Part shown: piece by piece, positions 1 to 64,000 of the stretch
How positions within the stretch are numbered: the first letter of the stretch is position 1
Layout of the letters: the number at the start of each line of letters is the position of its first letter
Assembly: GCA_017557885.1 (NCBI GenBank)
Contig: JAFYXV010000004.1
Span: 1 to 64,000, forward strand
Length of the DNA stretch: 64,000 nucleotides
Direction: 5' to 3'
From: a bacterium
GTDB taxonomy: Bacteria > Auribacterota > UBA3054
Notes under the pieces: model-generated
Database searches by the model: none
What the model saw: the letters and a program-made list of their open reading frames with translations, nothing else
What the model was told of the DNA's origin: nothing
Program-made: the position numbers and the translations under genes

Positions 1-64
1 GCATCATAATCAAAGCCGGCGCTTAAACGAAAAGAACACAAGCGAAAAGCGAAAACCAACAAAC

Positions 65-97
65 AAAAACGGAGCGGCCAAAAGCCGCTCCGTTTTT
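65..97 (-). terminator. Rho-independent terminator
   Basis: A perfect 14-bp stem (65-78 with 84-97) around a 5-nt loop has A/T tracts on both sides, so it could work in both directions. It lies just downstream of the minus-strand gene ending at 106, and would also stop any plus-strand transcript entering from the left edge. Confidence 0.8.
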
Positions 98-105
98 TTG
101 TTTTA

Positions 106-588
106 TCAAAGTTTCGGGAACATTCCGAAAGTTAAGGTTTTACAAAGGCCGACGCCGATGCAGCCAATTGACAAAACCGGGATCCCGATAGCGAAAGCGG
201 CGGCGTCCTCATACCATGCGCCACCACTTCCGCCCAAAGCGAGAAGCCCACTGATTACTCCTAGAGAAACAACCGGTGCGAACAGAATAAGGCAAGGCCC
301 CTGAATGATAGGGTAGTCGTCCCAAATATCGCCAAGATTTCTGTGGGATTGATAAGTATTTGGGCCGGCGCATGCGGGAACTGGTCCGCAGCATTCATTG
401 GTGCAGACATTGCCATAGACATCATAAGTTAATGATTTGCTCTCGGCTTTTACGTTCGCGTTAGTGGAAGAATTCGTTTGTTCCGCAAGCGCGCATTCCT
501 CCGCTGAAAGTGGAATCGCAGCGATCATAGATGCGATTGCAAGCAAGGTCACGCCTCTGTTTCTGAAATAAGAAAAATAATTTTTCAT
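106..588 (-). CDS. small exported hydrophobic protein, Cys-containing
   Basis: Unrecognised 160-aa protein. Residues 1-29 form a signal peptide-like segment ending IPLSAEEC. The middle is polar, with a Cys-rich patch (VCTNECCGPVPAC, about residues 60-72). Two hydrophobic stretches near residues 92-118 and 128-150 could be membrane helices. Its N-terminus (MKNYF, then IPLSAEEC) matches that of the upstream neighbour at 610-1041, so the two are paralogues from a local duplication. No Shine-Dalgarno is visible before the ATG at 588, and the 21-bp gap from the upstream stop suggests co-transcription. No function is assigned. Confidence 0.6.
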   Translation of the reverse strand: MKNYFSYFRNRGVTLLAIASMIAAIPLSAEECALAEQTNSSTNANVKAESKSLTYDVYGNVCTNECCGPVPACAGPNTYQSHRNLGDIWDDYPIIQGPCLILFAPVVSLGVISGLLALGGSGGAWYEDAAAFAIGIPVLSIGCIGVGLCKTLTFGMFPKL

Positions 589-609
589 AACAGCATACTA
601 AAATGTTGA

Positions 610-1041
610 TTACCATCTTTCGTCCCAAGCCAATCCCCGGCAAAAGCATCCCAAAGTTGCAGTTTTGATAAAAGCGTAGCTTTCAGCCTTGAGCATATAC
701 CAAGATGTATACCCGATAAGAGCGAAGGGATAATTCTCCGATCGTCCATATTTATGAGTGGCATCTTGCTCTGCTTGTAAATAGCACCCAATCGGGGCAG
801 CCAATATCATGAATATCCCAAATCCGACCTGCGCCGCCTTTATACTTGGGTCGAAGAGAAGAGCTAATTCTCTTTTGAACTCCTCATTTTCGTTGCGGCA
901 AATTTCTTCATTTTGACTTTTCGGTTCACAACAGCAAGTGCAGCAGCATTCCTCCGCAGAGAGTGGAATAGTAATGAATGCGAGCGCAATGACGAGATAG
1001 GAGTGTGCTTTGTTTTTGAAGAAAAAGAAGTAGTTTTTCAT
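610..1041 (-). CDS. small exported Cys-cluster protein
   Basis: Unrecognised 143-aa protein. A signal peptide-like N-terminus (residues 1-29, ending IPLSAEEC) leads into an unusual cysteine cluster, ECCCTCCCEP, at the predicted mature N-terminus. A hydrophobic helix follows near residues 70-88. The cluster could bind metal or form disulfides, or one Cys could be lipidated; this is speculation. A good Shine-Dalgarno (AGGAGAG) sits about 8 nt before the ATG. It is the first gene of a two-gene unit with its paralogue at 106-588. Confidence 0.6.
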   Translation of the reverse strand: MKNYFFFFKNKAHSYLVIALAFITIPLSAEECCCTCCCEPKSQNEEICRNENEEFKRELALLFDPSIKAAQVGFGIFMILAAPIGCYLQAEQDATHKYGRSENYPFALIGYTSWYMLKAESYAFIKTATLGCFCRGLAWDERW

Positions 1042-1091
1042 AATGCTCTCCTTTCAAAAAAGTTGAGCACGAAATCATTTACTCATCAACT

Positions 1092-1100
1092 ATTCTAACA
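1092..1100 (-). promoter_or_regulatory. extended -10 promoter element
   Basis: On the minus strand this reads TGTTAGAAT, about 50 bp upstream of the gene starting at 1041. It fits the TGnTAnnnT pattern seen before many genes in the window. No clear -35 box was found. Confidence 0.35.
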
Positions 1101-1135
1101 TGAGATTGGTTAAAAAGCAAGGGGGGTAGGGTAGA

Positions 1136-1291
1136 ACTACCGAGAAAACTACCAAGAAAACTACCGAGAAAACTACCGAGAAAACTACCGAGAAAACTAC
1201 CGAGAAAACTACCGAGAAAACTACCGAGAAAACTACCGAGAAAACTACCGAGAAAACTACCGAGAAAACTACCGAGAAAACTACCGAGAAA
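1136..1291. repeat. 12-bp tandem repeat, 13 units (TTEK coding)
   Basis: Thirteen head-to-tail copies of ACTACCGAGAAA. Only the second unit differs (CCAAG for CCGAG). In one plus-strand frame each unit encodes Thr-Thr-Glu-Lys, but that frame has a TAG at 1127-1129 and a TGA shortly after the tract, so it is not a gene as it stands. Tetrapeptide repeats of this kind are known, from memory, near the C-terminus of AlbA_2/divergent-AAA RecG-like regulators, so the tract may be a relic of one. On the minus strand the repeat gives an artificial FLGS-repeat frame. The near-perfect identity implies recent slippage. Confidence 0.85.
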
Positions 1292-1300
1292 AGTCTGCTT

Positions 1301-1354
1301 TCGGAAGTTTATCTTTGAAAAATTTAGTGCAGAAATCCTGAGATAAACTTCCGA
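1301..1354. repeat. 14-bp inverted repeat flanking a 26-bp spacer
   Basis: TCGGAAGTTTATCT at 1301-1314 is the exact reverse complement of 1341-1354. A further partial copy of the right arm (ATAAACTTCC) lies near 1365. It starts ten bases after the tandem repeat ends. No T-run follows, so a terminator is unlikely. Function unknown. Confidence 0.6.
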
Positions 1355-1473
1355 GGATGTAATCATAAACTTCCTCAAATCTGGGATAAGTATCATATTT
1401 TTACGACATTTAAGCTGTTTTTGAAGGTTTTATTTTAAAAAAAGGCCCGAAGGAACGCCGCCAGGTTTTCACT

Positions 1474-1505
1474 CCAAACTTTTGCAGTAAACAGCAGAAC
1501 TTTGG
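1474..1505. repeat. degenerate copy of the 1547-1578 palindrome
   Basis: A 32-bp imperfect palindrome with CCAAACTTTTGC on the left and GCAGAACTTTGG on the right (10 of 12 positions pair). It closely resembles the palindrome 73 bp downstream that abuts the ATPase gene. Two related palindromes in a row suggest paired operator sites or duplicated ends of a mobile unit. Confidence 0.5.
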
Positions 1506-1534
1506 ACTGAAAGTTGATTTTTAGCCTTGGATTA

Positions 1535-1578
1535 TGGTAATATATTCCAAACTTATGTAGTAAACTACAAAAGTTTGG
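1535..1578 (+). promoter_or_regulatory. promoter and palindrome before ATPase gene
   Basis: TGGTAATAT (1535-1543) is an extended -10 element. It is followed at once by a 32-bp palindrome (1547-1578) with 14-bp arms, one mismatch, and a TAAA loop. The right arm runs into the Shine-Dalgarno GGAG (1577-1580), 7 nt before the ATG at 1588. The element therefore spans the expected transcription start and the ribosome site. It could act as an operator or as an RNA hairpin hiding the ribosome site. Confidence 0.55.
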
Positions 1579-1587
1579 AGTAAAAAT

Positions 1588-2877
1588 ATGGAAATAAAAC
1601 GAGACACCTACCTTAAAAAAATAACTTCCCTGATGTGGAACGGGCAAGTGAAGATCATTACCGGCATCAGGCGTTGTGGAAAATCCTATTTGCTTAAGAA
1701 TTTATTTAGACGGTATCTTCTCGAAAGCGGAGTGCCTGACGAAAATATTCTTATTATTGAACTTGACGATATTGGGCAGATCAAATATCGCAATCCGCTT
1801 AAGCTGTCCGCTTATGTGATGGAATGGATGAAAAAGGTACCGGGGAAGCGTTATCTTTTCATCGATGAGATACAAATGTCAGACAAAGTTAAGAATCCTC
1901 ATTCACCGGATGGCGCAAAAATAACTTTTTACGATGCTTTGAACGGCTTTTTGCACCGGGATGATCTTGACGTTTACATTACAGGCTCGAACTCCAAGAT
2001 GCTCTCCTCGGATATCAAGACCGAATTTAGGGGGCGCGGTGATGAAGTGAGGATTCATCCGCTTTCCTTCGCCGAATATTTGTCAGCCGTTGATCAGGAT
2101 AAAAGAGATGCCTTTGATGATTACATGCGTTTCGGAGGAATGCCGTTCTCTCTGTCTTATTCTGAAAAAACCGCGAAAGAGGCGTATTTGAAAAATCTAA
2201 TCGACGAGGTTTATCTGAAAGATATAGTTGAGCGTTGCAAAATAGAGCGACCGGATGTCATGGGTAAGATCATAGATTATCTTTGCTCGACAATAGGTTC
2301 TCTCACAAATCCTAACAATATAGCGTCTGCCTTGTCACGCGAAGAAAAATCTCCCGCCACAGTCAAGACCATCGCGGCTTATATTGATCATCTTGAGGAT
2401 GCTTATCTCTTTTCAGAAGCAAAAAGATATGACATCAAAGGGCATACTTATTTCGATTATCCTCAGAAATATTATTGCGAGGATATAGGATTGAGGAACG
2501 CCAGATGCGGTTTCAGGCAGCAGGAAGAAACTCACATAATGGAAAATGTTATTTATAACGAGCTTGTGCGGAGAGGATATTCCGTTGACGTCGGGGTCGT
2601 AACGTCTTATGAGAGGAACAAGCAAGGACATCAAGTGCGTAACGTTAGGGAGATTGATTTTGTTGTGAATTGCTCAGGGGAAAGGCTTTATATCCAATCA
2701 GCTTACGCGCTTCCGACGGAAGAAAAGCGCAATGCTGAGATCAAACCTTTTTCTTTGACTGGCGATAGTTTTCGCAAGATTATCATAAGGAAAGACGTCG
2801 GGGAAAAATGGTTTGACGAAAACGGAATCATGAACTTGAGCATTTATGATTTCCTTTTGGATCCCGAAACAATATAA
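1588..2877 (+). CDS. AAA ATPase with DUF4143-type C-terminal domain
   Basis: 429-aa protein of the widespread family with an N-terminal P-loop AAA domain and a C-terminal DUF4143 region. The Walker A motif is GIRRCGKSYLL (about residues 27-37) and the Walker B motif is YLFIDEIQ (about residues 90-97). Arg-rich sensor-like segments follow (TGSNSKML, FRGRGDEVRIHPLSFAEY). The C-terminal part contains GHQVRNVREIDFVV, a segment resembling the nuclease-like fold often suggested for these proteins. Its cellular role is not established. It stands alone, with a palindrome over its start region and decayed repeats upstream, which suits a selfish or accessory gene. Confidence 0.85.
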   Translation: MEIKRDTYLKKITSLMWNGQVKIITGIRRCGKSYLLKNLFRRYLLESGVPDENILIIELDDIGQIKYRNPLKLSAYVMEWMKKVPGKRYLFIDEIQMSDKVKNPHSPDGAKITFYDALNGFLHRDDLDVYITGSNSKMLSSDIKTEFRGRGDEVRIHPLSFAEYLSAVDQDKRDAFDDYMRFGGMPFSLSYSEKTAKEAYLKNLIDEVYLKDIVERCKIERPDVMGKIIDYLCSTIGSLTNPNNIASALSREEKSPATVKTIAAYIDHLEDAYLFSEAKRYDIKGHTYFDYPQKYYCEDIGLRNARCGFRQQEETHIMENVIYNELVRRGYSVDVGVVTSYERNKQGHQVRNVREIDFVVNCSGERLYIQSAYALPTEEKRNAEIKPFSLTGDSFRKIIIRKDVGEKWFDENGIMNLSIYDFLLDPETI

Positions 2878-2883
2878 ACGATT

Positions 2884-2892
2884 TGATATAAT
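2884..2892 (+). promoter_or_regulatory. extended -10 promoter of the MutL operon
   Basis: TGATATAAT with no good -35 box at the usual distance. It predicts transcription starting near 2899, which excludes the upstream TTG at 2898 as the first codon. It supports the GTG at 2913, which has GGAG at 2900-2903. Confidence 0.5.
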
Positions 2893-2912
2893 CTCTTTTG
2901 GAGATTAAGTGT

Positions 2913-3809
2913 GTGTTAGGTAAAAGAGGGATATTTTTTGCGTTGCTGTTTTTGGCGGTGGCGGGGGCTGTTTTGGGGTTCTGCGAGGAGCCCGAGGCGG
3001 TTTCCGAGGCTGCCGAGGCTGCAACCTTCGATTGGCTGACTTATCTGGTGCCGAGGGTGTTTTTTGTTCTGTGCGTGAGTTTGATCACGCTGGGAATGCG
3101 TTTGGCGAAGAAAGGGTACCGTTTTCGGATCCGTCCTATTCCCGGTTTGGAGCAGATGGAGGAGGCTGTTGGGCGCGCTACGGAGATGGGACGGCCGTCG
3201 CTTTTCTGCACGGGCGTTTCTGATACGGCGCATCCTGAATTGTACGCTTCCATGCCGATATTGAATAAGATCGCGACGGTGAGCGCCAGGTACAGGAACA
3301 GGCTTCTGATCCCTGTGTGTATGGAGAGGACGCTGACGCTGCTGCAGACGACGTATGAGGAAGCCTGCAAGTCGATTGGGGAGCTCAGGGCTTTCAATCC
3401 GACGGACGTCAGGTTCTTCCCGGGCGGGCAGGTGTATTTCGCGGCGGCCAGCATGGGATATATGCTGAAGGAAAGGCCGGCGGCCTGCTTTTATTTCGGG
3501 TATTATGAGCTGGAGTCGCTTCTGCTGTCCGAGACCGGACAGGTGGTGGGCGCGATGCAGATCGCGGGAACCAGCCAATTGTTTCAGATACCGTTTTTCA
3601 TCGCGGCCTGCGATTACGTCATCATCGGCGAGGAGTTCTTCGCGGTGAGCGCCAGCATCAGCGGAGACCCGAAACTGTCGGGAAGCCTGTACGGTCAGGA
3701 TATGGTGAAAGTTATCGTTATCGTGAGCGTAGTAGCAGCGGCTGTCTTGGCTTCCATCCCGACGCTGGGACCGGTCGTTCTAAAAATAGCCCAGACATTG
3801 CAGAAGTAA
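2913..3809 (+). CDS. membrane protein resembling DUF6754 family
   Basis: 298-aa protein, first gene of the nine-gene operon. GTG 2913 is chosen because GGAG lies 9 nt upstream and the -10 element at 2884-2892 rules out earlier starts. The order is a signal or anchor helix (residues 1-23), an acidic linker, a TM helix (about 40-62), a soluble domain and a C-terminal TM helix (about 265-288). The segment PGLEQMEEAVGRATEMGRP and the following FCTGVSDT stretch resemble, from memory, DUF6754-type proteins found beside MutL-like genes in Chloroflexi and other anaerobes. The biochemical role is unknown. Confidence 0.7.
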   Translation: MLGKRGIFFALLFLAVAGAVLGFCEEPEAVSEAAEAATFDWLTYLVPRVFFVLCVSLITLGMRLAKKGYRFRIRPIPGLEQMEEAVGRATEMGRPSLFCTGVSDTAHPELYASMPILNKIATVSARYRNRLLIPVCMERTLTLLQTTYEEACKSIGELRAFNPTDVRFFPGGQVYFAAASMGYMLKERPAACFYFGYYELESLLLSETGQVVGAMQIAGTSQLFQIPFFIAACDYVIIGEEFFAVSASISGDPKLSGSLYGQDMVKVIVIVSVVAAAVLASIPTLGPVVLKIAQTLQK

Positions 3810-3811
3810 GT

Positions 3812-4528
3812 ATGAAGAAGAAACTGATCTGGCTCTCCATCTTTTTGCCCGGGCTTCTGTACCTGGCGAAGTGGCTGTTCGAGGGAACGCCCATAGAGGG
3901 CGGAGCCTGGTCCGGCGGACTGACGCTGACGAAGATCGTGAACGAATTCTGCGCGCCGGTGCTTATACTTGTGGGCGCTACGGCTTACGGCATAGCCTTG
4001 GCCAACGTTTTCAGAGTGCATATCATGACTCTGATGAACAGGAAGAAAGGATGGCAGTACAGCCTCATAGTCTTCGTCTCCTTTGTGACGGTCTTTGTGA
4101 TCTGCGTCGTTTACGGCTGGTTCGTGAAGGAAAGGCCGGAAGGGTCTTTCGACGCGGTGGAGTTTTACCGCACGTACATCTACACGCCTCTTTTGGTGAC
4201 GGTCCTGGCGATCCTTGGTTTTTACATTACCTACGCTGCTTACAGAGCTTTCAAGATAAAGTCGCTGGAGGGCGTCGTCATGATGAGCGTTGCTCTTATC
4301 GTGATGATCGGCTACGACCCTCTGGGGAATTATCTGACGCGGTATCTTGGCAACACGCGTTTCTTTTACCTGCAGCTGCCGGAACTGGCGAGATTTTTAA
4401 GGGAGGACATGAACGGCACGGTTTTCAGGGCGCTGCAGATAGGCGTCTATATTGCCTCGCTGGCGGTCTCCTGGAGGATCTGGCTGGGCATTGAGGATCA
4501 TCTTTCTGAAGGGGAGGAAGCGAAATGA
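3812..4528 (+). CDS. polytopic membrane protein of the MutL operon
   Basis: 238-aa protein with about six hydrophobic helices and short loops. It begins two bases after the upstream stop and overlaps the next gene by four bases (ATGA), so translation is probably coupled. No catalytic motif is recognised. Placement between two other membrane proteins suggests a subunit of one membrane complex. Confidence 0.7.
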   Translation: MKKKLIWLSIFLPGLLYLAKWLFEGTPIEGGAWSGGLTLTKIVNEFCAPVLILVGATAYGIALANVFRVHIMTLMNRKKGWQYSLIVFVSFVTVFVICVVYGWFVKERPEGSFDAVEFYRTYIYTPLLVTVLAILGFYITYAAYRAFKIKSLEGVVMMSVALIVMIGYDPLGNYLTRYLGNTRFFYLQLPELARFLREDMNGTVFRALQIGVYIASLAVSWRIWLGIEDHLSEGEEAK

Positions 4529-6279
4529 GATTCGACCTTCAGAGGATACCCAGGAACGTTATCTATCTCGTGCTTCTGGTTTGCCTGGCGGTGCCGTTCT
4601 TCGTCAGATGGTCGCTGCCTGTTTATGTTTCCAACGCCACCAGGTGTCTCTTCAAAGCAGTGGAGAAGGTGCACGCCGAGAAGCCGGACGTGCCGGTGGT
4701 TTTGCTGAGCAGCTGGGATCCGAGTTCCCGAGGCGAGAACAGGCCGCAGATGGTGGCGCTGGTCAGGCATCTTCTCGTTTTGAAGCAGCCTTTTGTGGTC
4801 TTCTGTCCGGCGCTGAATCCTATGGCGCCCCGCGCTTCGGAGGAAGTTATCAATTCGGAATTGGAGCGGGGACATTATTCGCTGAAGTACGGTGTTGACT
4901 ACGCGAACTTAGGCTTCAAAGGCATTTCCGGACCGAACATCGGGCCTATATTGCAGAATCTGGAAGGCGACTTCTTAGGCTGCGTGGCGCAGGATCTCTA
5001 CGGGACTTCCGCTTATGAGCTGCCGATATTGAAGGGCTTCAAGTCTCTGGCCAACGCTTCTATGATCATTACGATCAGCGGCGACGTGGAGTCCGAGCAT
5101 GTCATCGGTATTTTTTCGCCAAGGCATCCTGAGATCCCGGTGGGCGCCGCGGGCTGGTCATTGATCTGCACGAGGCTTTACCCTTACTTCGACACCAGGC
5201 AGCTGGTGGGTATCCTGGACGGTATGAACGGCGCCAGCGAATATCTGACGCTTTTGAAGGAGAATTATCCCGAGCTGGCAGGCGAATGTGCGGACGAGGA
5301 AGAGGGCGAGAGCAGCGGAAGCTCAACGAGGGTGAACGCGCTGACGCTGGCGAGAGTCTTGATCATCCTTCTGATCGCCTTGGGCAACATCGGAATGCTC
5401 TTGGAGCGCCGCAGGGAAAGGCTGGGATTGCCGGTTAAAAAGACCGCGCCCAGCGTTACGGTGGGCGAGAAGCGCTACCTTAACATCGGCGCTTTGGTAT
5501 TCACGATACTCTTTATCATCGCTTTGCTGGGAGAATTTACTCTGCGCTCCAAGGCCGGGACCTGGTCCATTGCGGTCTTCGGAGAGTGGGTGGCGGTCTT
5601 CTGCACCATCGGCATGCTCTCTTTTATCTTCGGCGACAACAAGCTCTACAGAACGCTGGAGCACGTTATTATCGGCTCCTCCGCGGCGTACATGCTCTTC
5701 GAGGTCATCGACAAGCAGATCCTGCCCTCTTTTGCCTACAAGGTGGCGGATGGCTTCGCGGCGATGATAGGTAGGCCCGCCCAGGGGTCGGCCTGGCAGT
5801 TGCTGCTGCTGCTCGGTCTTATTCCCTCCGCATTGTGGTTCACTGTCTATATCAAAAAGCTGGCCTGGACCAACAAGCTCGTTTTGGGCCTTTTGATGGG
5901 CGTGGCGGTGGGCATTGCTTTCGGCCAGAACGTCAATCTGGCTATACCGCAGATAGCAGGCGCCGTCAAGCCTCTTCTGACTTTCGGGCCGGTCAACGTT
6001 CCGCACATCAGTCTTGGGGAAAATATTTCCGTGACCTGGAAGAATGTTTTCAACCTCGTCTATCTTGTGACCATGGTATTGGTCATGATCTATTTCGTCT
6101 TCTGCCTGAAAATGAAAACGACCGTCGCCAAGGGCGCGGTCAGGTCCGGCAGGATCGTTATGATGATCGCCTTCGGCGCGGTCTTCGGCAATACCATAGC
6201 GACCAGAATGAGCTGGCTCATCGACAGAATCGACGCCATCGCTATCTGGATCAGAAACCTTATGATCCTGGGAGGCTAG
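4525..6279 (+). CDS. large membrane protein with extracytoplasmic domain
   Basis: 584-aa protein. One N-terminal TM helix (about residues 11-30) is followed by a soluble region of about 230 residues with alternating strands and helices (VPVVLLSSWDP, MIITISGD), then an acidic Ser-rich linker (EEGESSGSS) and about eight TM helices to the C-terminus. The soluble part has a Rossmann-like look, but no cofactor motif is clear. Overlap with the upstream gene and the closely following 80-aa gene place it in the same complex or pathway. Function unknown. Confidence 0.7.
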   Translation: MRFDLQRIPRNVIYLVLLVCLAVPFFVRWSLPVYVSNATRCLFKAVEKVHAEKPDVPVVLLSSWDPSSRGENRPQMVALVRHLLVLKQPFVVFCPALNPMAPRASEEVINSELERGHYSLKYGVDYANLGFKGISGPNIGPILQNLEGDFLGCVAQDLYGTSAYELPILKGFKSLANASMIITISGDVESEHVIGIFSPRHPEIPVGAAGWSLICTRLYPYFDTRQLVGILDGMNGASEYLTLLKENYPELAGECADEEEGESSGSSTRVNALTLARVLIILLIALGNIGMLLERRRERLGLPVKKTAPSVTVGEKRYLNIGALVFTILFIIALLGEFTLRSKAGTWSIAVFGEWVAVFCTIGMLSFIFGDNKLYRTLEHVIIGSSAAYMLFEVIDKQILPSFAYKVADGFAAMIGRPAQGSAWQLLLLLGLIPSALWFTVYIKKLAWTNKLVLGLLMGVAVGIAFGQNVNLAIPQIAGAVKPLLTFGPVNVPHISLGENISVTWKNVFNLVYLVTMVLVMIYFVFCLKMKTTVAKGAVRSGRIVMMIAFGAVFGNTIATRMSWLIDRIDAIAIWIRNLMILGG

Positions 6280-6281
6280 GT

Positions 6282-6524
6282 ATGGAAAGGAGAAGCGAAT
6301 TCGGAGTGCGCCTGGCGCAGGATCTAAAGGAAAGGGGTTTGGGGCCCCTGGCGGCTTTCCTTGTCAGAGCCAACTGGCCCCTGGCGACCATCTACGCCAA
6401 TATCGTGATGGGTGCCGAGCCTTTCTTAGCCATGGCCGGTTACGAAGCGAAGCCTCTCTACGAGACGCTGAACGACAGGGAAGCGTTAGGCGAACTTTTA
6501 GAGGAACTGGAGAGGGAAGAGTGA
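6282..6524 (+). CDS. 80-aa soluble protein of the MutL operon
   Basis: Small protein starting MERRSEFG and ending in an acidic helix (LLEELEREE). Its ATG follows GGAGG at 6271-6275 and its TGA overlaps the ATG of the MutL-like gene. It has no TM helix or Cys motif. Conserved-looking aromatic and helical content (NWPLATIYANIVMGAEPF) suggests a folded adaptor between the membrane subunits and the ATPase; this is inferred from position only. Confidence 0.65.
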   Translation: MERRSEFGVRLAQDLKERGLGPLAAFLVRANWPLATIYANIVMGAEPFLAMAGYEAKPLYETLNDREALGELLEELEREE

Positions 6525-8329
6525 TGGCGGAAGAAAAGCAGATAAACGCCATCATCGCGACGGACTGCGGCAGCACCACCACGAAGGTGATACTGATCAC
6601 CCGCACGCCGGAAGGGAATTATCACTTGGCGGGGCGAGGTGAAGCGCCGACGACGGTCGAGGCGCCCTTCGACGATGTGACCATCGGCGTCATCAACGCC
6701 GTGACGGAGCTTCAGGAGATCACCGGAAGGAAGCTTGTCGAAGGGGGCAAGATCATTTTGGGAGGCGCCCCGGATGAAGGCGCGGACCTTTATCTAAGCA
6801 CCAGTTCCGCAGGCGGAGGTTTGCAGATGGCGGTCATCGGCGTAGTGGCGTCCCTGTCCGCGGAGAGCGCGCAGAGGGCGGCTTTGGGCGCCGGCGCCAT
6901 CATCATCGATTCCTTCACCTACGACGACGGCAGGACCGAACAGGAGAGAGTGGAGAGGATCCGCCACATCAGGCCCGACATGGTGCTGTTTTCCGGCGGC
7001 ACGGAAGGAGGCACGACCAAGCATCTCGTGGAGATGGCGGAAACTTTATTGATGGCCGATCCCAAGCCCAGGTTCGGCGAGCTCTTCAAAGTGCCGGTCA
7101 TCTTCGCGGGCAACAGCGAAGCGCTGCCTCTCGTCACGGACGTACTCGGCAAGAAAGTCGATCTCATAAAAGTCAAGAACGTGCGCCCCTCCATGGAAGA
7201 GGAGGAGCTGAACGACGCTGGGCAGGCGATCCATCGGCTCTTTCTGGAGCACGTCATGGCCCAGGCCCCGGGATACGAGAAGCTCATGTCCTGGGTAAAT
7301 GTTCCCATTATGCCGACGCCCTCCGCTTTCGGACAGTGCATCGCCGCGGTGGGCGAAAAGGAGAAGATCAACGTTCTGGCGGCGGACATCGGCGGCGCCA
7401 CCACCGACGTTTTTTCCAGCGTAAGGAACCGCTTCACCAGAACGGTCAGTGCCAACTACGGCATGAGCTACAACATCTGCAACGTGGTGAAAGAGGCGGG
7501 CTTCGAGAATATTCTGCGCTGGCTGCCCTTTGAGAGCAATGTGAACGAGCTTTGGGACATGGCCTTGAACAAGATGATCCGCCCCACCACTATTCCTCAG
7601 ACGGAGAGGGAATTGATGATAGAGCAGGCCATCGTCAGGGAAGCGCTGCGTCTATCGTTCGCCCACCACATGCGTTTGGCCGGTGGTTTGAAAGGCGTCA
7701 TCAGGCAGCGCAGCGTGGCGGAAGCTTTCGAGCAGAAGGGCGCGGCCAATATCAACGCCGGGGACATGGACCTTATCATCGGAAGCGGCGGCGCGCTCTC
7801 CCACGCTCCCAGGCGCCGCCAGACCGCCCTTATCATGCTCGATTCCTTCGAGCCGGAAGGCATAACTGAGCTAGATGTGGACAGCATCTTCATGCTGCCG
7901 CACCTGGGCGTACTTTCGAGCGTGGAGCCCGACATCGCCCTGGAGGTCTTGCACCGCGACTGCCTTATTCCCATCGCCACTTCGCTCTCCCTTAAAGGGC
8001 AGATGAAGGAAAAGGAAGTCTGCGCGGAACTGACCATCAACACTCCGGAAGGCGAGACGAACTACAAGCTCTATCCCGGCAGACTCTACCGCTTCACCGA
8101 GACCGCGGAAAAACTCTTCAGCTTCACGATCCGTCCGGAAAGGTTAGTGGACGCCGGATCCGGTCCCGGTGTGGAATACGAGAAGAAAGCCAGGTTCAGC
8201 GCCGTGGGCCTCGTCATCGACACCAGAGGACGCCCGCTTGTTTTGCCGACTGACCCGGCCGAAAGAATTGCCAAGAACCGCTCCTGGGCGAAAGCCATCG
8301 GCGCTTTTGATATGGAGGACGGAAAGTAA
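6524..8329 (+). CDS. MutL/GlmL-type ASKHA-fold ATPase
   Basis: 601-aa protein of the glutamate mutase L (MutL/GlmL) family. The ATPase signature is complete: phosphate-1 DCGSTTTK (residues 14-21), phosphate-2 DIGGATTD (about 288-295) and an adenosine-type GSGGAL (about 420). MutL partners of glutamate mutase are thought to act as reactivating or chaperone proteins, but no MutS or MutE mutase subunits are present here, so that role is not supported. ATG 6524 is preferred to the GTG three bases earlier because it overlaps the upstream stop. It joins membrane proteins to the barrel-sandwich protein, suggesting an ATP-driven assembly or activation step. Confidence 0.85.
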   Translation: MAEEKQINAIIATDCGSTTTKVILITRTPEGNYHLAGRGEAPTTVEAPFDDVTIGVINAVTELQEITGRKLVEGGKIILGGAPDEGADLYLSTSSAGGGLQMAVIGVVASLSAESAQRAALGAGAIIIDSFTYDDGRTEQERVERIRHIRPDMVLFSGGTEGGTTKHLVEMAETLLMADPKPRFGELFKVPVIFAGNSEALPLVTDVLGKKVDLIKVKNVRPSMEEEELNDAGQAIHRLFLEHVMAQAPGYEKLMSWVNVPIMPTPSAFGQCIAAVGEKEKINVLAADIGGATTDVFSSVRNRFTRTVSANYGMSYNICNVVKEAGFENILRWLPFESNVNELWDMALNKMIRPTTIPQTERELMIEQAIVREALRLSFAHHMRLAGGLKGVIRQRSVAEAFEQKGAANINAGDMDLIIGSGGALSHAPRRRQTALIMLDSFEPEGITELDVDSIFMLPHLGVLSSVEPDIALEVLHRDCLIPIATSLSLKGQMKEKEVCAELTINTPEGETNYKLYPGRLYRFTETAEKLFSFTIRPERLVDAGSGPGVEYEKKARFSAVGLVIDTRGRPLVLPTDPAERIAKNRSWAKAIGAFDMEDGK

Positions 8330-9447
8330 TGGGCAACGCATTCACTCCGGGACTCCTTATAGCGCCGAGGACGGCCGTCACCAAAACGCGCAAACTCCCC
8401 CTGGGCGGGCACGCTACGGTTTCTGTGGGCGACATCGTGACCGGCAAGCAGACCGTTGGCATGGCGAACCACCAGGGGCCTTTGACGCTTGTCAGGGCCG
8501 CGGAGATCCTGGAGCTGGACAACGACAAAATGAGCGCCCATCTTTTCTGCCAGGTGGGGGATATCGTGGAAAAAGACCAGCTCTTGGGAGAGACTTCCCA
8601 TTTCTTCAACCTTGTCCGAAACGAATGCCGCTCACCGGTCAAGGGCTTCATAGAGGAGATCTCGGAGACCAACGGCTTCGTCGCCATACGGGAGCCGGCC
8701 ACCATTCTGGAAGTCCCCGCTTATCTTTCCGGCACCGTAACAAGGGTGACGGCGACCGACGTGGATGTTTCCTGCACGGCCTGCGTCATCCAGGGCATCT
8801 TCGGCTTGGGCGGAGAATCCAGCGGAGAAATAATGATCGTCTCCGAAGACGAGGATATAACCCTGGAAAACCTGACTGAGGAATGCGAGGGCAAGATCAT
8901 TGTGGGCGGAAGGTCTATTGAAAAAGACGCCATCGACATGGCGAGACTTTGCAAAGTGAAAGGCATAGTAGTCGCCTCCATCGAGCACAGCGTCCTCCAC
9001 GACATCCTGGGGGAATACATCGGCGTCGCCATCACAGGCCAGGAAAACTTAGGCTTTACGCTCATAGTGACGGAGGGCTTCGGAAAACTGGAGATGGACA
9101 AAAGGACGCTTGATCTTTTGAAGCAGCACAAAGGCGAGACGGCCTCCTTCAACGGCTCTACTCAGATCAGGGCCGGCGTAGTCCGCCCGGAAGTCATCAT
9201 ACCTATTTTGGAATACTGCGAAACGAAAGAGGAGAAGAGTTCTCTGGCAGTCGCCAAAGAACTGCAGATCGGCACGAGGATAAGAATAATCAGATCACCT
9301 TATTTCGGGGAATTGGCTAAGGTAACGGAACTGCCCGAGCAGCCCGTAGCCATCGCCACGGAGGCGAAAGTCAGGGTCTTGAAAGCCCGGCTTGATTCCG
9401 GCGAAATAGTTACCGTTCCCAGAGCCAACGTGGAGATAATAGACTGA
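8329..9447 (+). CDS. barrel-sandwich/KOW-like protein, MutL partner
   Basis: 372-aa soluble protein. The N-terminal third has features of a barrel-sandwich hybrid (RnfC or lipoyl-like): LPLGGHATVSVGDIV, VGDIVEKDQLLGE and RSPVKGFIEEI. The middle has alternating hydrophobic strands. The C-terminus has a KOW-like segment (GTRIRIIRSPYFGELAKV, about residues 320-337). No biotinyl Lys motif (MKM) or Fe-S cysteine pattern is seen. It starts on the last base of the MutL-like gene. A scaffold or handling role is an inference; the exact function is unknown. Confidence 0.65.
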   Translation: MGNAFTPGLLIAPRTAVTKTRKLPLGGHATVSVGDIVTGKQTVGMANHQGPLTLVRAAEILELDNDKMSAHLFCQVGDIVEKDQLLGETSHFFNLVRNECRSPVKGFIEEISETNGFVAIREPATILEVPAYLSGTVTRVTATDVDVSCTACVIQGIFGLGGESSGEIMIVSEDEDITLENLTEECEGKIIVGGRSIEKDAIDMARLCKVKGIVVASIEHSVLHDILGEYIGVAITGQENLGFTLIVTEGFGKLEMDKRTLDLLKQHKGETASFNGSTQIRAGVVRPEVIIPILEYCETKEEKSSLAVAKELQIGTRIRIIRSPYFGELAKVTELPEQPVAIATEAKVRVLKARLDSGEIVTVPRANVEIID

Positions 9448-9959
9448 TGCTTTCCTACATTTCTGACCATGACCATTACGACATCGTCATGAGGGCGGCC
9501 TTCATGGCCAAATCGAGCCTTTGGCTCTCGACCTCGAACCTAAAGGACGCCTTTGTGGAAAGGGGCGAAGAAGTGGTCTCCTTTCCCGCCCGGCTGGCCG
9601 ATCTCATAAACAAGAACGTGGAAGTCAGGCTTCTCCACGGCAAGGAGCCCGGCCCCCGTTTCCTGGAGGACTTCGACCGCAACCCCATCCTCGCCTCCGA
9701 ATTGGAGCGCCGCATGTGCCCGAGAGTCCACTCCAAGCTTGTCATAGTCGACATGCGCCTTGTTTACGTCGGCTCAGCCAACATCACCGGCTCCGGCCTC
9801 GGCATGAAAAGCGAGCACAGGAGAAATTTCGAGAGCGGGATCTGGACCGACCAGCGCGAGATCGTGGACGAGGCCGTCGATCACTACATACGCATCTGGG
9901 AAGGCGAAGACTGTCCTCTTTGCATGTGCCGCGACGTCTGCCAGGATCCGATTGCATGA
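9447..9959 (+). CDS. single-HKD phospholipase D-like protein
   Basis: 170-aa protein with one HKD-type motif, HSKLVIVD (about residues 95-102), followed by YVGSANITGSGLG. One HKD per chain usually means a homodimer forms the active site, as in Nuc-type endonucleases. The C-terminus is Cys-rich (CPLCMCRDVC, about 156-165), suggesting a small metal or disulfide site. There is no signal peptide, so it is probably cytoplasmic. It starts on the last base of the previous gene and overlaps the AlkD-like gene by four bases, which fits a nucleic-acid role. Confidence 0.8.
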   Translation: MLSYISDHDHYDIVMRAAFMAKSSLWLSTSNLKDAFVERGEEVVSFPARLADLINKNVEVRLLHGKEPGPRFLEDFDRNPILASELERRMCPRVHSKLVIVDMRLVYVGSANITGSGLGMKSEHRRNFESGIWTDQREIVDEAVDHYIRIWEGEDCPLCMCRDVCQDPIA

Positions 9960-10666
9960 AGGAAGCGCAGATAGTTGCCTTGGCGCGCCAAAAGCTGGCC
10001 TCGAACTGCGATCCCGCCTTCCGGGAGTTCGTCAAGCCTTTCATCAGAACGCCTCTCAAGATCGTAGGCGTAAGGATCCCGATCCTCCACAACATTGCCA
10101 AAGAGATCGCAAGGACGGACGCGGAAGGCTATCTCAAGGAAAGGCCGGACCAAGCCTTTGAGGAAACAGTCCTCCGGGGGCTCGTCATAGCTTACGCCAA
10201 ATCTGACAACACCTGGCGCCTCAACGCGCTCAAAGCCTTTATTCCGCGCGTTCAGGACTGGGCCGCATGCGATGTCGTCTGCGCCGCCTTAAAGCCCTTA
10301 CGGAAGGAAAGGGAGGCCTTCCTGGCCTTCCTTGAGCCGTATCTCTGCTCCGAATCAGAATTCGAGGCCAGGTTCGCCGTAGTTTCTCTCATGGACCACT
10401 TTCTCACCCCGGAATACATCGGCACGGTTTTCGCCAAAATAAAAAAAGTCAACGACGCGCCCTATTACGTCATGATGGGCAAGGCCTGGCTTATCGCCAC
10501 GGCTCTGAGGAAATTCCCGAGGGAGACTGTGGAATTCCTGAAGAAAGCCAAACTTAGCGAAGAAACGAAAAAGGCGGCCTTGAGAAAAATCAGAGATTCC
10601 CGGGCCGTCATGCCGGAAGTCAAAAGGATCTGCGAAGTAATACTGAAGCCTGAGGAAACATTATGA
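9956..10666 (+). CDS. AlkD-like DNA alkylation repair protein
   Basis: 236-aa all-helical protein matching the HEAT-repeat AlkD family: FVKPFIRTPLKIVGVRIP, a WRLNALKAFIPRVQDWAACD helix pair, and WLIATALRKFP. AlkD-type glycosylases remove bulky or charged N-alkylated bases. The start is the ATG at 9956 in the ATGA overlap with the PLD-like gene. Pairing with a PLD-like nuclease suggests a small repair module attached to the end of the MutL operon. Confidence 0.85.
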   Translation: MKEAQIVALARQKLASNCDPAFREFVKPFIRTPLKIVGVRIPILHNIAKEIARTDAEGYLKERPDQAFEETVLRGLVIAYAKSDNTWRLNALKAFIPRVQDWAACDVVCAALKPLRKEREAFLAFLEPYLCSESEFEARFAVVSLMDHFLTPEYIGTVFAKIKKVNDAPYYVMMGKAWLIATALRKFPRETVEFLKKAKLSEETKKAALRKIRDSRAVMPEVKRICEVILKPEETL

Positions 10667-11484
10667 AAAAAGCAGCATTGTTTATTTTGTGCTTAGGAGC
10701 GCTGGTTATGACAGCCTGCCAAAAAAAGATCTGCGACATGACTAAGGAGGAAGCGAAAGAGTGGACGAAATCCGCCACCGTCGCCGAGATGAACAAACGT
10801 GTGAAAGCCCTTACGCCAGAGGAAAAAGAAAAGCTCGTGCGCAACTGGCTGACACTGAATCTTCCCGAGGAAGACAAGGAAGTCGTAATAAAAGGCTGCG
10901 CGGCCATAATCGAGCATCCGAAGCTGGGCTTCTATGTAGAGCTCTTCGCCCACACTCCCATCAATAAACACGAAGCCGGCGGCGGCGCCTGGGCCGCGGG
11001 CGACCACATCTCCATGAGCTCCGGGCTTCTTGCTGAAAAAGATCCCGAATCCATACGCAATACCCTGACCCACGAGCTCTTCCACATCTTCAACGAGCGT
11101 GAGCACGGCGCCGGCGGCATCTCCGCCCTCAACGAAGGCACCGCCATCTGGATATTCGACATGACCTTTTACGAGAACGATCCTGAGAAGATGGCCCTGG
11201 GCCTGGCTGAGCCCGCCATCGGAACGAAGCTGTTTTACCGCGACATCGGCATCCCCGGTTATCCCACGGACATCGAGTTCGGCGTTCCCAAAGACCTCAC
11301 CATGAAAGGCAGGGAAGTTTACGACATGCTTCTGGAAGCCGACCGCAGCAAACTTCCCGTTTACGACGAAGCGAAGATGAAGGAATACTTCGACTTTTTC
11401 TCAGACATCAACAGAAACCAGGACTTCCCGACCTATCTTGAGCAGTTCAGGCAGCGCCTGGACAAATGGCTTCAGGCCCATTAG
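10663..11484 (+). CDS. lipoprotein with gluzincin-type metallopeptidase site
   Basis: 273-aa lipoprotein with lipobox LVMTAC (Cys19). HELFH at residues 137-141 is an HExxH zinc motif, and LNEGTA about 17 residues later supplies the Glu typical of gluzincins. The soluble C-terminal region is alpha-rich. It should sit in the periplasm or on the outer membrane and cleave peptides. The peptidase family is not recognised. It overlaps the AlkD-like gene by four bases and is the last gene before the terminator at 11517-11550. Confidence 0.75.
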   Translation: MKKAALFILCLGALVMTACQKKICDMTKEEAKEWTKSATVAEMNKRVKALTPEEKEKLVRNWLTLNLPEEDKEVVIKGCAAIIEHPKLGFYVELFAHTPINKHEAGGGAWAAGDHISMSSGLLAEKDPESIRNTLTHELFHIFNEREHGAGGISALNEGTAIWIFDMTFYENDPEKMALGLAEPAIGTKLFYRDIGIPGYPTDIEFGVPKDLTMKGREVYDMLLEADRSKLPVYDEAKMKEYFDFFSDINRNQDFPTYLEQFRQRLDKWLQAH

Positions 11485-11516
11485 CATCCCGTTCATTTTG
11501 TTGATTATTCAAGCGA

Positions 11517-11550
11517 AGCAAAGCGCGCCTAAGGCGCGCTTTGCTTTTTT
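11517..11550 (+). terminator. Rho-independent terminator ending the MutL operon
   Basis: A perfect 13-bp GC-rich stem (AGCAAAGCGCGCC with its complement) around a TAA loop, followed by TTTTT. It lies 32 bp after the lipoprotein stop. Confidence 0.95.
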
Positions 11551-11573
11551 CTGAAAAGAAATATATTATCCTG

Positions 11574-11603
11574 TTGATTTTAGGAAACGCTTTTTGATAA
11601 AAT
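11574..11603 (+). promoter_or_regulatory. promoter for SUMF1 fusion gene
   Basis: TTGATT (-35), 18-bp spacer, and TAAAAT within an extended TGATAAAAT. It lies about 100 bp upstream of the ATG at 11705, leaving a leader of roughly 95 nt with no recognised riboswitch. Confidence 0.5.
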
Positions 11604-11704
11604 AATTAAAATTTGTGTTAATTTCTTTTTGTGAGTGTCGAAAATGACGGCGCATCTGAGAGGAGAATATTTAACCGTCAACAAACAACGAAACGTAACG
11701 CTGT

Positions 11705-13435
11705 ATGAAAAATCTTGTTTTAATTTTTAGCGCCCTGGCTTTGCTTTGCGCCGCTTTTACCTGCGCCGCGGTGGAAGTTCCTGCCGGCGCCGTATGGTCG
11801 TCTGATTTCGATTTGGACACTTTCAGCGTTGCTCCCGGCAAAACCATAGTGCTTCGGCCGACCGACGCCCTAACTTACAGTGCGCAATGGGCTCCCGGCG
11901 AGAACAGGCAGATAAGTCTTTTTGCGACTGCGGATGATCCTTACGAGATCATGACGAGCGGAGCGGAGGCAGAGGGAAGCTACGTTTGGAATTATGAATC
12001 GGTTGATCCGTCCGTTCTTCCCAGGAACGCCACTTACACCCTGAGCTACACTATTTTCAGCGGTCAAACGACGCTTACCAACGAAACGGCCGAAGCGAGG
12101 ATCAAGCTTCTGCCGGAACCGGCTTTGCTTTTTCTGCTTCCGCTGCTTCTGCTTTTGTGCGGAGCAAGAAAAATAAAACTCTTCGTTCCCGCACTTCTTC
12201 TGGCTCTGCTTTCGTTTGAAGCCGCCGCCGACGTGGTGTCGGGGATCAGCTGCCGCCAGCGCTGGCCCTGGAACGGCAAGGTCGACATCGACTACACCTT
12301 GACTTCCCAAAGTGCCGGCCCCGTTTTCAGCGTCAGTTTCTTCGGCAGGATTGGAGACGGCGAGCCTTTCAATTTGACGAAGCTGGAAGGCGAAGGCCAA
12401 TACGGAATCGCCTTCGGCTCCGGCAGCAAGCGCATCACCTGGGACAGCACAAAGCAACTTGGCAATACGGTAGATTCCAGCGCGGTAAAAGTTGCCATTT
12501 ATGCCGTGGATGTCACCGGCAACGCGACGTATATCGGCTTTGACCTTGTTAACAAAACCGTCGGGTTCTCTTCGACTGCGCCCAGCGTAGCTTCTGGCGC
12601 CATCTCCAAAACCAGCCAGGTTTGGTTCAGGCGTGTGGAGGCAGGCACCTTCCTAATGGGTTCCAATTCAAGCGACCCCTATCACGAAGAGTACGCTGCG
12701 ACCGAGGCGGAGCACCCCGTCCAAATAACCAAGCCTTTCTACATGGGCATCTTCGAAATGACGCAGAAACAGTTCGAGACCATAGCCGGTTACAACCCTG
12801 TTGAAATGCCAGCTTTTATGGGCGACACAAAACCTGTCGACCATGTTAGTTACAACGATCTGAGGGGTGAAAATGCCGGCGCCACCTGGCCGACGTACAC
12901 CGACCACAGGGTGGATGCGACAAGCTTTTTCGGCGTTTTCAGGAAAAGGTTCAACGATCAATTCATCTTCGATCTTCCCACTGAAGCCCAGTGGGAAATG
13001 GCTTGCAGGGATAAAGGAGACTGCACTTACTGGGGCAGCGGCGTCTGGAACGACGGCAGCGCCATTTTCGGCCCCATAACCCCCGATGAGCCCCGCCTGG
13101 TCGATGAAAACTTGGATAAATTGGCCAACTACATAGGCGACTCAAGCGTCGAGCCCAGCGAAGTCGGAATGAAAGATCCTAATAGAATAGGTCTTTACGA
13201 CATGCACGGCAACGTTGGAGAAGTGTGCCTGGATCTTTATACAGAAAATATCTCTAGCTACACCATCGACCCGGTTGGTCCGCCAAGCAGTTATTCGGGG
13301 ATGCGCGTTATGCGCAGCGGAGACTGCTGCTCTTATTCCAAAGATTGCCGCGCTGCTCGCCGTAGCTGTATATCACCCGGCAACCGAATGGCCGAAGACG
13401 GCTTCCGCGCCGTGTTCAATCCTTTTGTAAGATAA
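11705..13435 (+). CDS. SUMF1/FGE-domain surface protein, apparent PEP-CTERM fusion
   Basis: 576-aa exported protein. A signal peptide (1-22) and a beta-rich domain (to about 133) are followed by a PEP-CTERM-like tail: LPEPA at 136-140, a Leu-rich helix, then GARK. A second signal peptide-like stretch (KIKLFVPALLLALLSFEAAA, about 156-175) follows, then a beta module (RQRWPWNGKVDIDYTL) and an FGE domain (about 308-575). This is what a PEP-CTERM protein and an adjacent SUMF1 protein would look like joined in frame. FGE domains make formylglycine in sulfatases, but surface versions with this context more likely bind ligands. The C-terminal segment RVMRSGDCCSYSKDCRAARR aligns with the variable segments of the 20-27 kb homologues. 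Its stop is two bases from the convergent gene. Confidence 0.8.
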   Translation: MKNLVLIFSALALLCAAFTCAAVEVPAGAVWSSDFDLDTFSVAPGKTIVLRPTDALTYSAQWAPGENRQISLFATADDPYEIMTSGAEAEGSYVWNYESVDPSVLPRNATYTLSYTIFSGQTTLTNETAEARIKLLPEPALLFLLPLLLLLCGARKIKLFVPALLLALLSFEAAADVVSGISCRQRWPWNGKVDIDYTLTSQSAGPVFSVSFFGRIGDGEPFNLTKLEGEGQYGIAFGSGSKRITWDSTKQLGNTVDSSAVKVAIYAVDVTGNATYIGFDLVNKTVGFSSTAPSVASGAISKTSQVWFRRVEAGTFLMGSNSSDPYHEEYAATEAEHPVQITKPFYMGIFEMTQKQFETIAGYNPVEMPAFMGDTKPVDHVSYNDLRGENAGATWPTYTDHRVDATSFFGVFRKRFNDQFIFDLPTEAQWEMACRDKGDCTYWGSGVWNDGSAIFGPITPDEPRLVDENLDKLANYIGDSSVEPSEVGMKDPNRIGLYDMHGNVGEVCLDLYTENISSYTIDPVGPPSSYSGMRVMRSGDCCSYSKDCRAARRSCISPGNRMAEDGFRAVFNPFVR

Positions 13436-13437
13436 GA

Positions 13438-14571
13438 TCAAAGCAGTTCGCTTCGGATGAAAGTGCGGATGTTTTCGCGGTAATTCTGAAGGGAATATTT
13501 ACGGGCGTTCTCAAGAGCCTTTTCTGAGAGCGCCCTTCTTTTTTGCTCATCGCCAAAGAGTTCTTTGACGCAGTCCAGAATGCCGGCTCTGGTGGTCTCC
13601 TTGCTGGAGGGGTCGATGAAGAGGGCACTGTCAGGGGCGAGGAGGTCGGTTATGGGCCTTATCTTCGATGTGATGACGGGAAGGCCCATAGCCTGGGCTT
13701 CTATTATGCCGACGCCGAAGCCCTCTCTTTTGGTGGCGGAGATGAAAATGTCGGAAAGGGAAAGAAGAGCCGGCATGTCGAAGGTGTCCACCCAGCCCAG
13801 GAAGCGGACGCGGTCCTCGACTTGCAGAATGGAAGCCAACTTTGTGAATTTTTCCCTGTTCGGGCCGTCGCCGGCGATGGCGAGGAAAACGTTCTTGGGC
13901 AGGTCGTGGAGAACGGAGATCGTTTCCGGAAGGCCCTTGTCGTCGACTAGCCTGGCGGCGCAGGTCAGAAGGAAAGCGCCCGGCGGAAGGCCAAGGCGTT
14001 TCTTTAGTTTCGTTTTTCTTGCGGGATCGACTTTTTCAGGATCGTAAGAGGGGCCGGCGAAATTCGGAATGACCGTGCATTTTTCCCTTTCCGTTATGCC
14101 TTGCTCAACGAGGGAGTCCTCGACCAGTTTCGTAACGCAGATGAATTTTTTCGTGCGCTTGGCGGCGAAGCGTTCCAGGAAGAGATAAAGTTTCTTCTTG
14201 AATTTGGAAAGGCCCGGGTGCACCGTGAGGCCGTGGGCGGTGTGGATGACAGTCGGCACGCCGGCCATCCTCGCTGCCATTCTGCCCACGAAGCCCGCTT
14301 TGGCGGTGTGGGTGTGCACGACGTCGAACTTTTCAGATTTGATGAAGCGGTAGAGCTTCCAGAAAGAGACAAGGTCCTTAGGCGAAATAGTGCGGCTGAT
14401 ATAGACCGGGAAGAAGGGGACGTTCGCGGCTTTCACCGTCTCCTCGGCGTCAAAGTCCGGAGTCGAGGCGTAGGTAACGTCGCAGCCCTGCTCTTTAAGT
14501 TCCTGAAAGAGGGGAATGAGGAAGGCTCTGGCGGTTATCCCGACAGTGGTTATTTCCAGGACTTTTTTCAA
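13438..14571 (-). CDS. glycosyltransferase family 4
   Basis: 377-aa GT-B fold enzyme. The N-terminal domain has HTHTAKAGFVGRMAARMAG, typical of WcaL or capsule-type GT4 enzymes. The C-terminal nucleotide-sugar site has the EX7E motif in EGFGVGIIEAQAMG (about residues 287-300). It is cytoplasmic and probably adds a sugar to a polysaccharide or lipid-linked precursor; the substrate is unknown. It is the last gene of the minus-strand operon, four bases after the acetyltransferase stop, and ends two bases from the convergent SUMF1 gene. Confidence 0.9.
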   Translation of the reverse strand: MKKVLEITTVGITARAFLIPLFQELKEQGCDVTYASTPDFDAEETVKAANVPFFPVYISRTISPKDLVSFWKLYRFIKSEKFDVVHTHTAKAGFVGRMAARMAGVPTVIHTAHGLTVHPGLSKFKKKLYLFLERFAAKRTKKFICVTKLVEDSLVEQGITEREKCTVIPNFAGPSYDPEKVDPARKTKLKKRLGLPPGAFLLTCAARLVDDKGLPETISVLHDLPKNVFLAIAGDGPNREKFTKLASILQVEDRVRFLGWVDTFDMPALLSLSDIFISATKREGFGVGIIEAQAMGLPVITSKIRPITDLLAPDSALFIDPSSKETTRAGILDCVKELFGDEQKRRALSEKALENARKYSLQNYRENIRTFIRSELL

Positions 14572-14574
14572 CTT

Positions 14575-15210
14575 TTAGTCGTTGGTGATCGGTTTGCCGC
14601 GGTTGTCTTTCTCAAGTTTGCCGTTGCTGACGTAGCGCGGGCGGAAGCGGTTGTTGCGGCGGCGATTGGGGGCTTTGGATATTTTGACGGCCTTGGCGGG
14701 GATGCCCACCATGGTGGAGTATTTGGGAGTGTCCTTTAGGACCACGGCGTTGGCGCCTATGATGGTGTTGTCGCCGACGGTTATGGGGCCGACGATCTTG
14801 GCGCCGGCGCCTATGAAGACGTTGTCGCCGATCTGAGGCACTCTGGTGTCGTTCATTCTGGACTGGCCGATGACCACCTGGGCGCCTATGACGCAGTTAG
14901 CGCCTATTTTGGTGGCCGGGTGGATGTAGATGGCGCCCGTATGCAGCAGGATTATCCCCGGGCCTATGGTGGCCCTGGAGGGCAGGGAGCAGTTGTAGAG
15001 GATGCGCATGAGCATGGTCAGGACGCCGTAGGGGATCAAAAAGATCCAGCTGAAGGGCGGCCAGAAACGGCGCACGAAGTGTCCGTAGCGGTAAACAAGC
15101 GAGACTTGCAGGGAGGGTATGCAGAAAAGCCTTACGGTCCTCACAAGGAAATTTCCCGGCAGATTGCGATATATTCTGGATATATCGGCAATAGCGTTTT
15201 CGAAGATCAT
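14575..15210 (-). CDS. left-handed beta-helix acetyltransferase (CysE-like)
   Basis: 211-aa protein with hexapeptide repeats (IGPGIILLHTG, IGANCVIGAQVVIG, IGAGAKIVGPITVGDNTIIGA), the active-site-like HTGAIYIHPATKIG and a hydrophobic helix near residues 50-70. It resembles serine O-acetyltransferases, but the short N-terminal domain and its place beside a GT4 suggest sugar acetylation in glycan assembly. The C-terminus is basic (RRRNNRFRPRY). It overlaps the hisA stop region by four bases. Confidence 0.8.
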   Translation of the reverse strand: MIFENAIADISRIYRNLPGNFLVRTVRLFCIPSLQVSLVYRYGHFVRRFWPPFSWIFLIPYGVLTMLMRILYNCSLPSRATIGPGIILLHTGAIYIHPATKIGANCVIGAQVVIGQSRMNDTRVPQIGDNVFIGAGAKIVGPITVGDNTIIGANAVVLKDTPKYSTMVGIPAKAVKISKAPNRRRNNRFRPRYVSNGKLEKDNRGKPITND

Positions 15211-15947
15211 TTTTTCTCCTTAGGATAGCAAAGCGCGACGGCCTCCTTGACGCTGAACCTTTCCTCGTAGATGGCCTTGCCCGAGATGCAGCCGTAGGGC
15301 GCGTGGGGCTTGAGGGCCAAGAGAGCGGAAATGTGTTCGAGGCTTGCGATGCCTCCGGAAGCCACGAGATCAAGACAAAAGCGGCGCATGATCTCGCTGA
15401 GCGTGGAATAGTCGGGCTGGCTGAGCATGCCGTCCTGGGCGATATCCGTGTAAATCAGCGTGCCCACTCCGGAATCTTGCGCAAGTTTGGCGAGGTCGAA
15501 GACAGTCTGGTCGGTCGTTTCCGTCCAGCCTTTGACAGAGACGAAACCGCCCCTGGCGTCCACGCCCACAGCCACATGCTCTTTGCCGAATTCTTTGACT
15601 GCTTCAGCCATGAAGGAAGGATCCTGCCAGGCGGCGGTCCCGAGGACGATCCTCTCGACGCCGGAATTAAGGCAGTTCTCGGCATCCGATAGCGTCCTGA
15701 TGCCGCCCCCCAGTTCGATCTTAAGGTTGGTGGCTTGGAAGACCGCTTTAACCGTTTCGGTGTGGCGTCTCGTTCCGGAAAAAGCGCCGTCCAGGTCCAC
15801 CATGTGGATCCATCTGGCGCCGGCGGAAAGAAAACTTTCCGCTACCGCAACGGGGTCTGAACTGTAAACGGTCTTTCTTTGGGCGTCCCCCTGGACGAGG
15901 CGGACGCATTTGCCTTCCTTAAGATCGATGGCCGGTAAGAATTCCAC
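15207..15947 (-). CDS. hisA: phosphoribosylformimino-AICAR-P isomerase HisA
   Basis: 246-aa (beta-alpha)8 barrel enzyme of histidine synthesis that isomerises ProFAR to PRFAR in the cytoplasm. The N-terminal catalytic Asp is in LPAIDLKEGKCVRLVQGD and the second is in LIYTDIAQDGMLS. Phosphate-binding glycines appear in LGGGIRT and ASGGIASLEH. Length is normal. It follows hisH by 21 bp. The expected partner hisF is not in the window, so the histidine pathway is split. Confidence 0.95.
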   Translation of the reverse strand: MEFLPAIDLKEGKCVRLVQGDAQRKTVYSSDPVAVAESFLSAGARWIHMVDLDGAFSGTRRHTETVKAVFQATNLKIELGGGIRTLSDAENCLNSGVERIVLGTAAWQDPSFMAEAVKEFGKEHVAVGVDARGGFVSVKGWTETTDQTVFDLAKLAQDSGVGTLIYTDIAQDGMLSQPDYSTLSEIMRRFCLDLVASGGIASLEHISALLALKPHAPYGCISGKAIYEERFSVKEAVALCYPKEKK

Positions 15948-15968
15948 GTTATTTTGCTTTGCTTAAAG

Positions 15969-16580
15969 TTAAATGTTAAGAAAGTTGCGCAGCATTACGA
16001 GTCCCTTCTCCTGGCTTTTTTCAGGGTGGAACTGCACTGCGAAGGCGTTCCCGTGCCACAGGCTGGAGCAGTACTCCAATCCGTAGGCCGTTGTGCTTCC
16101 GACTGCGGAGTCATTCTTGGGAACGCAGTAGTAAGAATGAACGAAATAAAAGTAAGAGCCCTCCTCGATATCCCTGAAGAGAGGATTGCTCTTCTCTCTG
16201 GGAAAGACGGCGTTCCAGCCGATCTGGGGAACTCTCAATAAGGGATCCTTGAAGCGGCGTATCTCGCCCTCCAAAAATCCAAGTCCGGCAACTCCCGGGT
16301 ACTCCTCGCTCTTTTCAAAGAGGAACTGCATCCCGAGGCAGATCCCTAAGAAAGGTCTCCCGGCGTTCAGCCATTCCCTCAGAAAGGGATGGAAGCCCCG
16401 CTTTTCAAGCTCCTCCATGCCAGGACCGAAGTTGCCTACGCCGGGAAGGACTAGCGAATCAAAATTAACGACAGACGGCGCCTCCTCAAGTATCTCCGCT
16501 TCGGCTCCCAGGTATGCGAAAGCTTTGCGGACGCTGTGGAGGTTGCCTGCTCCGTAATCTATGATCGCTATCTTTTTCAC
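15969..16580 (-). CDS. hisH: imidazole glycerol phosphate synthase subunit HisH
   Basis: 203-aa class I glutamine amidotransferase that feeds ammonia to HisF. The nucleophile Cys is in FLGICLGMQFLFE, and the His and Glu are in VQFHPEKSQ. The start is the GTG at 16580 (KKIAIIDYGAGN follows), which overlaps the pyk stop as GTGA; the reading frame extends further upstream but lacks family similarity there. No hisF is present nearby. Confidence 0.93.
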   Translation of the reverse strand: MKKIAIIDYGAGNLHSVRKAFAYLGAEAEILEEAPSVVNFDSLVLPGVGNFGPGMEELEKRGFHPFLREWLNAGRPFLGICLGMQFLFEKSEEYPGVAGLGFLEGEIRRFKDPLLRVPQIGWNAVFPREKSNPLFRDIEEGSYFYFVHSYYCVPKNDSAVGSTTAYGLEYCSSLWHGNAFAVQFHPEKSQEKGLVMLRNFLNI

Positions 16581-18058
16581 TTTTTCTCTTTGAGGTCGCA
16601 GAGGGCTACGAAAGGCGTAACTCCGATCCTGGCCAGGAGGACGAAGCGGGCGTTCTCCTCCACGATGACGGAATTCTTCAGGACCTCCCGGGAGATCCTG
16701 ACCATGACTTCCTGCGGTCCGGACTCCGCCACCCGGGGGATGACGCCGCGGCAAAGCACAAGCTGCCTGGCGACGTCTTCGTCGGCGCACAAAGCGAAGA
16801 TCGGCGTTCTCGGACGGCAGGCGGAGCAGTGGCGGGCGGTCTCGCCGGTCTCGGTATAGACCACCAACGCTCCGGTCTTTTCCCAGTCGGAAAGCGAGCA
16901 GGCAGCCTGGGCCATTTCGTCCTCGATGTCGTTCAAGGGAAATAGATAGTCCTTGTAGATGGGGGAGGCTTCCGTTTCCGCAAGCACTCTCGCCATGAAG
17001 GAGACGGCTTCCTTGGGATACTGTCCCATGGCGGTCTCCGCGGAGAGCATGACGGCGTCGCTGCCGTCAAAGACCGCGTTGGCCACGTCGCAGGCTTCCG
17101 CTCTGGTGGCGATCGGCGCGTTTATCATGCTTTCCAGCATCTGCGTGGCGGTGATGACGGGCTTGCCGGCTTTGATGGCTTCCGCGATGATGGCCTTTTG
17201 GGCGATGGGCACCAGGGAAAGCGGCATCTCAACGCCCAGGTCGCCCCTGGCCACCATGATGCCGTCGGAAGCGGCCACTATTTCGGAGATGCAGCCGACA
17301 GCCTCCGGTTTTTCGATCTTGGCCAGCAGTTTGGGCTTCTTGGAATTTACAGGCTTCTCAAGCGACGAGTAGATCTCGTCCACCAGAGCCCGCAGTTCCT
17401 TGATATCCTCGGCGCTTCTCACAAAGGACAGCGCGATCCAGTCAACTCCAGCCGCGACGCCGTAGGCTAAGTCCTCGCGGTCCTTTTTCGTCAAAGACGA
17501 GATGGAGAGCTTCACGCCGGGAAGGTTGACGCCCTTCCTGGGATAAAGCTCGCCGCCGTGGATCACCTCGCACTTGATCTCGCCGGAATTTTTGTCCGCG
17601 GCGAGCACTTTCAGCGTGATGCTTCCGTCCGCCAGCAGAATGGGGGAGCCCACCTCCACTTCTTCCGCCAGCTTGGGATAATCCACATAGACTCTTTCCG
17701 CCGTTCCGAAAACAGGTTCGGAGCAGATAATAAGCGTGGCGTGGTCTTCCAGCAGGATCGGTTTGCCGCCCCGCATTTCGCCGACTCGGAGTTTCGGGCC
17801 CTGCAGGTCCTGCAGGATCGCCACGGTCTTGCCGGCTTCCTTGGCGGCGGCTCTGACGTCATTAATGATCTCGTCCTTCTGCTTGTGGTTGCCGTGGGAG
17901 AAATTCAGCCTCGCCACGTCCATGCCGCAGAGGATAAGTTCCTTGACTTTTTCTTTTCCGGAAACGGCCGGGCCCATGGTGCAGACGATCTTGGTGCGTC
18001 TTATCTTGGGCACTTCGCGGAAAAAATCTCCGAATGTTTCTTGGGATGTCATGCTCAA
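16577..18058 (-). CDS. pyk: pyruvate kinase
   Basis: 493-aa enzyme converting phosphoenolpyruvate and ADP to pyruvate and ATP. Family motifs are RRTKIVCTMGPA, ARLNFSHGNH, the catalytic-Lys segment LLAKIEKPEAVG and DGIMVARGDLGVEMP. The length includes the B domain and C-terminal allosteric domain. It lies four bases after glyA and overlaps hisH, so glycolysis, one-carbon and histidine genes share a transcript. Confidence 0.96.
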   Translation of the reverse strand: MSMTSQETFGDFFREVPKIRRTKIVCTMGPAVSGKEKVKELILCGMDVARLNFSHGNHKQKDEIINDVRAAAKEAGKTVAILQDLQGPKLRVGEMRGGKPILLEDHATLIICSEPVFGTAERVYVDYPKLAEEVEVGSPILLADGSITLKVLAADKNSGEIKCEVIHGGELYPRKGVNLPGVKLSISSLTKKDREDLAYGVAAGVDWIALSFVRSAEDIKELRALVDEIYSSLEKPVNSKKPKLLAKIEKPEAVGCISEIVAASDGIMVARGDLGVEMPLSLVPIAQKAIIAEAIKAGKPVITATQMLESMINAPIATRAEACDVANAVFDGSDAVMLSAETAMGQYPKEAVSFMARVLAETEASPIYKDYLFPLNDIEDEMAQAACSLSDWEKTGALVVYTETGETARHCSACRPRTPIFALCADEDVARQLVLCRGVIPRVAESGPQEVMVRISREVLKNSVIVEENARFVLLARIGVTPFVALCDLKEKK

Positions 18059-18062
18059 TGAT

Positions 18063-19325
18063 TTAGTCGCTTACTAAAGTGTCGGGTACGGGGAAGGAAG
18101 CGCAGACTTCCTCCACTTCTTTCCTGATCCTAGAAATGGTTGCTTCGCCTTCCGGATCTTTGCAGATTTGGTCGGTCCAGTTGGCGATCAGACGCATTTC
18201 CTTTTCACCGAAGCCTCTGGTGGTCACGGCCGCGGAGCCGAGACGAATGCCGCTGGGATCCATGGCTTTTCCGGTCTCGTAGGGCACGGTGTTGCTGTTG
18301 CAGACGATGCCGGCTTTCTCCATGGCGGTGGCGATTGGATTGCCCTTGAGGTTTTTGTTCCTGAGGTCTATGAGGATCAGGTGGTTGTCGGTGCCGCCTG
18401 TGACCAGGTTGAAGCCCAGCTTTAAGAGTTCGTCCGCCAAAGCCGCGGCGTTCTCGACGACCTTCCTGCCGTAGGCTTTGAAGGAGTCGCTCTGAGCTTC
18501 CTTGAAGGCCACGGCCATGCCGGCTGTGGTGTGGTTGTGGGGTCCGCCCTGATTGGCAGGGAAGACCGCGCTGTCCACTTTCTTGGCGTACTGCTCTTTG
18601 CAGAGGATCATGGCGCCCCTGGGGCCGCGCAGCGTCTTGTGCGTGGTGGTCGTCACGACGTCCGCATAAGGGATAGGCGAGGGATGTACGCCCGCCGCGA
18701 CCAAGCCCGCGATGTGGGCCATATCCACCATAAGGTAGGCGCCCACCTCGTCGGCGATCTCGCGGAAGGCCGCGAAGTCAATGATGCGGGGATAAGCGCT
18801 GGCGCCCGCCAGGATCAGTTTCGGCTTGCACTCCTTGGCGAGTTCCCTGACCGTCGCCATGTTCAAGCGGTTGGTCTTTTCGTCGATGGGATACTGTACC
18901 GATTTGTAGAAGCGCGAGGAGGCGGAAACTTTCCAGCCGTGGGTGAGGTGTCCGCCATGGGGGAGCGACATGCCCAGGATGGTGTCGCCAGGTTCAAGGA
19001 AAGCGTAATAGGCTTCCATGTTGGCGGGCGAGCCGGAGTAGGGCTGTACGTTGGCGTGCTCGGCGCCGAAGAGGGCTTTGGCGCGCTCGATCGTCAAGCT
19101 TTCCAGCGGGTCTATCACTTCCTGGCCTTTGTAGTAGCGGCGGTAGGGATAGCCTTCGGAATATTTGTTCGTCAAAGGAGAGCCGGTGGCTTCCAGAACG
19201 GCTTTGGAAACGTAGTTTTCCGAAGCGATCAGCCTGACGACGTTTTCCTGGCGCAGCGTTTCCTTAGTGAGAAGTTCGGCGACCTCAGGGTCCTGTTTGG
19301 CGATAAAGGGGTATTCTTTCTGCAT
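18063..19325 (-). CDS. glyA: serine hydroxymethyltransferase
   Basis: 420-aa PLP enzyme converting serine and tetrahydrofolate to glycine and methylene-tetrahydrofolate. The PLP lysine is in TTTTHKTLRGPRGAMILC. The motifs LTNKYSEGYPYRRYY and QPYSGSPANMEAYYAF are typical. A strong Shine-Dalgarno (AGGAGG) lies inside the last codons of the upstream glycosyltransferase gene, so the pair is co-transcribed and probably coupled. Confidence 0.97.
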   Translation of the reverse strand: MQKEYPFIAKQDPEVAELLTKETLRQENVVRLIASENYVSKAVLEATGSPLTNKYSEGYPYRRYYKGQEVIDPLESLTIERAKALFGAEHANVQPYSGSPANMEAYYAFLEPGDTILGMSLPHGGHLTHGWKVSASSRFYKSVQYPIDEKTNRLNMATVRELAKECKPKLILAGASAYPRIIDFAAFREIADEVGAYLMVDMAHIAGLVAAGVHPSPIPYADVVTTTTHKTLRGPRGAMILCKEQYAKKVDSAVFPANQGGPHNHTTAGMAVAFKEAQSDSFKAYGRKVVENAAALADELLKLGFNLVTGGTDNHLILIDLRNKNLKGNPIATAMEKAGIVCNSNTVPYETGKAMDPSGIRLGSAAVTTRGFGEKEMRLIANWTDQICKDPEGEATISRIRKEVEEVCASFPVPDTLVSD

Positions 19326-19327
19326 AT

Positions 19328-20182
19328 TTAGTAAACCTCCTGGTTTTTAATTTTTCTTCTTCCGAAAATATAGGCGAAGCCCACCGCGCCTCTCAGAACG
19401 TACATTCCGACGGCCAGAAGCGGGTGAACCAAAAGCTTTTTCCATTTCCCGTTTTCCAGAAACACTCCGAAATAACGGTACCAAAGCGAAAACTGCTTTT
19501 TGACATCCTCGTTTCCCGGCCACTTTTCCCTATAAGCCGCAAAAGACGCGGAGTAATATTTTTTCTTCTTCAGATAGCGCCCCCAATTAAAGGCGCCCTC
19601 GTCGTGACGAAGGCCCGACGAGATCAGTTTAAGCGCCCCTTGTTCCTTCATCCGAATGTTCAGATCCCAGTCCTCCGGGCCGCACAAGGAAAGGTCGAAC
19701 CCTCCCAGCTTCAAAAAGAGCTCTTTCCTGACGCCCCTTATGCCGTCGATGGCTGTGGCGTCGTAGAAGGAACGCTCGAAATTCCGAACCGCGATCCAGT
19801 ACCCCGAACCAACGACCTCCTCCGGAATATATATTCCGACCACCGCCGGATCTTTGAAAGCTTCCAGGCATTCCGCCAGCACGTTCTCAGTTAGCCGCAT
19901 GTCCGCGTCCAGATAGACGACCACAGGCGCTCCCGCGTTCTCAATTCCGAAATTGCGCTGGGCGCTCCTCTCCGGTCCTTTCTCCAGGAAAAGGTCGGCT
20001 CCCGCCAGGGCGATCTCACGAGTCCTGTCAGTGGAAGCGTTGTCCACCACGATGACTTCGAAGGAATCCCTAGGAATTGTCTGGCCAGACAGGGCCGCCA
20101 GACAGTCCGGCAGGTTTCTTTCTTCGTTCTTCGTAGTGATGACAACGGAGATAAGAGGCTGTTTTTCTGCTATATTCATCAT
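19328..20182 (-). CDS. glycosyltransferase family 2
   Basis: 284-aa GT-A fold enzyme. LISVVITTKNEERNL opens the fold, VIVVDNASTDRT binds the nucleotide and YLDADMRL carries the metal-binding DxD-like motif. A C-terminal hydrophobic helix (VLRGAVGFAYIFG) may bring it to the membrane. The start is set at tandem ATGs (20182 and 20179), because an extended -10 element at 20201-20193 makes upstream starts impossible. No Shine-Dalgarno is visible, so the mRNA may be almost leaderless. It is the first gene of the seven-gene minus operon. Confidence 0.85.
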   Translation of the reverse strand: MMNIAEKQPLISVVITTKNEERNLPDCLAALSGQTIPRDSFEVIVVDNASTDRTREIALAGADLFLEKGPERSAQRNFGIENAGAPVVVYLDADMRLTENVLAECLEAFKDPAVVGIYIPEEVVGSGYWIAVRNFERSFYDATAIDGIRGVRKELFLKLGGFDLSLCGPEDWDLNIRMKEQGALKLISSGLRHDEGAFNWGRYLKKKKYYSASFAAYREKWPGNEDVKKQFSLWYRYFGVFLENGKWKKLLVHPLLAVGMYVLRGAVGFAYIFGRRKIKNQEVY

Positions 20183-20192
20183 TAAAAATAAT

Positions 20193-20201
20193 ATTTTAGC
20201 A
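20193..20201 (-). promoter_or_regulatory. extended -10 promoter of minus-strand operon
   Basis: On the minus strand this reads TGCTAAAAT. Transcription would begin near 20186, only about four bases before the first ATG at 20182, predicting a leaderless or very short-leader mRNA. Confidence 0.5.
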
Positions 20202-20291
20202 AAACTCCACCCGGATTTCTCTTCAAAACCGCAAACGGCTGCGTTTGCGCCCAAACCCAGCATTTCGAGGCTGACTTTTTTGGTAAAGATG

Positions 20292-20300
20292 TGATAAACT
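20292..20300 (+). promoter_or_regulatory. extended -10 element before SUMF1 gene
   Basis: TGATAAACT, about 40 bp upstream of the ATG at 20340. The likely Shine-Dalgarno is GGGG at 20331-20334. No clear -35. Confidence 0.35.
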
Positions 20301-20339
20301 TTTCAATAGTTTAAGTTCTAACCAGCAAGCGGGGATTTT

Positions 20340-21935
20340 ATGCGCCTTAAAAGCTTCTTTTTGACGGCCGTAGTTTTCTTTATGGTGGGAGCGACATTAG
20401 CCGACACTGTCACGCAGGAGGTCGTGAACGTTCAAAAATATGTAAAAGGTTCGACAACGCTTAAGCTGAGCGGAACGCTAAGCGAAACCGCCATACAAGC
20501 GCTTGCCGAAGGAAAGAGCAGCGTCTCTGTTTGCAACAACCTCGGCAGTTATCTTTTTAGTCCGACGCTGATTCCTGAAGGGAAGAACGGCTACGGGCTT
20601 AAGACCGATAGTCAGAAGATCTCCGTTAAACTGAAAAACGGAAAATTCAGTTGGACGGTAAAAGACGTTGCCGCGAATTTTGCTTTTGTTATAGGGACAG
20701 AAACTATTAAGCCCGACAAAGCGGCATTGAAATCTTCCGGAACGATAGATACAAAAGACATCGACAACTTCAAGACGCAAAAAGCAACAGTCTTGGACAT
20801 ATTGTCCTACGAAAAAGGTCAGGGAAGCGTCGCGGCTTACACCTTCACTCCGGAAAGCACAGGCAATAATTTTAAGCACGCTAATAAAGGTACTGATCTG
20901 CAAGTTAAGTTTTCCGCCAATTCCAAAGGCAAAGCGACAGCGACATTCAAGCTTCTTCCCAACGCCGCTTCTCCTGCGTTCGTAAGCGACAATTCTATTG
21001 CTCCCACTAATCTTCCTCCTGTTGATCCTACCAATCCTCCGGTAGTAACAAACAGATTGTACATGGTCATCGATCTTTCGGGAGGTCCCGACGCCGAAAG
21101 CTATCCGATAAGCTATCTCAATGGAGTTCCCGAAGGCGGCTGGACGGAGGAATACAAGACCACAAAGATGGTGCTAAGTAAGATCAATGCTGGCAAATTC
21201 ACCATGGGCGGCCCCGAGAACGAGCTTGGCAGACAAAAAAACGAAGTGCAGCACGAAGTGACTTTGACCCAACCTTTCTACGCAGGCGTGTTTGAAGTCA
21301 CCCAAAAGCAATATGAACTAGTAACGGGAAACGATCCTTCGTTATATAAGGGCGACGCGCGGCCTGTGGAGTATGTTTCCTACAATATGCTCCGCGGAAC
21401 GGATAAGGGCGCAGCCTGGCCTGCTAACAATGACGTTGACGAAACCTCTTTCTTTGGGATCCTGCGCGCCAAGACCGGTTTGAACTTCGATCTTCCCACG
21501 GAAGCCCAGTGGGAGTTCGCCTGCAGGGCAGGAACGGTAACGGCGCTTAACAGCGGCAAGAATCTGACCGCCACACGTAATTGTCCCAACATGTCGGAAG
21601 TTGGTTTCTATCATTTTAATGGCGGCGGAGATGAAGATGAATCTGGAAATATCATTGGTACTTCCGAAGTCGGCTTATATCTTCCCAACGCCTGGGGACT
21701 CTACGACATGCACGGCAACGTGTATGAGTGGTGTCTCGACTGGGATGGAAAGTATGTTGATTCCGCAGTTGCGGATCCAAAAGGCCCGGAAAGCGGAGAT
21801 CTCCGTATGCTCCGGGGCGGTGGCTTATACAGCAACGCTTTCTGCTGCCGCTCTGCCTACCGTTGGAGCCAACTCCCCTCCGCCACCTTCGGCGACTACG
21901 GCTTCCGTGTGTTTTTAACTCAAGATTCAAAGTAG
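20340..21935 (+). CDS. exported SUMF1/FGE-domain protein
   Basis: 531-aa protein. A signal peptide (1-21) is followed by a beta-rich N-terminal region of about 200 residues shared with the 1756-aa neighbour (KYVKGSTTLKLSGTL), a Pro-rich linker (PTNLPPVDPTNPPVV, about 222-236) and an FGE/SUMF1 domain (about 281-531) with FDLPTEAQWEFACRAGT, NAWGLYDMHGNVYEW and RSAYRWS. The fold is a C-type-lectin-like variant. Catalytic FGE activity is doubtful without a sulfatase partner nearby, so ligand binding is more likely. The C-terminal 108 bp is variable against the homologues in a DGR-like pattern. Confidence 0.85.
   Translation: MRLKSFFLTAVVFFMVGATLADTVTQEVVNVQKYVKGSTTLKLSGTLSETAIQALAEGKSSVSVCNNLGSYLFSPTLIPEGKNGYGLKTDSQKISVKLKNGKFSWTVKDVAANFAFVIGTETIKPDKAALKSSGTIDTKDIDNFKTQKATVLDILSYEKGQGSVAAYTFTPESTGNNFKHANKGTDLQVKFSANSKGKATATFKLLPNAASPAFVSDNSIAPTNLPPVDPTNPPVVTNRLYMVIDLSGGPDAESYPISYLNGVPEGGWTEEYKTTKMVLSKINAGKFTMGGPENELGRQKNEVQHEVTLTQPFYAGVFEVTQKQYELVTGNDPSLYKGDARPVEYVSYNMLRGTDKGAAWPANNDVDETSFFGILRAKTGLNFDLPTEAQWEFACRAGTVTALNSGKNLTATRNCPNMSEVGFYHFNGGGDEDESGNIIGTSEVGLYLPNAWGLYDMHGNVYEWCLDWDGKYVDSAVADPKGPESGDLRMLRGGGLYSNAFCCRSAYRWSQLPSATFGDYGFRVFLTQDSK
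21804..21911 (+). repeat. variable segment of FGE domain (VR-like 1)
   Basis: A 108-bp coding segment from CGTATGCTCCGGGG to GGCTTCCGTGTG. Compared with the copies at 23886 and 25017, the core CTGCCGCTCTGC is kept, while many codons change in bases one and two but keep C in base three. That is the pattern expected from mutated AAC template codons. Confidence 0.55.
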
Positions 21936-21995
21936 AAAAGCAAGTAAAAAACTTGGCTCTGCTGACATATAGTGAAGGATTTTAAAGATTTTATG

Positions 21996-22024
21996 TTGCA
22001 AATTTGAATGGCATTTGCTACCAT
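21996..22024 (+). promoter_or_regulatory. promoter before four-domain SUMF1 gene
   Basis: TTGCAA, 17-bp spacer, TACCAT within an extended TGCTACCAT. It is about 60 bp upstream of the ATG at 22086, which has a strong Shine-Dalgarno GGGAGGA (22074-22080). Confidence 0.45.
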
Positions 22025-22085
22025 GAACCTGATACGTAAGCGCCAATAACTCTTTATCAACATTTCCTTTTTTGGGAGGAACCAA

Positions 22086-25000
22086 ATGAAAAATACAGCT
22101 TTTTTAATCATTGCCATGATACTTATGGCTGGGGAAATATTCGCCGGTTCTGTCGTTACAAACAGAAATGTGAAAGCGCTAAGTTTTATAAAAGGCTCGT
22201 CAACTCTAAATTTGAGCGGGCAGATGAACGACGCGGCCATGCAGAGCATTTCGAAAGGCAACGAAATAGCAGTCTACAATTACCTTGACAGCTATTTGGT
22301 ATTCCCGACGCTGTTTCCAAGGACGAAAGCGGGATTCGGAACAAAGACCGCGACTCGGAATGTTTCCGTGAATGCGAAAAACGGCAAATTTAATTGGACT
22401 GAAAAAGACGTCACGCCCTATTTCGCGTTCGCGACGGGAAATGAAAAAATAAGACCAAGCAAAGCCGTTTTCAAATCCAAAGGCACGCTGCAGACATCCG
22501 AACTGGCGGAACTTGAAAACAAGCGGTTTACTGTCTTCGATATGCTGTGCTCCGAGCAGGGCTTGGGATATCTTGCTTCCTTAGCCTTAATTCCTGAAAT
22601 AAAAGGCAAGAATTATAAGTTTTCTTATAATGATGGAAAATTTCAGGTAAAAGGTTCAATTGATCCCAAAGGAAAAGTCACCGCCAAGTATGCGATTCCT
22701 TTTCCTATAGCGTATCCTGTTTTTCTCGAAAGCGAAGATTTCTTCACGAACAAATATGATTATTCCTTGGTGATCGTCGGCGAAGGCGAAGTAAAGTCTG
22801 GTTATTACGAACCTGACAAGGTCGAGTTTAGAGTAACAAAAAACAAAGACAAGTTCCGCTATTTCTTCTACAACGGCACAAAAGTTACAAACGATTTCAT
22901 GAAGCTTGAACTGGAGGCTGATACGGATGTCACGGCAGTTTTCGGCACTTATGATTTTTCGCTCAACGTTGTCGGCGACGGAGCTGTAAGCGCTGAGTTT
23001 ACAGGCCCTGACGAAGTGGAACTTAAAGTTACGGATGGCAGCGAACTTTTCTTTTATTACGATGTTAATGGTGAGAAATTCACAGACAGTAATATGACGC
23101 TTTCTTTGCAAGGAGATACGGTCGTTGAGGCGTATTTTAAAGATGATTATATTGTCGTCGATCTTAGCGGCGGACCTAACGCTAAAAGTTATCCTGTAAC
23201 CCATATCTATGCTGTTCCTGAAGGCGGCTGGACGGAAGAATACAAGACCACCAAGCTGGTATTGAGAAAAATCAAACCGGGAACCTTCACCATGGGCAGT
23301 CCGAAGAATGAATTGGGTAGAGATGATAACGAAACCCAGCATCAAGTTACTCTTACCAACGCCTACTATATAGGAGTATTTGAAGTTACGCAGAAACAGT
23401 ATCAGCTTATCACCGGAATCTATCCCGCGTATTATGAAGGAAATGCCAGACCAGTGGAGACCGTTTCCTACAATGTGCTCCGAGGAAGCGATAAAGGTGC
23501 AACTTGGCCTGTTAGTTACGATGTGGACGAGACATCATTCTTCGGCAAACTTCGCACTAAAACTCAAATGACTTTCGATCTTCCCACAGAAGCACAGTGG
23601 GAGTACGCCTGCAGAGCAGGCACGACCACAGCCTTGAACAGCGGAAAGAATCTGTCAGACGAGAAACACTGTGGTGAAATGGCTGAGGTAGGCCGCTACT
23701 TTTTCAACCAAAATGTTGGCGAAGGCGGGTACAAAAATCATACAACTGTAGGCTCCTATCTTCAGAACGCCTGGGGCTTGTATGATATGCACGGGAACGT
23801 CTGGGAGTGGTGTCTTGACTGGTACCAATCTGACCTGGGCAGCGATCAGGCAACGGAGCCGCTCGGTACTAGCTGGGGAGCGGACCGTGTTCTCCGAGGC
23901 GGGAGCTGGTACGACGACGCCTACCGCTGCCGCTCTGCTGTCCGCGTTTACAACAAACCTGACGCCGGCAGCACCAATTATGGTTTCCGTGTAGCTTTAG
24001 TTCAAAATGTGTTTTCTGGCCCGGACAATCAAATTCAAAAGGATTTTGAATTTGAGATTGAATCCGGGACAGAAAACACGCTGCCAATTTTCCAAACCAA
24101 GTTTTATGGAAAGCTGAAGAACGGCACGGAAAAATTGCTGGAGGAGATGGGCAGGCTTGAATATGACGGCGCTAGCGGGATCGTGTCTGGATTTGGAAAG
24201 CACAAGCTGACTTGGATCCCTGACGCGGCTTTCACCAACATAATGGACGAAGTTGAATTGAGAGTTGAATACGAAGACGTGACGGAACAGGCTAATTATC
24301 TTGTTCTTGACACGACGAGCAATAAGATGCGCGTATCGCCGGATGCTCCTAATACAACTGATGACAAATGTCGTACGGATGAACTCTGGCTGAGAAGGAT
24401 CGAACCAGGGACGTTTACCATGGGCAGTCCGAAGAATGAATTGGGTAGAGATGATAGCGAAACTCAGCATGAAGTTACGCTTACTAAGGCTTATTACATC
24501 GGCGTGTTCGAAATGACGCAAAAACAATGCTACAATATCATGGGTGTTAATCCGTCAAGCCATATAGGCGATTTGAGGCCAGTGGAATCTGTTTCCTATG
24601 ATATGCTTAGAGGAACAAAAGATGGTTCTGCTTGGCCTAAGAACAACGGTGTTGACGAGAATAGTTTCATGGGTCAGCTGAGAAAAAAGGCCGGCAATAT
24701 CTTTGATCTTCCTACTGAAGCGCAGTGGGAGTTTGCCTGCAGAGCAGGCACGACCACGGCGCTGAACAACGGAACAAATCTTACCAATGTGTATGAAGAC
24801 GGCAACATGAACAAGCTTGGGCGGTATTATTACAATTATACTGACTGGAAAGGCGGCTACAAATATAATTATAATCACACCAAAGTCGGTTCGTATCTTC
24901 CCAACGCCTGGGGACTCTATGACATGCATGGCAACGTGAATGAGTGGTGCTTGGATTGGTATAAGTCGTATCGCGGAAACGCTACCGATCCGAAAGGCGC

Positions 25001-27356
25001 AAACAGCGGAAGTTCCCGTGTTCTCCGGGGCGGGGGCTGGGGCGACGGCGCCGACGGCTGCCGCTCTGCTGGCCGCAACGGCAACGCCCCCGACGACGGC
25101 AACAAACTCTACGGCTTCCGTGTGACCCTAGTCCCTGGCCCGGACAATCAAATTCAAAAGGATTTTGAATTTGAGATTGAATCCGGGACAGAAAACACCC
25201 TGCCAATTTTTCAAACCAAGTTTTACGGAAAGCTGAAGAACGGCACGGAAAAACTGCTGGAGGAGATGGGCAGGCTTGAATATGACGGCGCCAGCGGAAT
25301 AGTGGCAGGAATAGGCAAGCATAAGTTGACATGGATCCCGGACGCTGCTTACACAAATATAATGAATGAAGTGGAATTGAGAATCGAATACGAGGATGTT
25401 ACAGAACAGGCAACATATCTTGTTTTGAATACTACGAGCAATAAGATGCTCGTTTCGTCGGAAGGTCCGGATATTGCGGACGATAAATGTCGTATGGAAG
25501 AGCTTTGGTTAAGGAGAATAGAGCCAGGTACGTTCGCTATGGGAAGCCCGGAAAATGAAATAGGCAGAGGGGATAATGAAATAAAGCATACAGTTGTTAT
25601 TAAGAGAGCATACTATATCGGCGTCTTTGAAACGACACAAAAACAGTATGAACTAATTTCTGGAAACAATCCCTCAAAATTCAAAGGTGACATGCGACCG
25701 GTAGAAAGCGTTTCTTATGATCTGCTCAGAGGGGAATACGATGGCTCTATGTGGCCGGAAGACTATGGAGTTGACGAGGGAAGCTTCATGGGGCAGCTGA
25801 GAAAAAAGGCTGGAAACATCTTTGATCTTCCCACGGAAGCACAGTGGGAGTATGCCTGCAGAGCAGGTAAGAGTACGGCACTTAACAGCGGGAAAAATCT
25901 TACTGATAAAACAAAGTGTTCAAATATGGATGAGGTTGGACGATACGTTTATAATAAAAACGATGGAAAGGGAGTATACAGCGAGCACACCGTTGTCGGA
26001 TCCTACCTTCCCAACGCCTGGGGGCTCTATGATATGCATGGCAATGTTTGGGAGTGGTGTCTTGATTGGTATAGTGCATTTGCAACTTCAAAAGGGGCAA
26101 CAAATGGCACTTCTCGTGTGCTTCGAGGAGGGGACTTTAATAGCCCAGCTTACGTCTGTCGTTCCGCTGAACGCTTTAACAACAAACCTTACGCCGGCAA
26201 CAACAATTATGGTTTCCGTGTAGCTTTAGTTCAAAATGTGTTTTCTGAATCGGGTAATCAAATTCAAAAGGATTTTGAATATGAAATTATATCTGAGTCA
26301 AATAATATTCTGCCTGTTTTTGAGGTCAAGTTTTATGGAATAATGCCGAACGGTAAAGAGTATCTTCTTGAAGAGATAGGAAAAATTGAATGCGACGGGG
26401 CATCAGGCATAGTGATGAGAAAAGGCAAACATAAATTGACTTGGATTCCAGATTCAGCTTATACAAACATAATGGACGAAGTGGAATTGAGAGTTGAATA
26501 CGAAGATGTGACTGAACAAGCAAATTATCTTGTCCTGGATTTGTCGAGTAATAAAATGCGCGTTTCAACGGAAGGCCCGGATACGACAAACGACAAATGC
26601 CGTACGGATGAACTTTGGCTTAGAAGGATCGTGCCGGGGCAATTCTCAATGGGCAGTCCGCCAAGAGAACTTGGGAGTTACGACAACGAAACTTGGCATC
26701 GAGTAACGCTTACCAAGGCTTATTACATCGGTATATTTGAAACGACTCAGAAACATTTCGAATTAATTACTGGAAATAATCCATCAGCTCTAAAAGGCGA
26801 TGCTAGGCCAGTGGAAACAGTCTCCTACGACATTCTTCGCGGTGATTCTTGGCCTTACACCGATGAAGTGGACGAGGACTCCTTTTTCGGCATTCTTCGC
26901 TCTAAAACGCAAATGATTTTCGACCTGCCTACGGAAGCACAGTGGGAGTATGCCTGCAGAGCAGGTAAGAGTACGGCACTTAACAGCGGGAAAAATCTTA
27001 CTGATAAAACAAAGTGTTCAAATATGGATGAGGTTGGACGATACCTTTATAATAAAAACGATGGAAAGGGAGTATACAGCGAGCACACCATTGTCGGATC
27101 CTACCTTCCCAACGCCTGGGGGCTTTATGATATGCATGGCAATGTTTGGGAGTGGTGTCTGGATTGGTATCAGGCGGATCTTGGCACGCTATCTGAAACG
27201 GATCCTGCAGGAGCAAAAAGTGGTGATGAACGTGTTTTAAGAGGCGGTGCTTGGAATGGCACGGCCAGCCGTTGTCGCTCTGCTATCCGTAGTAATGCTA
27301 ATCCTGTCACCAGGAAAAGCGACAAATATGGTTTCCGTGTAGTTCTAGTTCAATAA
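22086..27356 (+). CDS. 1756-aa surface protein with four SUMF1/FGE domains
   Basis: After a signal peptide (1-20) comes a 200-residue region shared with the 531-aa neighbour. Two InlB B-repeat-like modules follow (YSLVIVGEGEVKSGYYEP and FSLNVVGDGAVSAEF, about 220-355), then four FGE domains at about 394-636, 770-1013, 1142-1379 and 1512-1755. These are joined by three copies of a module of about 125 residues (starting near QIQKDFEFEIE). Each FGE domain has DLPTEAQWE and NAWGLYDMHGNV. Known families suggest C-type-lectin-like ligand binding at the cell surface. Each domain ends in a variable 108-111 bp segment. Blocks of near-identical DNA between domains point to recent duplication or gene conversion. 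Confidence 0.88.
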   Translation: MKNTAFLIIAMILMAGEIFAGSVVTNRNVKALSFIKGSSTLNLSGQMNDAAMQSISKGNEIAVYNYLDSYLVFPTLFPRTKAGFGTKTATRNVSVNAKNGKFNWTEKDVTPYFAFATGNEKIRPSKAVFKSKGTLQTSELAELENKRFTVFDMLCSEQGLGYLASLALIPEIKGKNYKFSYNDGKFQVKGSIDPKGKVTAKYAIPFPIAYPVFLESEDFFTNKYDYSLVIVGEGEVKSGYYEPDKVEFRVTKNKDKFRYFFYNGTKVTNDFMKLELEADTDVTAVFGTYDFSLNVVGDGAVSAEFTGPDEVELKVTDGSELFFYYDVNGEKFTDSNMTLSLQGDTVVEAYFKDDYIVVDLSGGPNAKSYPVTHIYAVPEGGWTEEYKTTKLVLRKIKPGTFTMGSPKNELGRDDNETQHQVTLTNAYYIGVFEVTQKQYQLITGIYPAYYEGNARPVETVSYNVLRGSDKGATWPVSYDVDETSFFGKLRTKTQMTFDLPTEAQWEYACRAGTTTALNSGKNLSDEKHCGEMAEVGRYFFNQNVGEGGYKNHTTVGSYLQNAWGLYDMHGNVWEWCLDWYQSDLGSDQATEPLGTSWGADRVLRGGSWYDDAYRCRSAVRVYNKPDAGSTNYGFRVALVQNVFSGPDNQIQKDFEFEIESGTENTLPIFQTKFYGKLKNGTEKLLEEMGRLEYDGASGIVSGFGKHKLTWIPDAAFTNIMDEVELRVEYEDVTEQANYLVLDTTSNKMRVSPDAPNTTDDKCRTDELWLRRIEPGTFTMGSPKNELGRDDSETQHEVTLTKAYYIGVFEMTQKQCYNIMGVNPSSHIGDLRPVESVSYDMLRGTKDGSAWPKNNGVDENSFMGQLRKKAGNIFDLPTEAQWEFACRAGTTTALNNGTNLTNVYEDGNMNKLGRYYYNYTDWKGGYKYNYNHTKVGSYLPNAWGLYDMHGNVNEWCLDWYKSYRGNATDPKGANSGSSRVLRGGGWGDGADGCRSAGRNGNAPDDGNKLYGFRVTLVPGPDNQIQKDFEFEIESGTENTLPIFQTKFYGKLKNGTEKLLEEMGRLEYDGASGIVAGIGKHKLTWIPDAAYTNIMNEVELRIEYEDVTEQATYLVLNTTSNKMLVSSEGPDIADDKCRMEELWLRRIEPGTFAMGSPENEIGRGDNEIKHTVVIKRAYYIGVFETTQKQYELISGNNPSKFKGDMRPVESVSYDLLRGEYDGSMWPEDYGVDEGSFMGQLRKKAGNIFDLPTEAQWEYACRAGKSTALNSGKNLTDKTKCSNMDEVGRYVYNKNDGKGVYSEHTVVGSYLPNAWGLYDMHGNVWEWCLDWYSAFATSKGATNGTSRVLRGGDFNSPAYVCRSAERFNNKPYAGNNNYGFRVALVQNVFSESGNQIQKDFEYEIISESNNILPVFEVKFYGIMPNGKEYLLEEIGKIECDGASGIVMRKGKHKLTWIPDSAYTNIMDEVELRVEYEDVTEQANYLVLDLSSNKMRVSTEGPDTTNDKCRTDELWLRRIVPGQFSMGSPPRELGSYDNETWHRVTLTKAYYIGIFETTQKHFELITGNNPSALKGDARPVETVSYDILRGDSWPYTDEVDEDSFFGILRSKTQMIFDLPTEAQWEYACRAGKSTALNSGKNLTDKTKCSNMDEVGRYLYNKNDGKGVYSEHTIVGSYLPNAWGLYDMHGNVWEWCLDWYQADLGTLSETDPAGAKSGDERVLRGGAWNGTASRCRSAIRSNANPVTRKSDKYGFRVVLVQ
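23886..23993 (+). repeat. variable segment of FGE domain 1 (VR-like 2)
   Basis: 108 bp, encoding RVLRGGSWYDDAYRCRSAVR and onward to YGFRV. Variable codons are TAC, GAC, GAC, TAC, CGC and GTC where copy 3 has GGC, GAC, GGC, GAC, GGC and GGC. Confidence 0.55.
24020..24172 (+). repeat. duplicated linker module, copy 1
   Basis: Nearly identical to 25139-25291 (a handful of differences over about 150 bp). It encodes the beta-sandwich-like linker between FGE domains. A third, more diverged copy begins near 26265. Confidence 0.8.
25017..25124 (+). repeat. variable segment of FGE domain 2 (VR-like 3)
   Basis: 108 bp, encoding RVLRGGGWGDGADGCRSAGR and onward to YGFRV. Nearly all variable codons end in C (GGC, GAC, GCC, AAC), the strongest of the segments for an AAC-derived origin. 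Confidence 0.6.
25139..25291 (+). repeat. duplicated linker module, copy 2
   Basis: Partner of 24020-24172 at a 1119-bp offset. High identity over codon third positions indicates a recent event rather than selection on the protein alone. Confidence 0.8.
25833..26072 (+). repeat. near-identical block in FGE domains 3 and 4, copy 1
   Basis: 240 bp matching 26931-27170 with only about four substitutions, although flanking parts of the two domains differ clearly. The block ends before the variable segments, suggesting gene conversion of the conserved core. Confidence 0.85.
26115..26222 (+). repeat. variable segment of FGE domain 3 (VR-like 4)
   Basis: 108 bp, encoding RVLRGGDFNSPAYVCRSAER to YGFRV. 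More AT-rich and with fewer NNC codons than copies 1 to 3, so it may be older. Confidence 0.5.
26931..27170 (+). repeat. near-identical block in FGE domains 3 and 4, copy 2
   Basis: Partner of 25833-26072 at a 1098-bp offset, with about four substitutions. Confidence 0.85.
27231..27341 (+). repeat. variable segment of FGE domain 4 (VR-like 5)
   Basis: 111 bp, encoding RVLRGGAWNGTASRCRSAIR to YGFRV. One codon longer than the other segments. Confidence 0.5.
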
Positions 27357-27358
27357 CA

Positions 27359-27420
27359 CGCTCGCTTTCAGCCACAGCGCGGCGTGGGCGTAAGCCAGCC
27401 GCGCCGGCTGAAAGCGAGCG
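27359..27420. repeat. long stem-loop after SUMF1 gene
   Basis: CGCTCGCTTTCAGCC (27359-27373) is the exact reverse complement of 27406-27420. Inside lies a second GC-rich stem (GCGCGGC with GCCGCGC). There is no following T-run, so it is not a standard terminator. It may be an extragenic palindrome or a structured 3-prime end stabilising the mRNA. It starts only three bases after the stop codon. Confidence 0.7.
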
Positions 27421-27453
27421 GATGTTATGATTCGGTTTAGGCAAAAAAGCATA

Positions 27454-27470
27454 TGTTCCATTTTGGAACA
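27454..27470. promoter_or_regulatory. short perfect palindrome, operator-like
   Basis: TGTTCCA, TTT, TGGAACA. It lies about 150 bp upstream of the RhuM-type pseudogene. Position and symmetry suit a repressor site, but nothing else supports this. Confidence 0.35.
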
Positions 27471-27622
27471 CATGAGAGGTTGTGAAAAAAATTTAGGACA
27501 TCCTGGGCTTTTTGTTTTTCTGTCAGAGGGTGCTGACATTTGCTATCAAAAAATAGAAAAAGTTGGAAAGCTTGTTTTTCTATCATGCGGCTGATTTTAA
27601 AAACACCGCAGGATTATGCAGC

Positions 27623-27925
27623 ATGGAAAACGAGATAATCATTTACCAGCCCGATGAAACGATAAAACTGGACGTTCGCTTTGAGAAGGAAACGGTCTGG
27701 CTTTCATAAGCACAAATGTGTGAGTTGTTTCAAAGAGAACGCAGCGTGATAACCAAACATATTAATAATGTTTTTTCAGAGCGATAATGTTGTGAAAATA
27801 ATAATGTGCAAATTTTGCACAATATTATTCCAGGACGCCCAACAACGATTTATAGTCTTGATGTTATTATTTCAGTTGGCTACCGCGTTAAGTTTTTGCG
27901 AGGAACGCAATTTCGCAGAAACTAG
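27623..27925 (+). pseudogene. RhuM-family virulence protein remnant
   Basis: One frame reads MENEIIIYQPDETIKLDVRF, then ETVWLS, a TAA at 27707-27709 and AQMCELFQRERSVITKHI. A second TAA at 27785-27787 follows, then TTIYSLDVIISVGYRVKF and LRGTQFRR, ending at TAG (27923-27925). This matches the N-terminal part of RhuM-type proteins as remembered (WLTQAQMADLF, YNLDVIISVGYRVKS, RGTQFR). The first stop replaces a position where Gln (CAA) is usual, a single-base change. The C-terminal half is missing. All pieces are in one frame, so decay is recent. The rest of 27421-28130 holds no other gene that I can support. Confidence 0.75.
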
Positions 27926-28080
27926 GAAGGATTTCTTCTTAGTTCCTTCAGAAGGGAAAAGAACAGCGGAAAGAAAAGTAACATGAAATAATTTAGATGC
28001 CATAATATCAGTTGTATATAGAGTCAACTCTCAACTTAGTGTCAAGTTGGGGCGTTTTTTCGGCGCCGGCGACTCTTTTT

Positions 28081-28089
28081 TGCTAAAAT
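28081..28089 (+). promoter_or_regulatory. extended -10 promoter
   Basis: TGCTAAAAT, 44 bp upstream of the ATG at 28134, identical to the element before the minus-strand operon at 20201-20193. Confidence 0.5.
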
Positions 28090-28133
28090 TTATTAAGGAT
28101 ATGTTTTTAAAATTTTAACGCTTGGGAAATATT

Positions 28134-29372
28134 ATGAAAAACATTTTGGCTATTGCCGCTCTCATTCTCTTTGCCGCGCCGCTTTTGGCCGAGGATCACT
28201 ACTGGTGTGAAGGCACGACTATTTCGATCGAGAAATGCCCGACCAACGAGGCGATCAGGAACATTACCGTTGAGCTGGCCAAGGGAACGGACGGCAAGAT
28301 CGTTCCTACTTCCATTCTTTTCGGCGTCAAGGTCAAGAAGGGAGCGTATGAATTAGATCTCAACGTGGACAAATGGCTGGCCTGGTCCAGGGGCGAAGCC
28401 GCGAAGGAAGGATTAGTCTGGTTCACCGTGCCGAATGGTGTTTGGGAAACTTTCGGAAAAGACGGAAAACTTACTCTGACCATCAAGGACAACAAAGGCA
28501 GCCTGACCGATCCAGTGAAAGCCGTCGCCGTAATGAGCGACTGCGCGGATTGGCCCGGTGAGAAGGACTGCCGCTCCTACTTCATGCGCGGCGTCGACCT
28601 TATGGGCTCCGGCGACTACGATGAGGCCATTAAATATTTCAACGAATGCATGGAGACCTACGAGGCGGACGTCTGGCGTTTCGCCCATTACTTCATAAGG
28701 AAATGCAAACTCCAAAAAGAACTGGACAGAATGGCGCAGGACGAGAAACTTCAGACGACTAATAACTACCGCTGTGCTATATTCTACGCTTTGCACTCCG
28801 GACTCATTCCTGAGGCAGGGAAGCTTTCTGAAAAATACTTGGGAATCTGGAAACCGCCGCTGTCGCCGGATTCTCTGAAAAGTTGGAGAGACGTGCGTTC
28901 CACTGATACAGGCGAAGTGGTGCAATGCAAATCCAAACCGGGATATAAGGATATTACGCTTTTGGATCTTACGGCTCTCGTGTTAGCTGAGGTCACTTGC
29001 GCCAGCAACGCGGTCTTTTTTACGGTCGCGGATTACAAGAAGCCGAAGGGCTCGCGCTACGTGCGCCGCTACTTTAAGGAGAGCAGCGCCCTGGACAACT
29101 ATCTCAACCTTGAAAGGGAAAAGGCCGCGGCTGTTCGCTATGAAAAGGGCGAGGAAGTCAGGGACCTGCTTTTTGTGAAGGAAAACGAGGCTTATTATTA
29201 CCTGGAACTGAGGCCGGAATTCAAGCAGCACGTTCTGGGCGTTCTGACTGTCAAGGACGTTCCGGATTCCGGAAAAGATCAGAGGCTTCTGGTCTTCGAC
29301 CTTCCCGGCGCCCTGCTGGGAGAAACTTATCCCGACGAAGGGGAAGACATCCTCTCTTTCGAAGCCAAGTGA
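28134..29372 (+). CDS. exported protein with TPR-like segment
   Basis: 412-aa protein of unknown function. A signal peptide (about 1-19, ending LLAED) leads to a beta-rich domain with ISIEKCPTNEAIRNI, then a TPR-like helix pair (RGVDLMGSGDYDEAIKYFNE, about residues 155-174) and a C-terminal alpha/beta part. ATG 28134 is chosen over the TTG 12 bases earlier because the signal peptide starts there and GGGAA lies just upstream. It is followed at one base by miaA, so the two are co-transcribed. Confidence 0.75.
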   Translation: MKNILAIAALILFAAPLLAEDHYWCEGTTISIEKCPTNEAIRNITVELAKGTDGKIVPTSILFGVKVKKGAYELDLNVDKWLAWSRGEAAKEGLVWFTVPNGVWETFGKDGKLTLTIKDNKGSLTDPVKAVAVMSDCADWPGEKDCRSYFMRGVDLMGSGDYDEAIKYFNECMETYEADVWRFAHYFIRKCKLQKELDRMAQDEKLQTTNNYRCAIFYALHSGLIPEAGKLSEKYLGIWKPPLSPDSLKSWRDVRSTDTGEVVQCKSKPGYKDITLLDLTALVLAEVTCASNAVFFTVADYKKPKGSRYVRRYFKESSALDNYLNLEREKAAAVRYEKGEEVRDLLFVKENEAYYYLELRPEFKQHVLGVLTVKDVPDSGKDQRLLVFDLPGALLGETYPDEGEDILSFEAK

Positions 29373-29373
29373 T

Positions 29374-30306
29374 ATGCCGCTTCCCCTTGTTCTGATCGGT
29401 CCCACGGCGGTGGGAAAAACTGACCTCGCCCTGCTCTTGGCAAAGAAGACGCAGGGCGAAGTTATTTCCATGGACTCCATGCAGATCTATCGGGGCATGG
29501 ACATTGGTACCGCCAAACCGACAAAGGAGGAGCGCGCGGCCGTTCCGCACCATCTAATCGACACAAATTCCCTTGCGGAAAGCTCCGATATGGGCTCCTA
29601 CCTCAGGCTCGTGAAGGAGAAGGAAGCGGAAGTAGTGTCCCGGGGCAAGCGCCCGCTTCTGGTGGGCGGCACCGCCATGTATGTGAAGGGCCTGGTGGAG
29701 GGACTTTTCGACGGTCCAGGCAGGGACGAAGGATTGCGGGAGGAACTGCGCGCCATTCTAACGGAGAAAGGGCCGGAGTATCTTCGCGACGAAGTTTTGA
29801 GGCCTTTGGATCCCGTCAGCGCGGAAAGGCTCCATCCCAACGACACTTTGCGCGTGATCAGGGCTATCGAGGTCTCGAAGCTGAGCGGCAAGCCTTTTTC
29901 CGAGCAGACGAAGCAGTGGAACAGAAAGGCGCCCGTAGAGAATTACCGCATGGTGGGGCTTACGATGCCCAGGGAACTTCTCTACGCAAGGATAGAGAAG
30001 AGAGTCGATCTGATGATGGAAGCCGGCTTGGAAGCGGAAGTCCGAAAACTAATGAAGGAAGGCTTGGAGAAAAATCTTACGGCGGCCCAGGCCATCGGCT
30101 ACAAGGAACTGATCGCCTACGTCCACGGCGAGTACGATCTCGCGCGGGCCGTGGAGCTCATAAAGCGCAACACCCGCCGCTTCGCCAAACACCAGCTCAC
30201 CTGGTTCAGGAACAATCTGGCGGCGGAGTGGTACGACGTGACGGAACATCCCGACGGGGAAGAGCTGGCGGCCGCTATCCTGAAAAGCGAAAGCGGTTTG
30301 GAATAA
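29374..30306 (+). CDS. miaA: tRNA dimethylallyltransferase MiaA
   Basis: 310-aa enzyme that transfers a dimethylallyl group to A37 of tRNAs reading UNN codons. GPTAVGKTDLAL is the P-loop, DSMQIYRGMDIGTAKP is the family signature, and HHLID and GGTAMYVKGL follow. Length is normal for bacteria. It starts one base after the stop of the exported protein gene, with no separate promoter. Confidence 0.97.
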   Translation: MPLPLVLIGPTAVGKTDLALLLAKKTQGEVISMDSMQIYRGMDIGTAKPTKEERAAVPHHLIDTNSLAESSDMGSYLRLVKEKEAEVVSRGKRPLLVGGTAMYVKGLVEGLFDGPGRDEGLREELRAILTEKGPEYLRDEVLRPLDPVSAERLHPNDTLRVIRAIEVSKLSGKPFSEQTKQWNRKAPVENYRMVGLTMPRELLYARIEKRVDLMMEAGLEAEVRKLMKEGLEKNLTAAQAIGYKELIAYVHGEYDLARAVELIKRNTRRFAKHQLTWFRNNLAAEWYDVTEHPDGEELAAAILKSESGLE

Positions 30307-30326
30307 ACGGCCGTTTTTTGTAAAAT
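30298..30326 (+). promoter_or_regulatory. promoter overlapping the miaA end
   Basis: TTGGAA, 17-bp spacer, TAAAAT. The -35 box overlaps the last codons of miaA. It would drive the AsmA-like and BrkB-like genes. Confidence 0.5.
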
Positions 30327-30370
30327 AGAAAGACAAAGAATTTCATCATAATAAACCCAAGGAAAAATAT

Positions 30371-31201
30371 ATGAGAGCCATTTGGAGTTTTATCAAATTC
30401 GTGATCTTCATGATCATTCTGGTGCTCGTCCTGTGCCTGATCTTCCGCAACTGGGTCGTCAAGACCGGCATCGAGAAGGGCACCGCGTTTCTGGGCGTCC
30501 CCACCACCGTGCAGTCCGTGAACATCTCCATCGAGGATCCCCATATCGAGATCAGGGACCTGGCCGTGAACAACCCTCTCAACAAGGGCTTCAACGAGGA
30601 CAACAACGTTTATGAAGTGAGAAGATTCTTCTGCGATTACGACATCCTGGCCATGTTCAAGAAGAACGTCCACATCAGGGACGTCCAGATCGACCTCAGA
30701 TATCTCAACGTGGAGCTGAGCAAACAGGGCAAGCTGAACATCCTCAACCTCAAGCCCGACATGATCAAGGATCTGAAAGCCTCCCAGGGCGACAAGCAGG
30801 CCGAGGAAGAACTGAAGGACGAGACCCAGATCTCCGTGGACAAACTCATGGTGAAGCTTGACACCGTGGAATTCCAGAGCTCCGCGCCGACCCTTCCCGG
30901 TTTCAAGCTGGACCTCAACTACAGCAACGTCTTCGAGAATATGGAAGGCACCTCCGCGGAGATCGGCCTGAAAGTTTTGGCCAGCGTCTTCAAGGGCACG
31001 CCGCTGGAAGTCATCCTGAAAGCCGGCGAGATCGACCTGAGCAAGGCCCCGGCGGAACTGGCCAACCAGATCAACGCCGTGGCCAACTCCGCGGCTGAAG
31101 CCGCCGGCAACTCCGCCAGCGACGCCGTGGACAAGGCCGCCGAAGCCGTGGGCGACACTGTCAAGAAAGCGGGGGACGCCGTCAAGGGTCTTTTCAAATA
31201 A
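30371..31201 (+). CDS. AsmA-like membrane-anchored protein
   Basis: 276-aa protein with one N-terminal TM helix (about 8-28) and a periplasmic part. The segment GVPTTVQSVNISIEDPHIEI, followed by repeated LRYLNVELSKQGKLNIL-type strands, resembles the N-terminal repeat of AsmA or DUF748 envelope proteins. The C-terminus is an Ala-rich amphipathic helix with KAAEAVGDTVKKAGDAVKG repeats, like LEA or apolipoprotein-type segments. A role in outer-membrane lipid or protein handling is an inference. It is followed nine bases later by the BrkB-like gene. Confidence 0.7.
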   Translation: MRAIWSFIKFVIFMIILVLVLCLIFRNWVVKTGIEKGTAFLGVPTTVQSVNISIEDPHIEIRDLAVNNPLNKGFNEDNNVYEVRRFFCDYDILAMFKKNVHIRDVQIDLRYLNVELSKQGKLNILNLKPDMIKDLKASQGDKQAEEELKDETQISVDKLMVKLDTVEFQSSAPTLPGFKLDLNYSNVFENMEGTSAEIGLKVLASVFKGTPLEVILKAGEIDLSKAPAELANQINAVANSAAEAAGNSASDAVDKAAEAVGDTVKKAGDAVKGLFK

Positions 31202-31210
31202 GTTTGGGAA

Positions 31211-32548
31211 ATGAAGAAGTTTCTTGAAACAATAAAGAGGGCGCCGCGCTTTTTCCTCCAGGAGATCTGGCGGCTTCCTCTTTATCGTTACAAGCCGATG
31301 AAGGCTTTCGGGATCCGGCTCCTCCGGATCTTCGCCCTGACCGGCATGGAGTTCGGCCACGACCGCTGCACCCTGAGGGCCACGGCCCTCACGCTCTACT
31401 CTCTCCTGGCCATCGTGCCTTTGCTGGCCATAAGCTTCGCCATCGCCAGGGGCTTCAACCTTCAGGATACCCTGCTGGCCGCCCTGGAGAACACGCTCCT
31501 GGCCCGTTTCGACGGCAACCAGGAGCTGACGGAATCCGTCACCATGGTCTTCAGCTACGTGACGGAGGCGGCCCAGCACACCCTGGAGACCACCAAGTTC
31601 GGGGCTATGGCGGGCATCGGCGTGCTGATCCTGCTGTGGACAGTCATCAAGCTTCTGGGCAACATCGAGTTTTCCTTCAACGATATTTTCGGCGGCGTCA
31701 AGAGCCGTTCCTTCGGGCGCAAGATCATCGACTACTGCGCGATCATCATTTTGCTGCCCTTCCTGCTCATACTTTCCACGACCCTTACGGTTTTCCTGGA
31801 ATCCCAGGCCAATTTCATAGTGGAGAAGCTGCCCTTTATGGCCAGCCTTTCCCCCTCCATGCATTTCCTGATAGAGCTGGTGCCCTACGTCCTGATCTGG
31901 CTGGGCTTCATCTTCCTCTATCTCTTCGTGCCGAACTGCAAGGTCAAGTTCCTGCCCGGCGTCATCGCCGGCATAGCCGCCGGCACGGTCTTCAACATCG
32001 TTTTGTGGTTCTACTTCGCCTTCCAGGTCGGCATGGCCAAGAACAGCGCCATCTACGGCGCCTTCGCCGCGGTGCCCTTGTTCATCGCCTGGCTGCAGGT
32101 TAGCTGGACCATCGTCCTTTGCGGGGCCGAGCTGGCCTACGCCATCCAGACCCACGGCTACTACGAGCCCAGGGACCTGACCGCCGGGACCAGCCTGACG
32201 CTCTGGTTCGCCATCTACATCCACGTCATGGGCTCCGTCAGCCGGGCCCTCATCGCCGGCAAGGAGCCCCAGACCGCCAGGCAGCTGGCCGAGGAGCGCC
32301 ACCTTCCGGTCCAGCTCGTCCAGAAGGCCCTGAACGTCCTGACGGACAGCGGGCTTCTGAAGCGGCTGGAGAAAGGCGACGATTACATCTACATTCCCCT
32401 GTGCGCCGTGGAGAGCCTGACCGTGGGCCAGGTGCTCAAGAAGATCCAGAGCCACGGCAACATGTTCTGCCCGGGTCTGGAAGGCGAGAAGTTCAAGGAA
32501 CTGATCGCAGCGCTGCAGACCCCGTCCGCGCTGGTGAAAGAGCTTTGA
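31211..32548 (+). CDS. YihY/BrkB-family membrane protein with winged-helix tail
   Basis: 445-aa protein. Six TM helices lie in the first 300 residues with family segments LRATALTLYSLLAIVPLLAI, FFLYLFVPNCKVKFLPG and FVQVSWTIVLCGAELAYA-like regions. A C-terminal soluble domain of about 100 residues (QTARQLAEERHLPVQLVQKA, LTDSGLLKRLEKGDDYIYIP) reads as a winged helix, as in long YihY proteins. The molecular role of the family is unsettled, and the older RNase BN label is wrong. A strong terminator follows. Confidence 0.85.
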   Translation: MKKFLETIKRAPRFFLQEIWRLPLYRYKPMKAFGIRLLRIFALTGMEFGHDRCTLRATALTLYSLLAIVPLLAISFAIARGFNLQDTLLAALENTLLARFDGNQELTESVTMVFSYVTEAAQHTLETTKFGAMAGIGVLILLWTVIKLLGNIEFSFNDIFGGVKSRSFGRKIIDYCAIIILLPFLLILSTTLTVFLESQANFIVEKLPFMASLSPSMHFLIELVPYVLIWLGFIFLYLFVPNCKVKFLPGVIAGIAAGTVFNIVLWFYFAFQVGMAKNSAIYGAFAAVPLFIAWLQVSWTIVLCGAELAYAIQTHGYYEPRDLTAGTSLTLWFAIYIHVMGSVSRALIAGKEPQTARQLAEERHLPVQLVQKALNVLTDSGLLKRLEKGDDYIYIPLCAVESLTVGQVLKKIQSHGNMFCPGLEGEKFKELIAALQTPSALVKEL

Positions 32549-32556
32549 TTCGACCG

Positions 32557-32616
32557 CCGGAGAGGAAAATTCCTCTCCGGCCTTTTTTTCGCGCCCACGC
32601 GGGCGCTTTTTTCTTT
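32557..32616 (+). terminator. tandem Rho-independent terminators
   Basis: First hairpin: an 11-bp stem, CCGGAGAGGAA with its complement around AA (32557-32580), then CC and a seven-T run. Second hairpin: GCGCCC, ACGC, GGGCGC (32591-32606), then a T-rich run. Both precede the transporter promoter. Confidence 0.92.
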
Positions 32617-32627
32617 TTGGGGAAAAA

Positions 32628-32636
32628 TGGTATAAT
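32628..32636 (+). promoter_or_regulatory. extended -10 promoter of transporter gene
   Basis: TGGTATAAT, a near-consensus extended -10 about 75 bp upstream of the ATG at 32711. No good -35. Confidence 0.6.
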
Positions 32637-32710
32637 TTTCGCGTATCGCAAAAAATGTCCGCTATTGGCGGAAATTTCCTAACCATTACCCAAAACTGAC
32701 CCAAACGACT

Positions 32711-34012
32711 ATGAAAGCCATTGAAAGAAAGTATCTGGTGCCGTTCTGCCTGGTCACGACGCTCTTCATTTTGTGGGGCATCGCCAACAACATGACGGAC
32801 ACGCTGCTCTCCGCCTTCAAGAAGATCATGTCCATGACGGACGCCCAGACATCCCTCATCCAGGCCGCCTTCTACGGCTCCTATTTCTGCTTTGCCATCC
32901 CCGCCGCGCTCTTCATCAGGCGCTTCAGCTACAAGAGCGGCGTCATTCTGGGTCTGGCGATCTACGCCGCCGGCTCCATGCTTTTCTTCCCGGCTTCCAA
33001 GACCGCTTCCTATGATTTCTATCTGATCTCCATCTACATCCTGGCGGGCGGCTGCGCCATATTGGAAACCACGGCCAACCCCTACATCCTGTCCATGGGC
33101 GCTGTGGAGACTTCCAACAGGCGTCTGAACATCGCCCAGGCCTTCAACCCGCTGGGCTCTCTGACCGGCGTGCTCCTGAGCCGCTTCTTCATCCTCTCCC
33201 AGCTTGACAGCGCGGACGCCACGGCGCGCGCCGCCATGAGCGAGGCTGAGCTGCAGGCCATCCAGGCCCACGAGCTTTCCGCGGTGACCTGGACCTATAT
33301 GGCCGTGGGCTTCGTTCTGATCGCCGTCCTGATCGCCATGCTGCTGGTGAAGATGCCTGAGGGCGCCGACACCAACAAGGACAGCTTCCTTTCCGCCTAT
33401 GGACGGCTCGTCAAGAACTGGAAGTTCGTCTTCGGCGTGGTGGCCCTCTTCTTCTACATGGGCGCGCAGATCGGCACCTGGTCCTTCACCATCCGCATGG
33501 TCATCAGGGAATTCAACATCAGCGAGGCTTTGGCCGGCAACTACCAGATAGCGACCATCGTCATCTTCATCATCGCCCGCTTCGTCTTCACCTGGCTGAT
33601 GAAGTACGTGACGCCCTCCAAGCTGCTGGTCTGGGCGGCCGTCATCGGCATAGCCATGGCCCTCATCGTTATGCTTTGCCACGGCATGTGCGGCGGCTGG
33701 CTCTGCGTGGGCGCGATCCTCTCCATATCCATCGCCCTCTCCCTCATGTTCCCGACCATCTACGGCCTGGCTCTCGAGGACGTGGGCGCGGACGCCAAGA
33801 TCGGCTCCTCCGGCCTTATCATGGCCATCCTGGGCGCCGCGGTGATCACCCCGGTCCAGGGCAAGATCTCCGACCTGACCAACATCAACACCGCCTTCGT
33901 GGTGGTGGCGGTCTGTTTCGCGGTGGTCATGCTCTACGGCCTGACAGTCATCCTGACCAAGTCTGACAAGGCTTCCGGCACGGCTTCCGGCGACGCGGTC
34001 CAAGCGGCGTAA
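32711..34012 (+). CDS. MFS sugar transporter, FucP (fucose permease)-like
   Basis: 433-aa 12-helix permease of the FHS family. FILWGIANNMTDTLLSAFKK (residues 20-39) and ILETTANPYILSMG (about 117-130) match FucP proteins, which take up L-fucose or other sugars with protons through the inner membrane. The sugar here cannot be named, since no catabolic genes adjoin. It is a single-gene unit with its own promoter and terminator. Confidence 0.88.
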   Translation: MKAIERKYLVPFCLVTTLFILWGIANNMTDTLLSAFKKIMSMTDAQTSLIQAAFYGSYFCFAIPAALFIRRFSYKSGVILGLAIYAAGSMLFFPASKTASYDFYLISIYILAGGCAILETTANPYILSMGAVETSNRRLNIAQAFNPLGSLTGVLLSRFFILSQLDSADATARAAMSEAELQAIQAHELSAVTWTYMAVGFVLIAVLIAMLLVKMPEGADTNKDSFLSAYGRLVKNWKFVFGVVALFFYMGAQIGTWSFTIRMVIREFNISEALAGNYQIATIVIFIIARFVFTWLMKYVTPSKLLVWAAVIGIAMALIVMLCHGMCGGWLCVGAILSISIALSLMFPTIYGLALEDVGADAKIGSSGLIMAILGAAVITPVQGKISDLTNINTAFVVVAVCFAVVMLYGLTVILTKSDKASGTASGDAVQAA

Positions 34013-34043
34013 TAAGCCTAGAAAAACGCGCTTTAGCATTTTC

Positions 34044-34072
34044 GCGCCTCCCTTTCCGGGGGGCGCTTTTTT
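34044..34072 (+). terminator. Rho-independent terminator
   Basis: A 9-bp stem, GCGCCTCCC with GGGGGGCGC (one G-T pair), around TTTCC, followed by six T. It ends the transporter gene. Confidence 0.85.
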
Positions 34073-34117
34073 CTTCCCCGGGGAGGTTCTTCCGGGGCAT
34101 TTTTTGCCTGTTTTATT

Positions 34118-34152
34118 CCCGCCTTTCAGGCGGGCCCCGGATGTGCTATAAT
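34118..34152 (+). promoter_or_regulatory. promoter of cmk-pyrD with upstream hairpin
   Basis: TGCTATAAT (34144-34152) is a near-consensus extended -10. The place of the -35 box is taken by a perfect hairpin, CCCGCCT, TTC, AGGCGGG (34118-34134), which may be an operator or simply part of a second terminator. Confidence 0.5.
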
Positions 34153-34181
34153 TTAAATAACAAATAGAACTATTTCATTTT

Positions 34182-34850
34182 ATGATCATAGCCATCGACG
34201 GAACAGTTTCCTCCGGGAAAAGCACCGCGGCCAAGAACGTGGCCCGGGAGCTGGGTCTGCTTTACATCAACACCGGGTTGATGTACAGGGCGGTGGCGGC
34301 TTATTGCTTGAATTCCGGAGTCGATACCGCGGACAAAGAAAAAGTGGCCTCTTTGGCCAAAGAACTTACGATCGACCTCGTGAACAAAGAGGACGGGCAG
34401 CACGTCCTGGCCAACGGCGAGGACCTGACGGCCCAGTGCAAGGGCCCGGCGGTGGCCAAGGCGGTCTCCGACGTCGCCGACAACGTGGAAGTCCGGAAGC
34501 GCCTGGTGGCGGAGCAGCGCAGGCTGGGCCTGGCGGCCAAGCCCGGAGCCGTCATGGAAGGGCGCGACATCGGCTCCGTGGTCTTCCCGGACGCGGACAT
34601 CAAGTTTTTCATCACGGCCCCGCCGGAAGTGAGGGCCCACCGTCGCTGCCTGGAATTCAGGGAGAACGGCAAGGACGTTCCCGAAGAGGAGGTCCTGCGC
34701 TCGATCCTGGAAAGGGACAAGCGCGACCGGGAGCGCCCGATGGGCGCGCTCATCCAGCTGCCGGAGGCGATCCCTCTGGACACCGGCGACCTGACCAGGG
34801 AAGAAGTCACGCAAAAAATAGTGGAGCACGTCAATGCGGCCAGATCTTAG
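34182..34850 (+). CDS. cmk: cytidylate kinase
   Basis: 222-aa enzyme phosphorylating CMP and dCMP. The P-loop is IDGTVSSGKSTAAKNVAREL, and YINTGLMYRAVA and GRDIGSVVFPDADIKFFITA are family signatures. Length is normal. It overlaps pyrD by 17 bases, joining two pyrimidine genes on one transcript. Confidence 0.96.
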   Translation: MIIAIDGTVSSGKSTAAKNVARELGLLYINTGLMYRAVAAYCLNSGVDTADKEKVASLAKELTIDLVNKEDGQHVLANGEDLTAQCKGPAVAKAVSDVADNVEVRKRLVAEQRRLGLAAKPGAVMEGRDIGSVVFPDADIKFFITAPPEVRAHRRCLEFRENGKDVPEEEVLRSILERDKRDRERPMGALIQLPEAIPLDTGDLTREEVTQKIVEHVNAARS

Positions 34851-35745
34851 CGTAAAAATAGGCTCGTTCACTTTCAAGAACCCCGTGTGGGTGGCTTCCG
34901 GCACCTTCGGCAACGGCGAGGAGCTGGAGGAACTGACCGACATCACCAAGCTCGGCGCGGTGGTCATGAAAGGCGCCACCCTTGAGCCCAGGGAGGGCAA
35001 TCCCTATTCCCGCATCGTCGAGACCCCCTCCGGGATCCTGAACTGCATAGGCTTGCAGAACCCCGGGCTGGAGGAAGCCCTGGACAAAAAGGCCCGCTAT
35101 CTCCACGAAAAAGGCGTGGCGGCAATATTGAACATTTCCGGACATTCCGCGGAAGAGTACGGGCTGATGGCTGAGAAAGCGGAGGCCTGCCCTTACGTGG
35201 CGGCGGTGGAGATGAACGTCTCCTGCCCCAACGTGAAGGAGGGCGGCATAACCTTCGGCACCGACCCCAGGGTCCTGGGGCCGGCGGTCAAACTCGCCAG
35301 GGAAGGGCTGAAGACCAAGCCCCTGATCGTGAAACTGACGCCCAACGTCACGGACATCACCGTGACGGCGAAGTGCGCCGAGGACAACGGGGCGGACGCG
35401 GTGTCTTTGATCAACACCCTGACCGGCCTGGTCATTGACACGAAAAGGCGCCGCCCGGTTCTGGGCAACATAACCGGCGGGCTGTCCGGCCCGGCGGTCC
35501 GGCCCGTGGCGGTCCGGATGGTTTGGCAGGCCGCGAAAGCCGTGAAGATCCCCGTGGTGGGGCTGGGCGGCATCGAGTGCCTGGACGACGCGCTGCAGTT
35601 CTTCATCGCCGGCGCCTCCGCGGTGCAGATCGGCACCGCCAGCTTTTACGAGCCCAGGACGGCGGAGAAGATCGCGCTGGAGCTTCCGGATTATCTTGAG
35701 AAAAACGGCTTTTCCTCCGTCGGGGAACTCAGGGGAGATTTCTAG
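34834..35745 (+). CDS. pyrD: dihydroorotate dehydrogenase, class 1B catalytic subunit
   Basis: 303-aa FMN enzyme oxidising dihydroorotate to orotate. WVASGTFGNG, NCIGLQNPG and the catalytic-Cys segment EMNVSCPNVKEGG (Cys as base, typical of class 1) are present. C-terminal VGLGGIECLDDALQFFIAGA binds FMN phosphate. Class 1B enzymes normally pair with the Fe-S flavoprotein PyrK, which is not in this window. It is followed one base later by the rhomboid gene. Confidence 0.95.
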   Translation: MRPDLSVKIGSFTFKNPVWVASGTFGNGEELEELTDITKLGAVVMKGATLEPREGNPYSRIVETPSGILNCIGLQNPGLEEALDKKARYLHEKGVAAILNISGHSAEEYGLMAEKAEACPYVAAVEMNVSCPNVKEGGITFGTDPRVLGPAVKLAREGLKTKPLIVKLTPNVTDITVTAKCAEDNGADAVSLINTLTGLVIDTKRRRPVLGNITGGLSGPAVRPVAVRMVWQAAKAVKIPVVGLGGIECLDDALQFFIAGASAVQIGTASFYEPRTAEKIALELPDYLEKNGFSSVGELRGDF

Positions 35746-35746
35746 A

Positions 35747-36700
35747 ATGAGTTTGCAGGACCGGGATTATTATCGCGAACAGGGCCGCGCCCAGAACAGC
35801 CGCGGGGGGTTCATAACGTACCTCACGCCGGTGGTGAAGTGGCTGCTTATCCTGAACGTGGGCGTTTTCGTGGTCCAGTATTTCTGCGAGAAGATCTTCC
35901 AGGTGCCCTTTTTCGTCACGAAGATCTTTTACATGGGCAACAAGCCGGTGATCGAGTATTCCGAATACGAGAAAATCTTCGCCCTGTACGTGCCTTACCT
36001 CAAGAAGTATTTTCTTTTCAGCCAGTACCTGACCTACCAGTTCCTGCACGGGGGCTTCACCCATCTTTTGTTCAACATGCTGGCCCTTTACATGTTCGGC
36101 CGCTACATCGAATACCAGATCGGCTCCCGGCCTTTTTTGAAGCTTTACCTTATGGGCGGGATCTTCGCCGGCATCTGCCACCTGCTTTTCGTCAATTCCT
36201 ACGGCGTGCCGGTGGTGGGCGCCTCCGGGGCTCTGTGCGCGGTCCTGGCGGCCTTCGCGGCTTTGAATCCCGACACCAAGCTCATGGTCTTCCTGGGATT
36301 CATCCCGGTGATCATGAAGGCCAGGACCATGGTGCTCCTCTACGCGGGCTTCACGCTTCTGATGGCGATAATAGGCGGCGGCAACGTGGCGCACCTGGCC
36401 CATCTGGGCGGGCTGATCTTCGGCTTCCTGTACGTCAAGAATTTCCTGGGCCTGAGAAGACTGATCGGCTACGCGCCGGGGGAAATTCCCAGGGCGAATT
36501 CCTTCGGCCGCTTCAAGGAGCGGGCCAAAGTTTACAGGGGCAAGGAACGCGAAGAGGCGGAGCCCGGTAAGGCCGGACCGGCTGACACCACCGGCGACCC
36601 CAGGTTCGACGCCATTTTGGAAAAAATGAAAAGGGACGGGATGCACACTCTTACGGATGAGGATTGGCAATACATCCAGAAAAAAAGGAGCGAGCAATGA
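35747..36700 (+). CDS. rhomboid-family intramembrane serine protease
   Basis: 317-aa protein with about six TM helices. The nucleophile Ser is in VVGASGALCAVLAAF (about residues 155-169) and the catalytic His is in VAHLAHLGGLIFGFLY. HGGFTHLLFNMLALYMFG is the L1 and helix-2 signature. The start is ATG 35747, right after the pyrD stop. The C-terminus is a basic cytoplasmic tail ending in a small DPRFDAILEKMKRDG module often seen in PVC rhomboids (from memory). It cleaves membrane-embedded substrates; targets unknown. Confidence 0.9.
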   Translation: MSLQDRDYYREQGRAQNSRGGFITYLTPVVKWLLILNVGVFVVQYFCEKIFQVPFFVTKIFYMGNKPVIEYSEYEKIFALYVPYLKKYFLFSQYLTYQFLHGGFTHLLFNMLALYMFGRYIEYQIGSRPFLKLYLMGGIFAGICHLLFVNSYGVPVVGASGALCAVLAAFAALNPDTKLMVFLGFIPVIMKARTMVLLYAGFTLLMAIIGGGNVAHLAHLGGLIFGFLYVKNFLGLRRLIGYAPGEIPRANSFGRFKERAKVYRGKEREEAEPGKAGPADTTGDPRFDAILEKMKRDGMHTLTDEDWQYIQKKRSEQ

Positions 36701-37353
36701 GCAGCAACACCGAAGTCTTGAGGAACTGGCGGGGCGCGAAGCTTTGCCAAAGGACGGTCGAAAGCCTGAAGCGCCGCGGCTTCAAGGCCAAATATTTCGC
36801 GACCTCCGCGGAAGCCAGGGAATATATCCTTAACGAGGCCCGGGCCGTCGGGACCATCGGCTGCGGCGGTTCGCTCTCCATGACGGAAGCGGGAGTCTAC
36901 GAGGCCATCCAGGCCCTGGGCAAAAAGATCATGAACCATTCCACGGAAGGGCTCTCCCCCGAGGAGAAGCTGGAAATAAGAAGAGCGCAGCTGACCTGCG
37001 ACCTTTTCCTTTCCGGCATCAACGCCCTGACTTCGGGCGGCGAGATCGTCAACATCGACGGCGTGGGGAACCGCGTGGCGGCCACGATCTTCGGGCCGAA
37101 GATGGTGATCATGCTGGCCGGCCGGAACAAGATCGTGGACGGCCCCCTGGAAGAGGCCGTGAAAAGGGCGAAGAACGTGGCCGCCCCCCTGAACGCCGAA
37201 AGGCTGGGCTGCAAGACGCCCTGCGTGACCACCGGGAAATGCGAGGACTGCCAGAGCGGGGAAAACATCTGCCGCGTGACCGCGGTCTTCTCCAGGCCTC
37301 CCAAAATGACAGACATCAGGATCCTCATCGTCAACGAGGACCTTGGACTTTAA
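36697..37353 (+). CDS. LUD (LutC/YkgG-like) domain protein
   Basis: 218-aa protein of the LUD family. TIGCGGSLSMTEAGVYEAI, GINALTSGGEIVNIDGVGNR and GPKMVIMLAGRNKIV are characteristic. LutC-type proteins take part in L-lactate oxidation, but stand-alone versions like this have no settled role. The C-terminal Cys cluster (CKTPCVTTGKCEDCQSGENIC, split over about residues 169-189) probably binds metal or an Fe-S cluster. It overlaps the rhomboid stop by four bases and sits 52 bp before the Fe-S scaffold-like gene. Confidence 0.85.
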   Translation: MSSNTEVLRNWRGAKLCQRTVESLKRRGFKAKYFATSAEAREYILNEARAVGTIGCGGSLSMTEAGVYEAIQALGKKIMNHSTEGLSPEEKLEIRRAQLTCDLFLSGINALTSGGEIVNIDGVGNRVAATIFGPKMVIMLAGRNKIVDGPLEEAVKRAKNVAAPLNAERLGCKTPCVTTGKCEDCQSGENICRVTAVFSRPPKMTDIRILIVNEDLGL

Positions 37354-37405
37354 AAATCGCACTCAAACAAACATCTAATCAATCAATAACTATTTGGAGA
37401 AAAAA

Positions 37406-38098
37406 ATGATCTACTCACAGGAAGTCACAGAAATGTGCTGTGTCAAAAAGGGTCCGAATCACGGGCCGGCTCCCATCCCGCAGGAAGGGTTGTGGACCCA
37501 GTCCAAAGAAGTGAAGGACATCAACGGTTTCACTCACGGCATCGGCTGGTGCGCGCCCCAGCAGGGCGCCTGCAAGCTGACCCTGAACGTCAAGGAAGGC
37601 GTCATCCAGGAAGCGCTGGTGGAGACCATCGGCTGCTCCGGCATGACCCACTCCGCGGCCATGGCGGCTGAGATACTGATCGGCAAAACGATCCTGGAAG
37701 CTCTCAACACCGACCTGGTCTGCGACGCCATCAACACCGCCATGCGCGAACTCTTTCTGCAGATCGTTTACGGCCGCACCCAGTCCGCTTTCTCCGAGAA
37801 CGGCCTGCCGGTGGGCGCCGGTCTGGAAGACCTTGGCAAAGGCCTGAGAAGCCAGGTGGGCACCACCTACGCGACTCTCGCCAAAGGCCCCCGCTACCTC
37901 GAGCTGGCGGAAGGCTACATCACCCGTCTGGGCCTGGACGCGGAAGGCGAGATCATCGGCTACGAGTTCGTCCACATGGGCAAGATGATGGAAATGATCA
38001 AGAAGGGCACCGAGGCCGGCGAAGCCTTGAAGAAAGCCACGAACTGCTACGGCCGTTTCGCCGAGGCCGCCAAATACATCGACCCGCGTCACGAATAA
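37406..38098 (+). CDS. Fe-S assembly scaffold-like protein (GGGtGRT partner)
   Basis: 230-aa protein with an IscU/NifU-type fold signature: GWCAPQQGACKLTLNV and ETIGCSGMTHSAAMAAEIL. It is the usual partner gene of GGGtGRT proteins in anaerobes. ATG 37406 follows GGAG; an in-frame start 12 bases upstream lacks a ribosome site. Candidate cluster ligands are Cys at about residues 12, 13, 49, 56 and 77. It probably binds a metal cluster together with the next gene's product, but the target enzyme is unknown. Confidence 0.85.
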   Translation: MIYSQEVTEMCCVKKGPNHGPAPIPQEGLWTQSKEVKDINGFTHGIGWCAPQQGACKLTLNVKEGVIQEALVETIGCSGMTHSAAMAAEILIGKTILEALNTDLVCDAINTAMRELFLQIVYGRTQSAFSENGLPVGAGLEDLGKGLRSQVGTTYATLAKGPRYLELAEGYITRLGLDAEGEIIGYEFVHMGKMMEMIKKGTEAGEALKKATNCYGRFAEAAKYIDPRHE

Positions 38099-38110
38099 GG
38101 AGGAAAAGCT

Positions 38111-39106
38111 ATGTTGTTTGAAAGTTACGAAAGACGCATCGGACAGATCACTCCCGTCTTGGAAAAATACGGTATGAAGACCCTGGAAGAGGCCAACGAG
38201 CTTTGCCTCAGCAAGGGGATAGACGTGGCCGCCATCGTGCGCGGCATCCAGCCCATCTGCTTTGAGAACGCCTGCTGGGCCTACACCCTGGGCGCCGCCA
38301 TCGCCATCAAGAAAGGCTGCAAGAAAGCCGCCGACGCCGCGGAAGCCATCGGCGAGGGCCTCCAGGCCTTCTGCATTCCCGGCTCCGTGGCCGACGACCG
38401 CAAGGTGGGCCTGGGCCACGGCAACCTGGGCGCCATGCTTCTCCGCGAGGAGACGAAGTGCTTCGCTTTCCTGGCCGGCCACGAGAGCTTCGCGGCCGCG
38501 GAAGGCGCCATCGGCATCGCCAAGTCCGCCAACAAGGTCCGCAAAGAGCCCCTGCGCGTGATCCTGAACGGCCTGGGCAAGGACGCGGCCTTCATCATCT
38601 CCCGCATCAACGGCTTCACCTACGTGCAGACCAAGTTCGACTACGCCACCGGCAAGCTCGCCATCGTCAAGGAGACCCCGTACTCCCAGGGCGAGCGCGG
38701 CAAAGTCCGCTGCTACGGCGCCGACGACGTCAGGGAAGGCGTGGCCATCATGCACCATGAGAAAGTGGACGTCTCCATCACCGGCAACTCCACCAACCCC
38801 ACCCGCTTCCAGCATCCTGTGGCCGGCACTTACAAGAAAGAGTGCGTCGAGCAGGGCAAGAAGTACTTCTCGGTTGCCTCTGGCGGCGGCACGGGCCGCA
38901 CCCTGCATCCGGACAACATGGCCGCCGGCCCCGCCTCCTACGGCATGACCGACACCATGGGCCGCATGCACAGCGACGCCCAGTTCGCCGGCTCCTCCTC
39001 CGTTCCGGCCCACGTGGAAATGATGGGCCTGATCGGCATGGGCAACAACCCCATGGTGGGCGCCACCGTGGCGGTTGCCGTGGCCGTGGAAGAAGCCTCC
39101 AAGTAA
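38111..39106 (+). CDS. GGGtGRT protein
   Basis: 331-aa protein named for its SGGGTGRTLHPDNM motif (about residues 258-271). Other near-invariant stretches are QPICFENACWAYTLGAAIAI, LLREETKCFAFLAGHESFA and MGRMHSDAQFAGSSSVPAH. Sequence and length match the family closely as remembered. Function is undetermined; constant pairing with an IscU/NifU-like scaffold suggests Fe-S or metal cofactor work. GGAGG lies before the ATG, 12 bp after the partner gene. Strong codon bias suggests high expression. Confidence 0.93.
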   Translation: MLFESYERRIGQITPVLEKYGMKTLEEANELCLSKGIDVAAIVRGIQPICFENACWAYTLGAAIAIKKGCKKAADAAEAIGEGLQAFCIPGSVADDRKVGLGHGNLGAMLLREETKCFAFLAGHESFAAAEGAIGIAKSANKVRKEPLRVILNGLGKDAAFIISRINGFTYVQTKFDYATGKLAIVKETPYSQGERGKVRCYGADDVREGVAIMHHEKVDVSITGNSTNPTRFQHPVAGTYKKECVEQGKKYFSVASGGGTGRTLHPDNMAAGPASYGMTDTMGRMHSDAQFAGSSSVPAHVEMMGLIGMGNNPMVGATVAVAVAVEEASK

Positions 39107-39121
39107 ACCCCCAAAAAAGAC

Positions 39122-39143
39122 GGCGGCGGGGCGACCCGCCGCC
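39122..39143 (+). promoter_or_regulatory. intercistronic hairpin with GCGA tetraloop
   Basis: A 9-bp perfect stem, GGCGGCGGG with CCCGCCGCC, closed by a GNRA-type GCGA loop, between GGGtGRT and the esterase gene. No T-run follows. It may stabilise the upstream mRNA or reduce read-through. Confidence 0.5.
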
Positions 39144-39155
39144 CTCCCAAAAACC

Positions 39156-40010
39156 ATGAAAAAAATCTTTCTCCTCCTTCTGCTCGCCTTCGCCTTCGCC
39201 GCCGCGGCGAAAGGCGCGGTCTTGAAAACTTTCGAGATGGACAGCAAGGTCCTGGACGCCAAAAGGACCTACGCCGTGCTTTTCCCGGACGCCTACGAAA
39301 GCGACACCAACACGTTCTTCCCTGTGCTTTACACCTTGCACGGACTGGGCGACAAGCCAGAGAACTGGTACAAGAACATTCCCATGGGCGACATCTTGGA
39401 AGACCTGATCAAGAAAGGCGAGATCAAGCCCTTCCTGATGGTGACGGTCCAGGCCATGGGCAACGACGAGAAGGAGGGGATAGGCTACTTCGACCAGCCG
39501 GGCTGGAAAGCCCAGACGTTCTTCTTCGAGGAATTCATTCCCCAGATCGAAAAGCAGTTCCGGGTCAGGAAGGACAAGGGCGGGCGCTCCCTTACCGGCA
39601 TCTCCATGGGCGGAGGCGGCGCCTTGAGCTACGCCTACCAGCATCCCGAGATGTTCAGCTCGGTCTACGCCATGAGCCCCTGGGTCAACTCCACCAGGTG
39701 GTATCCAGAGGCCCCCTTCGGAACGCCGCTTTACAATCTGGGCCGTTCCGTCCTGGCTTACGACACCGCCAATTTCATCAGGCGCGCCTCCGAGGAGAAG
39801 AAGGAGCAGCTTAGGACCGTCAAATGGTTCGTGCACATCGGAGACGACGACTTCCTTTTCGAGTGCGCCAGCGATTTTCACACCGCCATGCGGGACGCCC
39901 GTATCCCCGACGAGTTCAGGGTGGAGGACGGCAACCACAGCTGGTGGTACTGGAACAAAATAACTCCTGAAATGCTGAAATTCACCAGCGACAATTTCAA
40001 AAACGAATGA
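39156..40010 (+). CDS. secreted esterase, CE1/esterase D-like
   Basis: 284-aa exported alpha/beta hydrolase. A signal peptide (1-22) is followed by FPVLYTLHGLGDKPENWYKN and the nucleophile elbow GISMGGGGAL (about residues 149-158). The acid is probably in HIGDDDFLFE and the His in VEDGNHSWWYW. The family includes feruloyl and acetyl-xylan esterases that trim acyl groups from plant polysaccharides; the substrate here is unknown. It shares an ATGA overlap with the next gene. Confidence 0.85.
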   Translation: MKKIFLLLLLAFAFAAAAKGAVLKTFEMDSKVLDAKRTYAVLFPDAYESDTNTFFPVLYTLHGLGDKPENWYKNIPMGDILEDLIKKGEIKPFLMVTVQAMGNDEKEGIGYFDQPGWKAQTFFFEEFIPQIEKQFRVRKDKGGRSLTGISMGGGGALSYAYQHPEMFSSVYAMSPWVNSTRWYPEAPFGTPLYNLGRSVLAYDTANFIRRASEEKKEQLRTVKWFVHIGDDDFLFECASDFHTAMRDARIPDEFRVEDGNHSWWYWNKITPEMLKFTSDNFKNE

Positions 40011-41125
40011 TTATGAAAAAACTTATTCTGCTTTTCTTTTTAGCCGCGCCTTTCTTTGCGTTGGCCGACACCGGCGTGACCGAGGATACGGTTAAGGCGC
40101 TTCTTAAAGATATGGGAGAGCCGGAGTCTTTTGAGTTTTCCGACGAGGCTGTGCAGTCTCTGGTTCAAATTAAAGGCAGCAAAAAAGAAGGCACGGCTTT
40201 TGTCGCGCGATTGGATCACAAGTATTACTGTCTGGTTTCCCCGAGAGTGCTGGCGGAAAATGCGGGATTAACAATCAAGGACGTTAAGGGCGAAAAGCTT
40301 CAGCCTGAAGGCATGGAATGTTCTTCGGACGGGCGTGTAGTGAGGCTTCGATTGAAGGAGCGGCCTGTGGAATCAGCAGGGGTGGGAAGCCCGGATCCGG
40401 GAGCGACCTTGAGGCTCCTGACTCTCAATATGGCTAAAAAAGAGATCCTCACATACCCCATCGTGGCGGCGAGAAAAGGCGAGGGGCGGATCGACCTGAA
40501 AGATTTTTTAAACGCCCAATACCTAGGGTATCCGGTTTTCGATTCCAACAGCAAACCCTGCGGTTTCTTGGAAAACCGGGTCCAAAAAAACATCGGCGAC
40601 CTTAATTCCTCCACGAACCGCCATGTCATGAGCAACGTTAGTTTCGTTACGAACGTTGAAGACGCCAAATGGGAAACGGCGGGGAAAAATTTCCTGCCGG
40701 AATCAGCCAGGCTGATGAAGAAAGAAGACACGCTTTACGAGGCGGCTTTTTTGTGCTGGCAGTGGATGAACGTCACGGTCTTCCACGAGGTGAGCACCAA
40801 CGGCATGGTGAAATCTGAACCCTTGCTTCTTTGGGCGAAGGTCCACAACGCCAGGGTGGAGAAACTTGGGGAGGCCAAGGACAAGTATATGTCGGGCGGA
40901 AAAGGCGCCGCCTCCGCTGTCAAAGAGATCTCCGAAACCATAAAAAAAGACGCGCTGGATCTGAGATCAGCCGTGAAAAAAGCCTTGGAGGGAGACGACC
41001 AAGCGATAACCCAACCGGCTTTGATAAACCGCGTCAAAGCTTTGCAAGAAAACGAAAAAACGCTAGTCAAGGGCATTGAATATATGGCGGACCACATGGC
41101 CGCCCAGCTCAAGCCAAAAAAATAA
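40007..41125 (+). CDS. exported protein, possible inactive trypsin-like fold
   Basis: 372-aa secreted protein. The start is ATG 40007, overlapping the esterase stop; ATG 40013 is an equally good choice and gives the same signal peptide (MKKLILLFFLAAPFFALA). Residues 45-190 have a beta pattern with EGTAFVARLDHKYY and GYPVFDSNSKPCGFLEN, reminiscent of trypsin-like domains, but no His-Asp-Ser triad is apparent, with Val in place of the GxSG serine. The C-terminal 100 residues are helical and Lys-rich. No function assigned. Confidence 0.6.
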   Translation: MIMKKLILLFFLAAPFFALADTGVTEDTVKALLKDMGEPESFEFSDEAVQSLVQIKGSKKEGTAFVARLDHKYYCLVSPRVLAENAGLTIKDVKGEKLQPEGMECSSDGRVVRLRLKERPVESAGVGSPDPGATLRLLTLNMAKKEILTYPIVAARKGEGRIDLKDFLNAQYLGYPVFDSNSKPCGFLENRVQKNIGDLNSSTNRHVMSNVSFVTNVEDAKWETAGKNFLPESARLMKKEDTLYEAAFLCWQWMNVTVFHEVSTNGMVKSEPLLLWAKVHNARVEKLGEAKDKYMSGGKGAASAVKEISETIKKDALDLRSAVKKALEGDDQAITQPALINRVKALQENEKTLVKGIEYMADHMAAQLKPKK

Positions 41126-41160
41126 AAATTCCAAAAATATAAAAAACAAAGGAGTGAAAA

Positions 41161-42531
41161 ATGAAGAAACTTCTTCTTTTGTCTTTCCTTCTGACAGGAC
41201 TTTTGCAGGCGGCGGAACCCGTTTCCTGCACGCCGGTCCCTCAGAGCTATGACCCCAACTACTGGTGGATGATCCGCCACAAAGCCAAACTGGAGGATAT
41301 CAAGGAACGCGGGGATCAGATCGAGGTCGTTTTCGTCGGCGACTCCATCACCCACAACTACGAATCCGTTGGGCTCAGCGTTTGGAACAAGCATTTCGAC
41401 GGCAATCCTTACAACACCCTGAACCTCGGCTACGGCGGCGACCAGACTCAGAACGTTCTTTACCGCATCCAGGACGGCGAGTTCGATGGTTACAAGGCCA
41501 AGGCCATAGTATTGATGATCGGCACCAACAACTCCGGCCAATACGGCTACGACGAGCCCCCCGGAGACGTCATAATCGGCATCAAGAAGGTTCTCGAGGG
41601 CATACAATCGAAGCAGCCGCAAGCCAAGATCATCCTCTGCTCCATTTCTCCCAGGGGCGGCTCCAAGAGCGACACCCTGAGAGTGAGGAACGATTTCATC
41701 AACGAGGAGATCATCAAGTTCGCGGACGGCGAGAACATCATCTGGTGCGACTGGGGCAACCAGATGCTCGACGCCGACGGCAGGCTCTCCACCACCATGT
41801 GCAACGATCTTTTGCACCCCACCGTCAGAGGCTACGAGGTCTGGGTCAAGAATGTTCTGCCGCTCCTGGATCAGATCGTTCATCCCAAAAACATACCATC
41901 CTGCGCCATACCGAAAGTTAGGAAAGAAAAGACCTGGTGGACGGCCATCGGCGTCAGAAGGAACGAGATCATGAACGGCGACACTTCCAGAAGGGACGTG
42001 GTCTTCCTGGGCGACTCCATGCTGGAAGGTTTTTACAGCGTTGACAGCGCCAAAAGGAAAGAGATCCTTGGAAGCCTCAGCGAGTTTAACCTGACCTTCA
42101 AGAACGATCTCGTCCAGAACATCCTGTGGCGCGCGAAGTACGGTGAGCTGCACAGCTTCGTCGCCAGGGCGGTCATCATCGCCGCCGGCAACGCCAACAC
42201 CAACGATGCTCCGGATAACGTGGCGGCCGGCATCAAAGCCCTCGCGGAGGGCGTCAGGGAACGCCAGAAAACCACCAGGATAGTCATCACTCCCATACTT
42301 CCCATGGGCCGCGAGAAAGATTCCCCGCTGCGCAAATGGACCGAGGAAGTCAACGCCCTTGTGAAGGAAATATCGGGCGGCAACATCTTCTTCGTGGACC
42401 CCACGGCGGATCTTTTGGATGAAAATGGAACGCTTCCCGAAGAATATTCCAAGGACGGCGTGACGCTCACCAAGGAAGGCTACGACGTCTGGGGCGATTG
42501 CTTAGGAACGTGGATCAAGTCGCGTCTGTGA
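41161..42531 (+). CDS. secreted double-SGNH hydrolase, subtype A
   Basis: 456-aa protein with signal peptide (about 1-18) and two SGNH domains of the PAF-acetylhydrolase-beta-like type. Domain 1 is intact: GDSIT (Ser62), GYGGDQT, IGTNNS and NDLLHPT. Domain 2 keeps GDSM (Ser286) and GNAN, but the His block reads KDGVTLT, so the catalytic His is gone. Family members remove acetyl or other acyl groups from lipids or sugars; carbohydrate deacetylation fits the setting. First gene of the six-gene array. GGAG lies before the ATG. Confidence 0.85.
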   Translation: MKKLLLLSFLLTGLLQAAEPVSCTPVPQSYDPNYWWMIRHKAKLEDIKERGDQIEVVFVGDSITHNYESVGLSVWNKHFDGNPYNTLNLGYGGDQTQNVLYRIQDGEFDGYKAKAIVLMIGTNNSGQYGYDEPPGDVIIGIKKVLEGIQSKQPQAKIILCSISPRGGSKSDTLRVRNDFINEEIIKFADGENIIWCDWGNQMLDADGRLSTTMCNDLLHPTVRGYEVWVKNVLPLLDQIVHPKNIPSCAIPKVRKEKTWWTAIGVRRNEIMNGDTSRRDVVFLGDSMLEGFYSVDSAKRKEILGSLSEFNLTFKNDLVQNILWRAKYGELHSFVARAVIIAAGNANTNDAPDNVAAGIKALAEGVRERQKTTRIVITPILPMGREKDSPLRKWTEEVNALVKEISGGNIFFVDPTADLLDENGTLPEEYSKDGVTLTKEGYDVWGDCLGTWIKSRL

Positions 42532-42571
42532 TCGAAAGTAGGTTAACTGGAAATTTTGAGGAGCATATAAA

Positions 42572-43945
42572 ATGAAAAAAAGCCTTTTACTTCTGACGCT
42601 TCTGGTGGCTGCCGGCTCGCTTTTCGGCTCCATAAGAGCCATCACTCCGGTGCCGCAAAGCACCAGCCCTTCTTACTGGTGGTATCAGCGTTTCCTTTAC
42701 GATAAGGAATATGTCCAGGAGAATGAAGTGCCGCTCATGTTTGTCGGCGACTCCATCACTGAGCTTTGGATGGTGGACGGCAGGGGACTGAGCGTTCTGA
42801 ACAAATATTTCACGAAAGCCCCCTACAACGCCCTTGTGGCCGGCTACAGCGCCGACAGGACCGAGCACGTCATCTGGAGAATGGAGAACGGCGAATTGGA
42901 CGGCAGCAAGCCCAAAGCCGTCTGCCTTATGATCGGCACCAACAACACCTGGCACTACGATGAAGCGCAGGAAGCGCCCTGCGATACGGTCCTGGGCATC
43001 CGTTCCTGCATCGATTCCATAAGATCCAAGGCTCCCAAAGCCAAGATCTTTTTGTTCGCCATCCTGCCCTGCGGCCGCAACGGCAACGACCCCAGAAGAG
43101 CCAGGAACGCCATCGTCAACGACGCCATGCGCGATCTTTGCGACGGCGAGAACGTAGTCTTCTGCGAGATCAACAACCAGGTCATGGATTGCAACGGCTA
43201 TTACGGCGAGGACGTCTCCTATGACGGCGTGCACTTGAGCACGCCCGGCTATCAGATCTGGGCCAAGAACCTGCTTAAGCTTTTGGAGCCGATCTTCTAC
43301 CCCGACGAAACGCCGGAGTATTCCCGTCCGCTTTCCAAAGCCGGCGAAGCCTGGTGGGTTGAGCGCCTGTACCAGACGCGCTGCGCCACCGCCAGCATCG
43401 TTTCCACGCGACCCTCCATCACCTTCTACGGCGACGACCTGGCCCAGGGATGGGAAGAGGAAGGTCAGGAAGCCATGGCGGAATATTTCAGCCGCCGCAA
43501 AGTTTTGAACTGCGGCTTTGACAGCGACTCGCTGGGTCAGCTTATCTGGCGCGCCAAATACGCCAATTTGTCCGGTATGAAGACCTACAACCTCGTGCTC
43601 CAGGCCGGCCTTATCGACACCGGGATCACGGAGGAGGAATTCCTGGACGGCTACGCCTCGCTTTTCGCCGAGTGCCGCGCGGCCCAGCCCAACGCCAGGA
43701 TCATTGTTATGGGACTTCCTCCCAGAGGACTTACCGCCGCCGATCCCATGAGAGCGCGCATAGAAAAGATCAACGAAGGTCTGAAGGCTTTCGCCAACGG
43801 CGAAAACGTCTTTTATATTGACTGCAACAAAGAGCTCGTTGACGGCGCCGGCAATTTGCCCGCGGATATTTCCCCCGACCAGATCCATTTCACCGCCAAG
43901 GCCTACGACATCTGGGCCAAGGCGCTTCTTGACGTTTTGAAATAA
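42572..43945 (+). CDS. secreted double-SGNH protein, subtype B
   Basis: 457-aa exported protein. Domain 1 has GDSIT (Ser61), IGTNNT and YDGVHLS, so it appears active. Domain 2 has GDDL at the nucleophile (Ser replaced by Asp at 289) while keeping the DxxH block DQIHFT, so it should be inactive. The segment AITPVPQSTSPSYWWYQRF after the signal peptide is shared across the array. A GAGG ribosome site precedes the ATG. Confidence 0.83.
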   Translation: MKKSLLLLTLLVAAGSLFGSIRAITPVPQSTSPSYWWYQRFLYDKEYVQENEVPLMFVGDSITELWMVDGRGLSVLNKYFTKAPYNALVAGYSADRTEHVIWRMENGELDGSKPKAVCLMIGTNNTWHYDEAQEAPCDTVLGIRSCIDSIRSKAPKAKIFLFAILPCGRNGNDPRRARNAIVNDAMRDLCDGENVVFCEINNQVMDCNGYYGEDVSYDGVHLSTPGYQIWAKNLLKLLEPIFYPDETPEYSRPLSKAGEAWWVERLYQTRCATASIVSTRPSITFYGDDLAQGWEEEGQEAMAEYFSRRKVLNCGFDSDSLGQLIWRAKYANLSGMKTYNLVLQAGLIDTGITEEEFLDGYASLFAECRAAQPNARIIVMGLPPRGLTAADPMRARIEKINEGLKAFANGENVFYIDCNKELVDGAGNLPADISPDQIHFTAKAYDIWAKALLDVLK

Positions 43946-43947
43946 AT

Positions 43948-45339
43948 ATGAAACTTAAGCTAGGATTGATTTTTATGTTGACGGCTGTTTCCGCTCTCGC
44001 TGGAGATATTCTTTTCACCACCCCGACTCCCAGAGACCTTGACTCCAATTCCTGGTGGAACACCAGGAGAGCGATGAAGCAAAAGGAAATAAAAGAGAAG
44101 GGGGACGTGAGAGTAATCTTCTACGGCGACTCCATCACCGAGCAGTGGGAGATCGAGGGCTGCGGAAAGAAAGTCTGGGACGCGCACTTTGCCGAGGGCC
44201 CCTACAAAGCCATCGAGTTCGGCTACGGCGGCGACAGCACCCACCATCTTCTCTACCGTCTCGAGAACGGCGAGATGGACAACCTTGACCCCGACGTCGT
44301 GATATTGCAGATTGGGACGAACAACAGCTGGAACCAGCCGGAGTATCCCGCCATGGATTCCGTTCTCGGCGTGAAGGCGGTGCTCGATAAGCTGAGAAGC
44401 AAATTCTACATTTCGCGCATCGTTTTGTGCGCCATTCCGCCCTGCGGCAGGGACAAAAACGATCCCAGGCGCATAAAGAACGACGCCATCAACGCCGAGA
44501 TGATCAAGATGGCCGATCATCACACCGTTTTCTGGCTGGACTGGGCGAAGGACTTCGTCAACGAGGAAGGCGTTCTGGACAAGAATTTCTTCCCGGATTA
44601 CGTGCATCCCAGCGAAGCGGGCTTCCAAAAGTGGTATGAAGAGCTGAAACCGATCCTGGACGAATTCCGCTACACATTAGGGACTCCCGAGACGGCCGCG
44701 GCCCAGACCAAGAGCGAGCAGGGCTGGTGGATGCAGCGCATGCGGGAAAGGCGCCAACAGATCCTCCAGAAGGAAGATCACAAATTTGACCTGGTCATGC
44801 TGGGCGACTCCATCACCCACATGTGGGAATGGGACAGCAACGGCAAGACCGTCGCCGACGAATTCTTCTCCAAGTATTCCATCCTGAACTGCGGCTACGG
44901 CGGCGACTGGACGCAGAACCTTTTGTGGCGCGTCAGGTACGGCGAACTGGACAACTATGAGGCCAAACTCATAACGGTCCTCATAGGCACCAACAACCAC
45001 AAAGCCACCAAGGAGGAAGTGGCGTCCGCCATCAAGCTGATCCTCGACGAGATAAGAGCAAGGCAGCCCAAGGCCAAGGTCCTTCTGCACGCCATCTTCC
45101 CCTGCAACGAAAAGCCCGACGATCCCATCAGGATTAAAAATGATGAGACCAACGAGCTCATCAAGAAGTTCGCGGACGGCGAGAACATCATCTGGTTCGA
45201 CATCAACAAAAAGCTTATGAACGAAGACGGGACCATCAGCAAAGACATGTTCCCGGATTATCTCCATCCTTCCCCCAAGGGCTACCGCGTCTGGGCGGAA
45301 GAGCTGAAACCATATCTCGAAAAATACTGCGAGGAATGA
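43948..45339 (+). CDS. secreted double-SGNH hydrolase, subtype C
   Basis: 463-aa exported protein whose two domains both look active: GDSIT (Ser62) with IGTNNS and PDYVHPS, and GDSIT (Ser288) with IGTNNH and PDYLHPS. It begins two bases after the previous stop without a good ribosome site, and overlaps the next gene, so it is translated by coupling. The mature N-terminus has TPTPRDLDSNSWWNTRR. Its closest match is the following gene. Confidence 0.85.
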   Translation: MKLKLGLIFMLTAVSALAGDILFTTPTPRDLDSNSWWNTRRAMKQKEIKEKGDVRVIFYGDSITEQWEIEGCGKKVWDAHFAEGPYKAIEFGYGGDSTHHLLYRLENGEMDNLDPDVVILQIGTNNSWNQPEYPAMDSVLGVKAVLDKLRSKFYISRIVLCAIPPCGRDKNDPRRIKNDAINAEMIKMADHHTVFWLDWAKDFVNEEGVLDKNFFPDYVHPSEAGFQKWYEELKPILDEFRYTLGTPETAAAQTKSEQGWWMQRMRERRQQILQKEDHKFDLVMLGDSITHMWEWDSNGKTVADEFFSKYSILNCGYGGDWTQNLLWRVRYGELDNYEAKLITVLIGTNNHKATKEEVASAIKLILDEIRARQPKAKVLLHAIFPCNEKPDDPIRIKNDETNELIKKFADGENIIWFDINKKLMNEDGTISKDMFPDYLHPSPKGYRVWAEELKPYLEKYCEE

Positions 45340-46727
45340 TCATGAAAAAATTATCCGCTTTTGTTTTCACTCTGCTTCTGGCTTCCCTGACTTTCGGCAT
45401 GGGAGTCATTCCGGCCATGACGCCCGCGCCCCAGAGCACGGACTCCAATTACTGGTGGTGCGCCAAGCACTATGGCAAGCTCAATGAAATAAAGGAGCGC
45501 GGCGATGCGCTGGTCGCCTTCTACGGCGATTCTATCACCGAATTGTGGGAGTGGCAGGACCGCGGAAAAGCCATCTGGGAAGAGCAGTTCGTGAAAGGCC
45601 CCTACAAGGGCATCTGCTTCGGTTACAGCGCTGACTGCACCCAGCATCTGATGTGGAGACTCGACAACGGAGAAATGGACGGCATTGATCCCAAGGTCGT
45701 CGTTTTGCAGATCGGCACCAACAACAGCTGGCTGCATCCCGAATATCCCGCCGCGGACACGATTCTCGCAATCTCTGCCATACTGCAGCAGATCAGGAAC
45801 AAATTCTCTGATGCCAAGATCATCCTTTGCCCGATCCCTCCTTGCGGCGAACTGCCTGATGATCCGAGGAGAATAAAGAACGCCGTTGTCAACAAAGAGA
45901 TCCAAAAAATGACTGACGGCAGGGACATCGTCTGGCTCGACTGGTCCCATCCTCTCCTTAAGCCGGACGGCAAGGTGGACCAGACGCTTTTTTACGACTT
46001 TGTCCACCCCACCAAGGAAGGATACGAAAAGTGGTTCCAGGCTCTGAAGCCTTTGCTGGACGAATTTCTCGTCCCCAGAAAGGAGCCTGAGGCCGTCACT
46101 CCCGAGTCGAAGCTTAACGAGGAATGGTGGAGGAAGCGCCTTTTCGAGCACCGCGTAAACATTTGCGCCAACACGAACAAATATTTCAATCTCGTTTTGT
46201 GCGGCGACTCCATCACCCACAACTGGGAAGGCTGGGGCAAATCCGTTTTCGAGGAATATTTCTCCAATTATAAAACCTTGAACCTCGGCTATGGCGGCGA
46301 CAAGACCCAGCATCTTCTCTGGAGATTGCAGAACGGCGAACTGGACGGATACAAGGCCAAATTGGTGGCCGTCATGATCGGCACCAATAACGTCGAGGAT
46401 CCCGCGGAAGACGTGGCGGCCGGCATCAAAGCCAGCCTTGACGTCATCAGGGAAAAGCAGCCGGAAGCCAAGATCCTTCTCATGCCGATCTTCCCCAGGG
46501 ACAAGCAGCCCACTAATGAAAGAAGGGTGAAGAACGAAAAAGTCAACGAGATGATCAAGAATTACGCCGATGGCGAAAAGATCATCTGGCTCGACTTCAA
46601 CAAACAGCTTATGCAGGAAGACGGAACGCTTTCCGAGGAGGTCTTCCCGGATCTTCTGCATCCCAATGAAAAGGGTTACCGCGTCTGGGCGGAAGCCATA
46701 AAACCTTTCTTAGAAAACAACAAATAA
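45336..46727 (+). CDS. secreted double-SGNH hydrolase, subtype C copy 2
   Basis: 463-aa exported protein with both domains intact: GDSIT (Ser66), IGTNNS, YDFVHPT, then GDSIT (Ser292), GYGGDKT, IGTNNV and PDLLHPN. ATG 45336 overlaps the previous stop; ATG 45342 (MKKLSAF) is equally possible. It sits at the centre of the array, next to its subtype partner, and is followed after 18 bp by a new ribosome site. Confidence 0.85.
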   Translation: MIMKKLSAFVFTLLLASLTFGMGVIPAMTPAPQSTDSNYWWCAKHYGKLNEIKERGDALVAFYGDSITELWEWQDRGKAIWEEQFVKGPYKGICFGYSADCTQHLMWRLDNGEMDGIDPKVVVLQIGTNNSWLHPEYPAADTILAISAILQQIRNKFSDAKIILCPIPPCGELPDDPRRIKNAVVNKEIQKMTDGRDIVWLDWSHPLLKPDGKVDQTLFYDFVHPTKEGYEKWFQALKPLLDEFLVPRKEPEAVTPESKLNEEWWRKRLFEHRVNICANTNKYFNLVLCGDSITHNWEGWGKSVFEEYFSNYKTLNLGYGGDKTQHLLWRLQNGELDGYKAKLVAVMIGTNNVEDPAEDVAAGIKASLDVIREKQPEAKILLMPIFPRDKQPTNERRVKNEKVNEMIKNYADGEKIIWLDFNKQLMQEDGTLSEEVFPDLLHPNEKGYRVWAEAIKPFLENNK

Positions 46728-46745
46728 TCCTAAAGGAGGACAGAT

Positions 46746-48086
46746 ATGAAAAAACTCCTTATGCTTCCGATCTTGCTGGGGTGCGCCCTGGCGTTAGCGG
46801 CTCCCGATTCCTGCGATCCGGAGATCCACAATTACTCCGGCTGGATGGAACGTCATAACTCAAAACTCAAATTCATCCAGCAGTACAGTTCCGAAATTCA
46901 GATCGCGTTTTTTGGCGACTCCATCACTCACTTCTTTGAGGATACCGGCAAAAGCGTCTGGAACCAGTATTTCAACGGCACGCCTTATAGGGCCCTCAAC
47001 TGCGGCTACGGCGGCGACCTTACCCAGCACGTCCTGTGGCGCATGCTCAACGGCGAATTGGACGGCTACAAGGCCAAGGCGCTCGTTTTGATGATCGGCA
47101 CGAACAACGCCGGCGCCAACACGGTTTACAGGGAACCCCAGGGCGACACAGTACTTGGCATCAAGAAGTGCGTGGAGCTCATGCAGGAAAAGCAGCCTGA
47201 CGCCGTGGTCATTCTTTGTTCGATCTCTCCGAGAGGCACGGACAAAAACGACGGCTACAGGAAGCGCAACGACGTCGTCAACAAGGAGATCGAAAAGTTC
47301 TGCGACGGCAAGAAAGTCATTTGGTGCGACTGGGGCCCCCAGATGCTGGAACCGGACGAGACTCTGCCGGTGGAAATGTGCTCCACCGACTATCTGCATC
47401 CTACCGTAAAAGGCTATAAGATCTGGGTGAAGAATCTGCTTCCTTTGTTCGCCAGCATCATCGATCCCAAAGATCCTTCTTCCTGCCTGGTTCCGTCCAT
47501 AAGAACGGAAAGGGAATGGTGGGACGCGATCGCGGCCGCGAGGGGAGAAGTCAGCGATAAAAACGTCGCATTCCTGGGCGACTCTTTCCTGGAGGGCTTC
47601 TACAGCGTGGCCCCCGACGCCAGGAAAGACCTTCTCGGCGAAAAGAGCGAAATAAACCTGACCTATCAGGGCGACCTTTTGCAGAACGTTCTGTGGCGCG
47701 CGAAAATGGGCGAACTGAACGGATTCGCGGCCGACGAGCTGATCCTTTGCGCCGGCAGCGCCAACACCAACAGGACGCCTGTGGAAGTCGCCGCCGGCAT
47801 AACGACGCTCGTCGAAGCGGCTAAAGACAAGCAGAAAAAAGCCAAGATACTTTTGACTCCGATCCTTCCCATGGGCAGGGAAAAAGATTCCGCCCTGAGA
47901 AAATGGGCCGAAGAGACCAACGAACTCTTAAGGGGCATAGAAAAAGACGGCGTTAAGATCGTCGATCCCGCAAGCGTTTTGCTTGACGAAGCCGGCAATC
48001 TTCCCGAGAAGTATTCAGCCGACGGCGTCAATCTGACCAAGGAAGGCTACGAAGCCTGGGGAGCCCTTTTAAAATCCAATCTTTAA
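46746..48086 (+). CDS. secreted double-SGNH hydrolase, subtype A copy 2
   Basis: 446-aa exported protein. Domain 1 is intact (GDSIT, Ser59; GYGGDLT; IGTNNA; TDYLHPT). Domain 2 keeps GDSF (Ser280) and GSAN, but its His block is ADGVNLT, so the catalytic His is missing, exactly as in the array's first gene. Strong AGGAGG precedes the ATG. The mature N-terminus lacks the TPxPQS segment of the others. Confidence 0.85.
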   Translation: MKKLLMLPILLGCALALAAPDSCDPEIHNYSGWMERHNSKLKFIQQYSSEIQIAFFGDSITHFFEDTGKSVWNQYFNGTPYRALNCGYGGDLTQHVLWRMLNGELDGYKAKALVLMIGTNNAGANTVYREPQGDTVLGIKKCVELMQEKQPDAVVILCSISPRGTDKNDGYRKRNDVVNKEIEKFCDGKKVIWCDWGPQMLEPDETLPVEMCSTDYLHPTVKGYKIWVKNLLPLFASIIDPKDPSSCLVPSIRTEREWWDAIAAARGEVSDKNVAFLGDSFLEGFYSVAPDARKDLLGEKSEINLTYQGDLLQNVLWRAKMGELNGFAADELILCAGSANTNRTPVEVAAGITTLVEAAKDKQKKAKILLTPILPMGREKDSALRKWAEETNELLRGIEKDGVKIVDPASVLLDEAGNLPEKYSADGVNLTKEGYEAWGALLKSNL

Positions 48087-48110
48087 GGCTCAGCCAATAG
48101 GAGAACCCAT

Positions 48111-49484
48111 ATGAAAAAGATATTTTTGCTCTTAGTTGTTTTATTGTCGGGCGACCTTCTGGCCGGCGTCAGAGCGGCCACCCCGGCTCCCCAGAGCACT
48201 GACCCCTCCTCCTGGTGGTGCCAGCGCTTTGAGAAAAAATGCATCGATCTGAAAGAGAAAGGAGCGCCGCTCCTCCTTATCGGCGACGACGTCACCCAGA
48301 TGTGGGAGGAGAACGGCAAAGGGCTGCAGCCCTTCAGGGCATACCTTCAGAAGGCGCCCATGAGCGCCGTTGACATCGGCTACACCGGCGACAGGACGGA
48401 GAACGTTCTCTGGCGCCTCCAGAACGGCGAATTGGACGGTTACGAGCCTCCCAAGGCGGCCCTCATCATGGTCGGCGCCAACAACACCATCAGCTTCACT
48501 GAAGACGAGGAGCCGCCCTGCGACACGATCCTCGGCATCCGCAGCATAATAGACACCATAAAGGAACGCTGCCCGGATACGAAGATCTTCGTCTTCTCGA
48601 TCCTTCCCTGCGGACGCACGCCGGACGATCAGAGAAGGACCAGGAACTTCAACGTGAACGCTGCCCTGAGCCTTCTCTGCGAGCCCCTTGGCGCGACCTA
48701 CTATGAGATCAACAGCCAGGTGATGGACATAGACGGCAATTTCGGCGAGGACTTTTCCTACGACGGAATACACCTGAACACCAAGGGCTACAAGGTCTGG
48801 GTCAAGAACATCACAAAACTTCTGAATCCCATATTCTTCCCGGAGGAAACGCCGAGTTACAAACTCCCGCTTTCCCGCTTCGGAGAACCCTGGTGGTTTG
48901 ACCGGGTCTTCGAGATCAGGTCCTCCATAGGCACGACCACCACCCGCCCCAACGTTGTTATACTGGGCGACGATCTGGCCAAAGGCTGGGAAGAACAGGG
49001 CGCCGAGGCCGCGAAGGAATATTTCGGCTCCCGCCGCGTGAACAACGCCGGCATTGAAGGCGACTCCCTCGCCCAGATCATCTGGCGCGCCAGGTACAGC
49101 TGTCTTTCCGCTTTCCGTCCCGCCCTTGTCGTCCTGCAGGCCGGGCTGGTGGATTCCCAAATCTCCGCGGAGGAATTCCTGGACGCTTACCAGGAACTCG
49201 CGAAGGAAGCGAGGGCCAAGCAGACGGCTTCCAAGATCATCATTATGGCGCTTCCTCCCAGGGGCGCTTCTCCCAACGATCCCGCGAGGGAGAGGATAGA
49301 GGCTATAAACGACGGGCTTGAGAAGCTGGCTGACAATACCAAAACGTTCTTTGTCAACTGCAACGAGGAACTTCTGGAACCGGACGGAACGCTTTCCGCC
49401 GAAATGTCCCCGGACCAGATCCATTTCAGCGCCAAGGCTTACGAGATCTGGGGCCAGGCCATCCAAGAGATCCTCAACAAATAA
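48111..49484 (+). CDS. secreted double-SGNH protein, subtype B copy 2, inactive
   Basis: 457-aa exported protein. Both domains have GDD instead of GDS: GDDVT (Asp60) and GDDLA (Asp288). The DxxH blocks remain (YDGIHLN, DQIHFS) and IGTNN is changed to VGANNT in domain 1. Both sites should therefore lack the Ser nucleophile. It may be a binding protein or a regulator of its active neighbours. AGGAG precedes the ATG. Confidence 0.82.
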   Translation: MKKIFLLLVVLLSGDLLAGVRAATPAPQSTDPSSWWCQRFEKKCIDLKEKGAPLLLIGDDVTQMWEENGKGLQPFRAYLQKAPMSAVDIGYTGDRTENVLWRLQNGELDGYEPPKAALIMVGANNTISFTEDEEPPCDTILGIRSIIDTIKERCPDTKIFVFSILPCGRTPDDQRRTRNFNVNAALSLLCEPLGATYYEINSQVMDIDGNFGEDFSYDGIHLNTKGYKVWVKNITKLLNPIFFPEETPSYKLPLSRFGEPWWFDRVFEIRSSIGTTTTRPNVVILGDDLAKGWEEQGAEAAKEYFGSRRVNNAGIEGDSLAQIIWRARYSCLSAFRPALVVLQAGLVDSQISAEEFLDAYQELAKEARAKQTASKIIIMALPPRGASPNDPARERIEAINDGLEKLADNTKTFFVNCNEELLEPDGTLSAEMSPDQIHFSAKAYEIWGQAIQEILNK

Positions 49485-49492
49485 CAGCGCCG

Positions 49493-50608
49493 ATGAAAAT
49501 ACTGGTCGTCAACTGGCGCTGCATAAAAAACCCTGAAGCGGGCGGCGCGGAGATCCATATGCATGAGATCTTCCGCCGCGTCGCTTCTATGGGTCACGAC
49601 GTGACGCTGGTGGCGCACGCTTACAAAGGCGCTCCCAAAGAGGAAACGATCGACGGCATAAAGACGATCAGGATCGGCAATCGTTATTTGTTTCACTACG
49701 CTTTCAAGCATTATTACAAAAAGCATCTCAAGGGATTGTTCGACATCGTCGTGGACGACATCTCGAAGATCCCGCTTTTCACTCCGCAGTACGTGATCGA
49801 ACCGCTCGTCGGGATCTCCCTTCATATCCACGGGAAAACGCTCTACAAGGAGCTTCCCAAACTCGTCGCCGATTACATCATAAAAAGAGAGCTTAGGATC
49901 CCGGAAGTTTACAAGGGAAAACTTATTTTCGCCGACTCTCCCAGCGCCCGCGACGAACTTGTCAGAATGGGGCACGCTGCGGACAGGACGGCGCTTTTAT
50001 ACGCCGGCATCGACCACGAGCTTTTCAAAAACAACACGGCCGCGAAAAGCGAATATCCTCTGATAAGCTACATCGGAAGATTAAAGCGCTACAAGCAGGT
50101 CGATCTGATCGTGAAAGCCATGCCGCTGATCCTGAAGGAATTTCCCGACGCTATGCTTGAGATAGGCGGAAGAGGGGACGACCTTCCCACAATAGAAGCG
50201 GCAGTCAAGGATCTCGGATTGGAGAAAAGCGTCCGTTTCCTGGGCTTCCTTTCGGAAGAGGAAAAAGCGAAGGCTATGGCGCGCGCGACCGTTACGGCGA
50301 CCATGGCGGAAAAGGAAGGCTGGGGCATCACCGTGATCGAATCCAACGCCGCGGGAACGCCCGTAGTAGGCTCCAACGTCCAGGGGCTGAGGGATTCCAT
50401 CGTGGACGGCAAGACCGGGCTTCTGGTCGAACCGGGCAGCAGCGCTGACCTGGCCCAAAAGATCATTTTGCTCCTGAAGGACAGAGAGCGCCTCCAAAAG
50501 ATGGAAGCGGAAGCCAAAGCTTGGGCCGCCACCTTCACTTGGGAAAGATCCGCGGAGGAATTCCTTAAAGCGGCGGAAGAAGAAATTAAGAATTTTAAAT
50601 GCAAATAA
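49493..50608 (+). CDS. glycosyltransferase family 4
   Basis: 371-aa GT-B enzyme. The N-terminus VVNWRCIKNPEAGGAEIHMH is characteristic of a GT4 subgroup in LPS and exopolysaccharide clusters. The C-terminal domain has EX7E in EGWGITVIESNAAG. Cytoplasmic; acceptor unknown. It begins eight bases after the SGNH array and overlaps the DUF362 gene by ten bases, so the pair forms one unit. Confidence 0.9.
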   Translation: MKILVVNWRCIKNPEAGGAEIHMHEIFRRVASMGHDVTLVAHAYKGAPKEETIDGIKTIRIGNRYLFHYAFKHYYKKHLKGLFDIVVDDISKIPLFTPQYVIEPLVGISLHIHGKTLYKELPKLVADYIIKRELRIPEVYKGKLIFADSPSARDELVRMGHAADRTALLYAGIDHELFKNNTAAKSEYPLISYIGRLKRYKQVDLIVKAMPLILKEFPDAMLEIGGRGDDLPTIEAAVKDLGLEKSVRFLGFLSEEEKAKAMARATVTATMAEKEGWGITVIESNAAGTPVVGSNVQGLRDSIVDGKTGLLVEPGSSADLAQKIILLLKDRERLQKMEAEAKAWAATFTWERSAEEFLKAAEEEIKNFKCK

Positions 50609-52023
50609 GAGACCGCAAAGTTTTTCTTACGGCGCTCGCCGCTGTTTATCCCAAGGAAGCGCCTTTCCACCCTTCGGAAAACTATCCGGAATTCCAGGGG
50701 GCGGAATGGGCCTCTTTGAAAGCGGAAAAGGATAATTTTGTTTACGAAGGGATAAGGGATCTTTTGAAAAAAGCCTATCCCGACGCGCAGGGCAATTATT
50801 TGTCGGCGGTCATAAAGCCCGGCGACCGCGTGGTCATTAAGCCGAACCTGGTGAAAGCCTGCCATGAAAAAAACGACGAATGGGAGCAGGTCATCACCCA
50901 CGGCTCCGTTTTGAGGGCGGTCGTCGATTATGTCATCCTGGCCCTGAAGGGCGAAGGCGAAGTCGTAATAGCGGAGGCTCCGCAGACCGACACGTCCTTT
51001 TCCGAGGCGGCATCCCGCAGCGGAATAGCGGATATTGTCAAATGGTATGAGAAGACCGCTCCCGTGAAAGTCACCCTCCTTGACCTCCGGAAAGAGGAAT
51101 GGCTTTCCAAGGACGGCATCACTGTAAAGCGAACGGATCTGGCCGGCGATCCCCTGGGATACCGCGCGGTGGATCTTGCCTCCGAAAGCGCTTTTTCCGA
51201 AGTGGAGGGAAAAGACGCTTCGGCCCCTTTGTACGGCGCGGACTACGACCTTAAGGAAACCGCCGCCCACCATTCCAACGGGCGTCACGAATATCTGCTG
51301 GCGGAGACGGTTTTGCTTTGCGACGTTATCATAAATCTGCCGAAACTCAAGACCCACAAAAAGACCGGCCTGACCTGCGCCATGAAAAACCTGGTGGGCA
51401 TCAACGGCGACAAGAACTGGCTGCCCCATTACAGGATGGGCTCTCCCGAGGCGGGGGGCGACCAGTTCAAGGAAAAAAGCTGGAAGACGAAGAGCGAAAG
51501 GGGACTGGTGACTTTCGGGAAAAATCTCATGTATCGCCTGCCGGCCTGGCTCAACGAGATATTCAGGCCGATCAAGGCGCTGGGCCGCCTTGTTTACGGT
51601 GATACTTCCAAGACCGTGCGCAGCGGCAACTGGTACGGCAACGACACTTGCTGGCGCATGGTCTGGGACCTTAACAAGGCGCTTTTGAAAGCCGCCAGGG
51701 CCAGATCGATCATCACCATAACGGATGCGGTGATAGCCGGGGAAGGGGACGGGCCCCTGGCCCCGGACCGCAAGGAATGCGGCTGGCTGGCCCTGGGGGA
51801 AGATCCCCAAAGCCTGGACAAAGTCCTGGCTTTTTACATGGGCTTCGACGCCGGCAAGATAGCATATTTAATGAAGCCGCTTTCCTCTGAAAACAAGGAA
51901 TGCGAGGTCGTTTTCACATCTGAAAATGCCAAGGCCAGGATAGAATCCACGCCCCCCTTCAGGCCCCACTTCGGATGGGTCGGAAAAATAGAGCTTCCCG
52001 CCGATACCAAAAATAGTTTATAA
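50599..52023 (+). CDS. DUF362 protein
   Basis: 474-aa cytoplasmic-looking protein of the DUF362 family. VVIKPNLVKACH, EAPQTDTSFSEAASRSG, NLPKLKTHKKTGLTCAMKNL and ITDAVIAGEGDGPL are characteristic. Many family members carry a ferredoxin domain; this one does not. The activity is unknown. Pairing with a GT4 (overlap 10 bp) is seen in glycan clusters and suggests a role in surface polymer synthesis, but this is weak. Confidence 0.85.
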   Translation: MQIRDRKVFLTALAAVYPKEAPFHPSENYPEFQGAEWASLKAEKDNFVYEGIRDLLKKAYPDAQGNYLSAVIKPGDRVVIKPNLVKACHEKNDEWEQVITHGSVLRAVVDYVILALKGEGEVVIAEAPQTDTSFSEAASRSGIADIVKWYEKTAPVKVTLLDLRKEEWLSKDGITVKRTDLAGDPLGYRAVDLASESAFSEVEGKDASAPLYGADYDLKETAAHHSNGRHEYLLAETVLLCDVIINLPKLKTHKKTGLTCAMKNLVGINGDKNWLPHYRMGSPEAGGDQFKEKSWKTKSERGLVTFGKNLMYRLPAWLNEIFRPIKALGRLVYGDTSKTVRSGNWYGNDTCWRMVWDLNKALLKAARARSIITITDAVIAGEGDGPLAPDRKECGWLALGEDPQSLDKVLAFYMGFDAGKIAYLMKPLSSENKECEVVFTSENAKARIESTPPFRPHFGWVGKIELPADTKNSL

Positions 52024-52067
52024 TATTAATGAAAGATAAATCTTTTAACATATCAGGAGGAAAAAAT

Positions 52068-54938
52068 ATGAAAAAGATGTTATTGGCGCTTGCAGTGGTT
52101 ATGGCAGTTTGTGTTTGCGGCGCGAAAGAGTACTCCAGTGCTTCAGACTGGCCCTGCGAGGTCAAGACCGGCGATGCGGTCTTTCAAATCTTCGAACCCA
52201 GCGTTGAACTTTTCGCTGACAACAATTTGAGGCTCCGCTCGGCGGTGGCCATCCAGAAGACCAAGGAAAGCGAAGCCGAGCCCGTTTACGGTGCGGTTTG
52301 GCTGACGGCCCTTTCCAGCAACGACACGGTCAACCGCAAGGTTACCTGCGACAGCCTCAGGGTCACCAAATTCAAATGCCCCGACGAGGAGGACCAGGAA
52401 GTCGCCTACGCCGCGGCGCTCCAGTCCGAGCTTTCCAAGGTGGATATGGTCCTGAATCTGGATTACGTCCTTAATTTGGAGAAGGAGGAAGCTTACCAGA
52501 CCAGGAACGAAGGCGAGCTGAAGAACGATCCCCCCAAGATCCTCTGCGTTACGAACGCCACGGTCCTGGTGCAGATCGACGGCGCCCCCGTCATGCGCAA
52601 TCTTGACAGCGAGGGCAAATTCGAGGCGGTGGCCAACACCCCCTACTGCCTGGTCTTCGACACCCAGAGGAAGTGCTATTACCTTAAAGGCAGCACCTAT
52701 TGGCTGACCGCTCCCACGCTGCAAAGCGCTTTTACGCCGGCTTCCGGCGTGCCCGACGCCGTCAAGGAATACGGCTCCAGCCTGGAACTGTCCGACGAGG
52801 AGAAGGAAAGTTTCAACGACGTTTTGAAAAACGGTTTCCCCCAGATCATCGTGGCGACGGAACCCACCGAGCTCATCTGCATCGACGGCACCCCCGTTTA
52901 CAAGAACGTGGAGGGCACCGACATCATGTATGCGGAGAACACCGAGAACGATCTTTTCTACTGCGCCACCGACTCCAGGCTTTACGTGCTTCTGTCCGGC
53001 CGCTGGTACGGTCACGTGAAAGACAGCGAATGGGAGTACATTCCGCCCGACAAGCTGCCCTCCGGCTTCTACAAGATGACGAAGGAAAACGGCAAGGAAA
53101 GCGCCCTGACTTCCATTAAAGGCACGAAGGAAGCCAAGGAAGCGGTGGAGGAAGCCTACGTTCCCCAGACCGTCAAAGTCGCCCGCAAGGCGGAGGAAGT
53201 TCCGGAAGTGGTCTATGACGGCACTCCGCAGTTCAAGGAGATCCCGGAAGCCTATCCCGTGGCTTACGCCGTCAATACTCCCCACGACGTCATCAGGGTC
53301 AACGACCGCTACTATCTCTGCGAAAACGCGGTCTGGTACGAATCCCTCGATCCTCTGACCGGCTGGAAAGTCTGCATCAACGTGCCCGGCGTCATCTACA
53401 CCATTCCCCCGGCTTACCCGGTCTATCATGTGCGCTACGTCAGGGTTTACAACTACACTCCCGATTACGTTTACGTGGGCTACTATCCCGGCTACGTTGG
53501 CTGCTATGTCAACAACGGCGTCATAGTTTACGGGACCGGCTACCGCTATGCGCCCTGGATCGGCACCTACTATTATCCCTGGCCGGCCACCTTCGGCTTC
53601 GGCGTTTCCTACTCCCTGGGCTTCGGCTGGGGCTTCAACATCAGCTGGGGCGCGCCCATGGGCTGGGTGGGCTTCGGCTTCTGCTGGAGCAACTACCGCT
53701 GGGGCTGGAATCATCATCCCCATTGGTACGGCGGCCACGGCCACTGGTGGGGCCCGGGCTGCGGACCGCGCCATCACCATCACGTCTATCATCATCACGG
53801 CCGCGGCTGCGGCAACATCTATCGCAGCGGCGACCATTGCCCCGGCGGCCACGGCCCCGGCGGACCGAAAGTCGGTCCCGGTCCCGCGCCCAAGATCCCG
53901 GCCGGCCGTTACCTTGTTGACGAGCCCGTCAAGAGCTACAACAGGCCTGGAACTCCCGCCGGCCAGCGCTTAGGCAGCAACCGGAACAATTTGCCAGCCT
54001 CGAACCTCAGGGCGGATAAAGACGGCAACGTCTACGCCGGCCGCGGCTCCTCCAGAGTCGGCACGCCTGTGAGCGGCAGCGCCGTGAGAAGCGGCAGCTC
54101 CAGCAATTCCGGTTCCTCCAGAGTCGGCACCACCGTTGGCGGCGGCAGCACCGTGAGAAGCGGCAGCTCCAGCAATTCCGGCTCCTCCAGAGTCGGCACC
54201 ACCGTTGGCGGCGGCACTACCGTGAGAAGCGGCAGCTCCAGCAATTCCGGCTCCTCCAGAGTCGGCACCACCGTTGGCGGCGGCACTACCGTGAGAAGCG
54301 GCAGCTCCAGCAATTCCGGCTCCTCCAGAGTCGGCACGCCCGTTAGCGGCGGCACTACCGTGAGAAGCGGCAGCTCCAGCGGCAGCGGCTCCAGTAGAGT
54401 CGGCACCAGCGTCGGCAGCGGCAGCACCGTGAGAAGCGGCAGCTCCAGCGGTTCCACGATCCCCGTGGCCGGCCGCGTGGAAACGCCGACAACTTCCAGC
54501 GGCAGCTCCTCAAGGACGGCCACTCCCGTCAATCAGACTCGCAGGGTAAACAATCCCAGCGTTATCAGGAACTCCAATTCCGGCAGCAGATCCGGCGGCG
54601 GTTCCACCATCCGCTCCGGCAACGGCGGCGGCAGGTCCGGCAGCGGCGCTTCGCGCCAGGGCGTCAGGACTAGTTCCTTTACCACGCCTTCCGTTCCTTC
54701 AGGCTTTGCCAGCGCCGGCGCGGCCCGCAGCGTTTCCTCAGGAAGTTTTGCCGGCAGTGCGGTCCGCACGGGCAGCGGCTTAGGCGGCGGCGCCAGGATG
54801 GGTTCTTCCGTTAGTACCGGAGCCCGTATGGGCGGCGGAGGCGGAGTCCGTATGGGAGCCGGAGCAGGCGCTGGCGCTCGTATGGGCGGCGGAGGCGGCG
54901 TTAGAATGGGCGGCGGCGGCCGCGGCGGCCGCAGGTAA
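52068..54938 (+). CDS. 956-aa repeat-rich surface protein
   Basis: Exported protein with signal peptide (1-20). An N-terminal region (about 20-440) resembles, from memory, the proteins annotated carbohydrate-binding family V/XII: repeated blocks around WYGHVKDSEWEYIPPDKLPS and YYLCENAVWYESLDPLTGW, then IPPAYPVYHVRYVRVYNYTP and YVGYYPGYVG. A Trp/Gly/His-rich zone (about 510-600, HHHHVYHHHGRGCG) may bind metal. Six Ser/Gly repeats (residues 661-797) follow, then a Gly-Met-Arg tail (GARMGGGGGVRMGAGAG). ATG 52068 has GGAGG; the upstream ATG at 52029 has none. A terminator follows. Probably an adhesin or matrix protein. Confidence 0.75.
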   Translation: MKKMLLALAVVMAVCVCGAKEYSSASDWPCEVKTGDAVFQIFEPSVELFADNNLRLRSAVAIQKTKESEAEPVYGAVWLTALSSNDTVNRKVTCDSLRVTKFKCPDEEDQEVAYAAALQSELSKVDMVLNLDYVLNLEKEEAYQTRNEGELKNDPPKILCVTNATVLVQIDGAPVMRNLDSEGKFEAVANTPYCLVFDTQRKCYYLKGSTYWLTAPTLQSAFTPASGVPDAVKEYGSSLELSDEEKESFNDVLKNGFPQIIVATEPTELICIDGTPVYKNVEGTDIMYAENTENDLFYCATDSRLYVLLSGRWYGHVKDSEWEYIPPDKLPSGFYKMTKENGKESALTSIKGTKEAKEAVEEAYVPQTVKVARKAEEVPEVVYDGTPQFKEIPEAYPVAYAVNTPHDVIRVNDRYYLCENAVWYESLDPLTGWKVCINVPGVIYTIPPAYPVYHVRYVRVYNYTPDYVYVGYYPGYVGCYVNNGVIVYGTGYRYAPWIGTYYYPWPATFGFGVSYSLGFGWGFNISWGAPMGWVGFGFCWSNYRWGWNHHPHWYGGHGHWWGPGCGPRHHHHVYHHHGRGCGNIYRSGDHCPGGHGPGGPKVGPGPAPKIPAGRYLVDEPVKSYNRPGTPAGQRLGSNRNNLPASNLRADKDGNVYAGRGSSRVGTPVSGSAVRSGSSSNSGSSRVGTTVGGGSTVRSGSSSNSGSSRVGTTVGGGTTVRSGSSSNSGSSRVGTTVGGGTTVRSGSSSNSGSSRVGTPVSGGTTVRSGSSSGSGSSRVGTSVGSGSTVRSGSSSGSTIPVAGRVETPTTSSGSSSRTATPVNQTRRVNNPSVIRNSNSGSRSGGGSTIRSGNGGGRSGSGASRQGVRTSSFTTPSVPSGFASAGAARSVSSGSFAGSAVRTGSGLGGGARMGSSVSTGARMGGGGGVRMGAGAGAGARMGGGGGVRMGGGGRGGRR
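54048..54458 (+). repeat. six tandem 66-69 bp repeats in surface protein
   Basis: Units encode SSRVGTTVGGGTTVRSGSSS plus a short NSG or GSG spacer (22-23 residues). Units 2 to 4 are almost identical in DNA. The number of units probably changes by slippage. Confidence 0.9.
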
Positions 54939-54968
54939 ACCTTTCGCTTGTTACTCGAAAATGAAAAA

Positions 54969-55000
54969 CAGAGGCTCAAAAAATGAGCCTCTGTTTTTTT
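54969..55000 (+). terminator. Rho-independent terminator
   Basis: A perfect 10-bp stem, CAGAGGCTCA with its complement around AAAAA, followed by seven T. It ends the surface-protein gene and may also serve the convergent gene ending at 55037. Confidence 0.95.
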
Positions 55001-55036
55001 GTGTGAAACAAGACAGTTAAACGAACAAGCGGCGCT

Positions 55037-57205
55037 TTATTCGTCCTGGTGCTGCAGCGTGGTGCCCACGTGGCGGGAGGTGGGGCGGTGGACCGGGCGT
55101 TTGGTGCCGACCTTTTGGCCGCTGCTTTCCGCTTTGTTTTTCTTCATGGCGGCCAGCTGGTCGTCCCTTATAAGTTCGGGATCGAACCAGAAGACTTTGG
55201 GATTGTCCTCTTCGCCAAGGTTGACGGTCTCAAGCCGCAGTATCTGGACTCCGGAAACGTCCACGTTGAAGCTGTGGGCGGAGTCGTTCTTGGTCTTCGA
55301 GCTGAAGAGCCTTTTGTCGTCGCCGTAAATTTCAAATTTGACTTCGCCTTTTTTGCCGCGCTGGAAGCCGAATTTGCCAACGAATTTTTTCCAGCCGCCG
55401 TTCAGACGGTAAATGTAGTAAGTGGGGGCCTGGGCGGTCAGAGAGTCGTTATAGACGGCGTCCCTGGCGGCGGCGCTTTTGGCTTCAGGCTTGTCCAAGC
55501 TTTTGCTCTTGGCTTTCTCCCATTTGATATAAGCCAGGTAAACGTTGGTGGCGTCGATGTCCACTTCCTCTATCATGATGGGGGAGGGCCGCGTTCCGTG
55601 CAGGCTCATGAAGAAATCCCACTGCTCCGGCGTGAAGAATTCTTTCCTGACATCGTGGCCGGAATGGGCGGAGAGGCGGTCGATGAAAAAGTTGATCTTT
55701 TCGTTCTGAGTCTTCAGGGGAGGATGCTCCATTTCATGGAAATCCCGGAAGGCTTTCTTGACGTACTGCCAGCCCAGCGTCTCGCCCATGTCCCACATTT
55801 TCATGGCGTACTGCCAGGGCCCCATGCTGAAGCCGTCTTTCCTTTCGGCATCGGCTGCGGGCTTGAACCAGGTGTGGCCGTTGGGCGTTGTTCCTGACCA
55901 GGGCTGGTCGTCCACAGTGAGCCCGGCGCCGTTGACGGCGTACATCTGCAGCAGGGCGTGGGTGTATTCGTGGCCGGAAGGGGACCAGAGGCCGTTGTTG
56001 TAGTTGTGGGCGCCCTCGTGGACGAAAACGCCGCTCACCAAATTTTCCTTGGCATGGCGCCAGTTGGAGGAATAGAAGCCCGGGGTGACCAATATGGGGC
56101 AGCCGGACCAGCCGCCGGCCCTGATGGACCAGTGCATGGGAGTCCAGATGGGGAATACTTCCATCGCTCCCTCGGGAGCCCAGCCGGTCAGGTCTTTCAT
56201 GGCCGCGAAGGCGGCTTCCGTATTGCGCACCATGGCCTGGGCCACGGAGGGTCCGCCGATGGTCTTTATGATCTCTTTGTAAAGGGGAAGAATGACGTAT
56301 TTGCCGCGGAAAATGGTGACTTCCGTGTTTTCCTCAAAGGAAAGGTTGTCGAAATAGACTTTGCCTTTGCTCATGCCGCCCTGGTTGTCTTCGATGTCCA
56401 GGTCTCCCAGACGGCAGACGATCTTGACTTCATGGGTGTTGCCGGTCATCACGTCCACCGTGTATTCCGTCCAGCCGGCGTTGGGGTCGGAGCCCACTTT
56501 CGGACCAGTCTCGCTTTTGGCGTTGATGTATCCGCCGATGGTCGCGATGCAGTATTCGCTGTCGCCGGTCACCCCGCTAAGCCTGATGGAGCCTTTAAGG
56601 ACGTAAGGCGTGAAGGGCTTGACTTTGATGGTCTGGGTCCAGTAGGCGTTGCAGAGATCGTCGGAGGCGATGGAAACGCATTTCGAGCCGCCCAATCCGG
56701 CGTTTTTTTCATAGACGAAGCGGGCGCTGCCCGAGGAACCCCAGAAATCGGGAAATTCGCCGCCGCTTTCAAAATTGCCGTTGCGCAATCCGACTTGGTT
56801 GAACTGCTTGATCAGCTCCGGGCTCACTTTGCCGCCGGGGCTTACTATGACCGCCCGGAGTTTGGCGGAGTCGGTGAGAACAATGTCGCCGGCGTAGTCC
56901 AGGGAGAACTCGTTGGCAGGGCTTCCGTCCAGTGTGTATTTTATTTTCGAGCCGTCCGTGGGCAGGGCAAGGATCACCTTGGTGCGGCCGGTGAAATACT
57001 CGTCCCCGGCTATGAGCTGGGGGGGCATGGGAGGAAGGTCGGAGCGCTCCAGGGGAGGGAGGTTGGTGATGGTGGTGGAGTTCCAGTTGTTGCTGGTGGC
57101 TTTCAAAAAATAACGGTAAGCCACTTCCGCCGCAGTGGGAACTCCCTGGGCGGCAAGAGCCGAAACAAAAAGGAAAATCGCCAAATATCCAAAGGTTTTA
57201 CTCAT
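55037..57205 (-). CDS. secreted multidomain metallopeptidase
   Basis: 722-aa exported protein. Order: signal peptide (1-20); a chitobiase C-terminal-like beta domain (about 63-130, with KIKYTLDGSPA); a CBM4/9-like jelly roll (about 138-295, starting LRNGNFESGGEFPDFW); a zinc-peptidase domain with HEGAH (396-400) and a second HEYTH (412-416); then an NPCBM-like domain (about 600-680, VSGVQILRLETVNLGEEDNP) and a basic tail. The linked glycan-binding domains suggest a peptidase acting on glycoproteins or mucins, as with M60-like enzymes; which HExxH is catalytic is unclear. A -10 element abuts the start codon. Confidence 0.78.
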   Translation of the reverse strand: MSKTFGYLAIFLFVSALAAQGVPTAAEVAYRYFLKATSNNWNSTTITNLPPLERSDLPPMPPQLIAGDEYFTGRTKVILALPTDGSKIKYTLDGSPANEFSLDYAGDIVLTDSAKLRAVIVSPGGKVSPELIKQFNQVGLRNGNFESGGEFPDFWGSSGSARFVYEKNAGLGGSKCVSIASDDLCNAYWTQTIKVKPFTPYVLKGSIRLSGVTGDSEYCIATIGGYINAKSETGPKVGSDPNAGWTEYTVDVMTGNTHEVKIVCRLGDLDIEDNQGGMSKGKVYFDNLSFEENTEVTIFRGKYVILPLYKEIIKTIGGPSVAQAMVRNTEAAFAAMKDLTGWAPEGAMEVFPIWTPMHWSIRAGGWSGCPILVTPGFYSSNWRHAKENLVSGVFVHEGAHNYNNGLWSPSGHEYTHALLQMYAVNGAGLTVDDQPWSGTTPNGHTWFKPAADAERKDGFSMGPWQYAMKMWDMGETLGWQYVKKAFRDFHEMEHPPLKTQNEKINFFIDRLSAHSGHDVRKEFFTPEQWDFFMSLHGTRPSPIMIEEVDIDATNVYLAYIKWEKAKSKSLDKPEAKSAAARDAVYNDSLTAQAPTYYIYRLNGGWKKFVGKFGFQRGKKGEVKFEIYGDDKRLFSSKTKNDSAHSFNVDVSGVQILRLETVNLGEEDNPKVFWFDPELIRDDQLAAMKKNKAESSGQKVGTKRPVHRPTSRHVGTTLQHQDE

Positions 57206-57211
57206 GCTTTG

Positions 57212-57220
57212 ATTATATCA
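57212..57220 (-). promoter_or_regulatory. extended -10 promoter at metallopeptidase start
   Basis: On the minus strand this reads TGATATAAT. The expected transcription start falls at about 57205, which is the first base of the ATG, so the mRNA may be leaderless. Confidence 0.5.
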
Positions 57221-57298
57221 AAATCATAAGGTTTTTAAACCGCGGCGGACAATTATGGCGAGGCGGACGAAAGGCGCATTGAAAAAAGACCTTTTATT

Positions 57299-57307
57299 TG
57301 ATACCAT
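57299..57307 (+). promoter_or_regulatory. promoter for pal
   Basis: TGATACCAT (extended -10), with TTGAAA at 57279-57284 and a 17-bp spacer from it. It lies about 60 bp upstream of the pal ATG, which has GGAGG. Confidence 0.5.
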
Positions 57308-57366
57308 AATCATATAAGTAAAACCATAAACAGAAATTAACAACTTACCTTTTTGGAGGCAAATTT

Positions 57367-57942
57367 ATGTTGCGTACTCTTTTCGCGGCTCTTTTACTCT
57401 GCTTGGTCTTAACCGGCTGCGGTAACAAGGAAGAAGTTCCCGCCACCGAGATCAATCCCTGGGGGCTCAATGACGACGGCGCCATCCTGGGCGCTGGCGG
57501 CGGAAGCGATTATATGCCCGGCGACATGCCTATGGGCATGAGCGGGACGACTTTCTACGCTCCCGGCCAGTACCCCGATCCGAAGATCGCGGCTGAAGCT
57601 CAGGCTGCTTTGCGCACGCTTTACTTCAAATACAACAGCTACGATATCCAGCCCGCCGAGGAAGCCATCCTCCAGGGCGCCGCTGTCTTTTTGAAGAAGT
57701 ATCCCAAGCTGGCTCTTAAGATCGAAGGCCATTGCGACGAACGCGGCACGGCCGAATACAACATGGCCCTTGGTTCCCGCAGAGCCGGCGCCGCCAGGGA
57801 ATACCTGGCCAACCTGGGCGTGGACGGCTACCGTCTCGAGATCGTCAGCTACGGCGAAGAGCAGCCGGCTGTTCAGGGCAACACTGAAGAAGCCTACGCC
57901 AAGAACCGCCGCGACGAATTCAAGATCGGCGACCTGCGCTAA
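57367..57942 (+). CDS. pal: peptidoglycan-associated lipoprotein Pal (OmpA-like)
   Basis: 191-aa outer-membrane lipoprotein with lipobox LVLTGC (Cys18). A Gly/Met-rich linker leads to an OmpA-type peptidoglycan-binding domain (about residues 80-185): LYFKYNSYDIQPAEEAIL, IEGHCDERGTAEYNMALGSR and SYGEEQP. It binds diaminopimelate in the wall and keeps the outer membrane attached as part of the Tol-Pal system. TolA, B, Q and R are not in the window. GGAGG precedes the ATG. Confidence 0.95.
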   Translation: MLRTLFAALLLCLVLTGCGNKEEVPATEINPWGLNDDGAILGAGGGSDYMPGDMPMGMSGTTFYAPGQYPDPKIAAEAQAALRTLYFKYNSYDIQPAEEAILQGAAVFLKKYPKLALKIEGHCDERGTAEYNMALGSRRAGAAREYLANLGVDGYRLEIVSYGEEQPAVQGNTEEAYAKNRRDEFKIGDLR

Positions 57943-57957
57943 ATCACAAAAATCACA

Positions 57958-57983
57958 AGGCCGGGCTTAAAAAGTCCGGCCTT
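57958..57983 (+). terminator. hairpin between pal and LysM genes
   Basis: An 11-bp stem with one G-T pair, AAGGCCGGGCT and AGTCCGGCCTT, around TAAAA, followed by TT. The short T-run suggests a partial terminator that lets some transcripts continue into the LysM gene 14 bp later. Confidence 0.6.
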
Positions 57984-57996
57984 TTCATAGGAAATT

Positions 57997-58806
57997 ATGC
58001 TGAATATTAAAACGCTTTTCGCGCTTCTCATAAGCGCGGTCATGTTGGTTGGCTGCGCCACGCCCGACACGGTGACGCCGGAACAGATCCAGATAGCCAA
58101 GCTGCGCACAGAACTGACGCGCACTTCCTCCGACACGAAAAGTCTTGTGAACCAGATCGAGGATCTTTCCTCCCGCTGCAGAAATCTGGAGAACGAGAAC
58201 GCTTCCTTGAGAAGCATGCTCAGCCAGACCCAGAGTTCTTTGAGAGACGTGTCTTCAAAGGTCTCTGAGACTCAGCAGGGCGTGAGGGAGCTTGCCAAGA
58301 CCTCCTCCCGTACTGAAGACATCGCGGCTTTGAACAAGGCTTACAACCAGATCGTGGCCCAGCTGAAAAGCATGAACGAGGCCACGCTGGAATCCCAGCG
58401 CAAGACTGACAAGAACCTCCAGGTCATCCAGGGCGACGCCAAGACGCTGCAGGGCTACATAAACGAGAACCGCACGAAACTGGCGCAGCTGGAATCCAGG
58501 ATCTCGGAAGTCGATTCCCGCGCCAGGCAGGCTGCCCAGCAGGCGGCCCAGCGCCAGACGACGTCTTCGTCTTCCTCCTCTTCCTCCTCTTCCGGCGCCC
58601 AGATCGTCAGGACCGGCAAGCCCAGCGCTCCCAACATCAGCTACGATTCTCTCTATGAGCACGTGGTGGCCGCCGGGGAAAGCATCTGGATGATCGCCAA
58701 GGACTACGGCGTGAGTATCACGGATATTTACAACGTCAATCCCGATCTCACCTCCACATCCTTGAGAGTCGGCCAGAAGATCCGCGTTCCCAAACGTCAG
58801 GAATGA
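57997..58806 (+). CDS. LysM lipoprotein with coiled coil
   Basis: 269-aa lipoprotein with lipobox LVGC (Cys20). A long coiled coil (about 35-185, with IAKLRTELTRTSSDTKSLV, a heptad pattern) is followed by an Ala/Gln-rich stretch, a run of about ten Ser and a C-terminal LysM domain (about 222-266) with VAAGESIWMIAKDYGVSI and LRVGQKIRVPK. LysM binds peptidoglycan sugars, so the protein tethers membrane to wall. The architecture resembles CpoB- or YbgF-like periplasmic partners downstream of pal, although no TPR is present. Confidence 0.88.
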   Translation: MLNIKTLFALLISAVMLVGCATPDTVTPEQIQIAKLRTELTRTSSDTKSLVNQIEDLSSRCRNLENENASLRSMLSQTQSSLRDVSSKVSETQQGVRELAKTSSRTEDIAALNKAYNQIVAQLKSMNEATLESQRKTDKNLQVIQGDAKTLQGYINENRTKLAQLESRISEVDSRARQAAQQAAQRQTTSSSSSSSSSSGAQIVRTGKPSAPNISYDSLYEHVVAAGESIWMIAKDYGVSITDIYNVNPDLTSTSLRVGQKIRVPKRQE

Positions 58807-58840
58807 CCACAAGGTCCTCTTGCTGATTTTTTCAAAAAAA

Positions 58841-58866
58841 AGCCGCTTCTTGAAAGCGGCTCTTTA
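58841..58866 (+). terminator. hairpin before GT2 gene
   Basis: An 8-bp stem, AGCCGCTT and AAGCGGCT, followed by CTTTATT. It lies only about 12 bp before the next ATG, so a promoter for that gene would have to overlap it. Confidence 0.6.
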
Positions 58867-58872
58867 TTCCTG

Positions 58873-59778
58873 ATGTCCGAACCTCTCGTTTCCATAGTTC
58901 TGCCGCTTTACAACGGGCGCCTCTTTGTTGAAGAGACGTTGAGATCCGTGGCTGAACAGAATTTCCAAGAGGCGGAGCTGGTGGTGGTGGACGACGGTTC
59001 CACCGACGACGGGCCCGCTTTCGTACAGGAGTTCTGCCGTGCTGACGCTTCTCCCGTTTTGAATTCTTTAAGGCTCATCAGGGAAGAGAACGCCGGCGTG
59101 GCCGCCGCCAGAAACCGAGGGATAAAAGAAAGCGCGGGCAAATACATCGCCCTTTTGGACCAGGACGACCTTTGGGAAAAGGATAGGCTTTCCGCAATGG
59201 TCGCAAGTTTGTCCGCCGAGGGCACCCGTTGGGGCTACAGCGCTTTTTACCGCTTTTATGCCGACGGCAGGAAAGTTTTGAAAGCGGACGGTTCCCCGGA
59301 CCGAAAGGAAACGCTTGTGAAGATCGTGGAGGGGCGCCTGTTCATACCGCCTTCCGCCGCGCTTGTTGAAAAAGCGCTGCTTGAGGAAATAAAAGGCTTC
59401 GTGCCGGAATTCGCTCCCAGCGACGACTGGGATCTTTTCCTGAAGCTGGCCGAGAAAGAAAAGGGCTCCTATGTGCCGGAGCCTCTTGTTAGATTCCGTT
59501 CTCACAAGACCTCCACCGGAAAACGCCAGCGGGACCGCATCTTCATGGCGCAAAGGGAAGTTCTGAAACTGCACGAGGAAATTTTGAAAAGCCTTGTGCC
59601 TCTCTCCTCCCTGCGTTACCGCGAGGGTAGCATTCATCTTCACCTGGCTCAGGTCGCCTGCGAGAAAGGCTTGAGAAAAGAAGCCGGGGAGCACTTCAAA
59701 ATTTCCCTGAAGGCCCGCCCTTTCCGCGTGAAGACCTGGTCCAAATATATTAAATTTCTTTTGGGAATGAAAATATGA
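58873..59778 (+). CDS. glycosyltransferase family 2
   Basis: 301-aa GT-A enzyme. VSIVLPLYNGRLFVEETL, ELVVVDDGSTDDG and the metal-site LLDQDDLWEKDR are typical. No TM helix, so peripheral or cytoplasmic. It starts a four-gene run with the heptosyltransferase, double kinase-like protein and Nudix gene, so it is probably part of LPS core synthesis. Confidence 0.9.
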   Translation: MSEPLVSIVLPLYNGRLFVEETLRSVAEQNFQEAELVVVDDGSTDDGPAFVQEFCRADASPVLNSLRLIREENAGVAAARNRGIKESAGKYIALLDQDDLWEKDRLSAMVASLSAEGTRWGYSAFYRFYADGRKVLKADGSPDRKETLVKIVEGRLFIPPSAALVEKALLEEIKGFVPEFAPSDDWDLFLKLAEKEKGSYVPEPLVRFRSHKTSTGKRQRDRIFMAQREVLKLHEEILKSLVPLSSLRYREGSIHLHLAQVACEKGLRKEAGEHFKISLKARPFRVKTWSKYIKFLLGMKI

Positions 59779-60905
59779 ACATCGTTTTGACCCGGCTGCA
59801 GAACATCGGCGACATGCTCAATTTCATTCCCGCTCTGCGTACCTTGCGCCGCGCGCTTCCGGAGGCCAAGCTCATAGTGTTGGCCAAGCACGCCGGCGGT
59901 TTGGAGATCCTGAAAAACTGTCCCTACTGCGACAAGGTGGTCACGGCTCCCAAAAGCGGCGCCATCCTGGACAAATTCAGGATGCGCCGGGAATTGAGGG
60001 AATTCGGGCCAATCGATTATTTCATCATCTCTCCCCAGGACACGGGGCGCGTTCCCTGGGCGCTTTTTTGCGGCGCCAGGCACATCAGCGCTTATCCCGC
60101 TTTCGTCAACTACGGCGAGCTCAGAAGAGAGAAGCTTACGAACTACATAGATCTTCCCTGCGTTTACGACCAAAGTCTGACGGAGATAGAAAACTGCCTC
60201 AGGCCGGTTTTGAACGTGCTGGAACACTTGAACGTTCCTCTTCCCAAGGATCACAGCCTGGCCCTGGAATATTCCTGGTACGGCGCTGAGGACAAAGCGG
60301 AAGTCAAGCGCATACTGCGCTCCTGCGGTCTGGAAGACGGGGAGGATTACGTGGTCATGGCGCCCGTATCCAAGCGCAGCGCCAAGAACTGGCCCTCTCA
60401 GCGCCTTGTGAGGCTTCTGAGGGCCATGGGGGAGGAATGGAGGGTAAAGATATTCCTCCTGGGCGGAAAGGCCGAAAAAGAGGAATTAGACGCGCTGGCG
60501 GGCGAAGCGGAATACGCGGTCTCGCTGGCGGGGAAGACCACCCTGGCTCAGACCGCCGCCATCATGGCGGGAAGCGTGTTTTTTTTCGGAGTGGACTCCG
60601 GCCCGGCTTTTTTGGCCGCGGCCCAGGGAGTGCCCTCCGTGGTCCTCTACGGCCCGGCGGATTTCTACCGCTGGCGTCCGCCCGTGGTGACGAGTCCGCG
60701 ATTGAATCTTTTCAAGCCTTTTCCCTGCAGCCCCTGCCGGGAGCAAGTCTGCCCCAGGAACAACGCCTGCCTTGCGGCCATCGGCTACGACGAGGTCTGG
60801 CAGGCCTGCAAGCGTTTCTATCATCCGGAAAAAGCGGAGGAGGAGAGGGAGGAAAATCCGGCGGCCTTGGTAACCGACATTAAAGAAAAGCAAAGCGAAG
60901 AATAG
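59775..60905 (+). CDS. glycosyltransferase family 9 (heptosyltransferase-like)
   Basis: 376-aa GT9 enzyme: VLTRLQNIGDMLNFIPALRT at the start, PVSKRSAKNWPSQRLVRLL in the C-domain and GVDSGPAFLAAAQGVPSVVL for nucleotide-sugar binding. The Cys-rich C-terminal patch CSPCREQVCPRNNAC is unusual for E. coli enzymes but common in distant homologues. It transfers heptose or a similar sugar to lipid A core. It overlaps the GT2 gene by four bases. Confidence 0.92.
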   Translation: MNIVLTRLQNIGDMLNFIPALRTLRRALPEAKLIVLAKHAGGLEILKNCPYCDKVVTAPKSGAILDKFRMRRELREFGPIDYFIISPQDTGRVPWALFCGARHISAYPAFVNYGELRREKLTNYIDLPCVYDQSLTEIENCLRPVLNVLEHLNVPLPKDHSLALEYSWYGAEDKAEVKRILRSCGLEDGEDYVVMAPVSKRSAKNWPSQRLVRLLRAMGEEWRVKIFLLGGKAEKEELDALAGEAEYAVSLAGKTTLAQTAAIMAGSVFFFGVDSGPAFLAAAQGVPSVVLYGPADFYRWRPPVVTSPRLNLFKPFPCSPCREQVCPRNNACLAAIGYDEVWQACKRFYHPEKAEEEREENPAALVTDIKEKQSEE

Positions 60906-60906
60906 A

Positions 60907-62472
60907 GTGAAGATCAACTGGACATTCGGCAAAGGTTTGGACGGCGGTTCCTTTTCAGAAGCGTTTCTCAACGCTCCGGAGGAGGCCGTTTCCCAATCCG
61001 GGCAGCTTCTGAAAAGCAGCGGCTACCACCGTTTCGTTTACCGTCTGGGCGACGATCTGGTCAAGTTTTTCGAGTTCTCCTCTTTCTTTGAGAAACTGAA
61101 ATGGAAGCGGGGCTTTTCCGCGCCCCAGAAGGAATGGAACATCCTCAGAGTAATGTTTGAGGAAGGATTGAGCGTTCCCGAACCCAGGGCGTTGGGCTGC
61201 TGCCAGGACGGCGGCAAGATCAAAGTCTGGCTCGTTACGAAATACATCGACGGCTGCGTGACCTACGACGAGATGCGGCCCGAGTGGCAGAGAGATGACG
61301 CCAGGGAGCGCGCGGAAAAACTGGCCGTGCTGATCTCGGGCATGCATGCGGCTTTCATTATACACAGGGATCTCCACGCCGGCAACCTTCTCTGGCAGCC
61401 TCGGGAGAAAAAGTGGTACATTACGGATTTCCAGCATGCCAGGCGGGGCTTTTCCACCAGGGTGCAGCTGGAGGAGGATCTGACGCAGCTCCAGCACTGC
61501 CTGGGGAAAAAAGTTCCCTATAGGCTCAGGGCGGTTTTTTTGAAGGCCTACATTTGGAATTTCGCCGTGGCCACTGGAACGACGGAGACCCACGACCGCC
61601 GGGACTGGCACATGGTCTGGCGGGAAGTGGCGGAAAGACTCCTCAGCTACGACAATTCCCAGGCCCGCTCCCGGAGCCGCCGGGCTCTTAAGAACAACCG
61701 TGATTTCGAACCTGTAAAAGTCTGGAACAACGGCCGGGGATATCTGAAGAAAGGCGAATCAGTCCAGCTTTTCCAGGATCTTTCGGCGCTTTTGGAAAAA
61801 AGGGATTGGAACAGCTCGCCTCTGGTGACCCGTTTTGAAAGGAACAAAAACGTCACCTTCGCCATTTACGATCATCCCCACGGGCGGGCGGCTATATCCG
61901 TCAGGGCCGTGGGCATCGGATTTTGGGAAAAGCTTTTCCCCTGTTTCCGCCGGGAAAGGATCCTTTGGCGATCCGTGATCAGGGCTATTCTGCTGCACAT
62001 TCCCATGGAAAGGCCTTTCCTGATAGGCCGCACGGACAACTCGCTGACCTATGTGTTTTTCCAGAAAGCCTCCTTCAGCTTACGGGAAGCTTTCCAAATG
62101 GCCGGATTCGACAAAGAGAAAAAGGCGAAGCTTTTGCGCTCGCTGGCTCAGCTAACCGCCAGAATGCACAATTCCGGTATGGTCCACGGCAACTTTAACT
62201 GTGACAGCGTGTACTGCGCTGAGAACGGAGAGCTGTACGTCAGGGATCTTTCTTACTCCGGCTTTTCCTCCGGCGTGTCCTGGTTCGGGCGGGTGAAGGA
62301 TCTGTCCAGCCTGCTGGCCTCCGCGGAAGGCAGCCTTTCCTTCAGCGAACAAAGGCTCTTTTTAAGAAAATACCTGGCCAATCTGGTGGACGAGGTGGAC
62401 GTCAGGCTTCTTCTGAGCGACGTGAATTACAAAGCCTCCGTTATTTTGAGCGATGAAAAAGAAAGAAGATGA
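60907..62472 (+). CDS. double LPS-kinase-like protein, second half degenerate
   Basis: 521-aa protein with two tandem InaA/WaaP-type kinase folds. Lobe 1 (about 1-240) has a full catalytic loop, IHRDLHAGNLLW (about 149-160), and metal loop YITDFQHARRG. Lobe 2 (about 250-515) has VHGNFNCDSVY where HxDLHxxN is expected, and VRDLSYS for the DFG-like loop, so it is probably inactive. Such kinases phosphorylate heptose or Kdo in the LPS core. The start is GTG at 60907, two bases after the heptosyltransferase stop. A second pseudo-kinase half is unusual. Confidence 0.82.
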   Translation: MKINWTFGKGLDGGSFSEAFLNAPEEAVSQSGQLLKSSGYHRFVYRLGDDLVKFFEFSSFFEKLKWKRGFSAPQKEWNILRVMFEEGLSVPEPRALGCCQDGGKIKVWLVTKYIDGCVTYDEMRPEWQRDDARERAEKLAVLISGMHAAFIIHRDLHAGNLLWQPREKKWYITDFQHARRGFSTRVQLEEDLTQLQHCLGKKVPYRLRAVFLKAYIWNFAVATGTTETHDRRDWHMVWREVAERLLSYDNSQARSRSRRALKNNRDFEPVKVWNNGRGYLKKGESVQLFQDLSALLEKRDWNSSPLVTRFERNKNVTFAIYDHPHGRAAISVRAVGIGFWEKLFPCFRRERILWRSVIRAILLHIPMERPFLIGRTDNSLTYVFFQKASFSLREAFQMAGFDKEKKAKLLRSLAQLTARMHNSGMVHGNFNCDSVYCAENGELYVRDLSYSGFSSGVSWFGRVKDLSSLLASAEGSLSFSEQRLFLRKYLANLVDEVDVRLLLSDVNYKASVILSDEKERR

Positions 62473-63034
62473 ACTTTTAAGTACCGCGCTTAAAGGCGAA
62501 CCGCCCTGGAAGCTTATAAAGAGGACTCCGCTTGTGGAGTGCCCCTGGCTCTCCCATTACGCCGACCAAATAATCTGCTCCGACAAAAAGGAAATAGAGT
62601 TCCACGCCATAGAGTATCCCATGCCCGTCGTGGGCGTTCTGCTCCTGGACGACCGGAACAGGGTATTGTTGACCAAACAGTACCGCTATATGGTGAAAAG
62701 CTACGATTGGGAGCTGCCCGCCGGCAACGCCGATCCCAATGAAGATCTCGAGTCAGCCTGCCGAAGGGAAACGCTGGAAGAGACCGGCTACGCCATGAAG
62801 GAATGCAAACTCCTCAAGACCTTCTATCCCCAGATCGGCCGCAGCAACCACTGCTTCAATCTTTTCATCGGAAGAGGTCCGGAAAAAGTCAGCGACGATT
62901 ACGACAGGGTAGAGACTTTCGGCCTCAAATGGTTCACCCTGGAAGAAGCCAAAGCCCTCTGCAAAAGCGACAACTGCCGCGACGGCTTCTGCCTTCTGGC
63001 CCTGAACATGTGGTTCGCAGGGCTGCCGATTTGA
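62453..63034 (+). CDS. Nudix hydrolase
   Basis: 193-aa protein with a complete Nudix box running from GNADPNE through CRRETLEETGY (about residues 91-113), matching Gx5Ex7REUxEExGU. The N-terminal segment and DWELPAGNAD resemble ADP-ribose or nucleotide-sugar pyrophosphatases. It overlaps the double-kinase gene by 20 bases and ends in the tRNA promoter: its TGA lies inside TTGACT. The substrate is not determined. Confidence 0.9.
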   Translation: MKKKEDELLSTALKGEPPWKLIKRTPLVECPWLSHYADQIICSDKKEIEFHAIEYPMPVVGVLLLDDRNRVLLTKQYRYMVKSYDWELPAGNADPNEDLESACRRETLEETGYAMKECKLLKTFYPQIGRSNHCFNLFIGRGPEKVSDDYDRVETFGLKWFTLEEAKALCKSDNCRDGFCLLALNMWFAGLPI

Positions 63035-63062
63035 CTTCCAGGGGCGATTATAGTACTATAAT
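63031..63062 (+). promoter_or_regulatory. tRNA-Leu promoter
   Basis: TTGACT (63031-63036) overlaps the Nudix stop codon. The -10 is either TACTAT (63054-63059, 17-bp spacer) or the TATAAT ending at 63062 (20-bp spacer). It lies 25-30 bp upstream of the tRNA. Confidence 0.6.
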
Positions 63063-63086
63063 CTTCACCATTCTTTGAAAACCTAT

Positions 63087-63173
63087 GCGCGGGTGGTGGA
63101 ATTGGTAGACACGCTAGCTTGAGGGGCTAGTGGGATTAAACCCGTGCGAGTTCAAGTCTCGCCTCGCGCACCA
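63087..63173 (+). tRNA. tRNA-Leu, anticodon GAG
   Basis: 87 nt including an encoded CCA. Acceptor stem GCGCGGG pairs with CTCGCGC (one G-T). The anticodon stem CTAGC/GCTAG encloses TTGAGGG, giving anticodon GAG for CUC and CUU codons. A long variable arm and the T-arm GTTCAAGTC are present. Confidence 0.97.
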
Positions 63174-63183
63174 TTTCAAAAGC

Positions 63184-63216
63184 AAAAAGGACCGCCTTCC
63201 CAAGGCGGTCCTTTTT
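63184..63216. terminator. bidirectional Rho-independent terminator
   Basis: A perfect 15-bp stem, AAAAAGGACCGCCTT with its complement around CCC. T-runs on both strands serve the tRNA and the convergent GH127-like gene. Confidence 0.95.
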
Positions 63217-63228
63217 GTTTCTGTTTTT

Positions 63229-64000
63229 TTATTCTTCCCTGAGCCAGACGATCACGCTGCCGGGCTCCCGGTTGTCCCAGGCGTAGTAGGGGACGGCTTT
63301 GAAATCCACTTCCTTGCCTATGCGGCGCTTCGTGGTGTAGAGGGGAGAGTTTTCCTTGGGATCCTCTTCCAGGAAAGCTTTGCCGCTCAACGTCACGACT
63401 CCCTCCAGAAGTCCCGGCTCGAATTTCGCTTCGATCTTGCTGTCTCTTGGGAGCATGAGCTTGTCGAGGTCGTTGGTGGCGTTGTCGCAGGTCTCCAGGC
63501 AGTAAACCACGGGGCCTCTTTGCAGGGCGACTCTGCCCTTGAGCTCCTTGGAATTGTGGTTGGCGTAAACTCTTTCCACCGGCATATCCATGACGAATTT
63601 TATTTCGTCACCTTTCTTCCAGTTTCTCTTTATGACGAGATAACCTTTCACCATGGGGGCGTCGAATTTTTGTCCGTTCACGAAGAGATTGTATTGGCGG
63701 CACCAATAGGGGTGGCGCAGCGCCACTTCGAATTCGCCTTCCTTTTCGGGATCTACGCTGACTGTGACCTGGCCGTTCCAGGGGTAGTTGGTTTTCTGTT
63801 GGATCTTGACTGAGTTGTCTTTCAGAGGAACGGTCGTCTCGCTTCCGATGAAGAGGTTGAGGTAAACGGAATTTTCTTTCTTGGCGTAGATGTAGCCGCC
63901 TATCGAGGCGACGAAGCGCGCCTGGTTCGGGGGGCAGCAGGAGCAGCCGAACCATTCTCTTCTGTGAAGGTCGGGGTGCTCGTGCCCTTCGCGCATGTGG
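63229..64000 (-). CDS. GH127-like beta-L-arabinofuranosidase, 3-prime part
   Basis: Partial: the frame stays open to the right edge, so only the C-terminal 257 or so residues are seen. The CCPPNQARF segment is the hallmark Cys-rich motif of GH127 (DUF1680), where one Cys is the catalytic nucleophile held by zinc. C-terminal beta-sandwich regions follow (RHPYWCRQYNLFVNGQKF, GRVALQRGPVVYCLETCDN). It hydrolyses arabinofuranosides or related sugars from plant or host glycans. The missing N-terminus prevents judging export. Confidence 0.88.
   Translation of the reverse strand, partial: HMREGHEHPDLHRREWFGCSCCPPNQARFVASIGGYIYAKKENSVYLNLFIGSETTVPLKDNSVKIQQKTNYPWNGQVTVSVDPEKEGEFEVALRHPYWCRQYNLFVNGQKFDAPMVKGYLVIKRNWKKGDEIKFVMDMPVERVYANHNSKELKGRVALQRGPVVYCLETCDNATNDLDKLMLPRDSKIEAKFEPGLLEGVVTLSGKAFLEEDPKENSPLYTTKRRIGKEVDFKAVPYYAWDNREPGSVIVWLREE

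Follow-up and report, generated by a model that had tools for sequence, protein, structure and literature searches.

Variable tails of FGE/SUMF1 domains in this bacterium are very probably the variable regions (VRs) of a diversity-generating retroelement (DGR) whose machinery, acting in trans, is mobile, missing from the assembly or only recently lost. Sequence comparison and structural modelling give good support to adenine-directed, template-copied diversification, the template adenines themselves being presumed. The points that carry it are the invariance of third codon bases, constant columns poor in A, changes between sister species that are confined to codon bases 1 and 2, hairpins downstream of the tails, and a TvpA-like fold. 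What the analysis shows is how the substitutions are distributed and that they are recent in several species, compensatory change in the inverted repeats, the fold, and the absence of a reverse transcriptase (RT) and a template from the assemblies; from these we infer the agent (a DGR RT), its action in trans and its location. Taken together, the genus-wide tandem FGE family looks like a set of orphan variable regions that have decayed to different degrees and whose target hairpins are long and in frame.

Genome and domain layout

The window (the whole stretch of 64,000 nucleotides that was analysed) is part of contig C3 in a MAG of 13 contigs and 2.24 Mb that is 92.7% complete. The genus consists of ruminant-gut (forestomach) bacteria. 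FGE-sulfatase matches number 39 in this genome and 15-40 per genome in seven congeners. Two genes in the window encode five FGE domains, D0 to D4:

20340..21935, + strand: 531-aa protein with one C-terminal FGE/SUMF1 domain, D0 (PF03781, 6e-34)
22086..27356, + strand: 1756-aa protein with four tandem FGE domains, D1-D4 (PF03781, four stretches, 7.7e-146)

Both proteins are likely to carry a Sec signal (judged by eye), and the larger one has an N-terminal region of about 380 aa before its four FGE domains. In a sister species, a synteny search placed a single 815-aa protein with two FGE domains (L141) at the same chromosomal position; compared with the five domains in two proteins found here, this means that the number of FGE domains varies. 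Within the 1756-aa protein, positions 25830-26077 (D3) and 26928-27175 (D4) are the two copies of a block of 248 bp; they have 8 mismatches between them, stop just short of the tails, and reflect a recent duplication or gene conversion.

The five tails of the window

Each of the five domains ends in an aligned segment, four of 108 bp and one of 111 bp, at the positions given by the original prediction:

21804..21911, + strand: D0 tail, 108 bp; eroded DGR-type variable region (NNC/NNY 23/28)
23886..23993, + strand: D1 tail, 108 bp; partly eroded, chimeric variable region
25017..25124, + strand: D2 tail, 108 bp; fresh DGR-type variable region (NNC/NNY 25/28)
26115..26222, + strand: D3 tail, 108 bp; ordinary codon usage, with the silent sites of D1 in its 3′ part
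27231..27341, + strand: D4 tail, 111 bp; ordinary codon usage, without a variable-region signature

The core CTGCCGCTCTGC, said to be kept in three of them, indeed occurs in D0, D1 and D2 only. The proportion of NNC among NNY codons was compared between each tail and the 170 codons upstream of that tail. It is clearly raised in D2 (25/28 in the tail against 48/104 upstream, p=3e-5) and in D0 (23/28 against 55/103, p=0.008); the value for D1 (20/28 against 53/97) is not significant alone, and D3 (14/26) and D4 (11/27) are like the codons upstream of them. When the test is stratified by amino acid, the bias persists in D2 (odds ratio 8.2, p=0.0012) and D0 (3.3, p=0.04), and is not significant in D1, D3 or D4. 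The retention of C at base three, which had been claimed for all five segments, holds strongly for D2, also for D0 and more weakly for D1, and fails for D3 and D4, which have NNC/NNY proportions like those upstream. Neither does the 1756-aa protein have four variable tips, as had been supposed, nor the locus five; D2 alone is fresh, D1 and D0 have eroded in part, and codon usage in D3 and D4 is ordinary.

D3 nevertheless retains a partial trace of the variable-region pattern. Over about 24 codons in the 3′ part of the tail, D1 and D3 differ at five first or second bases and at no silent site, and they are divergent beyond; a common 3′ tract followed by divergence fits what is expected of partial VR replacement.

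Substitution pattern in related cassettes

Cleaner cassettes lie on two other contigs of the same genome, where a 1081-aa protein on C7 (C7:132055-135300) and an 804-aa protein on C9 (C9:16975-19389) have two cassette tails apiece. Their constant DNA reads CTC CGG GGC GGG RGC TGG NNC NNC NNC GCC NNC NNC TGC CGC TCC GCT NNC CGC ..., ending in GGC TTT CGT, or, as a pattern, CTCCGGGGCGGGAGCTGG(NNC)3GCC(NNC)2TGCCGCTCCGCT. D2 groups with these tails, sharing their constant DNA and differing from them at 4-5 third bases; D1 and D0, with 9-11 third-base differences, are eroded relatives.

Among the four C7/C9 tails, pairs differ at codon base 3 in 0-2 of 34-37 codons, compared with 72-92 of 135-169 codons upstream (0-6% versus 47-63%; p 1.8e-6 to 1.7e-13), while differences at bases 1 and 2 equal those upstream or exceed them. 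An even spread of substitutions over codon positions, which had been named beforehand as part of the evidence that would speak against a DGR, is clearly not what is seen; base 3 is near-invariant. The third-base drop was not seen in seven other tails of the window's genome. Over seven tails of the window's genome taken together, the start of the tail marks an abrupt drop in silent diversity, from 0.35-0.60 to 0.12-0.32.

Column counts were made on five fresh tails (D2 and four on other contigs), with a control block taken from the same domains. Variable columns at codon bases 1, 2 and 3 number 6/5/1 in the tails and 4/3/20 in the control block, a pattern that goes beyond chance. A is present in 1/45 constant columns of the tails versus 11/48 in the control block, and in 9/12 of the variable columns of the tails. 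The amino-acid-stratified odds ratio for NNC is 11.9 in C7/C9 (p=9e-17), and 12.3 and 8.3 in the sister genomes G003 and G006; since the bias survives stratification, it is not an amino-acid effect.

Inverted repeats downstream of the tails

About 20 nt 3′ of the internal variable tails lies an inverted repeat of 20-31 bp, in the reading frame, which the original prediction had missed. The copies in the window, together with a palindrome beyond the last domain, are:

24009..24079, + strand: inverted repeat 3′ of the D1 tail, in frame; long hairpin (z -7.2), a proposed target-recognition hairpin or cruciform
25135..25191, + strand: inverted repeat 3′ of the D2 tail, in frame; outer arm decayed (z -4.6)
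26258..26284, + strand: decayed inverted-repeat remnant 3′ of D3 (region z -1.2)
27359..27420, + strand: palindrome past the stop codon, with arms CGCTCGCTTTCAGCC/GGCTGAAAGCGAGCG

Counterparts are present on C7 and C9 and in G003 and G006. DNA folding gives z values of -4.6 to -7.2 for D1, D2, C7 and C9, and of -1.2 after D3; in the sister genomes they are -5.4 to -5.8 (G003:C15, G006:C142) and -2.7 (G003:C113). In an alignment of eight inverted repeats, 93.5% of cells are paired, as against at most 53% for slid controls, and two-sided (compensatory) changes affect five pairs, of which four are changed in the C9 copy. Across 36 internal tails, the hairpin score correlates with the NNC excess (rho 0.70, among relatives that are not independent). 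The loops are short, G(G/A)A, and lie within coding linkers.

Homing of the BPP-1 DGR requires an inverted repeat just 3′ of the VR, the stem structure counting for more than its sequence, and in phage DGRs the repeat lies 4-34 bp from the VR (PMC3240598). The in-frame repeats match the hairpin that a DGR needs for target recognition, and their role in homing is putative. As a feature that was not expected beforehand, they are independent support for the DGR reading.

Only in-frame hairpins were used as evidence. Those past stop codons, including 27359-27420, were excluded because several look like terminators when folded, and may be terminators or repeats; the 27359-27420 palindrome itself may be a target hairpin, a terminator or a REP-like element. 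A palindrome with arms like CTCGCTTTCAGCC/GGCTGAAAGCGAG recurs past the stop codons of FGE genes at L195, L196, L168 and L179.

Fold and likely function

The AlphaFold model of D2 (pLDDT 94) has the C-type lectin fold that is typical, not universal, for DGR targets. Its best match in the PDB is TvpA (Z 31.3, with 215 residues aligned at 1.4 A), a DGR target that the original prediction had cited; PvdO and FGE (Z about 26.5) follow, and TaqVP and Mtd, both DGR proteins, are among the further matches. In an alignment to human FGE, the variable residues coincide with the stretch that holds the catalytic cysteines, at the positions named in the PDB titles (C336S, C341S). The catalytic pair is absent in this alignment, the D2 tail having one cysteine (CRSA). 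With variable residues at the place of the catalytic cysteines, catalysis is not expected, and the domains, as modelled, are most likely binding domains rather than enzymes. The gene products are probably secreted ligand-binding proteins.

Variation between sister species

Orthologous tails were compared across eight genomes, one per species, which together provided 112 tails. The majority are stable between species. In one gene, shared by four species (G003:C111, G004:C81, G005:C107, G002:C29), the 99-nt tail has 6 variable columns, compared with 3 in the 510 nt upstream of it (p=9e-4); none of the six falls on base 3, and five of the six include A. The gene lies in a block of about 0.9-1.2 kb that is 97-99% identical over the four species (L204, L205, L206, L207), while the contigs around it have 76-94% identity in most aligned stretches. 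So similar a block in more divergent surroundings suggests interspecies recombination at the FGE gene; the block was passed among these species in recent time, and the changes in its tail came later. The comparison argues for DGR-type activity in recent time, one locus being a thin basis for it. Fresh tails, almost free of silent erosion, occur at least in G000, G003 and G006.

Search for a reverse transcriptase and a template

The original prediction proposed searching the genome for a DGR RT and an AAC-rich template of about 108 bp, and counted the lack of both as evidence against it; neither was found in the 92.7% complete MAG, which has no RVT_1 domain. It had also placed the machinery, if any, elsewhere; the 15 order genomes searched contained no DGR-type RT, and the 8 genus genomes no template copy, whether with an A-rich 108-nt BLAST query, by pattern, or with the D3 tail as query. 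A 23-nt AAC pattern with 3 mismatches allowed likewise gave 0 template matches in these 8 genomes. The locus is accordingly not classed as a complete DGR.

Several candidates were rejected. Outside G018 and G025, the RVT_1 matches of related genomes show motifs that are group II-like or retron-like, and a 631-aa RT-like ORF in G006 (L046, G006:C178) has QGGALSP and ADD, which is not the DGR motif. BLAST matches to the A-rich or D3-tail queries are only FGE tails or short chance matches, and the template candidates L173 and L178 proved to be FGE tails that lie where contigs end. In IMG/VR, three cassette patterns (including 5′ and 3′ ones) and one TR pattern gave 0 viral matches, and phage and plasmid records contained no template match for the patterns applied; five matches to the NNC pattern in the viral collection are due to chance and have no FGE context. 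The closest viral FGE proteins reach at most 46% identity.

As a positive control from the same phylum, complete DGRs with FGE targets were recovered in G018 (L040) and G025 (L039), which belong to another family than the window's genome. As here, the target is an FGE tail; the RT (IGNLTSQ motif) and TR adjoin it, and 7/7 VR/TR mismatches lie at a template A. This target ends in a PEP-CTERM-like sequence. The same tools found complete DGRs in viral contigs, with 8/9 mismatches at A in L350. RT, TR and VR are all present on L350, L356 and L291, and strong inverted repeats lie within about 110 nt 3′ of the VR on L350 and L356. Four other viral contigs (L312, L313, L346, L354) have several NNC-rich FGE tails each, and the DGR RT motif is absent from the stretch examined.

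If all eight genus MAGs (83-93% complete) carried a chromosomal RT, it is very unlikely that it would have been missed in every one. The machinery would be on an element that escapes binning, or very recently lost.

Competing explanations

A real possibility is that the tails are fossils, that is, that the genus had a DGR in the past, that RT and template were lost, and that the VRs are now decaying unevenly with no ongoing diversification. As to origin, this is a sub-case of the DGR reading. It would account for genus genomes that uniformly lack RT and template, for erosion that is graded from C7/C9 through D2 and D1/D0 to D3/D4 with a decayed hairpin at D3, and for the conservation of several tails between species; Treponema denticola isolates without RT and TR retain leftover targets in the same way (PMC4891356). 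The fresh tails of G000, G003 and G006 fit it poorly, and as the tail changes postdate the sharing of the four-species block, RT and template would have to have disappeared very recently, and in several lineages in parallel.

It is unlikely that the in-frame inverted repeats have nothing to do with homing and are, for example, regulatory hairpins in RNA, or what is left of small inserted elements that were copied with the domain. Several C-terminal hairpins in the genus do end in terminator-like T runs, and the linker repeat moves along with duplicated domains; the internal ones, however, lie within the ORF, carry two-sided compensatory changes, are decayed at VRs that are not fresh, and are found about 20 nt beyond the end of the VR, inside the 4-34 bp range (PMC3240598).

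Ordinary gene conversion among paralogues, with no adenine-directed mutagenesis, is highly improbable as the source of the pattern. Conversion-like tracts do exist, namely the D3/D4 248-bp block, the D1/D3 3′ tract and the interspecies blocks, but conversion is expected to homogenise silent and replacement sites alike, and here only base 3 is affected; moreover, the constant columns lack A, and no donor tails were seen. Ordinary paralogue divergence, in which a diverse loop is positively selected and NNC codons happen to be favoured, is barely credible and largely refuted by the C7/C9 third-base comparison: FGE tails vary naturally between paralogues, and those of D3, D4 and many of the 39 FGE domains look ordinary, but the NNC excess survives amino-acid stratification, silent change is zero or near zero beside many replacements in distant paralogues and near-identical orthologues alike, and the hairpins are left unexplained.

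Against the DGR reading itself count the failure to find RT and template, the differing lengths of the VRs, the stability of most tails between species, and inverted repeats that are longer than the stems described for phage DGRs. Within the window, the adenine-specific DGR mutagenesis originally put forward stands for D2 and, in eroded form, for D1 and D0; it does not extend to the ordinary D3 and D4, and no RT or template was found to accompany it.

Proposed mechanism and relation to known systems

Under the DGR reading, an AAC-rich template RNA would be reverse-transcribed with random incorporation at template adenines, and the cDNA would take the place of the 3′ end of the segment that encodes the domain, with homology and the hairpin or cruciform immediately downstream as guides. 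AAC would become NNC, so that residues on the ligand face of the C-type-lectin fold vary and third bases, like the framework codons free of A, are kept constant. A single source could serve several paralogues, and more than one domain within a protein; as VR lengths differ (33-40 codons), a single template would be insufficient without slippage, or several templates would be needed. A more specific version, in which FGE paralogues of the host are diversified in trans throughout the genus by an RT and template on a separate, normally unassembled plasmid or phage, with the hairpins in coding linkers, is conceivable but rather doubtful.

The nearest parallel is the TvpA DGR of Treponema denticola (PDB 2y3c; PMC4891356), which likewise has an FGE/C-type-lectin target with a C-terminal VR. 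That species has several remote targets per genome, and some isolates have VR-bearing targets and no RT or TR, as here (PMC4891356); orphan VRs as such are therefore already known. RT and TR are present in 9/17 T. denticola strains (PMC4891356), compared with 0/8 genomes of the genus studied here. The present family also differs in that a protein has several FGE domains and, in some cases, two VRs, and in that its inverted repeats are long and in frame.

BPP-1 (mtd; PMC3240598) shares adenine-directed replacement of the 3′ end of the target and an inverted repeat shortly downstream, whose pairing counts for more than its sequence; a difference is that no RT or TR was found here. Its stem is an 8-bp, GC-rich one with a 4-nt loop (PMC3240598), and phage DGR stems are described as 7-10 bp; the repeats here, with 20-31 bp and short G(G/A)A loops, are longer. 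SUMF1/FGE has the same overall fold and PF03781 domain, and it is its catalytic-cysteine stretch that aligns with the variable residues.

Significance

DGR targets can be recognised without an RT or a template, by third-base invariance together with a downstream inverted repeat, and RT-anchored searches will miss genomes with orphan variable regions. The long inverted repeats in the reading frame suggest how targets are chosen, in a model that can be tested. Ruminant-gut bacteria of this kind carry dozens of FGE domains per genome; should the machinery be mobile, a single element could act in trans to diversify many receptors of its host, including several domains of one protein.
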